A program made the position numbers and the translations under genes. From Bacteroidales bacterium (GTDB taxonomy: Bacteria > Bacteroidota > Bacteroidia > Bacteroidales > Muribaculaceae): a DNA stretch of 51,469 bases. The DNA lies in the NCBI GenBank assembly GCA_020859845.1, contig JAJBVL010000038.1, positions 1 to 51,469 of the forward strand, written 5' to 3'. Shown here piece by piece: positions 1 to 51,469 of the stretch (the stretch's first letter is position 1; every line of letters starts with the position of its first letter). The notes beneath the pieces are model-generated. The model ran no database searches. It was not told where the DNA came from and saw only the letters and a list, made by a program, of their open reading frames with translations.

Positions 1-1
1 G

Positions 2-721
2 GCCGATCCCCTCCAAGAAGCCGGCATCGCTATCCCAGTATTGGTGAAAAACCCCGTCAACCCCGACCTCGAACTATGGATTGGCGCTATGCAGCGCATC
101 TACAACGCCGGCATACGTCGTTTGGGAGCCATCCATCGTGGCTTTAGCACCTATGGCAAGCATCTCTATCGCAACATGCCCCAGTGGCATATCCCCATAG
201 AGCTGCGTCTGCGCTTCCCCAATCTGCCCATCATCTGCGACCCCTCGCATATAGGCGGCAAGCGTGAACTGATAGCCCCACTGGCCCAGCAGGCTCTCGA
301 CATGGGTTTCAACGGCCTCATCATCGAGAGCCATTGCAACCCCGACTGCGCTTGGAGCGACGCCGCGCAGCAGCTCACCCCCGAGATACTCAACTTCATA
401 CTCAACACCCTGGTAGTGCGCGACACCAAGCAGACCACTGAGAGCCTCACACTCCTACGCCAACAGATCGACCAGATAGACAACGAACTACTCGAGGTGC
501 TCAGCAAGCGTATGCGTGTGTCGAGAGAAATAGGTCAATACAAAAAGGAACACCGAATGCCCGTGGTGCAAGCCAACCGCTTCAACGACCTTCTCAACAC
601 CCGCGAGAAGTTGGGCAAGGAGATGGGTATGAGTATCGACTTTATGAAGACTGTGCTATTGGCCATCCACGAGGAGTCGGTACGCCAGCAGATAGAGGTG
701 CTTAACGATCGCGCAAAATGA
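2..721 (+). CDS. Bifunctional DAHP synthase / chorismate mutase, 5'-truncated by window edge
   Basis: Shikimate and aromatic amino-acid enzyme; only the C-terminal 239 residues are in the window. The open frame runs unbroken from base 2, so the TTG at 41 in the ORF track is not a real start. The first part carries DAHP-synthase (AroG/KDSA-type barrel) signatures such as AIHRGFSTYG, CDPSHIGG and the metal-site segment ESHCNPDCAW. After a short linker, the last ~95 residues form an AroQ-type chorismate mutase (LRQQIDQIDNELLEVLSKR, then a long helix to the end). DAHP synthase condenses PEP with erythrose-4-phosphate; the mutase makes prephenate. The stop overlaps the ATG of tyrA (ATGA), so the two are translationally coupled and consecutive in the pathway towards tyrosine and phenylalanine. 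The fused domain order is known from Bacteroidota. Fusion and function are confident; the missing N-terminus cannot be judged. Confidence 0.93.
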   Translation, partial: ADPLQEAGIAIPVLVKNPVNPDLELWIGAMQRIYNAGIRRLGAIHRGFSTYGKHLYRNMPQWHIPIELRLRFPNLPIICDPSHIGGKRELIAPLAQQALDMGFNGLIIESHCNPDCAWSDAAQQLTPEILNFILNTLVVRDTKQTTESLTLLRQQIDQIDNELLEVLSKRMRVSREIGQYKKEHRMPVVQANRFNDLLNTREKLGKEMGMSIDFMKTVLLAIHEESVRQQIEVLNDRAK

Positions 722-1491
722 AAATACTCATCTTAGGGGCCGGCAAGATGGGCTCGTTCTTCTCCGACCTCTTATCGTTTACCCACGAGGTGGCTGTCTA
801 TGACCCCGATCCACGACGCTTGAGATTCTCCTTTAACGCGTTGAGGATGCAGAGCCTTGACGAAATAGATGCCTTCGAGCCCGAATTGGTCATTAATGCC
901 GCTACGGTGAAGTATACCATTAGCGCTTTTGAACAAGCCCTCCCCCACCTCCCCGCCAATTGTATCATCAGCGACATTTCATCGGTGAAGACAGGATTGC
1001 CAGACTTTTACGCACGTAGTGGCCACCGCTTTGTGTCGACCCACCCAATGTTTGGCCCTACGTTTGCCTCGCTGAGCAATCTGGCCAACGAGAATGCCAT
1101 TATCATCACTGAAGGCGACCATCTGGGGCGCGTATTCTTCAAAGACCTCTACCAAAGCCTTCACCTCCACATCGAGGAGTATAGCTTTGAGGAACATGAC
1201 AAGACAGTGGCCTACTCCATTGGCATCCCTTTTGCCTCCACCTTGGTGTTTGGCTCGGTAATGAAGCATCAAGACGCCCCTGGCACCACCTTTAAGCGCC
1301 ATATGGCTATAGCGAGAGGAGTGTTGAGCGAAGACGACTTCTTGCTAAGCGAAATACTCTTCAATCCTGAGACCCCTGGACAAATAGCAAAGATACAGGA
1401 GCGTCTGAGCGAGCTCCAAGACATCATCCAGCGCAGAGACACTCCAGCTATGAAAGCCTTTCTCACCGAGGTGAGAGAGAATATTAAATAG
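718..1491 (+). CDS. tyrA: Prephenate dehydrogenase
   Basis: Oxidative decarboxylation of prephenate to 4-hydroxyphenylpyruvate in tyrosine synthesis, cytoplasmic. The 257-residue protein opens with a Rossmann nucleotide-binding loop (GAGKMG, about residues 7-12). It contains STHPMFGP near residue 104, the histidine motif typical of TyrA, followed by an all-helical dimerisation half. It is short because it has neither a chorismate mutase nor an ACT domain; the mutase is supplied by the gene just upstream, with which it shares an ATGA overlap. No feedback-regulation domain is visible. Function is confident from motif and context; preference for NAD or NADP cannot be read with certainty. Confidence 0.93.
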   Translation: MKILILGAGKMGSFFSDLLSFTHEVAVYDPDPRRLRFSFNALRMQSLDEIDAFEPELVINAATVKYTISAFEQALPHLPANCIISDISSVKTGLPDFYARSGHRFVSTHPMFGPTFASLSNLANENAIIITEGDHLGRVFFKDLYQSLHLHIEEYSFEEHDKTVAYSIGIPFASTLVFGSVMKHQDAPGTTFKRHMAIARGVLSEDDFLLSEILFNPETPGQIAKIQERLSELQDIIQRRDTPAMKAFLTEVRENIK

Positions 1492-1540
1492 AGGGATAGA
1501 GCTGCGCATAGAGAGATAGAGCTGCGCATAGAGGGATAGA
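1491..1540. repeat. 20-bp tandem repeat, 2.5 copies
   Basis: Two copies of a 20-bp unit that starts GAGGGATAGAGCTGCGC (positions 1491-1510 and 1511-1530, one mismatch) plus a half copy to 1540. It begins on the last base of the tyrA stop codon. The GA(G/A)ATAGA core also recurs in the purine/pyrimidine tract near 37870. Confidence 0.8.
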
Positions 1541-1583
1541 AAGCAGTCCGTAGGGAAATTGCAGCCGAATTAAAGGCGGAAGT

Positions 1584-1614
1584 TTTGCAATATCCCACGG
1601 ATTGCTTAATTTTG
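1584..1614 (+). promoter_or_regulatory. Bacteroidota-type promoter for the Fur-family gene
   Basis: TTTG at 1584-1587, a 19-bp spacer, then TAATTTTG at 1607-1614. This fits the Bacteroidota housekeeping sigma consensus TTTG-N19-TAnnTTTG. It lies about 30 bp before the ATG at 1645, and it overlaps the upstream ORF-track start at 1585, which argues against that start. Confidence 0.75.
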
Positions 1615-1644
1615 TGGCTACATTTGTATAGTCTGGCCTTCACA

Positions 1645-2103
1645 ATGAGCGACGAAAAAAACCTCAATGCAGCTATGGCGGTGTTGACTCAATACTTGCT
1701 ACAACACAAGTTGAGGCGCACCCCTGAGAGATTTGCCATCCTTGAAAAAGTGATGGCCACTAACTCTCACTTTGGCATTGACGACCTCCATGCCACGCTC
1801 GAGGCTGAAGGCTACCACGTGAGCCTCTCCACAGTCTACAACACAATGACCCTACTGGTGGATGCTGGCCTGGCCCGACGCCATATCTTCGGCAAGGAGC
1901 CTCCCAAGTATGAGAAGCTTGTAGGCCCGGCGAGTCACCATCATCTGGTGTGTACTCACTGCGGGAAGGTGCGTGAGATAAAAGACGCTGAGATTGATGC
2001 CCTGCTGTCGTCGCGGCGCTATGGCAAGTTTCATCCCATGTATACCGACTTATATATCTACGGTATATGTGCGCGTTGCAGTAGGCGCAAGAAGAAAGAA
2101 TAG
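1645..2103 (+). CDS. Fur-family metal/peroxide-responsive transcription regulator
   Basis: DNA-binding repressor of the Fur/PerR/Zur superfamily, 152 residues from the ATG at 1645. I chose this start over 1585 because a good promoter sits at 1584-1614 and the first 20 track residues do not look like Fur. A winged helix fills the first half (helix with LRRTPERFAILE; recognition segment VSLSTVYNTM, the Fur STVY motif). The second half has the metal site SHHHLVC and two CxxC zinc motifs (CTHC and CARC). I cannot tell Fur, PerR and Zur apart by eye. It precedes purA by 55 bp with no strong promoter between them, so partial co-transcription is possible. Confidence 0.9.
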   Translation: MSDEKNLNAAMAVLTQYLLQHKLRRTPERFAILEKVMATNSHFGIDDLHATLEAEGYHVSLSTVYNTMTLLVDAGLARRHIFGKEPPKYEKLVGPASHHHLVCTHCGKVREIKDAEIDALLSSRRYGKFHPMYTDLYIYGICARCSRRKKKE

Positions 2104-2158
2104 TCTTCCAATAAGAATAATAAACATTCACTGACCAATATATATTTCTGTTAGTAAG

Positions 2159-3439
2159 ATGAAAGTAGACGTATTGCTCGGCCTCCAATGGGGCGATGAA
2201 GGCAAAGGTAAAGTAGTAGACGTATTGACCCCTCGCTATGACCTCGTGGCACGTTTTCAGGGTGGACCCAACGCTGGCCACACCTTGGAGTTTGAAGGTA
2301 AAAAATACGTGCTCCGCTCTATACCATCGGGCGTCTTTCAGCAAGGACGCACCAATATCATCGGCAACGGTGTGGTGCTCGACCCCGTGCTCTTTCGCGA
2401 AGAAGCTGAAGCCCTTGAAAAGAGTGGCGTAGACCTGCGCCATCTCCTCAAGATCTCCAAGAAGGCTCATCTCATACTTCCCACCCATCGCCTCCTCGAT
2501 GCCGCCAACGAGCGCGCCAAGGGAGGAAGCAAGATAGGGACGACAGGCAAGGGTATAGGCCCTACATACACCGACAAGGTGAGCCGCAACGGCCTGCGTG
2601 TAGGCGACACACTCCATAACTTCAAAGCCAAATATGAGGCCGCTCGCAATCGCCATCTCGACATGCTACGGGCCATGGGCGAAGAGCCCGACATCACGGC
2701 CTTGGAAGAGAAATGGCTTGCTGCCATCGACTACCTGCGCACCTACGAGCTTGTAGACAGCGAACACCTCATCAACAAAGCTCTGCGTGAAGGAAAATCG
2801 GTGCTTTGCGAGGGTGCACAAGGCACAATGCTCGATGTAGACTTTGGCTCCTATCCCTTTGTGACATCAAGCAATACGGTCACTGCTGGTGCATGCACAG
2901 GCTTGGGAATAGCTCCCAATCGGATAGGCGAAGTGTACGGTATCTTCAAGGCCTACTGTACACGTGTAGGTAGTGGCCCCTTCCCTACCGAGCTCTTTGA
3001 CGAGACTGGAAAGCGCATTCGCGACTTGGGCCATGAATATGGTGCTGTCACAGGCCGCGAACGCCGTTGTGGCTGGATTGACTTGGTAGCTCTCCGCTAT
3101 GCCATCATGATCAATGGCGTCACCCAGCTGATAATGATGAAGAGCGACGTGCTCGACGACTTTGACGAAATCAAAGCCTGCGTGGCCTATGAAATCGACG
3201 GCAAGCGTGTGGACGACTTCCCCTTCTCCATCGAAGAGGAGAGCTTAAAGCCTATCTACGTGACTCTGCCAGGATGGAAGACCCCAATGAGCCAAATGCA
3301 TAGCGAGGAGGAATTCCCTCAAGCTTTCCGCGACTATATCGCCTTCCTCGAAAAAGAGCTTGCTACGCCCATCACCATTGTCTCCATAGGGCCTGACCGC
3401 AAGCAGACCATCGAGCGCCATCACTCCGCCAACGCTTGA
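2159..3439 (+). CDS. purA: Adenylosuccinate synthetase
   Basis: Couples GTP hydrolysis to condensation of IMP with aspartate, the first committed step to AMP; cytoplasmic. At 426 residues it has the usual family length. The N-terminal phosphate-binding loop GDEGKGK is at about residues 12-18 and GPNAGHT follows near 37-43. IGTTGKGIGPTY near residue 125 and GAVTGRERRCGW near 297 are further family signatures. The start ATG at 2159 places LGLQWGDEGKGK at the expected distance. No frameshift or oddity seen. Downstream spacing of 70 bp to the DUF1015 gene leaves open whether they share a transcript. Confidence 0.97.
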   Translation: MKVDVLLGLQWGDEGKGKVVDVLTPRYDLVARFQGGPNAGHTLEFEGKKYVLRSIPSGVFQQGRTNIIGNGVVLDPVLFREEAEALEKSGVDLRHLLKISKKAHLILPTHRLLDAANERAKGGSKIGTTGKGIGPTYTDKVSRNGLRVGDTLHNFKAKYEAARNRHLDMLRAMGEEPDITALEEKWLAAIDYLRTYELVDSEHLINKALREGKSVLCEGAQGTMLDVDFGSYPFVTSSNTVTAGACTGLGIAPNRIGEVYGIFKAYCTRVGSGPFPTELFDETGKRIRDLGHEYGAVTGRERRCGWIDLVALRYAIMINGVTQLIMMKSDVLDDFDEIKACVAYEIDGKRVDDFPFSIEEESLKPIYVTLPGWKTPMSQMHSEEEFPQAFRDYIAFLEKELATPITIVSIGPDRKQTIERHHSANA

Positions 3440-3509
3440 TGGCTAAAGCGATTAAGCGATTCACCGATTGAAAACTTATCAACCTCTTTAACCCAAAATC
3501 ACAATACCA

Positions 3510-4757
3510 ATGGCAAAAGTTAAGCCTTTCAAGGGTGTACGCCCTCCCCGCGAACTCGTGGAGGAGGTGGCATCGCGCCCCTATGACGTCCTCAACAGCG
3601 AAGAAGCTCGTCAAGAAGCGGAGGGCAACCCTCGCTCGCTCTACCACATCATCAAGCCGGAGATCGACTTCGGCCCTGAAGTGGATGAGCACGACCCGCG
3701 AGTATATGAGCGTGCCGTGGCCAACTTCCACGCTTTTCAAGACAAAGGATGGCTCGTACAAGACCCCGAAGAACACTACTACATCTACGCTCAAACGATG
3801 GATGGCCGCACCCAGTATGGCATCGTCATAGCTGCCAACGTGGCCGACTATATGGAGGGCCGTATCAAAAAGCACGAGCTCACGCGCCGCGACAAAGAGG
3901 AGGACCGCATGAAACACGTGCGCGTCAACAATGCCAACATCGAGCCCGTATTTTTTGCTTTTCCCGACAATGAAGTGCTCGAAAAAGTGATTAAGACTGT
4001 CACCGCCGAAAAGCCCGAATATGACTTTGTGGCCCCTGATGGCTTTGGCCACCACTTCTGGGTAATCTCCGACCCTGATATCATTAACACCATCACTGAG
4101 GAATTTGCGCGCATACCCTATCTCTACATCGCTGATGGCCACCACCGCACAGCTGCCGCTGCGCTTGTAGGCAATGAAAAGGCTCAGCAAAATCCTCACC
4201 ATCGCGGCGACGAGGAGTACAACTACTTCTTAGCAGTTGCTTTCCCAGCAAGCCACCTCAAGATTATCGACTACAACCGCGTGGTGCGCGACCTTAACGG
4301 CCTCACGCCAGAGGAGTTTTTGAAGCGCCTTGAGAAGGACTTCGTAGTGGAAGACAAAGGTACAGAAGTGTATCATCCCTCAAGCCTCCACAACTTCTCG
4401 CTCTATCTTGGCGGCCATTGGTATTCCCTGACAGCACGCCCTGGACGCTACGACGACAACGACCCCATAGGAGTGCTCGATGTCACGATCTCGAGCGACC
4501 TCATCCTACGCGATATTCTCGGCATCACCGATCTGCGTAGCGACAAGCGCATCGACTTCGTAGGAGGAATCCGTGGCTTGAAAGAGCTGAAACGCAGGGT
4601 GGATTCAGGAGAAATGGCCGTGGCCTTGGCTCTCTACCCCGTGTCGATGAAGCAATTGATGGATATCGCCGATAGCGGTAATATCATGCCACCCAAGACC
4701 ACCTGGTTTGAGCCCAAGCTACGTTCAGGCCTCGTAATCCACAAGCTCGATGAATGA
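3510..4757 (+). CDS. DUF1015 family protein
   Basis: A 415-residue cytoplasmic protein of the DUF1015 family. The N-terminus (VKPFKGVRPP, then a SRPYDVLN segment) matches the family opening. The middle contains IADGHHRTAAA, the family hallmark, where the histidines could bind metal or phosphate. No function is established that I can name. In many bacteria this family is found near serA/serC, but here it lies between purA and a small membrane protein whose start overlaps its stop by 8 bp, so those two are probably co-expressed. Confidence 0.85.
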   Translation: MAKVKPFKGVRPPRELVEEVASRPYDVLNSEEARQEAEGNPRSLYHIIKPEIDFGPEVDEHDPRVYERAVANFHAFQDKGWLVQDPEEHYYIYAQTMDGRTQYGIVIAANVADYMEGRIKKHELTRRDKEEDRMKHVRVNNANIEPVFFAFPDNEVLEKVIKTVTAEKPEYDFVAPDGFGHHFWVISDPDIINTITEEFARIPYLYIADGHHRTAAAALVGNEKAQQNPHHRGDEEYNYFLAVAFPASHLKIIDYNRVVRDLNGLTPEEFLKRLEKDFVVEDKGTEVYHPSSLHNFSLYLGGHWYSLTARPGRYDDNDPIGVLDVTISSDLILRDILGITDLRSDKRIDFVGGIRGLKELKRRVDSGEMAVALALYPVSMKQLMDIADSGNIMPPKTTWFEPKLRSGLVIHKLDE

Positions 4758-5232
4758 CCTGCCACAGCATCTCGCTATAGAGCCCTTTACCACACCAGCG
4801 GCCACCTATCTTAAGGAGGCCGCTGGCTTTTGGTGGGGGCGATGGTGGTGGACAATCATTGTCCCTTTATCAGCCTGTAGTCTACTTGCCATGATAGACA
4901 TTCGGTGGCTCTTTGTGGCTCTGGTAGTGGCCTTTCTTATTGTGCCAGGCGTGATGGTGAATCTCTACGTCTATTACCTGCTGACACCCGAAGCGCGACG
5001 CATGATCCTTACCAAGAGGGTGGAGCTCCACCCCGATGGGGCGCTTACCATCCATTACTGCGATGAGACTCAGCCTTTACCTTCAGAACACATACCTGCC
5101 TCCCTTATCCACCACTGGAACTATGGCTCGCGACATGCCACAGCCTTTCTATCAACACGTCCGGTGAGTTTTCTGGTAATTCCCTACGACGACGTGCTTC
5201 AGAAAGAATCCCAGCGTCAGGACGATATTTAA
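4750..5232 (+). CDS. Small membrane protein with two predicted TM helices, possibly YcxB-like
   Basis: 160 residues, overlapping the DUF1015 gene by 8 bp. Residues about 33-78 contain two adjacent hydrophobic segments (IIVPLSACSLLAMI and LFVALVVAFLIVPGVMVNL), so it should sit in the inner membrane with both ends in the cytoplasm. The C-terminal half is a soluble segment of alternating strands (VELHPDGALTIHY, then FLVIPYDDV) reminiscent of the YcxB-like domain found after paired TM helices. I do not recognise the family with certainty and assign no role. Confidence 0.6.
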   Translation: MNDLPQHLAIEPFTTPAATYLKEAAGFWWGRWWWTIIVPLSACSLLAMIDIRWLFVALVVAFLIVPGVMVNLYVYYLLTPEARRMILTKRVELHPDGALTIHYCDETQPLPSEHIPASLIHHWNYGSRHATAFLSTRPVSFLVIPYDDVLQKESQRQDDI

Positions 5233-5266
5233 CATCGTAAATAGTTATAGATATTTAATAATTGCT

Positions 5267-5274
5267 TACCTTTG
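5267..5274 (+). promoter_or_regulatory. Bacteroidota -7 element for the surface-protein operon
   Basis: TACCTTTG, a strong match to TAnnTTTG, 49 bp before the ATG at 5323 and after the end of the preceding gene. No clear TTTG -33 element is visible at 19-21 bp. It would drive the run of overlapping genes from 5323 to 10274. Confidence 0.6.
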
Positions 5275-5322
5275 CGGGGTATATACTTTTAAATCTCATA
5301 ATTTATCTTAAATTTCACATCA

Positions 5323-5799
5323 ATGCTTAAAAAGTTATTACTCACAGCAATGGTAGCAATGGGCGCTCTGGGTATGCAAGCTGAGTCGATGTATCTGCAC
5401 ATCACGCAGAAGGACGGCACAGTGAAGGTTGTAGACCTCGACACCATTGATCGCTTGGTGTTCAACAACGGCTCGATGACAGCACTCAAGGGTGACCAGA
5501 CGGTGACCGAGGTTGAAGTGGCCGGTGTTGAAAAGATGGGGTTCTATGAAGACGATGACCCCGCAGTAGGCATTAAGACCGTAAAAACTACCGACGACGC
5601 TTTCGCGTTGGATCGTTCTGGCATCCTCACAATCGGAGCCACCACAGCCACGGTGCTCCGTGTCTATGACCTCCAGGGTGCAGAGGTGGTCAGTGTCCCC
5701 GGTCTCAAGACTGGCATGAAGGTCGACCTTTCATCCTTGAAAGGCGGCATCTACGTGATCTCTATGGGAAGTAAAACAGCTAAAATCACTGTAAGATGA
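5323..5799 (+). CDS. Secreted protein with type IX-like C-terminal sorting domain
   Basis: 158 residues. A signal peptide (LLLTAMVAMGALGMQAES) is followed by a short beta-rich module with the pattern TQKDGTVKVVDLDTIDRLVF, common in exported Bacteroidota proteins. From about residue 90 the sequence resembles a Por secretion-tail domain, with VYDLQGAEV and an ending GGIYVISMGSKTAKITVR that matches the usual GIYiv...gk..KivvR pattern. The mature protein is little more than a tag-like unit. It overlaps the next gene by ATGA and heads an apparent operon with a large secreted protein, a TonB receptor and a DUF4249 lipoprotein. Export through type IX secretion is an inference from the tail alone. 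Confidence 0.7.
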   Translation: MLKKLLLTAMVAMGALGMQAESMYLHITQKDGTVKVVDLDTIDRLVFNNGSMTALKGDQTVTEVEVAGVEKMGFYEDDDPAVGIKTVKTTDDAFALDRSGILTIGATTATVLRVYDLQGAEVVSVPGLKTGMKVDLSSLKGGIYVISMGSKTAKITVR

Positions 5800-7409
5800 A
5801 CCGACTTCTACTCCTTACCTTAGCATCCTCATTGGCTCTTGGAGCTACAGCCGCCCTGCCCAAAGCCCTTTACGTCAAGAAAGGCGACAATTTTCAGAAA
5901 TATTCGTTTGGCGTGGCTGAGGACCTGCGCTTCTCATCGGATGGCAACATACTCTACATCACTGGTTATGGCGAAGGCATTCAGCTGAGCGACATCGACT
6001 ATATCACCTTTGAGGCACCTGTGGATGAGCTCGGTCTTACACCCGACCAGCAAAAACAGCGCCTGGTAGACATAGGCCAGAAGTGTTTTGACATGGTTGA
6101 CCTTGATCAGCACGCAAAGCTCATCAAGACTATCGACTATTTCTGCCAGCATTATGCGTCATACAAAGTGCCGGATGAATATTACGACATCTACGACAAC
6201 GACTTCTCGCGTTCATCCTCCTACAGCGCCATGGTAAAGGCTTTGCGTGCCCTCAAGGCTATCGCTCAAGGCAATGGGGCAGCCTCGCGTGCAGCCACTA
6301 ATGCAGCCGTGGATATATGGAAGGCCGAAGATTTCTTTGGTGTCTATGAGCCACAAGAATCTCCACGTCGCCACTGGGAACGTACCTCCACTGACATTGA
6401 AGGCCTCCAAGTGAATTTCACCGACAAGGAAGGCGCAGCCTGCACATTCCTCTTGACTACTAGCGACCCCTCAACCGACTGGATCGAGAGCGACTTCACC
6501 TGCCGTATCCCTTCTCATGTAAAGGTCACCCTCACCCGGAGCGAAGAACTGCTGGCAAGTGTGGATATCGACTTCACAGTGGACAATGAGGCCAAGAGCC
6601 TTGCCATCGACCTAACCGCTCAAGCCACCAACTATGCCGCTAAGGTGACAAGCCAGACGACTATTGACAACTACGGCATATCGGAGAATGTCAAGGTGAT
6701 GATGGGCAACGATGTGCTTGCCACCTGTGTGGCACGCCTTAATGGAGTAAACCTCACCGACTATGAGCGTTGGCGCACAGAGATGGAAGAGTCGACCACC
6801 GACGACGAATACTACGACGAGGCCAACGATGAGTGGGTATGGATTAAGGGCGATCGCCAGCAGCTGATTGCCAACCACTTTATCAACGCTTCAGCCGTGG
6901 CTGATGTGATAGGCGAGCTACAACTCTATGGACGCATCTCCAAGCTCTACTATGTATTTGAGACCATGGACGCTGAAGAGGAAGACCTTTGGGATCGCAC
7001 CGTAGACCCCGACAAGGGTACAATCACCTATGACGATCCTGGTGAGAAAGCTAAGATATTGAGCGTAGTGAACTGTCTCAACAACTACTGCGACGTCACT
7101 TTCTACTACGATGGTTCATCGCAACAGCAAGGCCATATCACCTTTGACCTCTTTGACGATATCGATTCATGGTATACCTCAGGCTACTGGGACGAAGAGG
7201 CGGATGAGTGGGTAGAAGAAGAGATGACCTGCGTGGAACATTACTATGAACTCCAGCCCATCCTCACCTTCCCCGACCTTACAGGCTATGCTATCAACGG
7301 TGATGAATATTTCAACAAGACCAACTTTGGCGACCTCGTAACCTCCTACGACGACCTTATCGACACCTACGAGAAGATTGTGGATAGCGAGGATGATGAT
7401 GACAAGTAG
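5796..7409 (+). CDS. Large exported protein of unknown function
   Basis: 537 residues with an N-terminal signal peptide (LLLLTLASSLALGATAA). Its first 70 mature residues repeat the layout of the gene before it (ALYVKKGDNFQKYSF, then DIDYITF), suggesting a shared exported-protein module. The remainder is acidic and strand-rich, with several Asp/Glu clusters, among them an acidic C-terminus DSEDDDD. No catalytic motif is apparent and I do not recognise a family. It lies between the sorting-domain protein and a TonB-dependent receptor, overlapping the first by ATGA and the second by about 11 bp, so a surface-exposed or substrate-binding role beside the receptor is plausible but unproven. Confidence 0.6.
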   Translation: MNRLLLLTLASSLALGATAALPKALYVKKGDNFQKYSFGVAEDLRFSSDGNILYITGYGEGIQLSDIDYITFEAPVDELGLTPDQQKQRLVDIGQKCFDMVDLDQHAKLIKTIDYFCQHYASYKVPDEYYDIYDNDFSRSSSYSAMVKALRALKAIAQGNGAASRAATNAAVDIWKAEDFFGVYEPQESPRRHWERTSTDIEGLQVNFTDKEGAACTFLLTTSDPSTDWIESDFTCRIPSHVKVTLTRSEELLASVDIDFTVDNEAKSLAIDLTAQATNYAAKVTSQTTIDNYGISENVKVMMGNDVLATCVARLNGVNLTDYERWRTEMEESTTDDEYYDEANDEWVWIKGDRQQLIANHFINASAVADVIGELQLYGRISKLYYVFETMDAEEEDLWDRTVDPDKGTITYDDPGEKAKILSVVNCLNNYCDVTFYYDGSSQQQGHITFDLFDDIDSWYTSGYWDEEADEWVEEEMTCVEHYYELQPILTFPDLTGYAINGDEYFNKTNFGDLVTSYDDLIDTYEKIVDSEDDDDK

Positions 7410-9414
7410 ACATGGCCCGTTGACCTTGATACGTAAACTTTTCATTTCACTAACCTTATCCCTGAGCGCCGTGCCACTACTGGCCGGCGCTCAGTCAAGA
7501 GATACGGTGGAGATTGACCTGCAGACCGTAGAGGTGAAGGGCAATCTCCACCGCAGGCTCTTTAAGACATCCACCGACGGATCTACATCAATCAGCCGCC
7601 AAGCTCTTGTAGCTCTTCCTCAACTGATGGGCAACGTGGATCCCATAAAAGCTCTGCAGGCTCTGCCCGCAGTGAGCAGTGGCGGGGATATCGGTGGTGG
7701 CCTATATGTCCAGGGGTGTTCATCGTGGCAGAACTATATCTCCATCAACTCTGTGAGAGTGATCAACCCCATGCATATGCTTGGGATTTTCTCTGTGTTT
7801 AACACCCCCCATTTCGACAGCTTTCAGCTATCCCCTGTACCCTATGCTTCATCTCCCGACATAGTGGGGAGCTGCTTCTCGGCGAGCAACAATGCGCTGA
7901 CCGATACAGTCATTAGCCTCGAGGCTACCGCAGGTCTTATTGATAGCCATGCCACTCTCCGCCTACCTCTGCGGTCTGGCGGATCCTCGCTTACGCTTTC
8001 GGGGCGTGCCACCTACGTCGATCTCCTATTTGGCAACGCATTGGCCATCGACCATAGTCAGCTCCATTACGGTTTTCAGGACATCAACGCTACGTATACC
8101 TCCATAATAGGCTCCTCCGACTATACTCTACAAGCCGACATTCTCTATAGCCACGACCGTCTGCGCCTCGAAGAAGAAGGATATAGCGCCGATGGACGGT
8201 TGGGGTGGCACAATCTTGCGGCTGGGCTCTCACTCGCCAATCCACGTTGGAGCCATCAGCTCTCAGTCAGCGCCTATGGGAATCGTTTTGACCTGCAACA
8301 AGGAGGCAACCTATACATCCTTCCCTCATCGGTGACGATGCTCGAAGAGGCTACCCAATGGAGCTATAAAGAATTCACCTGTGGCTGGGATGGCACAGTG
8401 GCATGGTTCACTCCTCAATACGACAAGAACAGATACTCACCTCTCCATACCCATTCATTTAGCGCAGCTATTTACGGAGCGATTGACTGGCCAATATCCT
8501 CTTGGCTCACTATAAGTCCGGGTCTGCGATTAAGCTACTACAGCAGCGGCGGCTTTAATCGACCTTATCCCTTACCTCATCTCGACCTCTCAGTGGGTTT
8601 CACTCGATGGCTAAAGCTGGGAGCGGGATATTGCATGGTGATGCAACCTACTCATTTCATCAAAGAGAGTGGGGCTGGACTTCCCACTGACTATATAGTC
8701 AATGCTTCGCGGGTATTCAAGCCACAGACAGCCCAAGCCTTCCACCTCAATCTTAATGGTGTATTGCCATGGGGCTACACCTTCACTTTAGGAGGATATT
8801 ATCGTAGCCTACGCCACATAACGGAGTATGATGGGTCGATTCTCAACATGGTCAATGCTGGCTATGACCCCCTCAGCGACCTTCGTCAAGGCAATGGTCG
8901 CACCTATGGATTCACAGCAATGATGGCTAAGGTAGAGGGCCCACTGACCGCTACCCTTTCCTATACCCTTAGCCGCGCAGAGGGACGCTTTGAAGATCTG
9001 AACGACTATCGGTGGATCCCCCTCTCGCATGACCGCCGCCACGACCTCAGCCTCACCTTGACGTGGCATCCACGCCGCGAGCTGGAGATAGGAGCTACGG
9101 GAGTTTATGCCACAGGATTTCCCTTCACTGAGGCCTCAATGGGGTATATGATAGGCGAGAACCTTATCTTTGAATATTATCCTCACAATTCTTCTCGCCT
9201 GCCGGCTTACAAACGTATCGACTTGGGCGCAGGCTGGACATTTAACTCCAGAGAGAGACTCAAGCATAAAGTCAACCTGTCTTTCTACAACCTATTGGGA
9301 TGGCATAATGTGCTCTTTAGCTACGTGTCCTATTCACCTGAGCATGGAGTGCGACATCGCCAATCAAAAATGAAACTCATCATCCCATCCATCAGTTACA
9401 CTATATCCCTATGA
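7399..9414 (+). CDS. TonB-dependent outer-membrane receptor
   Basis: About 671 residues from the ATG at 7399; ATGs at 7393 and 7396 are equally possible, while the TTG at 7378 in the track is less likely. A signal peptide (LFISLTLSLSAVPLLAGAQS) is followed by a plug domain (VEVKG, then LPQLMGNVDPIKALQALPAV and GLYVQGCSSWQN). The rest is beta-barrel with alternating aromatic strands ending in LIIPSISYTISL. It is shorter than SusC-type receptors and lacks the usual carboxypeptidase-regulatory N-terminal domain. The stop overlaps the DUF4249 gene by ATGA, a pairing seen repeatedly in Bacteroidota. Substrate unknown. Confidence 0.88.
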   Translation: MTSRHGPLTLIRKLFISLTLSLSAVPLLAGAQSRDTVEIDLQTVEVKGNLHRRLFKTSTDGSTSISRQALVALPQLMGNVDPIKALQALPAVSSGGDIGGGLYVQGCSSWQNYISINSVRVINPMHMLGIFSVFNTPHFDSFQLSPVPYASSPDIVGSCFSASNNALTDTVISLEATAGLIDSHATLRLPLRSGGSSLTLSGRATYVDLLFGNALAIDHSQLHYGFQDINATYTSIIGSSDYTLQADILYSHDRLRLEEEGYSADGRLGWHNLAAGLSLANPRWSHQLSVSAYGNRFDLQQGGNLYILPSSVTMLEEATQWSYKEFTCGWDGTVAWFTPQYDKNRYSPLHTHSFSAAIYGAIDWPISSWLTISPGLRLSYYSSGGFNRPYPLPHLDLSVGFTRWLKLGAGYCMVMQPTHFIKESGAGLPTDYIVNASRVFKPQTAQAFHLNLNGVLPWGYTFTLGGYYRSLRHITEYDGSILNMVNAGYDPLSDLRQGNGRTYGFTAMMAKVEGPLTATLSYTLSRAEGRFEDLNDYRWIPLSHDRRHDLSLTLTWHPRRELEIGATGVYATGFPFTEASMGYMIGENLIFEYYPHNSSRLPAYKRIDLGAGWTFNSRERLKHKVNLSFYNLLGWHNVLFSYVSYSPEHGVRHRQSKMKLIIPSISYTISL

Positions 9415-10274
9415 AACATCTTGCTATTTCATTCTGTCTCTCCGTTTCATTCTGTCTCTCTATCCTTCTGAGCCTATGCCTCTCCGCCTGCGCCGACGAC
9501 GAAGTGGAGCGCCTCACCAATGCCGACATGCCCCTGGTGGTAGAAGGTTGGATAGAGGAGGGGGAATATCCTGTGGTGATGGTGACACGTGCCGTGAATC
9601 TTCTTGACACGATAGGCGATCTCGAACAGTATGTAGAGAAATGGTGTAGAGTGACCATTAGCGACGATGCTCAATCGGTGATCCTAACAGGAAGGGTTGA
9701 CAAGAACTACACTCCACCATTTGTCTACACCACCTCGGCCATCAAGGGACAGATGGGCCATACATATCATCTCAAGGTAGAGACCGAGAGCCAGACCGTG
9801 GAGAGCGATGCTACCATTCTCCCCTACACCAAAATTGATTCTTTGCGAGTGAAGCCATGCTTAGATACTGATACCCTCTATCGTCTTGTGGCTTATCTAT
9901 CGCCCGACCAGGAGGGCTACTATAAGTTTTTTAGCCGCGTCGTAAATGAAGAGACACGTTATTACTCATCTTTTTTGGGCACATTTGATGGCCTCACCTA
10001 CAATACCTCGAATGGAATTGACGTTATGAAAGGAATCCATGACACCTATGAGGGACACTTCACTCCCTACTATCATTTGGGCGATACAGTGAGAGTCAAA
10101 CTCTGCAGCTTGGAGCCCTCACTATATGCCTTTTGGAAGGCTTACGAAGACGCGGTGTCGCTATCGGGCAACCTCTTCTTCACTTCCACCAAAGGGTGTC
10201 CTTCTAATATCCCCGGTGCCCTTGGCTACTGGGCAGCGTATGGCTATTCAGCGCGGACCATCGTCATCAAATAA
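9411..10274 (+). CDS. DUF4249 family lipoprotein
   Basis: 287 residues. The N-terminus is a lipoprotein signal peptide ending in LSAC, so it should be acylated at the cysteine and exposed at the outer membrane. The mature part follows the DUF4249 pattern: LVVEGWIEEGEYPVVMVTR, a segment GHTYHLKVETES, and a C-terminal FWKAYEDAVSLSGNLFF. In this family the gene sits directly after a TonB-dependent receptor, as here, and is thought to be its partner lipoprotein. The leader codons contain a short internal duplication of a TTTCATTCTGTCTCTC-type sequence, giving SFCLSVSFCLS. Function beyond receptor association is unknown. Confidence 0.85.
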   Translation: MKHLAISFCLSVSFCLSILLSLCLSACADDEVERLTNADMPLVVEGWIEEGEYPVVMVTRAVNLLDTIGDLEQYVEKWCRVTISDDAQSVILTGRVDKNYTPPFVYTTSAIKGQMGHTYHLKVETESQTVESDATILPYTKIDSLRVKPCLDTDTLYRLVAYLSPDQEGYYKFFSRVVNEETRYYSSFLGTFDGLTYNTSNGIDVMKGIHDTYEGHFTPYYHLGDTVRVKLCSLEPSLYAFWKAYEDAVSLSGNLFFTSTKGCPSNIPGALGYWAAYGYSARTIVIK

Positions 10275-10311
10275 CTACTTTAAGACATTACAGACTAAAG
10301 CAACATAGTAA

Positions 10312-11097
10312 ATGAAGATTTCTATCATACAGACCGACATCGCATGGGGTAATCCCGAGCTAAACCGCCAACGCCTTTCATCTATGATAGACGAAGAGGT
10401 GGCTCGCGAAGGTGCATCAGATCTTTACGTCCTCCCTGAAATGTTTTCTACGGGGTTTGCTATGGAGCCTGAGGCAGTAGCAGAGAGCGACGGGGCCACC
10501 CTAAGATGGATGGCGGCCCTTACCTATCGGCTGAATGCTGCTATCTGTGGGAGTGTGGCCACGGAGGAAAAAGATCAAGAGGAGGGTGTAAAAAGATATT
10601 TCAATCGCCTCTACTTCGTCACGCCAGAGGGTGAGACAACCCTCTACGACAAACATCATCTCTTCACTTTTAGCGGAGAGCATGAGCATTATACCGCAGG
10701 CAAGGATAGAAGTGAGCTGACCTTTTGCGGGGTGAGGTTTCGGCTGGCCATATGCTACGATATTAGATTCCCTTGGTGGCTAAGAAATCGGCCAGAAGAG
10801 CCTTACGACGTATTGATCGTAGTGGCTTCATGGCCTCAAAGCCGACGCGCTGTATGGGATATCCTCCTACGCGCTCGCGCCATAGAAAATCAAGCCTACG
10901 TGGTGGGAGTAAATCGTATCGGCTCCGACCCAAGTTGCGATTACGACGGTGGCTCGGCGATCATTAGTCCGTATGGAGGCATTTTAGTGGCTGCCTCCGA
11001 CAATAAGAGCGAAATAAAGAGCGCAACAATCGACCTCGGTCGTCTATATAATTTTCGCCGCAAATTCCCCGTTCTTAACGACAGCGATCCTCAATAA
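10312..11097 (+). CDS. Carbon-nitrogen hydrolase, omega-amidase (YafV/Nit2-like)
   Basis: Nitrilase-superfamily amidase, 261 residues, cytoplasmic. The Glu-Lys-Cys triad is visible: the glutamate in LPEMF (about residue 43), the lysine in YDKHHLF (about 113) and the cysteine in AICYDIRFP (about 147). The combination PEMFSTGF, KHHLF and FPWWLRN is typical of the omega-amidase branch that hydrolyses alpha-ketoglutaramate or alpha-ketosuccinamate. It stands 37 bp after the DUF4249 gene and 39 bp before the DUF262 genes and is probably unrelated in role to both. Confidence 0.87.
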   Translation: MKISIIQTDIAWGNPELNRQRLSSMIDEEVAREGASDLYVLPEMFSTGFAMEPEAVAESDGATLRWMAALTYRLNAAICGSVATEEKDQEEGVKRYFNRLYFVTPEGETTLYDKHHLFTFSGEHEHYTAGKDRSELTFCGVRFRLAICYDIRFPWWLRNRPEEPYDVLIVVASWPQSRRAVWDILLRARAIENQAYVVGVNRIGSDPSCDYDGGSAIISPYGGILVAASDNKSEIKSATIDLGRLYNFRRKFPVLNDSDPQ

Positions 11098-11136
11098 TCT
11101 CTCAAGAATACAATACTCCACTCCAAGTCCTTTGCC

Positions 11137-12948
11137 ATGAGCAAAACATCAGAGCCCCAACTTCCATCGGACCATATACCATTGCGGCCTATTAGAGATT
11201 TCATCTCTGCCCAGGACCCGCGCGACCGTCATTTCTTCATTCCCTCTTACCAACGAGGATATCGCTGGGAGCCCAAAGAAGTGAAAGCGCTTCTTGACGA
11301 CATCAAAGAGTTTGTCTTAGAGCAGTCGCTAAGCCAGGATGTACGCCGGCCATATTATTGTCTTCAACCTATAGTGGTAAAGCCACGCGATATCGACGGC
11401 GTGGCCTATTGGGAGGTTATAGATGGCCAGCAACGGCTCACTACCCTTTGGTTTATTCTCAATGAACTCAAGAAAGGCACCGACGACTACGCCGACGACG
11501 AGCTCTTTACAATCACTTACCAGACTCGCCCCAACCTCAACCTCGATAATATCTCTCCGCGCCAAGACATTGATAGCTTCTACATGAACCGTACTAAAGA
11601 CACCGTCAGGTCATGGATAGCTTCACGGCGTCGGCTAAAGGATGTAGCCCTTAGCGACATCCGTAAATGCCTTTTCGTATCGGCCGATACGGGATCGGTC
11701 AAAATCATTTGGTATGAGGATAACAACCGCGAGGAGATAGACGCCATCAAGACCTTCAATAGTATCAATAAGGGGAAAATAGGCCTTACGAGCAGCGAGT
11801 TGGTAAAAGCTCTCTTCTTACTTTATTATGACAACGACAACGTAATGAGCCATGAAGTTGCCACCGAATGGTATCGGATGGAGAAGGAACTTCAAGACCC
11901 CTCGTTCTGGAGTTTTCTGGCAAATGCGGATTACCAACCCGATACTCATATCGACCTGCTCCTCGACCTAATGACCAACCGCTCTCCAGAAGATGACAGC
12001 GACTATGTATATAAGCGCTTCCAAGCTCTCTTTGACGATACCACAGGAGAGGAGAAGATAGTGGGAGTGGATAAGACGAGGATTTGGGCAGAACTTAAAC
12101 GAATATTTGGTGTGCTTGTCTTCTGGTATCAGGAGCCAGAAATCTACCACTATGTAGGCTATGTGGTAGCCATAGGTACTCCTCTCTCTGAAATATACAA
12201 TTCTACTCAAGGCCTACGCAAAGACGAGATTGCCTCCACGCTTAAGAATATAATCCGCGACAAGCTTTCACTCAACGCCGACTCTCTGCGTCAACTCTCC
12301 TACGCCTCCCCTAAAACGTGGCCTACACTTTTGCTCTTCAATGTCCTGACTTCGGCATCGATGGGAAGTGGGCGTTTTGACTTCCTTGCGTTTAAACAAG
12401 TGTATAAAAAGCGCTACACTTACCATAAAGAGCATATAGCCTCCAAGACCGACAACTCCCTGACGCGCAATGAAGATAAACTTCTATGGTTAGGGAGTCT
12501 GGAGAGCCTTACGCGCTATGTAGCGAGTAGCAAGCTGAAAATCTGGCAGAGCCTTCTATCCCAAGCCAAAGAGATAGCTAAGGATATTGAGGGCAAAAAG
12601 GAATCGGCGCAAGAGAGCTTTAAGAGAATCTACGCCGAGGTGGTAGGCATTGTGGAAGCGGGAAGTATTGACGAAGGCGACAAAGATAATATCAGCAATC
12701 TGGCTCTGCTGGATTCTCATCTCAATCAAAGCTATGGCAATGCCCTCTTCCCCACAAAGCGTCAGCGTATCATCCAAAGCGACAAGATGGGCAATTTCAT
12801 TCCCCCGGCAACTCGCAACGCTTTCTTGAAGTATTACTCCGACAAAGATACAAATTCAACCCATTGGGACACTATTTGGAATCAAGATGATGCCACCGCT
12901 TATCTTGATCAGATGGTGACTACCTTAAGTGATGGTTTCCTATTATAG
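11137..12948 (+). CDS. DUF262 protein with DUF1524/HNH-like C-terminus (GmrSD-like)
   Basis: 603 residues. The N-terminal DUF262 (ParB/Srx-like nucleotide-binding) domain shows IPSYQRGYRW at about 35-44, VIDGQQRLTTL at about 94-104 and the later NSINKGKIGLTSSELVKALFL. The C-terminal part resembles DUF1524 of the HNH fold: a histidine in KEHIAS near residue 431, then SNLALLDSHLNQSYGN near 520 followed by an FPTKR segment. The HNH motif looks partly eroded. The family model is GmrSD, a type IV restriction enzyme that cleaves modified phage DNA. The next gene is a second DUF262 protein 9 bp downstream. Whether nuclease activity remains cannot be read from sequence. Confidence 0.85.
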   Translation: MSKTSEPQLPSDHIPLRPIRDFISAQDPRDRHFFIPSYQRGYRWEPKEVKALLDDIKEFVLEQSLSQDVRRPYYCLQPIVVKPRDIDGVAYWEVIDGQQRLTTLWFILNELKKGTDDYADDELFTITYQTRPNLNLDNISPRQDIDSFYMNRTKDTVRSWIASRRRLKDVALSDIRKCLFVSADTGSVKIIWYEDNNREEIDAIKTFNSINKGKIGLTSSELVKALFLLYYDNDNVMSHEVATEWYRMEKELQDPSFWSFLANADYQPDTHIDLLLDLMTNRSPEDDSDYVYKRFQALFDDTTGEEKIVGVDKTRIWAELKRIFGVLVFWYQEPEIYHYVGYVVAIGTPLSEIYNSTQGLRKDEIASTLKNIIRDKLSLNADSLRQLSYASPKTWPTLLLFNVLTSASMGSGRFDFLAFKQVYKKRYTYHKEHIASKTDNSLTRNEDKLLWLGSLESLTRYVASSKLKIWQSLLSQAKEIAKDIEGKKESAQESFKRIYAEVVGIVEAGSIDEGDKDNISNLALLDSHLNQSYGNALFPTKRQRIIQSDKMGNFIPPATRNAFLKYYSDKDTNSTHWDTIWNQDDATAYLDQMVTTLSDGFLL

Positions 12949-12957
12949 ACTATCAGT

Positions 12958-15372
12958 ATGAAAGACTATACCCTTCTTGAACTCCTGGAGAACTACAATA
13001 TCGTGATCCCCCCGATACAACGCGATTACGCTCAGGGGCGCACCTCGCAACGCATCACCGATCTACGTCGCGACTTTCTGGATGATATTTTTCAAGCTCT
13101 GTCAGACGACAATGCCCCAGCCCTACGACTCAACTTTGTCTACGGAGATGGCGACGATGGCATGACCTTTATCCCCATCGACGGTCAGCAGCGACTCACC
13201 ACCCTTTTTCTCCTTCACTGGATGTTGGCGCCCGACGACCAGCTATCAGCGTTGCGCCACGAAGATATGCCCACTCGCCCGAGTAGATTTTCTTATCAAG
13301 TGCGCACGTCGTCAAAGGACTTCTGTGATCGTCTTGTCAACAACCCTACCCATACGATTCATCGTCCCGACGCCGAGACTTTGTTATCCTCTGCTATTAA
13401 AAACGAGAGCTGGTATCTATGGGAATGGCGAAGTGACCCCACCATTCAAAGCATGCTCAAAATGATCGACGATATAGAAGCTCGAATCACTCCGGAGATG
13501 AAAGACGATATGTGGCAGCGACTCATAAGTGGAGCTATAACATTCAACTGGCTTCCGCTCCACAACTATCATCGTGTCAACGACCTATTTGTAAAGATGA
13601 ACGCTCGCGGACGTGAGCTCTCTGCCTTTGACAAGTGTAAATCGACCATCGAGCAACTCCTCTATAAAGCAGCTTATAAAGCCGCCTTCAAGGACCGCGA
13701 TGAGAAAGCTATGGAGCGCACGCATCAATGGGGCTGCAAAGTTGACAATCAATGGATGAATGGATTTTGGAAAGAGTTTAGCATAGCCATCTCCGACGAT
13801 GACGATGAAAAGACTTCGTCATATAAACTGCGTAGCATTGAAGAGTATTATCTACGCTTTCTCCGCCAGATGATGACGCTTCCTCTCTATCTTAACATCA
13901 CCAATCTCTGGGCAGCCAAAAGGAAAAGCCAGGAGATTTTAAATGATTTGTGTCAACGAGCCACGACCGGCGACCTTACACGCTTATTGACGGATATGGG
14001 ACAAGCCCAACTCCTCCCTCTCTTCTATTTTAATCAAGTAGAACGGTCAATCGACGGCATGATGGCCAATGAAGGCGAAATATTTCAGAGGACAAAGTTT
14101 CCGGTTTGGCTCGTGCCCAAAGATGAATCTCTTCTCCACCTGTTTACCCTCGCCGATGATGAGCTCACCTATCGCCAGCGGACGTTGTTGGTGGCGCTTC
14201 AATGTTTTACTCTGCTTTGTCCTTACTCGGAATGGGATAGAGAACTGACAGCATGGGTAAGGATCCTTTCCAATCTCATCACTCAGACCGACATCGACAG
14301 CGAGAACTTTCCCCGAGTATGTCAAGGGATATATGAGATGGCCCACAAAGTCTTAAAACCACGAAGAGATAGGAAGGATAAAGACAGCAGTGTGGAATGG
14401 TATTTCGCCCATGGAGGACGCATAAAGGCAATGCGCGGAGTGCAAGTTGAGGAAGAGCAAAAGAAAGCCGCCTTGATGCTCCGTTCACCTGCTTGGCGCG
14501 CTGCTATACTCCGTGCCGAGGGTCTCGACTGTCTGCGAGGGTGTCTGCGCATGCTTCTCTCCGACCTTGATTATACCCATACTACCGACGATGTGGATTT
14601 TTTTAATACGAAGGTTGACAACCTCGCTGCCTTGTTTCCTATCAATAGTGAAACAGGCAGAACCGCAATGACCAGCCACGCTGCCGAGGACAATCTACTT
14701 CTTCGCTCTTTCTTGGGACATCTGAAACGCGACGAATCGATATGGCGAAGCTATCCTATCTTCAACAACGACCTCACTACATGGCGATTAATCCTCACAG
14801 GTGCCTGGCCCGACCATAAAGACAATATGGAGGATTGGCGCCAAGCACTAACAGCAATTCTTTCTAAGGCCGAGATTTCCATCCCTGAGCAGCCCGAGCG
14901 CAATTATGGCTGGATCAAGACACTTGTGGAAGATAAGCCTATGCTTGCTCGCGTAGTGGAGATGCGCAATTGCTGGATACGCACCTATCACAACCATACA
15001 GCCATCTATCCAAGCGCTGCCGGTATTTTCTTCGATACGCCCCTACGTGACATGGTGATAAATGAGCTGGCTTCTCAACGCTATGGCCACTTTGAGCTGC
15101 GTTATGGATCTCTGATTGAGGGCACCACCTACATGGTGGCCAACGCTGTGGGCTTCGTGCTCGATGGAGTGGCTTATGAATGGAATGAATATACCAATAA
15201 GGTATATGCCGAACGTCGCTCCGTGTATCTAAATCCTCCCGATGGCAAAGAGTGGGAAGGGCATTCCTTCTTACCCGAGCCTCAGAACGGCCTTGATATA
15301 CCTACTTATATCAGCACCTATTTTATCCCTGCCCTTAAGGCTCTATCGCCTATTTTAGTCACTAAACAATAA
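12958..15372 (+). CDS. Second, larger DUF262 protein
   Basis: 804 residues. DUF262 motifs are clear: IPPIQRDYAQGR at about 17-28, IDGQQRLTTLFLLHW at about 73-87, and VKMNARGRELSAFDKCKS near 216. The long C-terminal part is largely helical and I see no convincing HNH motif, so it may be a regulatory or target-recognition partner of the shorter DUF262 protein 9 bp upstream. Five bases downstream begins the FtsZ-like mini-protein, so the three form a tight operon. Paired DUF262 proteins of unequal length occur in bacterial defence loci; the exact role here is inferred. Confidence 0.82.
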   Translation: MKDYTLLELLENYNIVIPPIQRDYAQGRTSQRITDLRRDFLDDIFQALSDDNAPALRLNFVYGDGDDGMTFIPIDGQQRLTTLFLLHWMLAPDDQLSALRHEDMPTRPSRFSYQVRTSSKDFCDRLVNNPTHTIHRPDAETLLSSAIKNESWYLWEWRSDPTIQSMLKMIDDIEARITPEMKDDMWQRLISGAITFNWLPLHNYHRVNDLFVKMNARGRELSAFDKCKSTIEQLLYKAAYKAAFKDRDEKAMERTHQWGCKVDNQWMNGFWKEFSIAISDDDDEKTSSYKLRSIEEYYLRFLRQMMTLPLYLNITNLWAAKRKSQEILNDLCQRATTGDLTRLLTDMGQAQLLPLFYFNQVERSIDGMMANEGEIFQRTKFPVWLVPKDESLLHLFTLADDELTYRQRTLLVALQCFTLLCPYSEWDRELTAWVRILSNLITQTDIDSENFPRVCQGIYEMAHKVLKPRRDRKDKDSSVEWYFAHGGRIKAMRGVQVEEEQKKAALMLRSPAWRAAILRAEGLDCLRGCLRMLLSDLDYTHTTDDVDFFNTKVDNLAALFPINSETGRTAMTSHAAEDNLLLRSFLGHLKRDESIWRSYPIFNNDLTTWRLILTGAWPDHKDNMEDWRQALTAILSKAEISIPEQPERNYGWIKTLVEDKPMLARVVEMRNCWIRTYHNHTAIYPSAAGIFFDTPLRDMVINELASQRYGHFELRYGSLIEGTTYMVANAVGFVLDGVAYEWNEYTNKVYAERRSVYLNPPDGKEWEGHSFLPEPQNGLDIPTYISTYFIPALKALSPILVTKQ

Positions 15373-15377
15373 TTCTT

Positions 15378-15875
15378 ATGAGTACTCCTGCATTCCTCTC
15401 CTCTCTGCCTGAAGGCCCTTCAATCCAAGAGCGCTTCGACGAAATGAGCCAAGTGGTGGCTCTCCCCTCTAAGGTCAACGGCCTTCAAGATTATCAATCA
15501 TTTCGGCAGCTGGTGATAGACCATATCCTCCTTCCCCAAAATATTATTAGCTTAGACGTGGCCGATATTATGTCGATGGCTCGAGAGGAAAAGGCCATTC
15601 TCGATGCCTCTATCTGCTATACCTCCTCGCCCACTACATTCAGAAAAGCAGTAGATGAGACTATGAAAGCGCTCTGCGAAGCTCATCCTGAGCTCCAATT
15701 GGCGGGAGTGTGCCTCAATATAGAGTCGCGTAGCGATGTCACTATGTTAACAATGGCTGATCTACACACTCTCTTTGAAGAAAATCCTACGGTCGACGTG
15801 ATGTTTGGCATCGCCAAGGCCCAGCCTACCCTCGAGTGGGAAATGATCGTGACGCTGATATGTAAATTTTTATAA
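15378..15875 (+). CDS. Free-standing FtsZ C-terminal-subdomain-like protein, no GTPase domain
   Basis: 165 residues, 5 bp after the second DUF262 gene. From residue ~44 the sequence follows the FtsZ segment from helix H8 to the end of the C-terminal subdomain. VIDHILLPQNIISLDVAD aligns with the FtsZ stretch IAELITRPGLMNVDFAD, including the T7 loop; both T7 aspartates are kept (D60, D63) and the asparagine is replaced by Ser58. A helical stretch then leads to AGVCLNIESRSD (109-120; FtsZ has GVLVNITAGFD), VDVMFG (139-144) and EMIVTLI (155-161). The GTP-binding half and its tubulin signature are absent, and the first ~40 residues are unique. Such a protein could cap FtsZ filaments by offering a T7 face, but that is inference. 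The alignment was made by eye, so homology is likely rather than proven. Confidence 0.6.
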   Translation: MSTPAFLSSLPEGPSIQERFDEMSQVVALPSKVNGLQDYQSFRQLVIDHILLPQNIISLDVADIMSMAREEKAILDASICYTSSPTTFRKAVDETMKALCEAHPELQLAGVCLNIESRSDVTMLTMADLHTLFEENPTVDVMFGIAKAQPTLEWEMIVTLICKFL

Positions 15876-15886
15876 GTTTTGGCTGG

Positions 15887-15909
15887 CCTATGAAATGATT
15901 TTTCATAGG
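15887..15909. promoter_or_regulatory. Perfect 9-bp inverted repeat, candidate operator (or weak terminator)
   Basis: CCTATGAAA at 15887-15895, a 5-nt spacer, and TTTCATAGG at 15901-15909 form a perfect inverted repeat. It ends 8 bp before a TAATTTTG -7 element, so it covers the expected -33 zone. There is no T-run after it, which favours an operator over an intrinsic terminator of the preceding gene. Confidence 0.6.
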
Positions 15910-15917
15910 TGGGTGTG

Positions 15918-15925
15918 TAATTTTG
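15918..15925 (+). promoter_or_regulatory. -7 element for the AAA+ ATPase gene
   Basis: TAATTTTG, matching TAnnTTTG, 19 bp before the ATG at 15945. The -33 region overlaps the inverted repeat 15887-15909, so a protein bound there would be well placed to block sigma contact. Confidence 0.6.
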
Positions 15926-15944
15926 TGGCATAATCACAGACTTT

Positions 15945-18026
15945 ATGGAACCAAAGACACTCTTAAGCCACATGCGCCTCGCAGCCACTAAGCTGCGTCA
16001 TGGCCATCTAAAACGCCCAGCTGCCCTCGTCGCCTCCCTTAAAGCGGTGGCAGAGTCTCTCTCTCTATCCTCTATCGAAGAAGCAATAGTTTTCGTTGCC
16101 GTGTTTGATCGCCAATGTGGAGGAGCAGCCACCACTATAGAGGATCTTTCCAGCTACTACGACTGCTCTACCTTGGAGGTAGTAGAATTCACTCCTCATA
16201 TAAAAACGCTAAGAGAGCGAGGGCTTATGTCTTTGGACAATCCTTCAGAGCATATGGTCATGGAGCAAAGCTTCAAGATTAGCATCGATATCATGAATAT
16301 GATTATCGAAGGTCGCGAGGTCTCCATTTCCCCAATCCAGCCACGACGGGAGTTTGACCAATTTGATTTCTGCAAAGTGGTCCATTCTCTGATTGAAAAG
16401 CGGAGCAACAACACTATCCTCACCTCAATGCTCATGAAGCAAATAGAGGAAATGGAGGATGAGCATTCCTCTCTTCCTTTAATAGAGAAAGCCAAAAGTC
16501 AACTTATGGATATAGCCGATCGCTGCTTGCTCTATGAGGTGTGCAACGACTTTATCCAAGACTCCGATGGAGGAAACACCACCATAAGCTCCACACTTAA
16601 GGATATCTATGACCATTACATGGATAGCGTAAAAGTCAAGCGCCAGTTGCTCGACTTGATTCATCCCCTCCTTACCAGCAACTTGGTAGACCTTACCGAC
16701 GACGATGAGCTGCGCTTATCCTCACCCGGCATAGAGATACTCTTTGGAGACGAAGCCTCGCTCTACGCCAAAGGCTACGCCAATCTCGATAGATATACGT
16801 TTGTCAACAATCTCTACCGAGAGATCAACGACAACGACATGTCGATGAGCACACGCAAGCAGTGGAGCCTGCTGCGCATCTTAGCCCGCTACGAGAAAGC
16901 CAACCCTCAACTCAACTTCATCACCACCCTCTCTCATCTCATTCGCGACAAAGAGGATCGTCTGCTATTCTACATGATATGCCGCGAGCTTATCAACAAC
17001 GACCAGTATGTCATGTGGCAACTCAACGAGCTCTATCCCAAGGAAGAGGAAATGAAGGTGCAGCGCCGATTGAAAAACGGTCTTCATCCTCTGGTAATGT
17101 ATGGACTGGTGACGGTAGAAAAAGATAGCATGTTTGACCGAGCCATACTAAAACTTACCGACAAAGCTCTCGACCTCTATCTTGAGAGCGACGCCTCGCT
17201 CTTCCAGTCGGCCGTACAAGATTGCGATATAATTCAGCCCGACACCATTGGTGGCAAAAATCTATTCTTCGAGCCAATACTCCAACAACAGCTTTCCACC
17301 CTCCAAGAGAGCCTGCAAGAGAAAGCCTACGATGCTCTCTGCCGACGACTTGCAGAAAAGAATCTCCCCACGGGGGTGGCTGTGCTGCTCTACGGCGAGC
17401 CAGGCACCGGAAAGACTGAGAGCGTGATGCAACTGGCACGCGCCACTGGTCGCAAGATATATCACGTGGACATCTCCAAGACCAAGAGCTGCTGGTTTGG
17501 CGAGAGCGAGAAGATAATTAAAGAGGTGTTTGAAAACTATCGTAAGCTTTGCAAGAAGTGTAGCCGACGACCCATCTTGCTCTTCAACGAGGCCGATGCA
17601 GTCTTCTCGAAGCGCAAAGACGTAAACCATAGCAATGTGGCTCAGACCGAGAACGCCATCCAAAACATCCTTCTTGAGGAGATGGAGCGCCTTGATGGCA
17701 TCCTCATTGCCACCACCAATCTCGCCACCAATCTCGATGCAGCCTTCGAGCGCCGCTTTCTCTTCAAGATACGCTTTGAGCGTCCAACGTCAGAGGTTAA
17801 GAGCCGTATATGGATTGATAAGTTGCCAACTCTTCAACCCTCAGAGGCTCTTCAACTCTCGCAAAGCTACGATTTTAGCGGAGGCGAAATAGACAACATC
17901 GTCAGAAAAGCCACTCTCGAAGAGGTAATCACTGGCACTCTCCCGTCTCTTCCCCGTATCTTAGAGCTCTGCTCGCAAGAGAAACTCGCATCCACCTCAT
18001 CCCATCGACGCTTAGGATTCGCCTAA
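15945..18026 (+). CDS. AAA+ ATPase with long helical N-terminus
   Basis: 693 residues. The first ~450 are mostly helical with no family I recognise (winged-helix-like stretches are possible). A classical AAA+ core follows: Walker A GEPGTGKT near residue 485, Walker B ILLFNEAD near 543, sensor-1 ILIATTN near 585, and an arginine-finger region FERRFLFKIRFERP. The Walker B block has LLFNEAD instead of the more usual LL.DE.D; the catalytic Glu is kept. This is the ATPase type that unfolds or remodels proteins. It stands 69 bp after the FtsZ-like gene with its own promoter and inverted repeat, in the same orientation as the DUF262 operon. Participation in a common system is inferred from position only. 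Confidence 0.85.
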   Translation: MEPKTLLSHMRLAATKLRHGHLKRPAALVASLKAVAESLSLSSIEEAIVFVAVFDRQCGGAATTIEDLSSYYDCSTLEVVEFTPHIKTLRERGLMSLDNPSEHMVMEQSFKISIDIMNMIIEGREVSISPIQPRREFDQFDFCKVVHSLIEKRSNNTILTSMLMKQIEEMEDEHSSLPLIEKAKSQLMDIADRCLLYEVCNDFIQDSDGGNTTISSTLKDIYDHYMDSVKVKRQLLDLIHPLLTSNLVDLTDDDELRLSSPGIEILFGDEASLYAKGYANLDRYTFVNNLYREINDNDMSMSTRKQWSLLRILARYEKANPQLNFITTLSHLIRDKEDRLLFYMICRELINNDQYVMWQLNELYPKEEEMKVQRRLKNGLHPLVMYGLVTVEKDSMFDRAILKLTDKALDLYLESDASLFQSAVQDCDIIQPDTIGGKNLFFEPILQQQLSTLQESLQEKAYDALCRRLAEKNLPTGVAVLLYGEPGTGKTESVMQLARATGRKIYHVDISKTKSCWFGESEKIIKEVFENYRKLCKKCSRRPILLFNEADAVFSKRKDVNHSNVAQTENAIQNILLEEMERLDGILIATTNLATNLDAAFERRFLFKIRFERPTSEVKSRIWIDKLPTLQPSEALQLSQSYDFSGGEIDNIVRKATLEEVITGTLPSLPRILELCSQEKLASTSSHRRLGFA

Positions 18027-18178
18027 ACGTTGTCCTCTTGAGCATTGAAAGCCTAAGAACCACGCCTCTCGTTGGCTCTTAACCTTTTTAACTCTTGGAG
18101 TGAAAAAACCTTAATCTTTAATCTCTCTCCACACCAATAATGTTTTATTAACAAAGCGCTCCTGAGCCTGCCACAGTG

Positions 18179-18199
18179 CAACGCTGCTCAGCAGCGTTG
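18179..18199. repeat. Perfect 9-bp inverted repeat
   Basis: CAACGCTGC, a 3-nt loop TCA, then GCAGCGTTG. It lies between the AAA+ ATPase and the DcaP-like porin gene and has no following T-run on either strand. It may be a transcript-end hairpin or a regulator site. Confidence 0.5.
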
Positions 18200-18207
18200 A
18201 CCCACAA

Positions 18208-18290
18208 CTATAAACAACATAAACAACCCTAACAACCCTAACAACCCCAACACCTCTAACAACCCACAACTCTCAACCATAACCCCTTAC
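18208..18290 (+). repeat. C/A-rich low-complexity leader
   Basis: A G-poor stretch built from repeats such as CAACCCTAA just before the DcaP-like gene. A similar AACCACTCC-type stretch precedes umuC at 24774-24808. The remainder of the 18027-18304 interval shows no ORF. Confidence 0.5.
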
Positions 18291-18304
18291 TCTTAATTAC
18301 TATT

Positions 18305-19639
18305 ATGCATTCCCTCCGCTTCACACTATTAGTTATGACGAGCCTTGCAGGTGGCGTATTTGCTAGCGCTCAGTCCGCTCCAAGCGATGAAAACAATGCG
18401 CTTATCATTACGCGCACCACGCCGCGGGATTCAGCGATCCTGAAGGACGTGCGTCCCACAGGTCCTCGTGCAGTCCCCGTACCTAAATTCGTAGTAAAAA
18501 GTCGTAGTGGTAGCTTCTTGATGACTATCGGCGGCCAAATCAACCCCATCATGGGTTGGGACCTTGGCAACGACCTCGACAAAGTAGATGGCGCAGGTAT
18601 CAACTTCGTGACACAGATGATACCCGTGCCGTCGGTCAAAGGCAAGAAAGGCGACTACTACATCAACGCTCTCAATGCCGACCTCGACTTCACTATCGTG
18701 GGATTTGCCGGCACCGAAAATCAGCTGACTGGATATATTAAGTTTGGCACAAACGGTATCTCCAATCAGGTGCAGATGAAAGACGCCTACATCTCGTGGC
18801 GCAATTTCACTGGGGGCTTGAAAAACACTTTGATACAAGACGGCGATGCCATGCAGCCACCGACAATTGACCCCGAAGGCCCTTCGGGATGCTTAGCCAC
18901 ATCGGTGTATGAAATCAGCTACACGTCGCCGAGCTACAACGGATTTCAATATGCTATAGGTCTTGATATGCCTACATGGTATTCGAGTAATGGTGTTTAT
19001 CGTGGCAAGGACTTCCCGCGCTACGATGGCCAGCAGGTGGCCGACTATGGCGAGGCTGAACAGATGGTGCCCGATATACCAATGTATATACAGTATCAAG
19101 GCACGCCCAACAACCGTGTGCGTGTGTCGGGTATCATCCGCAACTTCTCTTATCGCGACCTACTGACCGACAAGACGCGCCATATGTTGGGATGGGGTGT
19201 GATGCTCAGCGGCAATCTGTCGCCCGACTCCCACGTCATCTTCTACTATCAGTGCGCCTATGGCAAAGGCATCGGCGCTTATCTGCAGGATATCGCAGGC
19301 ATGCCTCTCTCGTTTGTCCCCAACGACAGCAAGCCCGGCCATATGAAGGCTTCCCCTATGATGGGTCTCAACCTCGGATTGACAATCAACTTCAACTCCA
19401 AATGGCAGTTTAACATCATGGGGTCGGAATCCCGCATATGGAAGGTGGGTGAATATGCCACTGTCGCCGCCGACGATTGCAATTACAAGTACGCCCTCTA
19501 TGGCGCTGCCAATATCTTCTACAACATCACTCCTTATCTTCAGTGGGGCGTAGAATATCTCTATGGCAAACGCCAGACGTGGGATATAGGCTCAGGTCAC
19601 GACAATCGTATCCAGACCCAGCTTCTCTTCACTTTGTAA
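18305..19639 (+). CDS. DcaP-like trimeric porin family protein
   Basis: 444 residues with a signal peptide (LLVMTSLAGGVFASAQS). After a short linker a porin-type barrel begins: LMTIGGQINPIMGWD, NADLDFTIVGF, QLTGYIKFGTNG, MKDAYISWRNF, and alternating aromatic strands ending in the outer-membrane terminal strand RIQTQLLFTL. This layout matches the DcaP family, which forms outer-membrane channels for dicarboxylates and similar small anions. Its stop codon overlaps the tail of the convergent ThuA gene by 11 bp. Substrate is unknown. Confidence 0.78.
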   Translation: MHSLRFTLLVMTSLAGGVFASAQSAPSDENNALIITRTTPRDSAILKDVRPTGPRAVPVPKFVVKSRSGSFLMTIGGQINPIMGWDLGNDLDKVDGAGINFVTQMIPVPSVKGKKGDYYINALNADLDFTIVGFAGTENQLTGYIKFGTNGISNQVQMKDAYISWRNFTGGLKNTLIQDGDAMQPPTIDPEGPSGCLATSVYEISYTSPSYNGFQYAIGLDMPTWYSSNGVYRGKDFPRYDGQQVADYGEAEQMVPDIPMYIQYQGTPNNRVRVSGIIRNFSYRDLLTDKTRHMLGWGVMLSGNLSPDSHVIFYYQCAYGKGIGAYLQDIAGMPLSFVPNDSKPGHMKASPMMGLNLGLTINFNSKWQFNIMGSESRIWKVGEYATVAADDCNYKYALYGAANIFYNITPYLQWGVEYLYGKRQTWDIGSGHDNRIQTQLLFTL

Positions 19640-20441
19640 AAGGATCGCCAGCAGGATCACGGCTCACCACCCATCGCAGGGCATTAATGAGCAGCAGATT
19701 CTGAGTGGGGTCGATATACTCCTCATCCCCGTGGCCCATATTGAGATAGATCATCCGATAACGATTGTTGGTCCACACCACGGGAAAATCGCCCCAGCTA
19801 ATCACATCCTTTAGACCGATAGGATAATTTTTTGGAGACAAAGTTAATAGTACCGTCACGTCGGGATTTTCCCGGGGTGACGGTTGCCACATAAACCATT
19901 CAGAGCTCGCCGACACAAACTCCTTGGGGAGATTTTTGGTCACGGGATGGTCCTCTACGTCCACCTCCAGGAGGACAGGTTGAGGAGGCCAATTGTTGCA
20001 CAAGAATTGTCCACATCCAAGAAACTGGTTGAGCCACGCCCAATTGGTGTTGCGGTCATTGTAGCCCGCAGCATGAAAGCCTACCCAGCCCCCTCCATTC
20101 TCCATATATTCTTGAAAAGCCTCGCGAGCCCCTGGGGACGAAGGAGCATCGTTGAGCATCACGATGACGTTGTAGTCCTTAAGGTCGTTGTAGGTATAGC
20201 GGTTGAAGTCGGTAGTGACATCCATTATCCACCCCTCGCCATAGGTGAGCTTATGGAGAAACTCCAGCGACTGACGAGCAAAATCTTGATGGGCGGTCTC
20301 CACATGCTCGTTGTGGTATACCAGAGCCTTAAAGCGTGGAGCCTTGGCATAGTTGCCAGGATAGCCAGAGGGGTCCTGCGCCCAAGCAGATGCAGAAACC
20401 AAAATGGCCAGAGAGGCCAGTGTCTTAAGATATGAAATCAT
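19629..20441 (-). CDS. Secreted ThuA-domain protein
   Basis: 270 residues from the ATG at 20441; the longer track ORF to 20867 reads into the GH9 gene and is an artefact. A signal peptide (LKTLASLAILVSASAWAQ) precedes a ThuA/trehalose-utilisation domain with a glutamine-amidotransferase-like fold. Typical blocks are ALVYHNEHVETAH, NVIVMLNDAPSSPG, GGGWVGFHAAGYN, VEDHPVTKNLP, PVVWTNN and YLNMGHGDE. The domain occurs in many Bacteroidota carbohydrate loci, but its activity is not settled. It begins 22 bp after the GH9 gene on the same strand, so both are probably one transcript acting on exported glycans. Confidence 0.85.
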   Translation of the reverse strand: MISYLKTLASLAILVSASAWAQDPSGYPGNYAKAPRFKALVYHNEHVETAHQDFARQSLEFLHKLTYGEGWIMDVTTDFNRYTYNDLKDYNVIVMLNDAPSSPGAREAFQEYMENGGGWVGFHAAGYNDRNTNWAWLNQFLGCGQFLCNNWPPQPVLLEVDVEDHPVTKNLPKEFVSASSEWFMWQPSPRENPDVTVLLTLSPKNYPIGLKDVISWGDFPVVWTNNRYRMIYLNMGHGDEEYIDPTQNLLLINALRWVVSRDPAGDPFTK

Positions 20442-20463
20442 ATATGGGTGGCGTTGATGGTTA

Positions 20464-22884
20464 TTAATAATCGGTGATAGAAGCCAATAGAGATAGCCAT
20501 TTGCTGGCCGAGGTGACCCACACTTCCTTGTAGCAAGCGTTGTTGGTCTGCGGCCAATAAGGCTCGTCGCTGTCGCCCAAAGTACGTATCCCCACCGGCA
20601 TTGCCCCAGTAAGTTCGCCGCTCGAGAAGTTGTCCATCTGGGGATAGAGACGGCCTTCGCCGTAGATAAGCGATTGACCAAAGGGATTGAGACCCGTCTG
20701 CCAGTAAAGCTGCTGGCGAGCGATGTCCATAAGGCTATCGTCGTGGAGAAAAGCTCCGCAGAGAGCGGCGCAGCGCCCGCTGGTGAGATGCACGGCCGTG
20801 TTGCCGTTGTAGATATTAAACCATACTGGAAAGCGTTTAACATACGTCCCCTCTGCCACCATCTCACCTTGGCTTAGCTGAGCGTGATAGCGCTCGGAGG
20901 CATCGTCAGGAGGGAACAGATGGATGGCATAAAAGGCAGCCGTGTCTTGAGGCTCCCAACTTTTATATACTCCGCTTGGCAACATCCCATAGGGATAGGT
21001 AAAAGCCATCAACGCCTTAAGATGAGAGCCATAAAGGCTGATGGCCTTGGCCCACTGTGGATACGCGTCATGTAGCGGCTGGGTGGCGCACAACTCTGTC
21101 AAGGCTTCGATATAGAGATGCTCGCGGCTCTGATGGATGGCATGGGCAAGCGAGCTATGGGTGTTGTCGCGATAAAAATATCCACGTAGCAGGGGTTCTT
21201 GCATATCTATCCCCTTCTCTTGACAATCGAGCACATACTCCATGGCCATAGCAGCTCGCTGAGCATAACGAAGGTCGCCGGTCAACCGATAGAGGAGGCT
21301 CGCGGCCCATGAGATAGTGGCTTGGTAAAGACAGGGAGAGGTATAAAACGTATGTTCGTAGGGCTGGGTGAAGATATCTGGACCGTCGAGCATATATTTC
21401 TCCTCGGCAAAGGCAAAGTCTTCCTCGGCCACGCGCCTTAAGTATTGCTGCAGCATAGGATCGTTGGAGAGCGTCATTGCTGCATAAGCCTCATAAGCGG
21501 CATAAAGAAAATTATCGTAGGCATTGTTTTGCACCCTTACGCTCTTAATATCGTCCAGAGTGCCAAACACTCCGTCTTGCCATATCAGAAGCCCCATGCT
21601 GCTGGCATGATAGCCATCTCCATAACGATTGCGCAGCACAAACTCCAATCCCCACTCTGCCTCCTCCAGAAGACGAGCTGCCAGGGCTGGATTTTTATCT
21701 TTTACCGCTTTATAGGCTTGAAGCAGGGAGTGGGCCATGTCGGCCGTCTGGAGAGTCTGCTGTGAGAGGTCGCCTGCGTCGTGCCATCCGCCGCTGAAGG
21801 AAATGCTCTTTCCGGCGTGGGTGGATAACAGGTCGTAATGGCACGTGGAGTGCACTCCCGGCACAGGATATCCACAGCGTTGGCCCAAAAGAAAATTGAG
21901 CACACGCCATTGAGAGTTGTCCCACAGTTGGGCATCAATCATGAATGGCTCGGTCTCCATCCCACCCGCGCGGAGATAATAATGGCCCGGTTGGGTCCAC
22001 GAGGAGAAATCCATTACGCCATATCTCCCTATGGTGGTATCCACCATGTCGACCGGCCATTGACCCACCACCGAGTCGGTGGCCAAATCTACCAGATCAA
22101 ATGTAGATGCTGTCGGCGTTGGGAGCGATTGAGGCGCGACGAGAGCGCGCTTAGTGCCATGAGTGTCGTAGCCCGATGTGGCATATACGATGCGTCCTTC
22201 TTGAGGCATCCAGCCACTCACTTTTTCGGGCGCCTCCACTTGGCGTAGCTGCAGGTCGGTGATAAGGTATAGAGCGCTGTCGCCAGTAGTAAGGTCGCGC
22301 CCATTGATGACGGTATAGAACGTCAGCCGCTCAACCTCGTCGCGCTGGTATTCGTCAATCTCCACCACACAGGTGTTCCACTGATGGTTGACCAAGTTGA
22401 TAAGGTGAGCACCACTGGGAGTGTTGTATCCGGCCTTGGACTCTTGCGCCCGATTCTCAAACACCAGATTAAGATTGACCACACGCGCTCCGTCACATTC
22501 GGGACGGACTCTGAAGAACAGCTGATTATAGCCTTCCCAGTCATCGCCTCCAACCTCAAGCGAGGTGGAGGCGCGCCCGTAAGTGGCATAGTCTGGGTCG
22601 TTGGCAGAGCCTACGGCACGCTTCCCTGTGCAGGATGCATATTGCAGCCTCAGCGTGTCGCTCCGCATTTCATCCCCCATGAGACAGCGCTGAGCCTTGA
22701 CTGGCTTCTTCATCAGCCAAGCTTCGAGGCCATGGGCAGTGTCGAGTGGCAATGGTGTGTGCACCAAGCCGCTCTCCACCACCTGACGCTCGAGGAGGGT
22801 GTCGGGACATAAGTATCGGTCATGAGCCGACACCCCCCACAAGCCACAGGCTGCCATCATTATTATTCCTACTACTTTTCTCAT
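20464..22884 (-). CDS. Glycoside hydrolase family 9 (endoglucanase-like) with N-terminal Ig-like domain
   Basis: About 806 residues from the ATG at 22884, chosen because it places MRKVVGIIMMAACGLWGVSA as the signal peptide; the track start at 22953 adds an unlikely extension. Order: signal peptide, a ~250-residue beta-rich region, a CelD-type Ig-like domain (FDLVDLATDSVVGQWPVD, then PGHYYLRAGG), then the (alpha/alpha)6 catalytic domain. GH9 landmarks are SGGWHDAGDLSQQ with the catalytic Asp, and the C-terminal NNACYKEVWV with the presumed acid Glu. The family cleaves beta-1,4 glucans and related polymers. The gene forms an operon with the downstream ThuA gene. Confidence 0.87.
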   Translation of the reverse strand: MRKVVGIIMMAACGLWGVSAHDRYLCPDTLLERQVVESGLVHTPLPLDTAHGLEAWLMKKPVKAQRCLMGDEMRSDTLRLQYASCTGKRAVGSANDPDYATYGRASTSLEVGGDDWEGYNQLFFRVRPECDGARVVNLNLVFENRAQESKAGYNTPSGAHLINLVNHQWNTCVVEIDEYQRDEVERLTFYTVINGRDLTTGDSALYLITDLQLRQVEAPEKVSGWMPQEGRIVYATSGYDTHGTKRALVAPQSLPTPTASTFDLVDLATDSVVGQWPVDMVDTTIGRYGVMDFSSWTQPGHYYLRAGGMETEPFMIDAQLWDNSQWRVLNFLLGQRCGYPVPGVHSTCHYDLLSTHAGKSISFSGGWHDAGDLSQQTLQTADMAHSLLQAYKAVKDKNPALAARLLEEAEWGLEFVLRNRYGDGYHASSMGLLIWQDGVFGTLDDIKSVRVQNNAYDNFLYAAYEAYAAMTLSNDPMLQQYLRRVAEEDFAFAEEKYMLDGPDIFTQPYEHTFYTSPCLYQATISWAASLLYRLTGDLRYAQRAAMAMEYVLDCQEKGIDMQEPLLRGYFYRDNTHSSLAHAIHQSREHLYIEALTELCATQPLHDAYPQWAKAISLYGSHLKALMAFTYPYGMLPSGVYKSWEPQDTAAFYAIHLFPPDDASERYHAQLSQGEMVAEGTYVKRFPVWFNIYNGNTAVHLTSGRCAALCGAFLHDDSLMDIARQQLYWQTGLNPFGQSLIYGEGRLYPQMDNFSSGELTGAMPVGIRTLGDSDEPYWPQTNNACYKEVWVTSASKWLSLLASITDY

Positions 22885-22920
22885 TGCTTCGATACAAAAA
22901 TACGAGTGCAATATTACGCA

Positions 22921-22928
22921 CAAAAGTA
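22921..22928 (-). promoter_or_regulatory. -7 element for the GH9 gene
   Basis: Minus-strand TACTTTTG, matching TAnnTTTG, 36 bp upstream of the GH9 start at 22884. A second match (TATTTTTG, 22895-22902) lies very close to the start codon and is less likely. Confidence 0.5.
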
Positions 22929-22973
22929 AAGCGAAGGGTCGAAAAAACGTCATTTTTCTTCCACTTCCTCTCG

Positions 22974-24113
22974 CTATATCTTAATATATATCCTCTTAAG
23001 ATACAAGGGCAACCCTACGAGCCAGCATACTCCCACGAAGAGCAGCGCATAGATGAGCGAGGCCAACTCTCCAGCTCCGAGCCATGAACACAAACAGTCG
23101 TCGTAGACCCATGAGGCCAACGATTGGCGCGACCCAGTGCTCGTAGTCCAGCTGATAGCCCCACTGGCCACGGCCAATATCGAGCTAAATACATAGAGCG
23201 CCAGCGGATTGACGCCAAACGCCTCAAATCCCCTACACCATCTCTTCCAGCCCTTTACGTCGATGGCCCATATCAGTAGGGCTAAAAGCGTGGAGGCCAA
23301 GCCGCAGGTGGTCAGCACAAACGTTGGCGACCAAATCTTCTTGTTGATAGGCATCCCGTAGTCGAGAAGCAGGCCGCTGAAGGTGAGCAGCGCTCCGAGG
23401 ATAAAGAGAGTGGTCATGCGGCGTTGGTTATCGCGATTTTCTATGATCTTTAGGCCAGCCCAAAAGCCTATCAACACGTGGGCTATCGAAGGAAGGATGC
23501 CCAGAAGGCCCTCGGGATCAAATTTAATAGGTCCATCGGGTGTCCAGTCAGTATACATATGCTCTGGCCCCAGCACAGCCATATCCACGCGAGCTATGAT
23601 ATTTTGAGTGCTCATCTCCCAGCCACGACCCGTGATTAGAATCACGGCGTAGATACCTAAAAATAGAGCAATTATCCACCCTAAGGCGCGTCGATGAGCC
23701 ACAAGCCCTATCAGAGCGCCGCCAAGATAGCTGATGGCCAGTCGCTGAAGCACGCCCAAAGTCCTTACCCCCGTAAAAGTCTCCCATAGACTCTCATGCC
23801 TTCCCCAGAACAGACCTCCGAGCCACGCGAGGCCCCAGCCGATGGCAAATATAATGACGGAGCGGCGCAGTATCTTCCACACAGCCGCTGCTCGGCGATC
23901 GCGATATTTGCGCAGCGACAGGCAGGTGGAGATGCCCATAATAAACATAAAGAAAGGGAAGACGAGGTCGGTAGGCGTCAAGCCATTCCACTGTGCATGA
24001 CGCAGCGGGGCATAAATCGTGCCCCACGAGCCGGGATTGTTGACAAGAATCATTCCAGCTATGGTGATGCCACGCAGGATGTCGAGTGCTAATAAGCGAT
24101 TGTTGGATGCCAT
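22974..24113 (-). CDS. HGSNAT-like / DUF5009 membrane acyltransferase
   Basis: 379 residues from the ATG at 24113; the GTG at 24140 would add nine residues. About ten hydrophobic segments, beginning RLLALDILRGITIAGMILVN, and the FPFFMFIMGISTCLSLRKY block, are typical of the heparan-alpha-glucosaminide N-acetyltransferase family (DUF5009). These inner-membrane proteins are thought to transfer acetyl groups across the membrane to amino sugars. It lies upstream of the GH9 gene on the same strand with 89 bp between, in a glycan-handling neighbourhood with a sialidase 2 kb away. Substrate is not readable from sequence. Confidence 0.82.
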   Translation of the reverse strand: MASNNRLLALDILRGITIAGMILVNNPGSWGTIYAPLRHAQWNGLTPTDLVFPFFMFIMGISTCLSLRKYRDRRAAAVWKILRRSVIIFAIGWGLAWLGGLFWGRHESLWETFTGVRTLGVLQRLAISYLGGALIGLVAHRRALGWIIALFLGIYAVILITGRGWEMSTQNIIARVDMAVLGPEHMYTDWTPDGPIKFDPEGLLGILPSIAHVLIGFWAGLKIIENRDNQRRMTTLFILGALLTFSGLLLDYGMPINKKIWSPTFVLTTCGLASTLLALLIWAIDVKGWKRWCRGFEAFGVNPLALYVFSSILAVASGAISWTTSTGSRQSLASWVYDDCLCSWLGAGELASLIYALLFVGVCWLVGLPLYLKRIYIKI

Positions 24114-24192
24114 AGGTGTTGCTACTTTTTCTATTCTCACGCTAAATTACAATAAAATCAATGACCATGGCGCAAGATAACGAAATTTCGAC

Positions 24193-24200
24193 TACTTTTG
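24193..24200 (+). promoter_or_regulatory. -7 element upstream of umuDC
   Basis: TACTTTTG, matching TAnnTTTG, 130 bp before the umuD start. The intervening leader holds the heptamer array 24237-24320. No LexA-box-like palindrome is obvious. Confidence 0.5.
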
Positions 24201-24236
24201 TACTCTATCCAACCTCCTTCCCCTCTTGCCTCTCCA

Positions 24237-24320
24237 CTTTTGACTTTTGACTCATCACTTTTGACTTTTCACTCTTGACTTTTGACTTTTCACTCTTGAC
24301 TTTTGACTTTTCACTCTTGA
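24237..24320 (+). repeat. CTTTTGA heptamer array with 21-bp higher-order unit
   Basis: Heptamers CTTTTGA and variants (CTCTTGA, CTTTTCA) in tandem. They are organised as about three copies of a 21-bp unit, CACTCTTGACTTTTGACTTT plus T. The array lies in the leader between the promoter and the umuD start codon. The same heptamer family recurs at 38691, 39159 and 45681. Confidence 0.85.
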
Positions 24321-24329
24321 CTCATCCCC

Positions 24330-24764
24330 ATGCCTCGACTACATATCTTTTCTGCTTGTCTTGACACGATAGCTGCTATCCCTTACGCCGATGGCGGCAT
24401 TAAGGCTGGCTTTCCCTCCCCGGCTCAAGACTATCTCACAGAGAGCATCGACCTCAACAACGTCTTGATACGCCAACAGGAGACCACCTTCTATGCCCGC
24501 GTAGATGGCGACTCGATGAGCGGTGCTGGCATCTTTGATGGCGACCTCGTAATCATCGATAAGGCGCTTGAGCCTCAGTCGGGCGACCTCGTGGCTGCCT
24601 ATCTCGACGGTGAGTTTACGCTCAAGAAGTTTGTCATGGATGATTCTGGCCAATTCGGGTGGCTTGTGCCAGCCAATCCCCGATTTCACGCTATACGTCT
24701 CTCGGCCGACGACGACTTCCGTGTGTGGGGCGTCGTGACCGGTGTCATCCGCAAGCTTCGCTAA
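24330..24764 (+). CDS. umuD: UmuD-like S24 peptidase subunit of DNA polymerase V
   Basis: 144 residues. The self-cleavage site region KAGFPSPAQDY near residue 28 (Ala-Gly bond) is followed by the serine-lysine dyad of S24 peptidases: Ser in VDGDSMSGAGI (about residue 62) and Lys in EFTLKKF (about residue 98). After RecA-stimulated cleavage UmuD' joins UmuC as translesion polymerase V. umuC follows 45 bp downstream. The gene lies after a heptamer-repeat leader, which is unusual and may affect expression. Assignment is confident from both the motifs and the partner gene. Confidence 0.93.
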   Translation: MPRLHIFSACLDTIAAIPYADGGIKAGFPSPAQDYLTESIDLNNVLIRQQETTFYARVDGDSMSGAGIFDGDLVIIDKALEPQSGDLVAAYLDGEFTLKKFVMDDSGQFGWLVPANPRFHAIRLSADDDFRVWGVVTGVIRKLR

Positions 24765-24809
24765 CCACAGCAACAACTCCAACCACTCCAACCACTCCAA
24801 CAACCTCCC

Positions 24810-26072
24810 ATGCTCTACGGCCTTGTTGACTGCAACAACTTCTTCTGTTCGTGCGAAAGGGTATTCCACCCCGAGCTGCGCGAGCGTCCAGTCGTAGTGC
24901 TGAGCAACAACGATGGTTGCATCGTGGCGCGTTCCAACGAAGCTAAGGCGCTTGGTCTCAAGATGGGCGAGCCGTTTTATCAAGTAAGAAAGGTGCTCGA
25001 GGACAATGGTGTGGCCGTCTTCTCCTCCAACTATGCTCTCTATGGCGACATGAGCCGCCGAGTGATGTCGCTCCTGTCGCGCTACACGCCCCATCTTGAC
25101 GTCTACTCCATCGACGAAGCCTTTCTCGACCTGGAGGGAATAGCCGACGTCAATCAATATTGTATCGACATGGCACGCCACATACGTCGCGGCACGGGTA
25201 TCCCCGTATCCGTAGGGGTGGCCCCTACCAAGACTCTCGCCAAGATGGCCAGCAAGTTTGCCAAGAAATATCCCGGCTATCAGAGCGTGGCGATGATTGA
25301 CACCCCCGAAAAGCGCGAGAAGGCCCTCCGTCTCTTCCCTATCGAGGATGTGTGGGGAATAGGACGCCGCATAGCTAGGCGCCTGCACAGCGTAGGCATC
25401 ACCACTGCCTGGGACTTTGCTCAGCGCCCTGCCGAGTGGGTAAAGCGCTGCTTCACCATCACAGGGCTACGCACGTGGCAAGAACTCAACGGACGCGATG
25501 TGGTGTCGATCGACGAGCTTCCCCACAAGCAGACCATCTGCACCTCGCGCTCCTTCCCCGACCAAGGACTGTCGGAGCTAAAAGATGTGGAGGAGGCCCT
25601 GGCCAACTTCATCTCCTCATGCTCGCGCAAGTTGCGCGAGCAGTCGACTGTCTGCGAGGCAATGACCATCTTTGCCTACACAAGCCGTTTTCGCGAGGAT
25701 ATCCCTGGCGACTATATCCACGCCGACATCCACTTTGGAGTGGCCACCAACTCGCTCACCGAGATGGTGGATGCCGGCATCCAGACTCTCCGCGCCTATT
25801 GGAAGCCCACACGCTTCTTCTACAAGAAAGCAGGATGCATAGTGTGGGCCATCAGTCGCGCCTCGGCCGTACAGGGTTCGCTCTTCGACAGTGTAGACCG
25901 TCCTAAAAGCCAGCGCTTGATGCAGGCCATCGACACTATCAACCGTCGCAATGGGCGCGACACGGTGCGCACCGCCATTCAAGGCTACTCCACAGCGTGG
26001 CATCTGAAGAGCCAATACCTCTCCCACCCCTATACCACATCGCTGGCCCACATCCTCCGCCTTAAGATATGA
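24810..26072 (+). CDS. umuC: UmuC-like Y-family DNA polymerase
   Basis: 420 residues, the usual UmuC length. The catalytic palm motifs are clear: LVDCNNFFCSCERVF at the N-terminus with the first metal-binding Asp, VVLSNNDGCIVARS, and YSIDEAFLDLEG near residue 100 with the Asp-Glu pair. A helix-hairpin-helix segment (IEDVWGIGRRIARRL) and a little-finger domain follow. Works with UmuD' to copy past damaged bases during SOS-type stress. It is expressed with umuD, from which it is separated by a C/A-rich linker of AACCACTCC-type repeats. Confidence 0.94.
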   Translation: MLYGLVDCNNFFCSCERVFHPELRERPVVVLSNNDGCIVARSNEAKALGLKMGEPFYQVRKVLEDNGVAVFSSNYALYGDMSRRVMSLLSRYTPHLDVYSIDEAFLDLEGIADVNQYCIDMARHIRRGTGIPVSVGVAPTKTLAKMASKFAKKYPGYQSVAMIDTPEKREKALRLFPIEDVWGIGRRIARRLHSVGITTAWDFAQRPAEWVKRCFTITGLRTWQELNGRDVVSIDELPHKQTICTSRSFPDQGLSELKDVEEALANFISSCSRKLREQSTVCEAMTIFAYTSRFREDIPGDYIHADIHFGVATNSLTEMVDAGIQTLRAYWKPTRFFYKKAGCIVWAISRASAVQGSLFDSVDRPKSQRLMQAIDTINRRNGRDTVRTAIQGYSTAWHLKSQYLSHPYTTSLAHILRLKI

Positions 26073-26120
26073 CTATAATTTATCTACCCTTATATCAATC
26101 TCAACACAAACCACAATCCA

Positions 26121-27392
26121 ATGAAGCTATCCTCACTTTCGATGCTCCTTGTCGGTGCCTCCCTCTGCTATGCGCCGGCGAGCCTTAAAGCCGATGACGG
26201 CCAGCTGAAGTTTACAAAAAACGCTGAGGCTATCGTGTTTTCATCCGAGGCTACATCGCCACAAAGCGATGGTTATCGTATCCCCGCCATCGCACGTCTG
26301 TCCGACGGCAGTCTTATAGCCATGGCCGACCTGCGCCCAGGCACCTGGCGCGACCTTGGCAACAACAACCACATTAGCGTCATGGGTCGCACCCTCCCCT
26401 ACGTCGACGGTCAATACGCTATGATATGGACCCCCCAAGTGGCCATAGCCGAGGGCATGGACAGCGTGAGCTCTGGCCTCTACTTTGCTCATGGCGATGC
26501 AGCGCTGATGAGCGACGGCAAGGGCAACGTATTGCTGATGTGTGCCTCTGGCGATATCAACACCGGGCCTGGTCATCCACTGGTGGCTCGCTACATAAGC
26601 CACAACGACGGTGCCGACTGGGAGGTCACCGACCAGACTCTCCCCGTAGAGAGCCTCTACAATGGCGGCGAGTATAGCCACTTCTTCACCAGTGGCCGTA
26701 TCCTCCAAAGCCGCATCATTGAGCACAACGGCATACCACGTATCTATGTGGCCGTGGCAGGTAGTGCCCCCCACAATGCAATTCTCTACTCCGACGACCT
26801 CGGCGAGACATGGCAGTTGCTGGGCTTTGCGGGCAATGCTCAAGAAGCCATCATGGAAGAGCTCCCCGATGGCAGCGTGCTCTACAGCGCCCGCCAGAAT
26901 CGCTGGGGCTTGAATGGCCGTGTGTTTATGGTCTACACCTACGATGATCCCTCCTTCACCTCTGGCTCGTGGAGCGATATGAAGGTGATAGAGAGCGGCG
27001 ATGGCGACGGCCTGGGCGCTTCCCATTCGTGCAATGGCTCGATGCTTCTCCTCCACAAGCCTGAGTGGGGCAAGAAGCACGTGCTCCTCCACTCCGCTTC
27101 GCAGACCCCCAAGCGTCAGCGTGTCACCGTCTATTACAAGATTATCGACGAAGATCAGCCCGAGCTATGGCGCAACCCCGACTTTTTCGTCACCGACTGG
27201 ACTCCACTCAGCCAGCTGACCGACAACAATTCGGCCTACTCTACAATGGTGGAGGACCAAAACGGCAATGTGGCCATCCTGCTTGAAGACACCAACTACA
27301 CCACCGAAGGCGAGAAATATCCATTCGGAGAGAGCACCGATGGTTTCTACGACATCAAGTATATCAACTTCTCAGTGGACTTCGCCGAGTAA
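26121..27392 (+). CDS. Exported exo-alpha-sialidase (GH33)
   Basis: 423 residues with a signal peptide (LSMLLVGASLCYAPASLKA). The sialidase fold is indicated by the arginine motif GYRIPAIARLSDGSLIA near residue 52 (FRIP variant YRIP), the following ADLRPG, and Asp-box-like repeats (SHNDGADWE and YSDDLGETWQ). A conserved late tyrosine region (NSAYSTMVEDQNGNVAILLE) is present. It releases terminal sialic acids from host or dietary glycans; no nan catabolic genes are in the window. Length fits a single-domain bacterial sialidase without a carbohydrate-binding module. It converges with the antiporter gene, ending 15 bp from its stop. Confidence 0.9.
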   Translation: MKLSSLSMLLVGASLCYAPASLKADDGQLKFTKNAEAIVFSSEATSPQSDGYRIPAIARLSDGSLIAMADLRPGTWRDLGNNNHISVMGRTLPYVDGQYAMIWTPQVAIAEGMDSVSSGLYFAHGDAALMSDGKGNVLLMCASGDINTGPGHPLVARYISHNDGADWEVTDQTLPVESLYNGGEYSHFFTSGRILQSRIIEHNGIPRIYVAVAGSAPHNAILYSDDLGETWQLLGFAGNAQEAIMEELPDGSVLYSARQNRWGLNGRVFMVYTYDDPSFTSGSWSDMKVIESGDGDGLGASHSCNGSMLLLHKPEWGKKHVLLHSASQTPKRQRVTVYYKIIDEDQPELWRNPDFFVTDWTPLSQLTDNNSAYSTMVEDQNGNVAILLEDTNYTTEGEKYPFGESTDGFYDIKYINFSVDFAE

Positions 27393-27407
27393 AAAAGCGG
27401 CTCCCTC

Positions 27408-28409
27408 TTATACCTGAGAGATGAGATAGACCACGTAGGCCACATAAACAGCTGTCAGGAGCGCACCTTCCACACGAGTGATGGTGCGCTCTTTGTATAG
27501 CCACCCCACAAGCCAGAAGAGCACCGACGCGCCTACGAGCGTCAGCAAGTCGACATTGTTGATACCTCCAAAGGGGAGCGGCGCCACTGTGGCCGTCAAG
27601 CCCAAAATCAAGAATACGTTCATGATATTGCTCCCTATCACATTCCCTACGGCCAAACCCGGCTTACCCTTGATGGCTGCCACTACAGAAGTGGCGAGCT
27701 CGGGAAGCGACGTGCCCCCAGCCACTATCGTAAGGCCGATTATAGCCTCGCTGAGACCCAGTTGTCGGGCTATGCCGCTGGCCCCCTCCACAAATCTATC
27801 TCCACCCCACACCAAGGCGCCAAGGCCCACCACTATCCACGCTACAGCCTTCCATACAGCCATAGGCTTTGTGGAAGCAACGGCCCCTTCTCCCTCATGA
27901 GCAATTGTCGACATGCTGGCCACGCCAGCATCTTTGGCTCCAGTGTCCTTGGCCGAAATGATGGTATGACGCATAAAGAGGCCAAGCGCCAGCAGCAAGA
28001 AGATGCCGTCAACGCGAGTAATCACATTCTCTCCGTCGCCATCAAGCCATCCGCTATTGCCCAAAATGAGCACTACCACCGAGGAGGCTATCATGATGGG
28101 AATCTCGGTGGTCATCACGCTACGCTCCACCACGATGGGTCTCACCATCGCTGTCACTCCTATGATGACCAGTACATTCATGATATTGCTACCCACGACA
28201 TTGCCCACAGCCAGCGTGGGGCTGCCCATCAATGCCGACATAAGCGACACTATCAGTTCGGGCGCTGATGTGCCAAAGGCCACGATAGTCAAGCCTATTA
28301 TCAAGTCGCTGACGCCAAGGCGCGAGGCTATGGCTGATGCACCATCAGTCAGAGCGTTGGCGCCTACAAGGATGAGGAGGAGGCCGATTACAAACCAGAG
28401 GATATCCAT
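27408..28409 (-). CDS. CaCA-family calcium/sodium antiporter (YrbG-like)
   Basis: 333 residues from the ATG at 28409; the track start at 28535 includes an unlikely 42-residue tail. It shows the internal duplication of the cation/Ca2+ exchanger family. Alpha repeat 1 has IVAFGTSAPELIVSL with VVGSNIMNVLVIIG, and alpha repeat 2 has IVAGGTSLPELATSV with VIGSNIMNVFLILG. About ten TM helices are separated by a cytoplasmic loop (HEGEGAVAS region). It exchanges Ca2+ for Na+ or H+ at the inner membrane. A -7 element lies at 28477-28484. No link to its neighbours. Confidence 0.92.
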   Translation of the reverse strand: MDILWFVIGLLLILVGANALTDGASAIASRLGVSDLIIGLTIVAFGTSAPELIVSLMSALMGSPTLAVGNVVGSNIMNVLVIIGVTAMVRPIVVERSVMTTEIPIMIASSVVVLILGNSGWLDGDGENVITRVDGIFLLLALGLFMRHTIISAKDTGAKDAGVASMSTIAHEGEGAVASTKPMAVWKAVAWIVVGLGALVWGGDRFVEGASGIARQLGLSEAIIGLTIVAGGTSLPELATSVVAAIKGKPGLAVGNVIGSNIMNVFLILGLTATVAPLPFGGINNVDLLTLVGASVLFWLVGWLYKERTITRVEGALLTAVYVAYVVYLISQV

Positions 28410-28476
28410 ATATAATAATCGAGGCTGTGGGACAGCCTTCCACAGAGGCAGGCTGTTAATAGTGATGGAGAGAGTG

Positions 28477-28484
28477 CAAAAATA
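28477..28484 (-). promoter_or_regulatory. -7 element for the antiporter gene
   Basis: Minus-strand TATTTTTG, matching TAnnTTTG, 68 bp upstream of the start at 28409. The rest of the 28410-28652 interval holds no ORF or clear structure. Confidence 0.5.
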
Positions 28485-28652
28485 GTGATTTTTTCTGAGG
28501 AGGATAATAAAAATACCGAGAGGAATCGGCATCATAGCCTTCTTTTAGGCCATTGATGCGTTTTCCTCCCGGCTGCCGTGTGTCATACCTAAGTATTAGA
28601 CGGACATCGTAAAAGAGTCTTTATGCGTATGTCTTTCAGAGTAGAATTCTCA

Positions 28653-29345
28653 CTATGCATCTTCTTCGTCAAAGAAGCCCTGCGAGGCTTTTTTTAACCT
28701 TTCCTTCATCATCGAAGGAGCAGCACCTGGGCATTCCTGAGCGAGCCTGTCGGCGCGGGCATAATATTTTTGGCGGCAGGCGTTCTGGTGGTCAAACATC
28801 TCACGCGTCCCGGCATCATCCTGCTTAAACTCCAGGGCATTGTCGATGTTGAGCGACGAGGCTGCCCGCTGCACGTCGATATTTGCTCCGATGAAGTTGA
28901 AGTTCCATCCCATCTCTTTCAGTTCGTCAATCATGTTGGCCACCCTGGCGCGGGTGTAGTGGCGCGACGAGTTCTCCATGCCGTCGGTAATAATAGTGAC
29001 GCTACCTATGGCCATTGGCTTGCTATTGACCACTGAGCGTAGGTCGACGAGGGTTGACCCCACAGCATCGTAGAGCGGGGTGCCTCCCCATGGGTCGTAA
29101 AGCTCGCCGTTGATATGGCTTACGGCCCCGATGGGCTGGTTCTTGATGAGGTAGCGCGATGGGCGACGGTCGTTTGACTGGAAAGCGAAGATGCTTACGT
29201 AGTGGTCTTGCGTAGTGGCAAACGCCTCCTGGGCCGAGCGAATAGTGTTGATAGTCTCGTTGCAACCGCTGATTGTCTGGCTCTTCACGCAGTCCATACT
29301 CCCGCTCTCGTCGAGGATGATAAGGTTGTAGATTTCGGTCTTCAT
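28653..29345 (-). CDS. von Willebrand factor A-domain protein
   Basis: 230 residues from the ATG at 29345 (MKTEIYNLIILDESGSM); the longer track start overlaps the promoter. The protein is essentially one vWA domain with a complete MIDAS metal site: DESGS, the Thr in GGTPLYDAV, and the Asp in IITDGMENSS. There is no signal peptide, so it is cytoplasmic. Stand-alone vWA proteins often serve as adaptors beside ATPases or in TerY-type and defence modules. It is divergently transcribed from a WYL regulator, which may control it. Partner unknown. Confidence 0.87.
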   Translation of the reverse strand: MKTEIYNLIILDESGSMDCVKSQTISGCNETINTIRSAQEAFATTQDHYVSIFAFQSNDRRPSRYLIKNQPIGAVSHINGELYDPWGGTPLYDAVGSTLVDLRSVVNSKPMAIGSVTIITDGMENSSRHYTRARVANMIDELKEMGWNFNFIGANIDVQRAASSLNIDNALEFKQDDAGTREMFDHQNACRQKYYARADRLAQECPGAAPSMMKERLKKASQGFFDEEDA

Positions 29346-29393
29346 AAGCGTTGTCTTGAAGGTTGAAACAGTTGATGTGTTAATATGACACCG

Positions 29394-29424
29394 CAAAGAT
29401 ATTGTGTATTTACGACACTACAAA
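29394..29424 (-). promoter_or_regulatory. Consensus Bacteroidota promoter for the vWA gene
   Basis: On the minus strand: TTTG (29421-29424), a 19-bp spacer, TATCTTTG (29394-29401), an exact fit to TTTG-N19-TAnnTTTG. It ends 49 bp before the vWA start codon and supports the ATG at 29345. Confidence 0.8.
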
Positions 29425-29472
29425 ATTTTTTAGCGTATTTTTGACACAAGAACTGAATTTTTCTTTAATTAT

Positions 29473-29504
29473 TTTGCTCCGACCACTATTTATGCCTATC
29501 TTCG
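29473..29504 (+). promoter_or_regulatory. Promoter for the WYL-MNT operon
   Basis: TTTG at 29473-29476, a 20-bp spacer, TATCTTCG at 29497-29504 (one mismatch to TAnnTTTG). It diverges from the vWA promoter with about 50 bp between the two -33 elements, a layout suited to shared control. Confidence 0.55.
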
Positions 29505-29547
29505 CGCATAGGTAAAACTGCAAAGGAATAAAGGAACAACAGCGACC

Positions 29548-30498
29548 GTGGCTAAAGTATTATATGAAAATTATGTGTGGCTCATCGATCAGCTACGCCG
29601 GCGCCCAGCATCGCTCCGCGAGTTGAGCGAAGCCTACTCGCGTTCAAGCCTTAGCGACGATGGCAAAGGGCTTTCGACACGCACCTTGTATAATTGGCGC
29701 GAGAAGATCATAGATATCTTTGATATCCAGATTGTTTACTCTGACGCTGACCATCTCTACCATCTTGAGGACGCGGAGAAGGCCGACCGCGACGAGCGTC
29801 TGAGGTGGCTCAGGCAGTCGCTGGCCGTCAACGATGCTCTCTATGGCAGTAGGCGTCTGCGCGAGCGTATACTCTTGGAGCCAATCCCATCGGGCGAACG
29901 CTATCTTATGCCATTGATTGAAGCCATGAATCTCTCTCGGCGGGTCAAGATAGAGTATCGTCGCTTTGGCCACGATGATTCGCCGGCGGCGGTCGTTGAG
30001 CCTTTCTGTCTAAAGATCCACCAGCGCCGTTGGTATCTGCTGAGCCGTATCCCTGGCTCCGAGCCATCCACGAGTGGCCTCATGGAGCCTTCTCCCTATG
30101 GGCATCTCCGCCTTTACGCTCTCGACCGTGTAAAGAATATAGAGATCACTGAGGAGCGGTTTGAGATGCCAGCGTCCTTCTCCGCCGAAGAATATTTTCG
30201 CGATTATTTTGGAGTATGCGTGGCCTATGGGCTGCCGCTCGAGCGCATCCTCTTGCGTGTCGACGCCAGCCAGCGCGATTATATAGAGACGCTCCCCCTC
30301 CACACTTCACAAACCTGCGTGGAGGAGAACGACGAATATGCCATCTACGAGCTCCGCCTCCATCCCACCATCGACTTCTTCCGCGCCATCCTCGCCCTTG
30401 GCGCCGAGGCTGAGGTGCTAGCCCCCGAAGGCCTACGCGACCTTCTTGCCCAAGAATGCTCCGTCCTCAACGACATCTACCAAGGACTAATCCCTTAA
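29548..30498 (+). CDS. WYL-domain transcription regulator
   Basis: 316 residues, GTG start at 29548. The N-terminal ~90 residues look like a winged helix-turn-helix (LRELSEAYSRSS, then STRTLYNWREKI). A WYL domain follows at about 130-215 with VKIEYRRFGHD, FCLKIHQRRWYLLSR and YALDRVKNIEIT, then a WCX-like C-terminal extension. WYL proteins sense nucleic-acid or nucleotide ligands and frequently control defence operons. The MNT nucleotidyltransferase starts 4 bp after its stop, so they form one operon, and the vWA gene diverges from it. Confidence 0.88.
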   Translation: MAKVLYENYVWLIDQLRRRPASLRELSEAYSRSSLSDDGKGLSTRTLYNWREKIIDIFDIQIVYSDADHLYHLEDAEKADRDERLRWLRQSLAVNDALYGSRRLRERILLEPIPSGERYLMPLIEAMNLSRRVKIEYRRFGHDDSPAAVVEPFCLKIHQRRWYLLSRIPGSEPSTSGLMEPSPYGHLRLYALDRVKNIEITEERFEMPASFSAEEYFRDYFGVCVAYGLPLERILLRVDASQRDYIETLPLHTSQTCVEENDEYAIYELRLHPTIDFFRAILALGAEAEVLAPEGLRDLLAQECSVLNDIYQGLIP

Positions 30499-30502
30499 CG
30501 CT

Positions 30503-30814
30503 ATGCAACGCCCCGAAGCCCTAAAGAAAATTAAAGCCGTTCTCCAACGAGTAGCTCCCCAAGCCGAGGTAATACTTTTCGGCTCAGAGGCACGAGGAGA
30601 GGCACGTCCCGACTCTGACTTCGACCTTCTTATCTTAGAAGAAACGAAAGTTACCTACGAACGTCTTTTAGAGATTACCGGCCCCTTGTACACTTTACTA
30701 TGGGAAGAAAATATTAATGTTAGTCCCATAGTAATGACGCGTAGCGAATGGTATGACCGTCCTATCCCCACCCCATTTTATCTAAACGTACTCAAAGAAG
30801 GCATCAGAATATGA
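30503..30814 (+). CDS. MNT-type nucleotidyltransferase (HEPN-MNT antitoxin family), no partner seen
   Basis: 103 residues, the usual minimal nucleotidyltransferase size. The signature VILFGSEARGEARPDSDFDLLIL (quoted in part: FGSEARGEARPDSDFDLLI) holds the GSxxRG loop and two metal-binding Asp residues at about 36-38. In HEPN-MNT modules this protein neutralises a HEPN RNase toxin by adding nucleotides to it. The toxin gene normally follows directly. Here the stop overlaps an ATG that opens only an 11-codon frame (MKLVVLFCRLH), so no HEPN partner is visible. It is expressed with the WYL regulator 4 bp upstream. Confidence 0.85.
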   Translation: MQRPEALKKIKAVLQRVAPQAEVILFGSEARGEARPDSDFDLLILEETKVTYERLLEITGPLYTLLWEENINVSPIVMTRSEWYDRPIPTPFYLNVLKEGIRI

Positions 30815-30955
30815 AACTGGTGGTGCTATTCTGTCGCTTACATTAGGGAATCTCGAGCTTTTGCGATGGCGCTATTTTTTACACACCCTCTTTTACCAAG
30901 TTTCCAATAAGAAGTGTAACGACTTGCCAAAGAGAAAACCACATATTTTAGCCAC

Positions 30956-31050
30956 ATTGCTGCAAGTTTACCGCAACTTTTAGTAAAAACTGCGGCAACT
31001 TTGCAGCAATTTTTAGACAAAACTGCTACAATCTTGCCGCAATTTTGCTT
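30956..31050. repeat. 33-bp imperfect tandem repeat before the AAA_14 ATPase
   Basis: Two adjacent 33-bp units (30971-31003 and 31004-31036) of the form C(C/A)GCAA(C/T)TTTTAG..AAAACTGC, then a partial third unit and a shorter preceding remnant. Read on the minus strand they give an 11-residue periodicity (NCGKIVAVLSK, NCCKVAAVFTK, SCGKLAAMWLK). Whether that frame is ever translated is unknown. The rest of 30815-31104 has no supported ORF. Confidence 0.7.
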
Positions 31051-31057
31051 GGAGGTA

Positions 31058-31088
31058 TTGATTTTGTCATGGAAGAGAGTTAACTTTG
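31058..31088 (+). promoter_or_regulatory. Promoter for the AAA_14 ATPase gene
   Basis: TTG at 31058-31060, a 20-bp spacer, TAACTTTG at 31081-31088, which fits the Bacteroidota consensus. It lies 16 bp before the ATG at 31105 and just after the 33-bp repeats. Confidence 0.6.
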
Positions 31089-31104
31089 TAGAAAAATTTG
31101 CGAT

Positions 31105-32277
31105 ATGGAACAACTCTTGCTGCGCTACCATCATGCGCTTGAAAGCACTCCTACCCAATTCGTGAGGTACCTGGATTCCCAAATTGATTGGGAATCCCGT
31201 CTTATCGGTATACTGGGAGCCCGAGGAGTGGGTAAAACCACTCTGATGCGCCAACGCATAAAGATGCATGAGGACATATCCACTACGCTTTATGTAGATG
31301 CCGGCGACATATATTTTGCCACCCATAGACTATACGACTTGGCAGAAAATTTCTATAAGAACGGAGGAAAAAAGTTGTTTATAGATGAAATTCATCGCTA
31401 CGACAATTGGTCCACGGAGATAAAGATGATCTATGACTTTCTCGAAGATTTCAAAGTGGTCTATTCAGGTTCATCAATCTTAGATCTTGAGAAGGGTGGT
31501 GCTGACCTCTCACGCCGTAAGAGTCAACACTATCTTTATGGATTGTCATTCCGTGAATTCTTAAAGTGGAAACATGGCGTTGAAGTTCCGGTAATGACCC
31601 TTGACGACATCTTAAAAAATAAAGAATCCATTCTTCCTTCCACCTTACGCCCAGTAGCATTGTTTAAGGAGTATCTAAAGACAGGATATTATCCCTTTAG
31701 CGATGTACCCGACTTTTGGGACAAGCTCACCGCTACGGTGTCAACCTCCTTGGAACGCGATATTCCCCAATACGCCAAACTGACAATGGGCTCTATAAAG
31801 AAAATTAAGAAATTATTCTTTTTCTTGGCCCAGCATGTGCCATTCAAGCCTAATGCTTCTAAAATAGGTGCCACATTGGGCATAGACCGCAACGATATTC
31901 CTGATTTGTTGGAATATCTCAACCGCGCACAACTGATTTCCATGGTTAGTATGGCAGGCAATGGCATGGCAAGCATTCGAGAAGCAGAAAAACTATTTCT
32001 CGACAATACCAGCCTCTCCTATGCCTTATCTGATCAAACTCCCGATATTGGCACCCTAAGAGAAACCGCCTTTTGCCAAATGACACGTGTCACTGAGAAG
32101 GTATTGGCATCGCCCTCTACTGATTTCTTCATAGGAGGCAAATCGTTTGAAGTTGGAGGCCCCAACAAAGGTACGCAACAAATTGCAGGGACCACCAATT
32201 CCTATGTGGTACGCGACGATACCGAATACCGCTCCTTCAATTTTATTCCCCTCTGGCATTTCGGATTCCTTTACTAA
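31105..32277 (+). CDS. AAA_14/DUF4143 family ATPase
   Basis: 390 residues. The N-terminal ATPase domain has Walker A GARGVGKT at about 37-44, Walker B KKLFIDEIH at about 90-98, and a sensor-like VVYSGSSILDL near 116. The stretch YLYGLSFREFLKW is the usual junction towards the DUF4143 region, which ends in a nuclease-like FFIGGKSFEVGG segment near 343. These ATPases are very common, multi-copy and variable in Bacteroidota; their role is unsettled. The gene converges on the MINPP gene with a 12-bp gap. Confidence 0.88.
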   Translation: MEQLLLRYHHALESTPTQFVRYLDSQIDWESRLIGILGARGVGKTTLMRQRIKMHEDISTTLYVDAGDIYFATHRLYDLAENFYKNGGKKLFIDEIHRYDNWSTEIKMIYDFLEDFKVVYSGSSILDLEKGGADLSRRKSQHYLYGLSFREFLKWKHGVEVPVMTLDDILKNKESILPSTLRPVALFKEYLKTGYYPFSDVPDFWDKLTATVSTSLERDIPQYAKLTMGSIKKIKKLFFFLAQHVPFKPNASKIGATLGIDRNDIPDLLEYLNRAQLISMVSMAGNGMASIREAEKLFLDNTSLSYALSDQTPDIGTLRETAFCQMTRVTEKVLASPSTDFFIGGKSFEVGGPNKGTQQIAGTTNSYVVRDDTEYRSFNFIPLWHFGFLY

Positions 32278-32288
32278 AAGAGTTGATG

Positions 32289-33527
32289 TTACTCACACAA
32301 TTTTAGGAGGTGGTCGTGGGCAGCGGTCCAGGGGAGGTAGAGAGGCCAGTCGGCAGCGAGAGGCGTTGGGCGCTCGTTGAGGTCTACGCGCAGGTAAATG
32401 GCGCCTGATGGCGCCTCGAAGAGCAGCATCTGCAGATTGGCTCCCAGTGGCACCACCGCAAAGTCGCGCCAATGCTCATCCACCGTCAGATAGTCATCTG
32501 CCACGTAATAACATCCCGGCAACTGCATCAGCGACAACAGCGGCATCAACGTCTCAGCGTGGCCAAAGCGTAGCCTCGCGTCAATCCCGCTCTCATGGCT
32601 CAGCAGGCTATCCGTGGTCAGCACAAGCGCCCTTAGCAGCGGCGCTGCTATCTCCGCAGGCAGCGATGATAGGCTGCTGGCCGTCCGCGTCAGATAGTGG
32701 TCGAGGTTGGACACTCGCCATAGGCCGTTGACCTCTTCCAGAGTGAAAAACGTTGACATCTGGCTTGGCAATCCCATAGCGCTGAGCGACCTCACCACGT
32801 TATATTCCTCCATAGCCAACTTTCTCCTATGCCGATCGTCGCCAAAGGGATAGTCCTCGCCCAGCGCACGCTCAATGGCCGACGTGGGGCAAAGCTCATT
32901 CTCCACCACCGTCAAGGCTCTGCCAAGCGTTTCCCCTTTCTTCCAAGCCACATAGACGCTATCCACCTCAAAAGGTCGCAACAATGCGTCGTTGCATCGC
33001 CCTGTCTTCGTGGCAAATTCAATATCGGTGGATTCTCTATCAAGCTGATGAGTGAAGCTATACATGCTCATCATGCAGCGTGGCACATAGCTCGACAGCG
33101 CCTCTACCCTCGCCTCCTGCATCAGTTCGGGGAAGGCCTTGTAAAGTCGCTCGGCAATGCCTCGCTCCTCGGCCATGCCCAGAGAGTCGAGAGCGCCCCA
33201 CTGCCCCGAGCTAAGCCGCTCTATCTCCTCCACCGTCAGAAGCAGTTGGCGTCCAAGCGGCGTCAGAGTACCCAGCGAATCAGCGCGGTGGAGAGCCTCG
33301 CTCAAGTGGCGACAGTCCTTGGCCGACGAAGGATATCGAGCGCCATGACGCCCCACATGGTTGACCATCACCAGCCGCAAGGAATCAGGAGCAGCCACTC
33401 GCTCCTCGGGAGCTTGATAAGGCATCATCGATCCCTCGCACTCAGCAAAACTATACAACCTCCCTTGACCCATAGCCAACTGGGCTATCGCCAAAAGCAT
33501 CACTACAAGCAGCTCCTTGATTCTCAT
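32289..33527 (-). CDS. MINPP-like histidine acid phosphatase (inositol polyphosphate/phytate phosphatase)
   Basis: 412 residues with a signal peptide (LLVVMLLAIAQLAMGQG). The histidine-phosphatase motif is VNHVGRHGARYPSS near residue 60, and the C-terminal proton-donor motif is LRFGHAETLMPLL near 308. The HAET form, rather than HD, is characteristic of multiple inositol-polyphosphate phosphatases, including gut Bacteroides phytases. The enzyme would be periplasmic or surface-located and release phosphate from phytate. It is the last gene of a minus-strand run after the TPR and M3 peptidase genes, 33 bp behind the latter; the gap holds a short TCCTTTATTCC repeat. Confidence 0.87.
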   Translation of the reverse strand: MRIKELLVVMLLAIAQLAMGQGRLYSFAECEGSMMPYQAPEERVAAPDSLRLVMVNHVGRHGARYPSSAKDCRHLSEALHRADSLGTLTPLGRQLLLTVEEIERLSSGQWGALDSLGMAEERGIAERLYKAFPELMQEARVEALSSYVPRCMMSMYSFTHQLDRESTDIEFATKTGRCNDALLRPFEVDSVYVAWKKGETLGRALTVVENELCPTSAIERALGEDYPFGDDRHRRKLAMEEYNVVRSLSAMGLPSQMSTFFTLEEVNGLWRVSNLDHYLTRTASSLSSLPAEIAAPLLRALVLTTDSLLSHESGIDARLRFGHAETLMPLLSLMQLPGCYYVADDYLTVDEHWRDFAVVPLGANLQMLLFEAPSGAIYLRVDLNERPTPLAADWPLYLPWTAAHDHLLKLCE

Positions 33528-33560
33528 CCTTCAATCCTTTATTCCTTTAATCCTTTATTC

Positions 33561-35618
33561 CTATCTGTGTTCTCCTTCACTACAGGGCCGCGAAGCCGCC
33601 GACCCCTCCGTAAGGTTGTCGCGGCGCAACAACGCTTCGATCTGCGGGTCGCGACCACGGAAGCGGCGATAGAGGACGGCGGGGTCCTCGGTGCCGCCAC
33701 GCTCCAGTATCTCGCGGCGCAATCGGTCGGCAGCTTCCCGCGAGAAGATGCCCTTCTCTTTGAAAAGTTCAAAGGCATCGGCATCAAGCACCTCGGCCCA
33801 CTTGTAGCCATAATACCCCGCAGCATAACCCCCCGAAAAGATGTGGCCAAACTGCGGTGAAATCAATGCGCCCTCCACCATCGCGAAGGGGCTGACAGCG
33901 GCTATAGCACACTCCTCAAGAGCCTCTACGCTCTCGCTCACAGGCTGCTCTATAGTGTGCCACGCCATATCGAGATAGCCAAACGTCAGCTGACGCATGC
34001 AGGCATAGGCCGCTCCATAGGTCTCGGCCTCCTTCATCCGTTGCAAGGTGTCCTCGGGGATAGCTTCCCCCGTGATATAATGGTGGGCAAAGGTGTCGAG
34101 CCACTCACGCTGCGTCAGGAAGTTTTCGTTAAACTGCGACGGAAGCTCCACAAAGTCGCGAAACACGTTGGTACCACTAAGCGTCGTGTAGCAGCAGCGC
34201 GACAGCAGCGAGTGGAGAGCATGTCCTGTCTCGTGGAGTAGAGTCCTCACCTCGCTCGGCGTGAGCAGTGACGGTCGATCACCTACGGGGCGGGTGAAGT
34301 TCATCACTATCGACACTTGGGGCCTCACGTCGTGGCCATCCTCGTCGTGGTGTTGTTCGCGTATGTCGGTCATCCAAGCCCCTGGTTTTTTGGTGTCGCG
34401 AGGGAAAAAGTCGGTATACAAGAGGCCCATCGGATGGCCTTCGCTATCTTTTACCTCGTAGGCCACCACCTCAGGATGATACACTGGGATGTCCACCCGC
34501 TCCATCTTCAGTCCATAGAGGCGCTCGGCGAGCGAAAAGACGCCCTTTACCGTGGCCTCCAGCTCGAAGTAAGGACGCATCGCCTCTTCGTCGTAGTCAT
34601 ATAAGGCCTTACGCTGCAGGTTGGAGTAATAGCTATAATCCCACGGCATCAGCTTGAAGTCGGCGCCCTCACTGAGGCGGGCAAACTCCTCAAGCGCCTT
34701 CAACTCTCGCCTCATTGGCTCTTTGTAAGCAGCTTTGAGCTTATCAAGCAGGCCATACACACCCTCGGGATTGTGAGCCATCCTCATCTCCAGCCGATAA
34801 TCGGCATAGGTCTTATAGCCGAGCAGTCGGGCTATGGCGAGGCGCGTATTGGCTATCTCCTTCACCACGTCGAGATTGCTCCACTCTCCTTGTATATTTC
34901 TCCCATTATAGAGGCGATAGAATCGCTCGCGCACGTCGCGACGCCTCCCGTGGCGCTGCACAGCCATATAGGTAGGTTGCGCCAAGGTGAAGAGATGCTC
35001 TCCCGGGCGCCCCTCCTTTTCAGCATCCATCGCCGCCAAGGCTACCACATGGTCAGGCAATCCCTCCATCTCTTCAGGGCTGAGCCAAATCTTATGCGCG
35101 GCCAGCTCGCGCACCACGTTTTGGCCAAACTGCGTAGTAAGTTCTGTCAACCGGCTCACCAAGCGTTGATACTCCGTGCGAGTTTCCCCTTCGAGCAACG
35201 CTCCTGAGCGCTGAAAGCTCTTGTAGGTAAGCTCCAGCAGTCGGCTATCCTCTACCCCCAACTCTGGCTGCGAGTCGTAGACCGTCTTTATGCGCTGCCA
35301 TAGGCCTTCGTTGAGCGAGATGCGTGTCTGATAGTCGGCCAGCAGCGGTGCCATCGCGGCAGCTATCTCCATCATGCGTGGGGTGGAGAGTGCCGATTGC
35401 ATAGGATAAAACACTCCCAGCGTCCGCGTCAAGTCGGCGCCGGCGCGCTCCAGCGCCACCACCGTGTTGGCCATCGACGGTGGCTCTGGATTGCTCACTA
35501 TATCATCCACCTCCTTTAGGGCCTTTTCAATGCCCGTCTTGATGGCTTCGGGATAGTTTTCTTCGGTGATTTGGTCAAATGGTGGGTATTCCCACGCCGT
35601 AGCTACGAGTGGATTCAT
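33561..35618 (-). CDS. M3-family zinc oligopeptidase (Dcp / oligopeptidase A-like)
   Basis: 685 residues, usual for the family, with no signal peptide. The zinc motif HEXXH appears as LLHETGHALHSLLSRC near residue 463, followed by the third-ligand region FVELPSQFNENF. The N-terminal helical half matches Dcp/PrlC proteins. It hydrolyses short peptides in the cytoplasm, as dipeptidyl carboxypeptidase or oligopeptidase. The start overlaps the stop of the TPR gene by ATGA. The last residues (TEGSAASRP) are encoded by a dispersed GC-rich repeat (33585-33610), so the natural C-terminus has probably been replaced or extended. Confidence 0.92.
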   Translation of the reverse strand: MNPLVATAWEYPPFDQITEENYPEAIKTGIEKALKEVDDIVSNPEPPSMANTVVALERAGADLTRTLGVFYPMQSALSTPRMMEIAAAMAPLLADYQTRISLNEGLWQRIKTVYDSQPELGVEDSRLLELTYKSFQRSGALLEGETRTEYQRLVSRLTELTTQFGQNVVRELAAHKIWLSPEEMEGLPDHVVALAAMDAEKEGRPGEHLFTLAQPTYMAVQRHGRRRDVRERFYRLYNGRNIQGEWSNLDVVKEIANTRLAIARLLGYKTYADYRLEMRMAHNPEGVYGLLDKLKAAYKEPMRRELKALEEFARLSEGADFKLMPWDYSYYSNLQRKALYDYDEEAMRPYFELEATVKGVFSLAERLYGLKMERVDIPVYHPEVVAYEVKDSEGHPMGLLYTDFFPRDTKKPGAWMTDIREQHHDEDGHDVRPQVSIVMNFTRPVGDRPSLLTPSEVRTLLHETGHALHSLLSRCCYTTLSGTNVFRDFVELPSQFNENFLTQREWLDTFAHHYITGEAIPEDTLQRMKEAETYGAAYACMRQLTFGYLDMAWHTIEQPVSESVEALEECAIAAVSPFAMVEGALISPQFGHIFSGGYAAGYYGYKWAEVLDADAFELFKEKGIFSREAADRLRREILERGGTEDPAVLYRRFRGRDPQIEALLRRDNLTEGSAASRPCSEGEHR
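33585..33610 (-). repeat. Dispersed GC-rich repeat copy inside the 3' end of the M3 peptidase gene
   Basis: The 26 bases here match the reverse complement of 46121-46146 at 24 of 26 positions (core GGGCCGCGA(A/G)GCCGCC). They encode part of the terminal residues of the peptidase. Confidence 0.75.
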
Positions 35619-37822
35619 TGGTTGAGAGTGGCGTCTATGACGAGGTCGATGAGCAGCGGGTCCACTCCCCGCTGGAGCAATACGTCGCGGTCGGCCTTCA
35701 TCTGGTCGGTAAAGTGTTGATAAGAGTCGATAGGGGTCAGCTGTATGCTGCGCTTATAGGAGTCGACCGCCTGTCGCACGTGGCCTTGCGCCAATCGCAG
35801 ATGGCCTTGGTTGAGAGCGTCGGTGGCCGTCAGTTGGTCGGGAGCGAGTTTAGAGTAGTAGGCCTCAGCGCGCTCCAGATCGCCCTGGAGGAAGAGACAC
35901 CAAGCGATTGGTCTCACGGCTTTTTGGCTCTTCTGATCGAGGTATTCCACCTTGAAGTATTGTTTCAAGGCCTCGTCGTGGAGCCCCTGGGCCATCAGGC
36001 AGTAGCCGAGGTTGAGAGCCGTGTTGATATCCTCTGGGGCGGCTTCAGCCAGTTGGCGATAGTAGCGAGCAGCCTCGGCGTGGTTGCCCATCAAGCGATG
36101 GCAATAGGCCAGGCGCTTGAGGGTCCACTGGCTGTCGGGACGTAGCAGATGGGCCTTCTCATACATCTTGAGAGCCTCGTCGAGCTCGCCTCCCTTCTGC
36201 AGGCAAAATCCGGCCTTCTGATAGAGCTCAGGCGCGTTGTCGCCTCGGCGCAGCATCAACTGGTAGATGCTGAGTGCATCATTATAATATTGGCGCTTGA
36301 AGTAGAATTCGCCCACGAGCTTTAGCAATTCAGAGTCAATCAACGCATCTCCTATTAGAGGAAGCTCTATCAAGTTGATAGGCGACAGGAATGGGTCGGC
36401 AAACTCTCCTTTGCGGCGGAAGAGTTTGAAGAAGCGGTAGAGATCTTGTACATAGTGGTTCACCTCGTATTCCCTCATGCGTTCGTCTTGCAGCAGGAGC
36501 GACTGTTGCAGCTCGGCGATGTTGACGTTTTGGGCTCGTAGCTGCTCCATCATCAGTCGGCTTTGGGCCTCCGAGACATTGCTCATCGAGAGGGCCATCG
36601 AGTAACGGTCGCTGTGGCAGAGCACACCGCAATTCTCTATCAAGCTCCCCAGCTCGTCGGCAAATTGACCCATGGCTTTCTTCACCTCGCTATGCTGGGG
36701 AAAGAAGGGCAAAAACCAGTTGGCCACCTCGCTAAAGAAGGGGAATGTCTTCAAGTGGGCAAAAGCCCCCATCATCACGTCGCCGCCGTCGGCCTGCAGC
36801 TCCGTCAGCTGCTTCATCTTGTCGGCGAGGCCGCTCTCCTCCATCAGCTCTTGCCATTCGGGGTTTTCCTCGTCGATGAGCTGGGGGTCGCGTTCCTGCA
36901 ATTCTTGTAGGCGCCGACTTATCTCCGGGCGAAGCTTGAGCATTTCGGGTATCAGTTCGTCGTGCATCTTGCGGTTGATGCGCTCGGTGTCGCGTGTGCG
37001 GATATATTGCATAAATACCATCCTGACATCCTTTTCCCACTGCGGGTCGTCGGCCAGCGCCTTTAGTCGGGAGCTGAGGCGCGAGCCGCCCAGCACCGTG
37101 CGATTCATCCACATGGCCAGCAGTAAAGCGGCCAGGGCCACCATCCTAAGGTCGCTGTTCTTGTCGGCGTAGATGTCGGCGAGCAGCAGCAGTCGGCGCT
37201 CGTCGTAGTATTCCAGTGCGCCAAGCATCACTGCCGAGAGCATTTGCTGCCTCACAGGCCTTCCAGCCACGGGGCTCATGATGAGCTGGCGCAGGGCGTA
37301 GACGTCGTCGCTGGTGAGGGGATGGCTCACCCATGTGCGGTGAAACGCCCGTGTGGCGCGAGCCTCAAGCTCTTGCTCCATCTGGTCGGCTTGCTGCTCG
37401 TTGCTCGCCTCAATACCAGTCATAGTGGCCATGTTGAGACGGTCGAGGGTCTTGAGGTAGCTCTCTATCAGTCGGCCTATGGTGTCGCCGCGCTGCAGCT
37501 CTTCGTAGCGCAAGGTGTTGAAGTATAGGGTTGGCGCCGTGGGTTTTGCACACTGACGCATCAGCGTGTTGGCGAGGTTGAGCACGCCCTTTGATATGTC
37601 GGCATAGACCGCCCCGCGGCTTGGGTCGGCCACGCCATCGAGGGCGTATTTCATCATATATGTATATTGCGACTGGAGCGAGCGGAGTTCCTCGGCCACC
37701 TCCCAGGGGCTGTGCATGGCTTGCGTCATAGCCTCCAGATGGCCAAAAGCCTCCGTCAAGCGATGGCGCTGAAGAGCGTCCTCCACCGCCTGCTTCATCT
37801 GTCGTAGTTGTTTTAGTTCCAT
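35615..37822 (-). CDS. Tetratricopeptide-repeat protein
   Basis: 735 residues, no signal peptide. The N-terminal ~450 residues are helical without a family I recognise. From about residue 520 there are successive TPR units (FYFKRQYYNDALSIYQLML, GGELDEALKMYEKAHLLRP, GNHAEAARYYRQLAEAAPED, GLHDEALKQYFKVEYLD, GDLERAEAYYSKL, GHVRQAVDSYKRSIQLTP). A scaffold or interaction role is likely. The gene is followed by the M3 peptidase with an ATGA overlap, so the two are co-translated. A polypyrimidine/polypurine tract lies in its leader. Confidence 0.85.
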   Translation of the reverse strand: MELKQLRQMKQAVEDALQRHRLTEAFGHLEAMTQAMHSPWEVAEELRSLQSQYTYMMKYALDGVADPSRGAVYADISKGVLNLANTLMRQCAKPTAPTLYFNTLRYEELQRGDTIGRLIESYLKTLDRLNMATMTGIEASNEQQADQMEQELEARATRAFHRTWVSHPLTSDDVYALRQLIMSPVAGRPVRQQMLSAVMLGALEYYDERRLLLLADIYADKNSDLRMVALAALLLAMWMNRTVLGGSRLSSRLKALADDPQWEKDVRMVFMQYIRTRDTERINRKMHDELIPEMLKLRPEISRRLQELQERDPQLIDEENPEWQELMEESGLADKMKQLTELQADGGDVMMGAFAHLKTFPFFSEVANWFLPFFPQHSEVKKAMGQFADELGSLIENCGVLCHSDRYSMALSMSNVSEAQSRLMMEQLRAQNVNIAELQQSLLLQDERMREYEVNHYVQDLYRFFKLFRRKGEFADPFLSPINLIELPLIGDALIDSELLKLVGEFYFKRQYYNDALSIYQLMLRRGDNAPELYQKAGFCLQKGGELDEALKMYEKAHLLRPDSQWTLKRLAYCHRLMGNHAEAARYYRQLAEAAPEDINTALNLGYCLMAQGLHDEALKQYFKVEYLDQKSQKAVRPIAWCLFLQGDLERAEAYYSKLAPDQLTATDALNQGHLRLAQGHVRQAVDSYKRSIQLTPIDSYQHFTDQMKADRDVLLQRGVDPLLIDLVIDATLNQ

Positions 37823-37867
37823 TTAGTTAAGCGTGTTTGAGGGTTAAAAGCTGAAAAGCTAAAGATG

Positions 37868-37918
37868 CTCTATCTCTCTATCTCTCTCTTTCTATCTCTC
37901 TCTCTTTCTATCTCTCTA
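37868..37918. repeat. TCTCTATCTC microsatellite-like tract in the TPR gene leader
   Basis: About 50 bp of pure pyrimidine with occasional A (TCTATCTCTCTATC pattern); the TPR transcript would carry a GAGATAGA purine tract here. The motif resembles the 20-bp repeat at 1491-1540. The rest of the 37823-38201 interval holds two promoter-like sites and no ORF. Confidence 0.75.
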
Positions 37919-37926
37919 CAAATATA
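37919..37926 (-). promoter_or_regulatory. -7 element for the TPR/M3-peptidase operon
   Basis: Minus-strand TATATTTG, matching TAnnTTTG, 97 bp upstream of the TPR start, so the polypurine tract would be in the 5' untranslated region. No good -33 element is visible. Confidence 0.4.
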
Positions 37927-38136
37927 ATGCCAATTTTCTGAAAAGGCACAAAAAAAGAGAGAAACTCTCACGAGTGCCTCTCTCTCCATTCATCACATTA
38001 TGCTTATTAGTGCTAATTTCCTTGTTTGACTATAAAACGCCACGGCCCCAGTAAAGGTTCATATAAATGGCTAAACTGCGCAGATTTAACCATCTTTAAG
38101 TTCCAACGCTACCAACCGTTAACGCCCATGGGCGGG

Positions 38137-38167
38137 TTGCGCATCTCAGTTAAAGCTATTAACTTTG
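38137..38167 (+). promoter_or_regulatory. Promoter for the GNAT gene
   Basis: TTG at 38137-38139, a 20-bp spacer, TAACTTTG at 38160-38167. The site lies 34 bp before the ATG at 38202. Confidence 0.6.
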
Positions 38168-38201
38168 TCGCCCGAAACTTTCTACACCTAATTATACTAA
38201 T

Positions 38202-38690
38202 ATGATACGCCCCGTCCATCCCTCCGATATATCGCGCATCTGCGAGATCTACAACCATTATGTGGTCAACACCACGGTCTCCTTCGAGACCACGCCGCTC
38301 ACCCTCGCCCAGATGAAGAGTCGCGTGGAGGGAATAGCCGCCGAGCATCCCTACTATGTGTGGGAGGATGAGGTCTCGGGGCGCGTCATAGGGTTTTGCT
38401 ACGTGCATCCGTGGAAAGATCGTCCAGCCTACGCTGGAGCCATGGAGACCACCATCTATCTCGCTCCAGAGGCCACAGGGCATGGCATAGGCCGACTGCT
38501 GATGGAGCGGCTCATCGCCGACTGTCGCCAGCGTGGCTACTACTCCTTGATAGCTTGCATCACCGGTGGCAATCTACCGAGCATCCGTCTCCACGAGGCC
38601 CTGGGCTTCACCCAAGTTTCCCACTTCGAGGCCGTAGGCCACAAACTGGACCTCACCCTCGACGTCGTCGACTACCAGCTCCTGTTTTAA
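38202..38690 (+). CDS. GNAT acetyltransferase, phosphinothricin-acetyltransferase-like
   Basis: 162 residues covering one GNAT domain. The N-terminus IRPVHPSDISRICEIYNHYV and the TVSFETTPLT segment are typical of the Pat/phosphinothricin N-acetyltransferase subgroup. The acetyl-CoA loop follows as GHGIGRLLMERLIADC near residue 93. C-terminal IACITGGNLPSIRLHEALGF is also characteristic. It acetylates an amino group on a small molecule; members act on phosphinothricin, methionine sulfoximine or related amino acids. Its stop codon abuts the first heptamer array (TTAAGTCAAAAG). No operon partner. Confidence 0.9.
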   Translation: MIRPVHPSDISRICEIYNHYVVNTTVSFETTPLTLAQMKSRVEGIAAEHPYYVWEDEVSGRVIGFCYVHPWKDRPAYAGAMETTIYLAPEATGHGIGRLLMERLIADCRQRGYYSLIACITGGNLPSIRLHEALGFTQVSHFEAVGHKLDLTLDVVDYQLLF

Positions 38691-38758
38691 GTCAAAAGTC
38701 AAAAGTCAAAAGTCAAAAGTACCATCCGGAGGAGTATTAAGTCAAAAGTGCCATGCGG
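38691..38758 (+). repeat. Heptamer array, left arm flanking the four-helix-bundle gene
   Basis: Four tandem TCAAAAG heptamers begin right after the GNAT stop codon. They are followed by a 22-nt segment (TACCATCCGGAGGAGTATTA plus AG), one more heptamer, and the start of another segment (TGCCATGCGG). This is the inverted counterpart of the array at 39159-39320. Confidence 0.85.
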
Positions 38759-38796
38759 CAGAAAAATTAACATTATAATCAATAGACTATAAATTT

Positions 38797-39156
38797 ATGA
38801 AAACTGATGCTAAAACAATAATGTCGGAAGATTTTGCTCTTGAAGTTGTAAAGATTGTAAAGTACCTAAAAGAAGATAGGGATGAGTACATAATGAGTAA
38901 ACAGCTTTTACGGTCAGGTACATCTATTGGAGCTAATATTGCTGAGGCTAACTGTGCTGAAAGTCGAGAAGATTTTATTCATAAACTGGCAATTTCCCAA
39001 AAAGAGGCAAATGAAACAATCTATTGGCTTAAACTTCTTTATAGAGCTCAATATCTTCCAGAGGCCAAATACAAACCTCTATCTGACACTTGTTGTTCTT
39101 TATTGAAGTTACTCTCCAAAATAATAGCCACTGTTAAAACCGGGGGCAAGAAGTAA
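38797..39156 (+). CDS. Four-helix-bundle protein (S23/IVS-encoded family)
   Basis: 119 residues, all helical. The family pattern is plain: FALEVVKIVKYL, LLRSGTSIGANIAEANCAES, FIHKLAISQKEANETIYWLKLL and a last helix CCSLLKLLSKIIATVK. Relatives are encoded in 23S rRNA intervening sequences and as stand-alone genes in Bacteroidota; Avd of diversity-generating retroelements shares the fold. The gene is far more A/T-rich than its neighbours, suggesting recent arrival. It is flanked on both sides by heptamer arrays in opposite orientation. Biochemical function is unknown, though related proteins bind nucleic acid. Confidence 0.88.
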   Translation: MKTDAKTIMSEDFALEVVKIVKYLKEDRDEYIMSKQLLRSGTSIGANIAEANCAESREDFIHKLAISQKEANETIYWLKLLYRAQYLPEAKYKPLSDTCCSLLKLLSKIIATVKTGGKK

Positions 39157-39158
39157 CT

Positions 39159-39320
39159 CTTTTGACTTTTGACTTAATACTCCTCCGCATGGCACTTTTG
39201 ACTTTTGACTTAATACTCCTCCGCATGGCACTTTTGACTTTTGACTTTTGACTTTTGACTTAATACTCCTCCGCATGGCACTTTTGACTTTTGACTTTTG
39301 ACTTTTGACTTTTGACTTAA
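39159..39320 (-). repeat. Heptamer array with identical 22-nt spacers, right arm
   Basis: CTTTTGA repeated 2, 2, 4 and 5 times in four blocks, separated by three identical 22-nt segments (CTTAATACTCCTCCGCATGG plus CA). The last block leads into CTTAATAC, which contains the priA stop codon. The array starts 2 bp after the four-helix-bundle stop and is inverted relative to 38691-38758. Confidence 0.9.
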
Positions 39321-41776
39321 TACGGGTCCACGTCGTAGTAGACTTGGGCGCCACGCATGGCTGGCATACGGCTCTGGTGAAGCTCCTCGTTGAGCGCTCG
39401 CAGTATCTCCTTCAACTTACTCATCGACGCAGTCAGCTCCACCTTTAGCATCAACTTGCGTATATACATGTTTTGTACTCGCCCCACCAGCGGCTCCTCC
39501 GGCCCAAACACACGGTTGCCAAACAACTCGCGTAGCCGCCGCCCATAAGCCACCGCTACCTCGTCGACCTCTCGCGGGTCGCGATGCTTGATGTAAATAT
39601 AGATAATCTTGGTGAACGGAGGATAGCCATAGCGCCTCCGCTCCTCTACCTCGTGGGCGTAAAACCCCTCGTAGTCATGAGCCACCAGATACTGCATCAG
39701 CGGATGCTCCACATTGTAAGTCTGCACAGCCACCAGGCCCGGCTTGTCGCGACGCCCAGCGCGCCCCGCCACCTGCGCCATCATGTTGAACGCCCGCTCC
39801 GCCGAGCGGAAGTCGGGCTGGTTGACCAGTGCATCGGCGTTGACTATCGCCACAGTGCTCACCCCCGCGAAGTCAAGGCCCTTGGTCACCATCTGAGTCC
39901 CCACCAATATCTTAGTCTTCCCATCCGAAAACTGATTGATAAGCCGCTGATAGCCCTCCTTGTTGCGCGTCGTGTCGAGGTCCATACGCGTAGTGGGGAC
40001 GCCCGGCCATAGACGCTCCACCTCCCCCTCTATACGCTCCGTGCCATAGCCTACGATCTCTATCCCCGGCTCCTTGCACACGGGGCAGATGGTAGGCAGC
40101 GGATAGAGCGTACCGCAGTAGTGACACACCAGACGGTCCACATGCTTATGGTAGGTCAGCGACACGTCGCAATGCTCGCAGCGAGGCACGTAGCCACACT
40201 TCCTACACAGCGCCATCGGCGCATACCCACGGCGGTTGAGAAACACTATCGCCTGCTCACCGCGAGCCACCGCGTCGGCCACCAGCCGCTGCGTCCTCAG
40301 CGCAAAAGCCCCATCCATCTCTCCCTTGAGGCGAGCACGTTTCAGGTCGATTAGCTCCACCTCTGGCAGAATGGCGCCAGCAAATCGCTCGGTAAGCCTT
40401 GCGAGGCCATATTTGCCATTCGTGGCCTTGTAATATGTGTCGATGGCCGGAGTGGCGCTACCCAGCAGAGCCTTAGCCCCGTGCTGACGCGCCAGGACGA
40501 GCGCCGCGTCGCGAGCGTTGTAGCGCGGTGCTGGGTCGGCCTGTTTGTAGCTCGGGTCGTGCTCCTCGTCGACTATCACCAGTCCCAGTTGGGCAAACGG
40601 CAGGAATAGCGCCGAGCGAGCACCTATCACCAGGCATGGCTCGCGCTCCTGAAGCATTTTGCGCCAGATATCCACGCGCTCGTTGTCGGAAAACTTCGAG
40701 TGATAGATAATCACTCGGTCGCCGAGCACACGCTGCAGGCGTTCCGTCAGTTGGGTGGTCAGCGCTATCTCTGGCACGAGAAACAGCACCTGTCGCCCAC
40801 TCTCCATGGCGTAGTTGGCCAGATGGATATATATCTCCGTCTTGCCGCTGGAGGTCACCCCATGGAGCAGACACACGTCTTTCTCCCTCCATTGATCATT
40901 GATTGCTTGCAGAGCCACTCGCTGAGCCACCGACAGTTCTGGCAACGGCTGCGGCAACATACCTCGACTGTCAAAACGATTCACCACCCGCTGCTTAAGC
41001 GCTATGAGGCCCTTCTTGGCCATGGTCTGAAGCACAGACAGCGTGGCGTCGGCACGCTCCATCAGAGCGCTCCTCACCACCTCGGCCTTCTCTTCGCCTC
41101 GTGTCATGTCGAGCAGCGCCAGTAGCGCCGTCTCTTGCTTAGGAGCGCCCTTCACTGCCCCGAAGCCACGCTCCAAGTCTTGCTTATTATTAGGGTCGAT
41201 CAGCAGCTCCACATAGTTGACCTTCTTGGGGGTATATCGCTCCTGCAGTCGCTCCTTGACGATGATGGCTCTCTTGTCGAGCAGCCGTGAAATGATGGTG
41301 TTGATGCCAGCGAAGCCAGTGGCCTTTGCCAGTTGGTCGAGGGTCATGGCCTTGTCGGTCTTGTCGAGCGCGGCCATCACTATCAGTTCGCGCTCCGACA
41401 GACGGTTGTCCATCGCCTCCTCATAATCGGGGGCCAGCTCCACGCTCGTTTCGCTCTCAATCCTCAGCCCCGTAGGCACTGCTGCGCGATACACCTCCCC
41501 TACTGTACACAAGTAATACTCCGCTATCCAGTGCCAGAGCTGCAGTTGCGAGCGCGTGACGATGGGGGCCTGGTCGACCACCTCCACCACCTCCTTCACC
41601 CTGTAACCCTCAGGGGCAGGCACGTCGATGGCCGTCACGATGGCCGTATACTGCTTCTTCGAGCCAAAAGGCACTATCACCCTCTGGCCAATCTTCACCA
41701 CCCCCAGCGTCTCAGTATCGATGGAGTAGGTAAAGGTAGGAGCCAGCGGCAGCGGCAATATCACATTTACGAGCAT
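39317..41776 (-). CDS. priA: Primosomal protein N' (replication restart helicase)
   Basis: 819 residues. An N-terminal DNA-binding region (VNVILPLPLAPTFTYSI, then GQRVIVPFGSKK) precedes the SF2 helicase core with Walker A GVTSSGKTEIY, the DEEHD box (VIVDEEHDPSYKQ) and GSATPAIDTYY. A zinc-binding insert carries eight cysteines (CRKCGYVPRCEHCD, then CHYC and CPVCK). C-terminal helicase motifs include LVGTQMVTKGLDF and QVAGRAGR. PriA reloads DnaB at stalled forks. The gene follows the radical SAM gene by 3 bp. Its stop codon is formed at the edge of the heptamer array, giving the terminal residues YYDVDPY. Confidence 0.95.
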   Translation of the reverse strand: MLVNVILPLPLAPTFTYSIDTETLGVVKIGQRVIVPFGSKKQYTAIVTAIDVPAPEGYRVKEVVEVVDQAPIVTRSQLQLWHWIAEYYLCTVGEVYRAAVPTGLRIESETSVELAPDYEEAMDNRLSERELIVMAALDKTDKAMTLDQLAKATGFAGINTIISRLLDKRAIIVKERLQERYTPKKVNYVELLIDPNNKQDLERGFGAVKGAPKQETALLALLDMTRGEEKAEVVRSALMERADATLSVLQTMAKKGLIALKQRVVNRFDSRGMLPQPLPELSVAQRVALQAINDQWREKDVCLLHGVTSSGKTEIYIHLANYAMESGRQVLFLVPEIALTTQLTERLQRVLGDRVIIYHSKFSDNERVDIWRKMLQEREPCLVIGARSALFLPFAQLGLVIVDEEHDPSYKQADPAPRYNARDAALVLARQHGAKALLGSATPAIDTYYKATNGKYGLARLTERFAGAILPEVELIDLKRARLKGEMDGAFALRTQRLVADAVARGEQAIVFLNRRGYAPMALCRKCGYVPRCEHCDVSLTYHKHVDRLVCHYCGTLYPLPTICPVCKEPGIEIVGYGTERIEGEVERLWPGVPTTRMDLDTTRNKEGYQRLINQFSDGKTKILVGTQMVTKGLDFAGVSTVAIVNADALVNQPDFRSAERAFNMMAQVAGRAGRRDKPGLVAVQTYNVEHPLMQYLVAHDYEGFYAHEVEERRRYGYPPFTKIIYIYIKHRDPREVDEVAVAYGRRLRELFGNRVFGPEEPLVGRVQNMYIRKLMLKVELTASMSKLKEILRALNEELHQSRMPAMRGAQVYYDVDPY

Positions 41777-41779
41777 CGC

Positions 41780-43024
41780 TTAATCTGGTTTACGATATTT
41801 CTCCATAATTTTGGCTGGCGGCTCCTCGCGCTCGAGCAGCGCCTTCATCTCGTCCATCGCCGACGCCACATGCTCAAAGTACATGCGATACCCCTCGCAG
41901 AGATAGTTCAGCCCCGTCTCGCCGTCAGCGGTGATGGCAAACCGATTGCGCGGACACTCGCCGTTGCACGCCTTCAGCCACCGACATTCCCTACACTGGC
42001 GTGGCAGCAAGTCGCGCTTGTCAGCGCCAAACTGCGTCTGCCGCTCCGAGCCCATCATCTCGATGATTGTCTGCTCGTGGATATTGCCGAGGCGGTATTG
42101 GGGAAACACGAAGTGGTCGCAGGAATACACATCGCCATTCCACTCCATCGCCGCCGCATGTCCGCAGGTGGGGGCCAGTGTGCAGATGCCGGGAGGTACA
42201 CCTACCCAGTTGGCCAGCGTGGCATCGAAGAGTTGCACAAACACCTTGCCCACATCCTGCTTCACCCATTCGTCGAAGATCTCTATCAGAAATCGACCCC
42301 ATTGACGCGGCTCCACGCTCATCGGGGTGATGGCACCGTCGTTGTCCACTGCCGCCAAGTGGCCATCGGCTTTCTGACGCTCCACGATGGGCGTAAACTG
42401 CAGATACTGACAGCCTATCTCCTTGAAGAAACGGTAAAACTCCAGCGGATGGTCGCCATTGTAGTCGTTGACCACGGCCAAGGCGTTCCATTCCACGCCA
42501 TGCTTCTGCAGCAGATGGATGCCGCGCATCACGTTCATAAACGTAGGCTTGCCACCGCGTGCGCGACGATACTCGTCGTGAAACTCCTGCGGCCCGTCGA
42601 TCGACACTCCCACCAGCCAGTTGTTGGCCTTGAGGAAGCGACACCACTCGTCGTTCAAGAGCGTGGCGTTGGTCTGCAGACAGTTGACTATCAGTCGTCC
42701 CTTGCCATACTCGCGCTGCAGATCCATCGCTTTACGATAGAAGTCGAGTGGGCGCATCGTCGCCTCTCCGCCATGCCATGTGAACATCACCTCGCCCGAC
42801 GTGGAGCTGGCGATATACTGGCGCGTAAACTCCTCCAGAGTGGCCTCGCTCATCAGTTGGCGCTTGGCCTCGGGATAAAAGTCTTTCTTCTCCAGATAGT
42901 AGCAATACTCGCAGGCCAGATTGCAAGCCGACCCCACCGGCTTTGGCATCACGTAGATAGGATGCGCAAAGGGGGTGGCCACAATAGGCTCTTGGCTCGT
43001 CGGGCGGTCAGTCTTCAAGGGCAT
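41780..43024 (-). CDS. Anaerobic sulfatase-maturating-type radical SAM/SPASM enzyme
   Basis: 414 residues. The radical SAM cysteine motif CNLACEYC lies at about 34-41. The substrate-binding region MFTWHGGEATMRPL near 80 is typical of anSME enzymes, as are the C-terminal SPASM cysteines (CTLAPTCGHAAAMEWNGDVY, CDHFVFP, CRECRWLKACNGECPRNRF). The family oxidises a Cys or Ser in sulfatases to formylglycine. No sulfatase is in the window, so targets must be elsewhere. The start overlaps the lon stop by 17 bp and priA follows 3 bp downstream, giving a lon-anSME-priA operon. Confidence 0.9.
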   Translation of the reverse strand: MPLKTDRPTSQEPIVATPFAHPIYVMPKPVGSACNLACEYCYYLEKKDFYPEAKRQLMSEATLEEFTRQYIASSTSGEVMFTWHGGEATMRPLDFYRKAMDLQREYGKGRLIVNCLQTNATLLNDEWCRFLKANNWLVGVSIDGPQEFHDEYRRARGGKPTFMNVMRGIHLLQKHGVEWNALAVVNDYNGDHPLEFYRFFKEIGCQYLQFTPIVERQKADGHLAAVDNDGAITPMSVEPRQWGRFLIEIFDEWVKQDVGKVFVQLFDATLANWVGVPPGICTLAPTCGHAAAMEWNGDVYSCDHFVFPQYRLGNIHEQTIIEMMGSERQTQFGADKRDLLPRQCRECRWLKACNGECPRNRFAITADGETGLNYLCEGYRMYFEHVASAMDEMKALLEREEPPAKIMEKYRKPD

Positions 43025-45398
43025 AGCTCAGCACCTCTCTTACATCGTTGACGTAGACAAACTGTAGCCCCTCGCGATACACCTCTCGGATGTCTTCCAC
43101 ATCCTTTCGGTTGGTTTCCGAGAGCAGGATAGTGTCGATACCAGCGCGCTTGGCGGCGAGGATCTTCTCCTTGATGCCTCCCACGGGAAGCACCTTGCCG
43201 CGTAGCGTTATCTCGCCCGTCATGGCTATCCGTGGCTTTACCTTGCGGCCTGTCAGAGCCGAGGCTATCGAGGTGGCCATTGTGATGCCTGCCGAGGGTC
43301 CATCCTTGGGTATCGCTCCTTCGGGCACATGGATATGAAGCGCGCGGTCGGTGAAAGCATCATCGGCTATGCCTATCTCCTTGGAGTGAGCTCGCACGTA
43401 CTGGAGGGCAATCGTAGCGCTCTCCTTCATCACGTCGCCGAGGTTGCCCGTCAGCGTCAGTTTCTCGCCCTTTGCCGGGGCCAGCGAGCTTTCGATGAAC
43501 AGAATCTCTCCCCCGGCAGCCGTCCATGCAAGGCCTGTCACCACCCCTGGGTATTCGTTCCCCTCATATCTATCCTTGGTATAGATGGCCACGCCCAGCA
43601 GTTCCTTTAGCTGTTCAGGCCCCACCTCCTGCGTTTCGTCGGCTTCCTGGCTCACGATGGCCAGCGCCAGGCGCCTTGCCACCTTGGCCAGCTGCTTCTC
43701 CAGCTGACGCACACCGCTCTCGCTCGTATACTGCTCGATGATGGCCGTGATAGCCTCGTCGGTGATAGTATACCGCTCCGGGTCGATGCCACACTCGCTC
43801 CACACCCTCGGCACCAGATGGCGCCGCGCTATCTCCAGTTTCTCCTCCAGCAGATAGCCCGAAATGCTTATCACCTCCATACGGTCGAGCAGCGGCTGCG
43901 CCACCGTCGAAAGCGTATTTGCCGTAGCGATAAACACCACGCGGCTCAGGTCGAAGTCCACGTCGACATAGTTGTCGTGGAAGTGGCTGTTCTGCTCAGG
44001 GTCGAGCACCTCGAGCATAGCCGCTGCCGGGTCGCCGCGAAAGTCGCTGCTCATCTTGTCAATCTCATCGAGCAGCATCACCGGGTTGCGGGTCCCTACC
44101 CTGCGCATAGCCTCGATAATGCGACCCGGCATCGCGCCGATATACGTGCGGCGATGGCCTCGAATCTCGGCCTCGTCGTGCAGACCGCCAAGCGACACCC
44201 TGTGGTATTCCCTACCCAGTGCCCGTGCTATCGACTGACCCAGCGACGTCTTGCCCACGCCCGGCGCACCCACCAGGCATATTATAGGAGCGTGGCCTTC
44301 GGGACGCAGCTGCATCACGGCCAGTTGCTCCAGGATTCTCTCCTTCACCTTCTCCAGCCCATAATGGTCGGCGTCGAGCGTCTCGCGGGCGGCTTTGATG
44401 TCGCAGTGGGCGGGGCTCTCCTTGTCCCACGGCAGGCTGAGGAGCGTTTCGAGATATGTATATAAGGTGTAATATTCGGGGCTCTGGGGGTTCATGCGGT
44501 CGAGCTTCTCCACCTCGCGGTCAAACACTGCGCGAGCCGCCTCCGAAAGCTTAGTCTCGTTGGCGCGCTCTTTGAAGCGCGTGGCGTCGGTCTCGTCGCC
44601 ATACAGTTCCTTGCGTATCGACTCCATCTGTTCGTGGAGGAAAGCCTGGCGCTGCTGCTCGGTGATGTGCTGCTTCGTTCGCTCCTGTATCGAACGTGAG
44701 ATGGCCACCATCTGCTCGTTGCGGCTCAGCTCCATCAGCAGTTTGAAAGCACGCTGCTTTGGGCGGGCCACCTCAAGCATCTCCTGCCTCACGGATACTG
44801 GCGTAGGCAGGTGGGTAGCCACCATGTTGACCACGGCCACAGCATCGTTGAAGTTTTCGAGGTTGATGGCCAGGTCGGCGGGACCATCTTGTATCGAGCG
44901 CATAAGCTTGAGCGCCGTGTGTTTGATAGCCGTGGCGAGAGTGAAAAACTCGCGGTCGATGCTGCGGGGTCTCGGTTCGCGTATCACCTTCACCTCAGCC
45001 GTCAGCGCGTCCTTACAAGGATTGTACATCGACGCCCTCAGTTTCCTAAACTTATCATTGGCGGCGAGGATGGCAGTCTTCGAGCCATCTGGGAGGTCAA
45101 AGACCTTGAGCACCGTCGCCACTACGCCATAGTCGTAGAGGTCGCGAAGCTTGGGCTTCTCAATCTCGGGGCGCCGCTGACACACCACACCGATAGGTTC
45201 GCCCTTTTCATAGGCCCATTCGGCAATCTTCACCGTGCTCTCGCGCCCCAACGAGATGGGGAACGTCACGCCGGGGAACAGCACGAAGTCGCGCGTAGGC
45301 AGCAGAGGCAGCGCCATCGGGTCCACCTCCTTAAACTTTTTCTCGGAGGCATCAAAGCTCAGATGCCCCACCCTTGTCATATCGTCATCATTTTTCAT
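43008..45398 (-). CDS. lon: ATP-dependent protease Lon
   Basis: 796 residues from the ATG at 45398 (MKNDDDM), preferred over the 45461 track start because the promoter element TACCTTTG lies between the two. Order: N-terminal LON substrate-binding domain ([19 protein letters not shown]), helical linker, AAA+ domain with Walker [14 protein letters not shown] and Walker [13 protein letters not shown], and the serine-lysine peptidase domain with the catalytic Ser in [12 protein letters not shown] and the Lys in [14 protein letters not shown]. It degrades damaged and regulatory proteins in the cytoplasm. First gene of the minus-strand operon with anSME and priA. Confidence 0.95.
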
Positions 45399-45402
45399 GC
45401 TG

Positions 45403-45410
45403 CAAAGGTA
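45403..45410 (-). promoter_or_regulatory. -7 element for the lon operon
   Basis: Minus-strand TACCTTTG, matching TAnnTTTG, immediately upstream of the ATG at 45398. The leader would be very short or absent. The -33 element is not clear. Confidence 0.5.
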
Positions 45411-45468
45411 AACAATTCTGACGAATAAGAGGCGCATTAACCGCTTAAACGCACCAGTCATAGCCCCC

Positions 45469-45577
45469 GCTGCGGCAGCTTTCGCAGTGCAGCGGCCCTC
45501 CGCTGCTTATGTATTGCGGCTGCCCCAGCCGCCCATGTACCGCGGCTGCCTCAGCCGCACGCGGCGGCGAAGCCGCC
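45469..45577. repeat. Cluster of GC-rich palindromic hairpins (REP-like)
   Basis: At least four perfect small hairpins in about 100 bp: GCAGCGG-CCCT-CCGCTGC (45489-45506), GCGGCTG-CCC-CAGCCGC (45516-45532), GCGGCTG-CCT-CAGCCGC (45542-45558) and GGCGGC-GAA-GCCGCC (45563-45577). They lie upstream of lon. The same hairpin recurs in inverted form at 46276-46318. Confidence 0.8.
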
Positions 45578-45680
45578 CACCACAAGACGACCTTAAAAGC
45601 CTAAAAGCTAAAAAGTCTAAGACCCCAGCCTTTCCTCTTGACTTTTGCCTTTTGCCTTTGCGCAAAGCGCTTGCCTCTTG

Positions 45681-45774
45681 ACTTTAAGGCGAAGCCCACT
45701 TTTGACTTTTGACTTTTGACTCTTGACTTTAAGGCGCAGCCCACTTTTGACTTTTGACTTTTGACTCTTGACTT
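45681..45774. repeat. 45-bp tandem repeat built from heptamers
   Basis: Two full 45-bp units starting at 45681 and 45726. Each begins ACTTTAAGGCG(A/C)AGCCCA and continues with CTTTTGA heptamers and one CTCTTGA; a third begins at 45771 and runs into a hairpin. Further degenerate heptamers lie just upstream (45640-45680). Confidence 0.85.
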
Positions 45775-45798
45775 TAAGGCGCAAAGCGCCTTATTTTT
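45775..45798 (+). terminator. Intrinsic-terminator-like hairpin
   Basis: TAAGGCGC, a loop AAA, GCGCCTTA (perfect 8-bp stem, 45775-45793) followed by five T. It would act on plus-strand transcription, but no plus-strand gene ends nearby, so it may simply be part of the repeat family. Confidence 0.45.
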
Positions 45799-45843
45799 CT
45801 CTTTCCCAAAGATTATCTTTTGATAATAATTTTGTCCTCACAC

Positions 45844-45873
45844 TTTTAATTTTAGAAATTATGCGTACCTTTG
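45844..45873 (+). promoter_or_regulatory. Promoter reading towards the polysaccharide operon
   Basis: TTTT at 45844-45847 and TACCTTTG at 45866-45873, separated by 18 bp, a fair match to the Bacteroidota consensus. The nearest supported plus-strand gene starts about 1 kb downstream (46868), so the transcript would carry a long leader through the repeats and the tRNA-like element. Confidence 0.45.
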
Positions 45874-46039
45874 CACCGATCTTCCCACACAGGACGCCAT
45901 CGCGACGTTCCTCCCTCACGACCCAGTCGCCCCATCATCCTTTACAACTCACTGACTGCTAGAAAGATACACCTTCCAGCAGGAATAAAAGACTTACCCC
46001 TCCCCCATCCACTCATCGTAGAGCACGGCGCCCTCGCGT

Positions 46040-46105
46040 GCTCAACCACGGACCCACACGGAGGAACACGGACCCACACGGATTGCACTGATCCACACGG
46101 ATTCC
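46040..46105. repeat. CACACGGA-type tandem repeat
   Basis: Four to five imperfect copies of a short unit containing CCACACGGA (ACGGACCCACACGGAGG pattern). No ORF in this area is convincing; the 170-residue track ORF at 45871-46383 is compositionally a translated repeat. Confidence 0.65.
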
Positions 46106-46120
46106 AGCTTGATAGCATTT

Positions 46121-46147
46121 CGGAGGGGCCGGCGGCCTCGCGGCCCC
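46121..46147. repeat. Dispersed GC-rich repeat copy, hairpin
   Basis: GGGGCCG (46125-46131) pairs with CGGCCCC (46141-46147). The 26 bases 46121-46146 match, inverted, the sequence that forms the 3' end of the M3 peptidase gene (24/26). Confidence 0.75.
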
Positions 46148-46275
46148 CATCATCGGAGGAAAACGTCAGGCGACATCGTAGGTTGGGCAGCTTGCCCGAC
46201 CGCCCAGGCGAAGGTAACTTACCCCCGAGGCTCCATCCTCATAGCCCCGAAGGGGAGATACGGAATCCCCTCCGT

Positions 46276-46318
46276 GCGGCTGAGGCAGCCGCTTTACATA
46301 GGCGGTTGAGGCAACCGC
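46276..46318. repeat. Two REP-like hairpins, inverted relative to the 45.5-kb cluster
   Basis: GCGGCTG-AGG-CAGCCGC (46276-46292) and GCGGTTG-AGG-CAACCGC (46302-46318). The second differs from the first by paired changes on both sides of the stem, so base pairing is retained. The first is the exact reverse complement of 45542-45558. No supported gene lies between 46148 and 46647. Confidence 0.8.
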
Positions 46319-46647
46319 ACTACATAGCCTCCGGGCCACTTTTTACTCAACGGCCACCATGTCCTCCTCCATCGCTTTCATAGCCCGTGCCCGTGACTTT
46401 TGCTCTGACGACACCATCACACGCCTACGAACAGATTCCGAGTGTTGGTACTATCGCCAATATAGGCTTAATACTCATCCGTAAAGATATTTACACCGAA
46501 ACTAACCGGCTTGTTAGCAACCATATCCTGTCATCTACTCGGCTGCGTGATGCCTTCCTTCTTCCAGTTCACGCTGGGCGTGGCCAGCATTTACAATCTT
46601 TTAAAGAGGAGAATGACGATGATTAGCATTAGGGAAACCTTGAAGTG

Positions 46648-46762
46648 GTGGGGCAGCGCAATTCTGGGGCAGAACTCTAGCAGAGAGTTGCAAGGTTACA
46701 GGGCTGGCATTCTGGATAGTAGAAGAGCGCTGGAGGTTCGACTCCTCACTGCCCCACTTTTT
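46648..46762 (+). ncRNA. Structured tRNA-like RNA candidate
   Basis: GGGGCAG (46650-46656) pairs perfectly with CTGCCCC (46749-46755) as a 7-bp acceptor-like stem followed by A; pairing extends to 9 bp. Immediately 5' of the 3' strand is a canonical T-arm, GAGG-TTCGACT-CCTC, including the universal GGTTCGACTCC. Before it are TTCT-GGATAGT-AGAA (a 7-nt loop like an anticodon arm but without T33), CTCT-AGC-AGAG and TTCTG-GGG-CAGAA. A second GGGGCAG at 46666 offers an alternative 91-nt fold. A run of five T follows at 46758-46762. The D-arm region is not canonical and no clear anticodon is seen. It may be a decayed tRNA, a leader structure or an unusual tRNA-like RNA. Confidence 0.4.
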
Positions 46763-46867
46763 CTCTCCAATGATTCCATGAGCGTCCCCTCCCCGCGAGG
46801 CGCCAAATCCCCACTTCCCTTTCTCAGCAGCAGGGTAGATTTTTGATACTTACCGCACTACTTAGCC

Positions 46868-47449
46868 ATGACTTTCCAAGTTCGCTTTAGCATCTTTTGC
46901 GACACGGTCATCTCCGATATAAGGAGCAAAGCTCTGACTTGGAAGGCCTATAAATCTATATTAAGCACTTTCGATAGCGGCCTTATCCCCATCAACGAAA
47001 CCTATCATTGCGCCAAAGCGGCTCTTGACAAGGTCGAGGCCCTCCGCGCTACATCCCTCTTCCCCCTCGAAGATGCACCTAAGCCATTTCCAACCAAGTC
47101 CATCGAGAAAATAACCGAGACTCTCCTTGCAACCTGTCTCAAAGATGACCACACCACCGACTTTTGGTGTTTCTACTACCTTCTTCCTGGTCTCCGCATC
47201 TTATTTATAGATCTGGCAGGAAAATCCCCACAAGACATTGTCTTCTATAATGGTCTCTCTCTCGCAGCCATTCTCCTCCAAAACCTTGACGACAAAGACA
47301 TACCCAAAGAAGAGCTAGAGTCCTTTGACAAAGCCTTTAAGCGCTTCGTCAACGTCCTGGAAGTTATTGAGCCCCGAGAATTCACCCGACAATTTTCAAG
47401 CCTACCTCTTCTCCCATTCCCTTACGAAAAGAAACGAAAGCCCAAATAA
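46868..47449 (+). CDS. Hypothetical protein at the head of the polysaccharide operon
   Basis: 193 residues, mostly helical, no signal peptide and no clear TM helix; a moderately hydrophobic central stretch (WCFYYLLPGLRILFIDLAG) could be buried core. I do not recognise a family. It ends in a basic tail (YEKKRKPK). Codon use resembles its neighbours and the frame is clean, so it is probably real. It lies 18 bp before the nucleotidyltransferase-aminotransferase fusion and downstream of the tRNA-like element. In Bacteroides, capsule operons begin with small regulators (UpxY, UpxZ); I see no NusG-like motif here, so that role is not supported. Confidence 0.6.
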   Translation: MTFQVRFSIFCDTVISDIRSKALTWKAYKSILSTFDSGLIPINETYHCAKAALDKVEALRATSLFPLEDAPKPFPTKSIEKITETLLATCLKDDHTTDFWCFYYLLPGLRILFIDLAGKSPQDIVFYNGLSLAAILLQNLDDKDIPKEELESFDKAFKRFVNVLEVIEPREFTRQFSSLPLLPFPYEKKRKPK

Positions 47450-47467
47450 ACGCACCAAATACATTTT

Positions 47468-49279
47468 ATGCAAGCAATAATCCTTGCCGCAGGCATGGGT
47501 CGTCGCCTTGGTGAATGGACCAAGGACAACACCAAATGTATGCTGCCGGTCAATGGGGTACGCCTCATCGACCGCATGCTCGACCAATTGTCTCGCCTCA
47601 ACCTGTCGCGTGTAATCATCGTCGTAGGCTACAAAGGCCAGAACGTAATCGACTATATTGGCGACCGATATGCCGACAGGCTCAAGATAGAGTACCACAA
47701 CAACCCAATCTACGACAAGACCAACAACATCTACTCCCTCTCGCTCGTGAAGGACAAGATGACCGAGGACGACACGCTTCTCATTGAAAGCGACCTCATC
47801 GTAGATCCGAGGATGTTTGATCTCATACTCTCCGATCCTTTCCCCAATCTGGCCCTCGTGGCCAAATACGAGACTTGGATGGACGGGACAATGGTTCGCA
47901 TAGACAATGACAACAACATCGTCAACTTCGTTCCCAAGGAAGCCTTCCGTTATGAAGACACTCCCCTCTACTACAAGACCGTCAACATCTACAAGTTTAG
48001 CAAGGAGTTTTCAAAAAACCAATACATACCTTTTTTGGAGGCATACGTAAAGGCGCTTGGCAACAACGAGTATTACGAGCAAGTGCTACGCGTCATCATC
48101 CTTCTCAAAAACGCAGAGATGAAAGCCAAGCCAGTTGGCGAACTTCCTTGGTACGAGATAGACGATGTGCAAGACAAAGACATAGCGGAGACCATCTTCT
48201 CCAAAGACGAAGAAAAGCTGGCTAAATACATGAAGCGCTACGGAGGCTATTGGCGTTTTGAGCATCTGCTTGACTTCTGCTATCTCGTCAATCCTTTCTA
48301 TCCTCCCCAGAAGATGCGAGATGAGATACAAGCCAACTTTGACAGACTGCTGACAGAATATCCATCGGGCATGTTTGTCAACAGTCTTCTTGCCGGCAAG
48401 ACCTTCAACGTCAAGCAAGAATACATTGTGGTGGGCAACGGCGCTGCGGAGCTCATCAAGAGCCTCATGGAAGGTGACGAGGGGAAGATTGGAATAGTTT
48501 ACCCGACATTCGAGGAATACCCTCATCGTAAGCGCAAAGAGGATATAGTAGCCTTCTTCCCCGATAATCGCGACCTCTCCTACACGGCTGACGACCTTAA
48601 GCATTTCTTCAATGACAAAGACATCAAGACGCTCCTGCTCATAAACCCCGACAATCCCTCGGGCAACATGATACCAGCCACAGAGGTGCTGATGCTTTGC
48701 GCTTGGTGTAAGGAGCGTGGCATCACACTCATCGTTGATGAAAGCTTTGTGGACTTCAGCGAGGCTTGGGAGACCAGCAGCCTTCTGCTGAACGAGATAT
48801 TGGAAGCCTACCATAATCTCGTGGTGATGAAATCCATCTCCAAGAGCTATGGCGTCCCAGGCCTACGACTTGGTGTGCTTGCCTCTGGAGATACGGAGCT
48901 TATCAGTCGCATCAAGAAGGATGTGGGCATTTGGAACATCAACTCCTTCGGTGAGTTTTATCTCCAGATAAGCGACAAGTATTTCCGCGACTACAAGAAG
49001 GCCTGCGCCAAGTTTCAGGAAGTGCGCGGTGAGTTTTTCGAGGAGCTTTCAAAGGTGCCATTCCTCCGCGTAATCCCCTCGCAAGCCAATTACTTCCTTT
49101 GCGAGATTACAGACCGTTTCACCTCTAGAGAACTTGCCGAACTGCTTCTTACCCGCCACAACATCCTCATCAAGGACTGCGACACCAAAACGGGCCTTGA
49201 AGGCCGCAATATGATTCGCGTGGCAGTTCGTGACCGCAAAGATAATCATGCCTTAGTTGAGGCTTTAAATTCTCTGTAG
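47468..49279 (+). CDS. Fused sugar/phospho-alcohol nucleotidyltransferase and class I/II aminotransferase (PLP)
   Basis: 603 residues with two enzymatic halves. Residues 1-~240 are a nucleotidyltransferase of the LicC/GlmU type: AIILAAGMGRRLGEWTKDN, then KCMLPVNG with the substrate Lys, and a metal Asp in LLIESDLIVD. Residues ~275-603 are a fold-type I PLP enzyme of the HisC/CobD kind: VVGNGAAELIKSL, LLINPDNPSGN, LIVDESFVDF, and the Schiff-base Lys in SISKSYGVPGLRLG. Such pairs make nucleotide-activated amino-alcohol phosphates, for example CDP-linked groups for surface glycans; the substrate here is inferred, not seen. The next gene begins 1 bp after its stop. Confidence 0.85.
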   Translation: MQAIILAAGMGRRLGEWTKDNTKCMLPVNGVRLIDRMLDQLSRLNLSRVIIVVGYKGQNVIDYIGDRYADRLKIEYHNNPIYDKTNNIYSLSLVKDKMTEDDTLLIESDLIVDPRMFDLILSDPFPNLALVAKYETWMDGTMVRIDNDNNIVNFVPKEAFRYEDTPLYYKTVNIYKFSKEFSKNQYIPFLEAYVKALGNNEYYEQVLRVIILLKNAEMKAKPVGELPWYEIDDVQDKDIAETIFSKDEEKLAKYMKRYGGYWRFEHLLDFCYLVNPFYPPQKMRDEIQANFDRLLTEYPSGMFVNSLLAGKTFNVKQEYIVVGNGAAELIKSLMEGDEGKIGIVYPTFEEYPHRKRKEDIVAFFPDNRDLSYTADDLKHFFNDKDIKTLLLINPDNPSGNMIPATEVLMLCAWCKERGITLIVDESFVDFSEAWETSSLLLNEILEAYHNLVVMKSISKSYGVPGLRLGVLASGDTELISRIKKDVGIWNINSFGEFYLQISDKYFRDYKKACAKFQEVRGEFFEELSKVPFLRVIPSQANYFLCEITDRFTSRELAELLLTRHNILIKDCDTKTGLEGRNMIRVAVRDRKDNHALVEALNSL

Positions 49280-49280
49280 A

Positions 49281-50183
49281 ATGGGCCCTAAGTATATCTC
49301 AAACGAAGACATTCAGAAACTGGACATTTCTCCCGCTACCTGCGTTGAATGGGTGAGGGAGTCTTTCCTAATCAAGAAAGAATGCCAGCTTCCCAAGAAG
49401 ATACCCGTTCATCCTCAAGGGGATGATTTCATCACCACGATGCCATGCCTTCTTCCAGAGGAAATGCACAGGTTTGGTGTCAAGGTAGTGTCACGGACTG
49501 AGGGACGTCATCCAGCTTTAAAAAGTAGTCTTACCCTGTATGACACAATCTCGGGGGATGCAATAGCGCTAATGGATGCGGATTGGATAACCAATATGCG
49601 CACTGGAGCAGTAGCTACTTTAGCGATAAAGACTTTGCGCAAACCCGACTCCAAAGTTTATTCTTTCATTGGGCTTGGACAGATTGCTCGAGCTACATTA
49701 AAGTGCCTTGCTGACGTGACGACTGATGAAGTTCTTACAATCCGTCTGAAGAGATACAAAGATCAAGCCGAACGGTTTGCGGAAGAGTTTAGCCACCACA
49801 CCAATCTCACATTCGAGATAGTAGACGACATGAGAAGTCTTGTCCAAGGCGCAGATGTGGTAGTGTCGGCCATAACATCGGCCAAGGAGATGCTTGTGGA
49901 AGACGTTAACTGGTTTGAACCAGGAGTGCTTTTAGTGCCTATACACACCCGAGGATTCCAAAACTGCGACACTGTCTTTGACCATGTCTTTGGGGATGAT
50001 TACGACCATATCAAGGGGTTCCAATACTTTGATCAGTTCAAAGCCTTCGATGAACTAGGAGAAGTGCTCCGAGGTGAAAAACAAGGAAGGACCTCATCGG
50101 AAGAGAGAATCATAGCCTACAACTATGGCTTAGCTCTCCATGACGTTTATTTTGCAGCGAAACTATATAAATTGGTATTCTAA
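49281..50183 (+). CDS. Ornithine cyclodeaminase / mu-crystallin family protein
   Basis: 300 residues, cytoplasmic. The family shows as RTGAVATLAIKTL near residue 107, the NAD-binding stretch VYSFIGLGQIARATLKCL near 125, and ADVVVSAITSAKEML near 192. Members cyclise ornithine to proline or act as imine reductases and dehydrogenases in making unusual amino acids. In a polysaccharide operon it might supply an amino-acid or imino group for glycan decoration, but that is inference. It is nested between the fusion enzyme (1-bp gap) and the ATP-grasp gene (0-bp gap). Confidence 0.85.
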   Translation: MGPKYISNEDIQKLDISPATCVEWVRESFLIKKECQLPKKIPVHPQGDDFITTMPCLLPEEMHRFGVKVVSRTEGRHPALKSSLTLYDTISGDAIALMDADWITNMRTGAVATLAIKTLRKPDSKVYSFIGLGQIARATLKCLADVTTDEVLTIRLKRYKDQAERFAEEFSHHTNLTFEIVDDMRSLVQGADVVVSAITSAKEMLVEDVNWFEPGVLLVPIHTRGFQNCDTVFDHVFGDDYDHIKGFQYFDQFKAFDELGEVLRGEKQGRTSSEERIIAYNYGLALHDVYFAAKLYKLVF

Positions 50184-51283
50184 ATGATCTCTGAACTTAA
50201 GCATCTTGTAAGAAACAGAATTTTCTCCTTTCGCCAAAAGCGCATAGCATTAACGTCTCAAAGGCATGAGATACTTAACTCGCTGAGGGGGGGGTAGTTA
50301 CACCTCTTTCTTCAGAGGAGAAAATTTATGTAAAAAGCAAATGGGGTAGAATATGCCCGTTCCCAAAACAGGCATATCCAGAACTTGAACTTTTTAAATT
50401 TTTTCGAGGTTCGATTGAAGACATATGTCCTCTCATTGTTTTCAACCCTTATATTCTTTGGGAATTGAATCCAAGAAACGAAGAGGCAACTATACGTGAC
50501 AAGGGCATATTAGACGTAATTTGGGACTCTAAAAAGACGCCTCCTCTCCTTGCCAAAAATATAAGAGGTGCTTTTCTTTCTAAAGATTCAAGATTAATAA
50601 CAATGAAACAAGCAATCCAAACAATTATGGAGGCCGAAACTGACATTGTTATTAAACCTTCAATAAATTCATGTTGTGGAAGAGGAGTTCAGATTCTTAA
50701 GAAGGATGTGTTGAGTGCCAAAAATTTAGATACTGTTTTAAAAGGCTTCAATAGTGACTTCGTCATCCAAGAGAAAATTCAGCAGAGTGAGGAAACAGCA
50801 AAATACAATCCTACATCTTTAAACACTTTCAGGGTCACATCTCTTCTAATCAATGGAGAATTTTCAATACCTATGATAAATTTCAAAATTGGAGCAGATG
50901 GTAAAGAGGTAGATAATATTGGCGGAGGGAATGGAGGCACTATGACTGGTGTAGATTTAAGAACCGGTGCCCTTTCTTTAGGAATGAATTCTAATTTTGA
51001 AATTATAGAGGAACGTGGAGGCTCTAAATTAAATGAGTGTTGCATTTCCGCTCTTGACAAAATAAAAGAATTCACAAAAGAATTACATCTAAGAATTCCA
51101 ATGATGAGGTTCGTAGGATGGGATATTGCATTAAATAAAGATAACACTCCTATTTTAATTGAGGCAAACGTCAACTACCCAGGAATTGAATTTGAGCAGT
51201 TGTTGAGTGGACCTTGTTTTGGGAAGAGAACTCAAGAAGTTATTGAATACATCCAAGAACGCATAAAACGCCGGAATGAGTGA
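50184..51283 (+). CDS. Sugar-transfer-associated ATP-grasp protein, out of frame at a G8 tract (phase-off or broken)
   Basis: The ATG at 50184, directly after the previous stop, gives 37 codons (MISELKHLVRNRIFSFRQKR...) that end in TAG right after a run of eight G at 50287-50294. The frame one base away is open from 50279 to 51283. With nine (or six) G the two join into one ~366-residue protein, so the track start at 50465 is only an internal TTG. The C-terminal part is an ATP-grasp domain: DIVIKPSINSCCGRGVQIL, FVIQEKIQQS, FRVTSLLINGEF, GWDIALNKDNTPILIEANVNYPG (in parts). It resembles the sugar-transfer-associated ATP-grasp family, thought to attach amino acids or similar groups to surface glycans. 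Whether the G-run varies in nature is inferred. Confidence 0.75.
50287..50294 (+). repeat. Poly-G tract (G8), candidate slipped-strand switch
   Basis: Eight consecutive G inside the 5' part of the ATP-grasp gene. Length 8 puts the gene out of frame and length 9 restores it. Long G-runs in coding sequence are typical of contingency loci. Confidence 0.8.
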
Positions 51284-51469
51284 CCTAAAAAAGAAAGCGA
51301 TAAATGGTGCCATTTGGTCCAGCCTCAACCGATTTGGAGGACTAGGAATCTCGTTTATCACTAATATTATACTCGCCCGTTTGTTAACCCCCGATGATTT
51401 TGGCATTCTTGGAGTCTTATTCGTTTTTATTGCCCTTAGTCAAGCTTTTATTGATGGAGGGTTTGCATC
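51276..51469 (+). CDS. Wzx-type polysaccharide flippase, 3'-truncated by window edge
   Basis: The first 64 codons from the ATG at 51276 (overlapping the ATP-grasp stop by 8 bp) are in the window. The start is typical of MOP-superfamily O-antigen/capsule flippases: KKKAINGAIWSSLNRFGGLG, then a first TM helix (ISFITNIILARLL), the motif LTPDDFGILGV, and the next TM helix (LFVFIALSQAFIDGG). These inner-membrane proteins flip lipid-linked repeat units to the periplasm. Its presence identifies the operon as a surface-polysaccharide locus. Confidence 0.88.
   Translation, partial: MSDLKKKAINGAIWSSLNRFGGLGISFITNIILARLLTPDDFGILGVLFVFIALSQAFIDGGFA

Follow-up and report, generated by a model that had tools for sequence, protein, structure and literature searches.

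Muribaculaceae are dominant Bacteroidales of the gut. Discussions of how gut Bacteroidales vary their surface mostly centre on DNA inversion, through which capsule switching in Bacteroides is best known. In other bacteria, slipped-strand phase variation at poly-G/C tracts is established for glycan genes of Campylobacter, Helicobacter and Neisseria (PMC6321876, PMC8355987, PMC5084427), and the haemoglobin receptors of Neisseria meningitidis are phase-variable through poly-G (PMC3786947). In Helicobacter canadensis, tracts cause phase variation of protein C-termini (PMC2823697). In the PSI/9 acetyltransferase gene of Bacteroides fragilis 638R, one additional C within a run of four shifts the reading frame, with slippage as the suggested cause (PMC3090145). 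For Muribaculaceae, we came across no description of simple-repeat phase variation in the literature searched.

Here we analyse a stretch of 51,469 nt, referred to as the window, in which a predicted ATP-grasp gene is interrupted at a run of eight G. Combining the local arrangement with comparisons to related genomes, we consider it likely that this gene belongs to a surface-glycan operon, is phase-variable by slipped-strand mispairing and is present here in the OFF state. The nearest named relative carrying the ATP-grasp gene is Paramuribaculum sp. HAN018 (locus L056, the locus of genome G008); since the window genome shares its genus, it is assigned to Paramuribaculum (Muribaculaceae) and not to Bacteroides.

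The broken ATP-grasp gene and its operon

All operon genes lie on the forward strand. A fusion gene for a nucleotidyltransferase and a CobD/HisC-like PLP enzyme (47468-49279; assigned through Pfam, with the NCBIfam model TIGR01140 at 179 bits, below its cut-off) is followed by a gene of the ornithine cyclodeaminase/mu-crystallin family (OCD; 49281-50183; PF02423, E=3.7e-32), which adjoins the ATP-grasp gene, and by the 5' start of a Wzx-type polysaccharide flippase that is truncated by the contig end (51276-51469; PF13440/PF01943). Of 297 Muribaculaceae genomes, 39 have the OCD gene, in most cases downstream of the nucleotidyltransferase/CobD-like fusion gene, and LicD (PF04991) occurs in relatives' versions of the operon. 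This context suggests a glycan to which a small amine or an amino acid is attached through a phospho or amide link, the amide presumably being formed by the ATP-grasp enzyme, and agrees with the earlier note on this DNA, which had taken the gene for one of glycan modification.

The TAA of the OCD gene (50181-50183) abuts the ATG of the ATP-grasp gene at 50184 with no gap. Translated from this ATG, the 5' part (50184-50297, 37 codons) reads MISELKHLVRNRIFSFRQKRIALTSQRHEILNSLRGG and ends at a premature TAG (50295-50297) placed straight behind the G8 homopolymer (50287-50294), as seen in the sequence and in a scan for runs; a ribosome that starts at this ATG therefore terminates before it can read the intact enzyme frame. 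The main part of the gene (50297-51283) lies in another frame, which has its own stop at 50276-50278, three codons ahead of the tract, and then stays open for 334 codons until the TGA at 51281-51283, with TTG 50465 as the first ATG, GTG or TTG. Once joined, these frames comprise 366 codons in total. The earlier note had described an ATG coupled to the preceding stop, a frame dying right after G8, a second frame open across the tract and an ATP-grasp protein of about 366 residues on joining, and each of these points was borne out, with all its coordinates correct.

The identity of the enzyme, likewise named in the earlier note, is supported by Pfam, by invariant residues, by an AlphaFold model and by fold matches in the PDB. 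The downstream frame matches PF14397 (ATPgrasp_ST, sugar-transfer associated ATP-grasp) with 104.5 bits against a cut-off of 31.4 (E=7.6e-30), covering profile positions 11-276 of 278, and keeps 16 of the 16 residues that are invariant among 19 homologues. The model (mean pLDDT 92.2, pTM 0.90) has high pLDDT from the first helix past the tract onwards, and its matches in the PDB are D-Ala-D-Ala ligases, ArgX and other amino-acid-type ATP-grasp ligases. Each homologue is one uninterrupted frame of 357-385 residues, and those aligning from residue 2-3 of the fragment have 39-42 residues ahead of that point; the 37 codons of the 5' part match this extra length, which argues that the 5' and 3' parts are one gene. 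From sequence and model, the downstream frame is thus predicted to encode a complete, undecayed ATP-grasp enzyme with an intact catalytic domain. A search of PDB chains by sequence yielded no clear relative, and viral contigs yielded none; in the literature searched we found no characterised PF14397 relative, and the family name is absent from it.

The length of the G8 tract alone is not statistically unusual, whereas its position and the class of the gene are. By first-order composition, about 1.2 runs of G8/C8 or longer are expected in the window and one is observed, i.e. the tract is no longer than composition predicts, and the window genome has roughly 30 runs of this kind, mostly intergenic or at contig ends. 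Tract length was therefore dropped as stand-alone evidence, and the case rests on the position of the run and on the relatives. We note that, among hypermutable tracts, G8 would be one of the shortest, and that TatC and MnmE are intact with G9, so a tract alone is no proof of switching.

Other elements near the gene were also considered. A promoter role of the window G8 was rejected, as no TAnnTTTG box occurs 12-26 nt past it, and the locus has no Rfam match. Upstream of the operon lies an inverted repeat (45508-45561/46273-46326; 54 nt, 87% complementary, 711 nt apart) composed of repeated GCGGCTG motifs; read as a Bacteroides-type invertible promoter, it would leave the frame break unexplained. 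As separate observations, the flanks CTGA-G(8 or 9)-TAGTTAC are common to the window ATP-grasp gene (50283-50301) and a SusC gene of a relative (L167), the reading frames being different, and TA behind G runs is more frequent in six relatives than base composition suggests.

Poly-G and poly-C tracts in related genomes

PF14397 is found in 74 of 397 Muribaculaceae genomes, and 28 further loci were compared at the DNA level. In two of them (L312 and L317) poly-G breaks the frame of the ATP-grasp gene. At the G10 of L312, homologue residues 26-118 lie in one frame and 121-362 in another. At the G9 of L317, a 64-codon frame, assigned by length and position and having no BLAST match of its own, precedes the tract, and homologue residues 66-361 follow in another frame. 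The tracts of the window gene, L312 and L317 sit at three different positions within the gene; for this reason they look as if they had been gained independently and repeatedly.

For other gene classes, runs of G9 or longer were collected from six relatives whose genomes are 98-99% complete, and 80 stretches were read, with Pfam used to tell real genes from chance frames; this census combines pattern searches with retrieved stretches, its gene classes are assigned from Pfam names, and the sample is not large. Nine Pfam-supported genes are intact across a G9+ tract in these genomes: four O-acyltransferases, HsdS, SusC, GH3, MnmE and a racemase. The six genomes contain 23 matches to the acyltransferase family PF01757, and its share of four in nine (p about 2e-9, assuming 2,000 genes per genome) is an excess far beyond chance. 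PF01757 genes intact across a run are L206 (G9), L208 (C9), L213 (C9), L223 (G9) and L255 (G10), and two others are split: L274 at G8, where PF01757 profile positions 2-95 and 129-323 lie in different frames, and L279 at C8, where the same holds for positions 4-197 and 242-324. L255, L274 and L279 come from a survey that started from the PF01757 family. A further split acyltransferase (L273, genome G026) has no G/C run and was put aside.

In SusC genes the run is located directly behind the signal peptide, two being intact (L167, L154) and two broken (L162 at G8, L216 at G9). In addition, a SusC/TonB receptor gene whose sequence contains N's (L146) has poly-G behind the signal peptide and is apparently broken. 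Among restriction genes, a TdeIII endonuclease (L190, contig C7 of G004) is split at G9, with profile positions 3-119 followed by 129-242, and an HsdS specificity gene (L214, contig C18 of G031) has two in-frame G9 runs and is intact; we regard the two as candidate phase-variable restriction systems. The window genome itself has a second OFF-type gene, L027 (contig C59, near 13122-13130), in which a typical signal peptide, MKKLLRFAAAVTACIAASYA, enters a G9 and the mature part (DUF3836, 407 codons) lies in a different frame from its signal peptide.

A distinct type of tract is found at the 3' end of OCD genes, where five of 40 related loci carry poly-C (C7, C8, C8, C9 and C11; L096, L100, L101, L110 and L127). 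These loci span three genera, and such runs are otherwise almost absent at that place. The next gene is octopine-dehydrogenase-like in all four readable loci, and in these one frame behind the poly-C reaches exactly the start of that gene; the OCD frame is the start-reaching frame in L100 and L110 and stops early in L096 and L101. Such a layout suggests slippage that affects either translational coupling or the C-terminal end of OCD. Homology to the window G8 was considered and rejected, as the OCD tracts consist of the other base, lie in another gene and are patchy on the OCD tree. The positional enrichment observed (six of 14 runs in 8.9 kb) consequently counts for the OCD poly-C and lends no support to the window G8.

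Tracts occur outside coding regions as well. At seven loci (L144, L152, L153, L155, L156, L160 and L161), poly-G of 7-10 precedes a TAnnTTTG (-7) box by 14-22 nt, against an expectation of 0.2 such pairs. Several of these pairs stand before SusC-type or other genes, and they may possibly be promoters tuned by slippage.

Taken across the family, the window ATP-grasp gene is one of many poly-G/C-interrupted genes in Muribaculaceae. We judge it likely that the family carries a poly-G/C phasome which comprises ATP-grasp ligases, O-acyltransferases, SusC and restriction/HsdS genes, and probably promoters.

Explanations for the interrupted frame

Several features of the locus are those of slippage: a homopolymer at the break of the coding frame, a preserved frame behind it, and members of the same classes ON and OFF in relatives. 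Both states were found in the genus for acyltransferases and SusC, to which the ATP-grasp genes add two OFF examples. We propose the following mechanism. Replication slippage would alter the number of G in the tract: a multiple of three would join the frames and give the amino-acid-type ligase of about 366 residues, and any other number a short stub only. The enzyme would couple amino acids or amines to the operon's glycan, and cells would thereby differ in this decoration. Reversibility of the switch is presumed. The earlier note had already read the locus as a poly-G switch in the OFF position, and the two further tract-broken ATP-grasp genes, the ON and OFF acyltransferase, SusC and restriction genes and the intact domain behind the tract strengthen this reading.

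The first alternative, that a single slippage in the lineage left a recently formed pseudogene which does not switch regularly, is unlikely. It would be in line with accidental frameshifts usually sitting at homopolymers, and with the two closest in-genus ATP-grasp homologues (G008 and G004) having no tract at the window site. Against it, the downstream ATP-grasp frame is free of decay, and the pattern recurs in two ATP-grasp genes as well as in acyltransferase, SusC and restriction genes, intact and broken, and was not seen among housekeeping genes bearing equal runs. A one-off pseudogene could account for the ATP-grasp gene alone, but it accounts poorly for the pattern in the family.

An assembly or sequencing error, by which the true tract length would differ and the gene simply be intact, has a rather small chance of being correct. 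Consensus errors most commonly concern the length of homopolymers, the assembly is a draft of 112 contigs, the contig of the window ends 1.2 kb past the tract, and contigs C28, C43, C65 and C78 of the same genome have G/C-rich low-complexity ends, perhaps read artefacts. However, TatC of the same genome is intact across a G9 run, and the 51-kb window shows no other obviously broken long gene. Error ignores gene class, and would hit run-bearing housekeeping genes too, of which no broken one was found: the tract-broken genes of the sample are surface, glycan, secreted or restriction genes, and housekeeping genes with equal runs (TatC, MnmE, GH3) are intact. This sorting by class disfavours sequencing error as the cause of the breaks.

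Alternatively, programmed -1 ribosomal frameshifting or transcriptional slippage might yield the full enzyme at a set ratio, which we hold to be highly improbable. The zero-frame heptamer G_GGG_GGG followed by a stop is a textbook slippery layout, and a 5-bp hairpin lies 8 nt further downstream, but this hairpin is no better than in shuffled sequence (z -0.5 to -1.5). Moreover, related tract genes break at varied lengths and in varied frames and others are in frame, which fits DNA slippage instead, and the homologues, as continuous frames, have no break at which such recoding would act. Finally, there is scarcely any chance that the ATP-grasp protein starts internally at TTG 50465 with the 37-codon frame as a leader peptide: although this codon opens 272 codons with nearly the whole Pfam domain, the start would drop 56 residues that form three helices at pLDDT above 90, contain family-conserved positions and are present in all homologues.

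Relation to known phase-variable systems

If the proposed slippage phasome is real, it would be a second route to surface diversity, independent of inversion, in a group noted for its invertible promoters. Single assemblies would then misreport glycan-modification genes as pseudogenes, and glycan decoration, phage receptors and restriction would vary among the cells of one clone.

Slipped-strand switching of the ATP-grasp gene would have most in common with the systems of Campylobacter, Helicobacter and Neisseria, with which the tracts described here share an intragenic G/C homopolymer, a break at the tract, glycan, receptor and restriction targets, and the occurrence of both states among genomes. 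The differences are the host group, gut Bacteroidales of the Muribaculaceae, the ATP-grasp ligase as a target, and the short tracts of G8-G10, which are known from assemblies. The SusC genes L162, L216, L167 and L154 resemble the haemoglobin receptors of N. meningitidis in having poly-G within an outer-membrane receptor gene, but they are glycan transporters with the run immediately downstream of the signal peptide. In five relatives, the 3'-terminal poly-C of the OCD gene is similar to the C-terminal tracts of H. canadensis; there the tract is poly-G, whereas the OCD poly-C may in addition regulate how the following gene is coupled.

Within the Bacteroidales, the nearest precedent found is B. 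fragilis 638R, likewise with a run-associated frameshift in a glycan-modification gene; that is a single case at a short C run, in contrast to the runs of 8-10 nt in many genes seen here. Capsule inversion in Bacteroides also results in a variable surface glycan in Bacteroidales, but it changes the orientation of a promoter, whereas the proposed slippage at G8 would change the reading frame of one enzyme.
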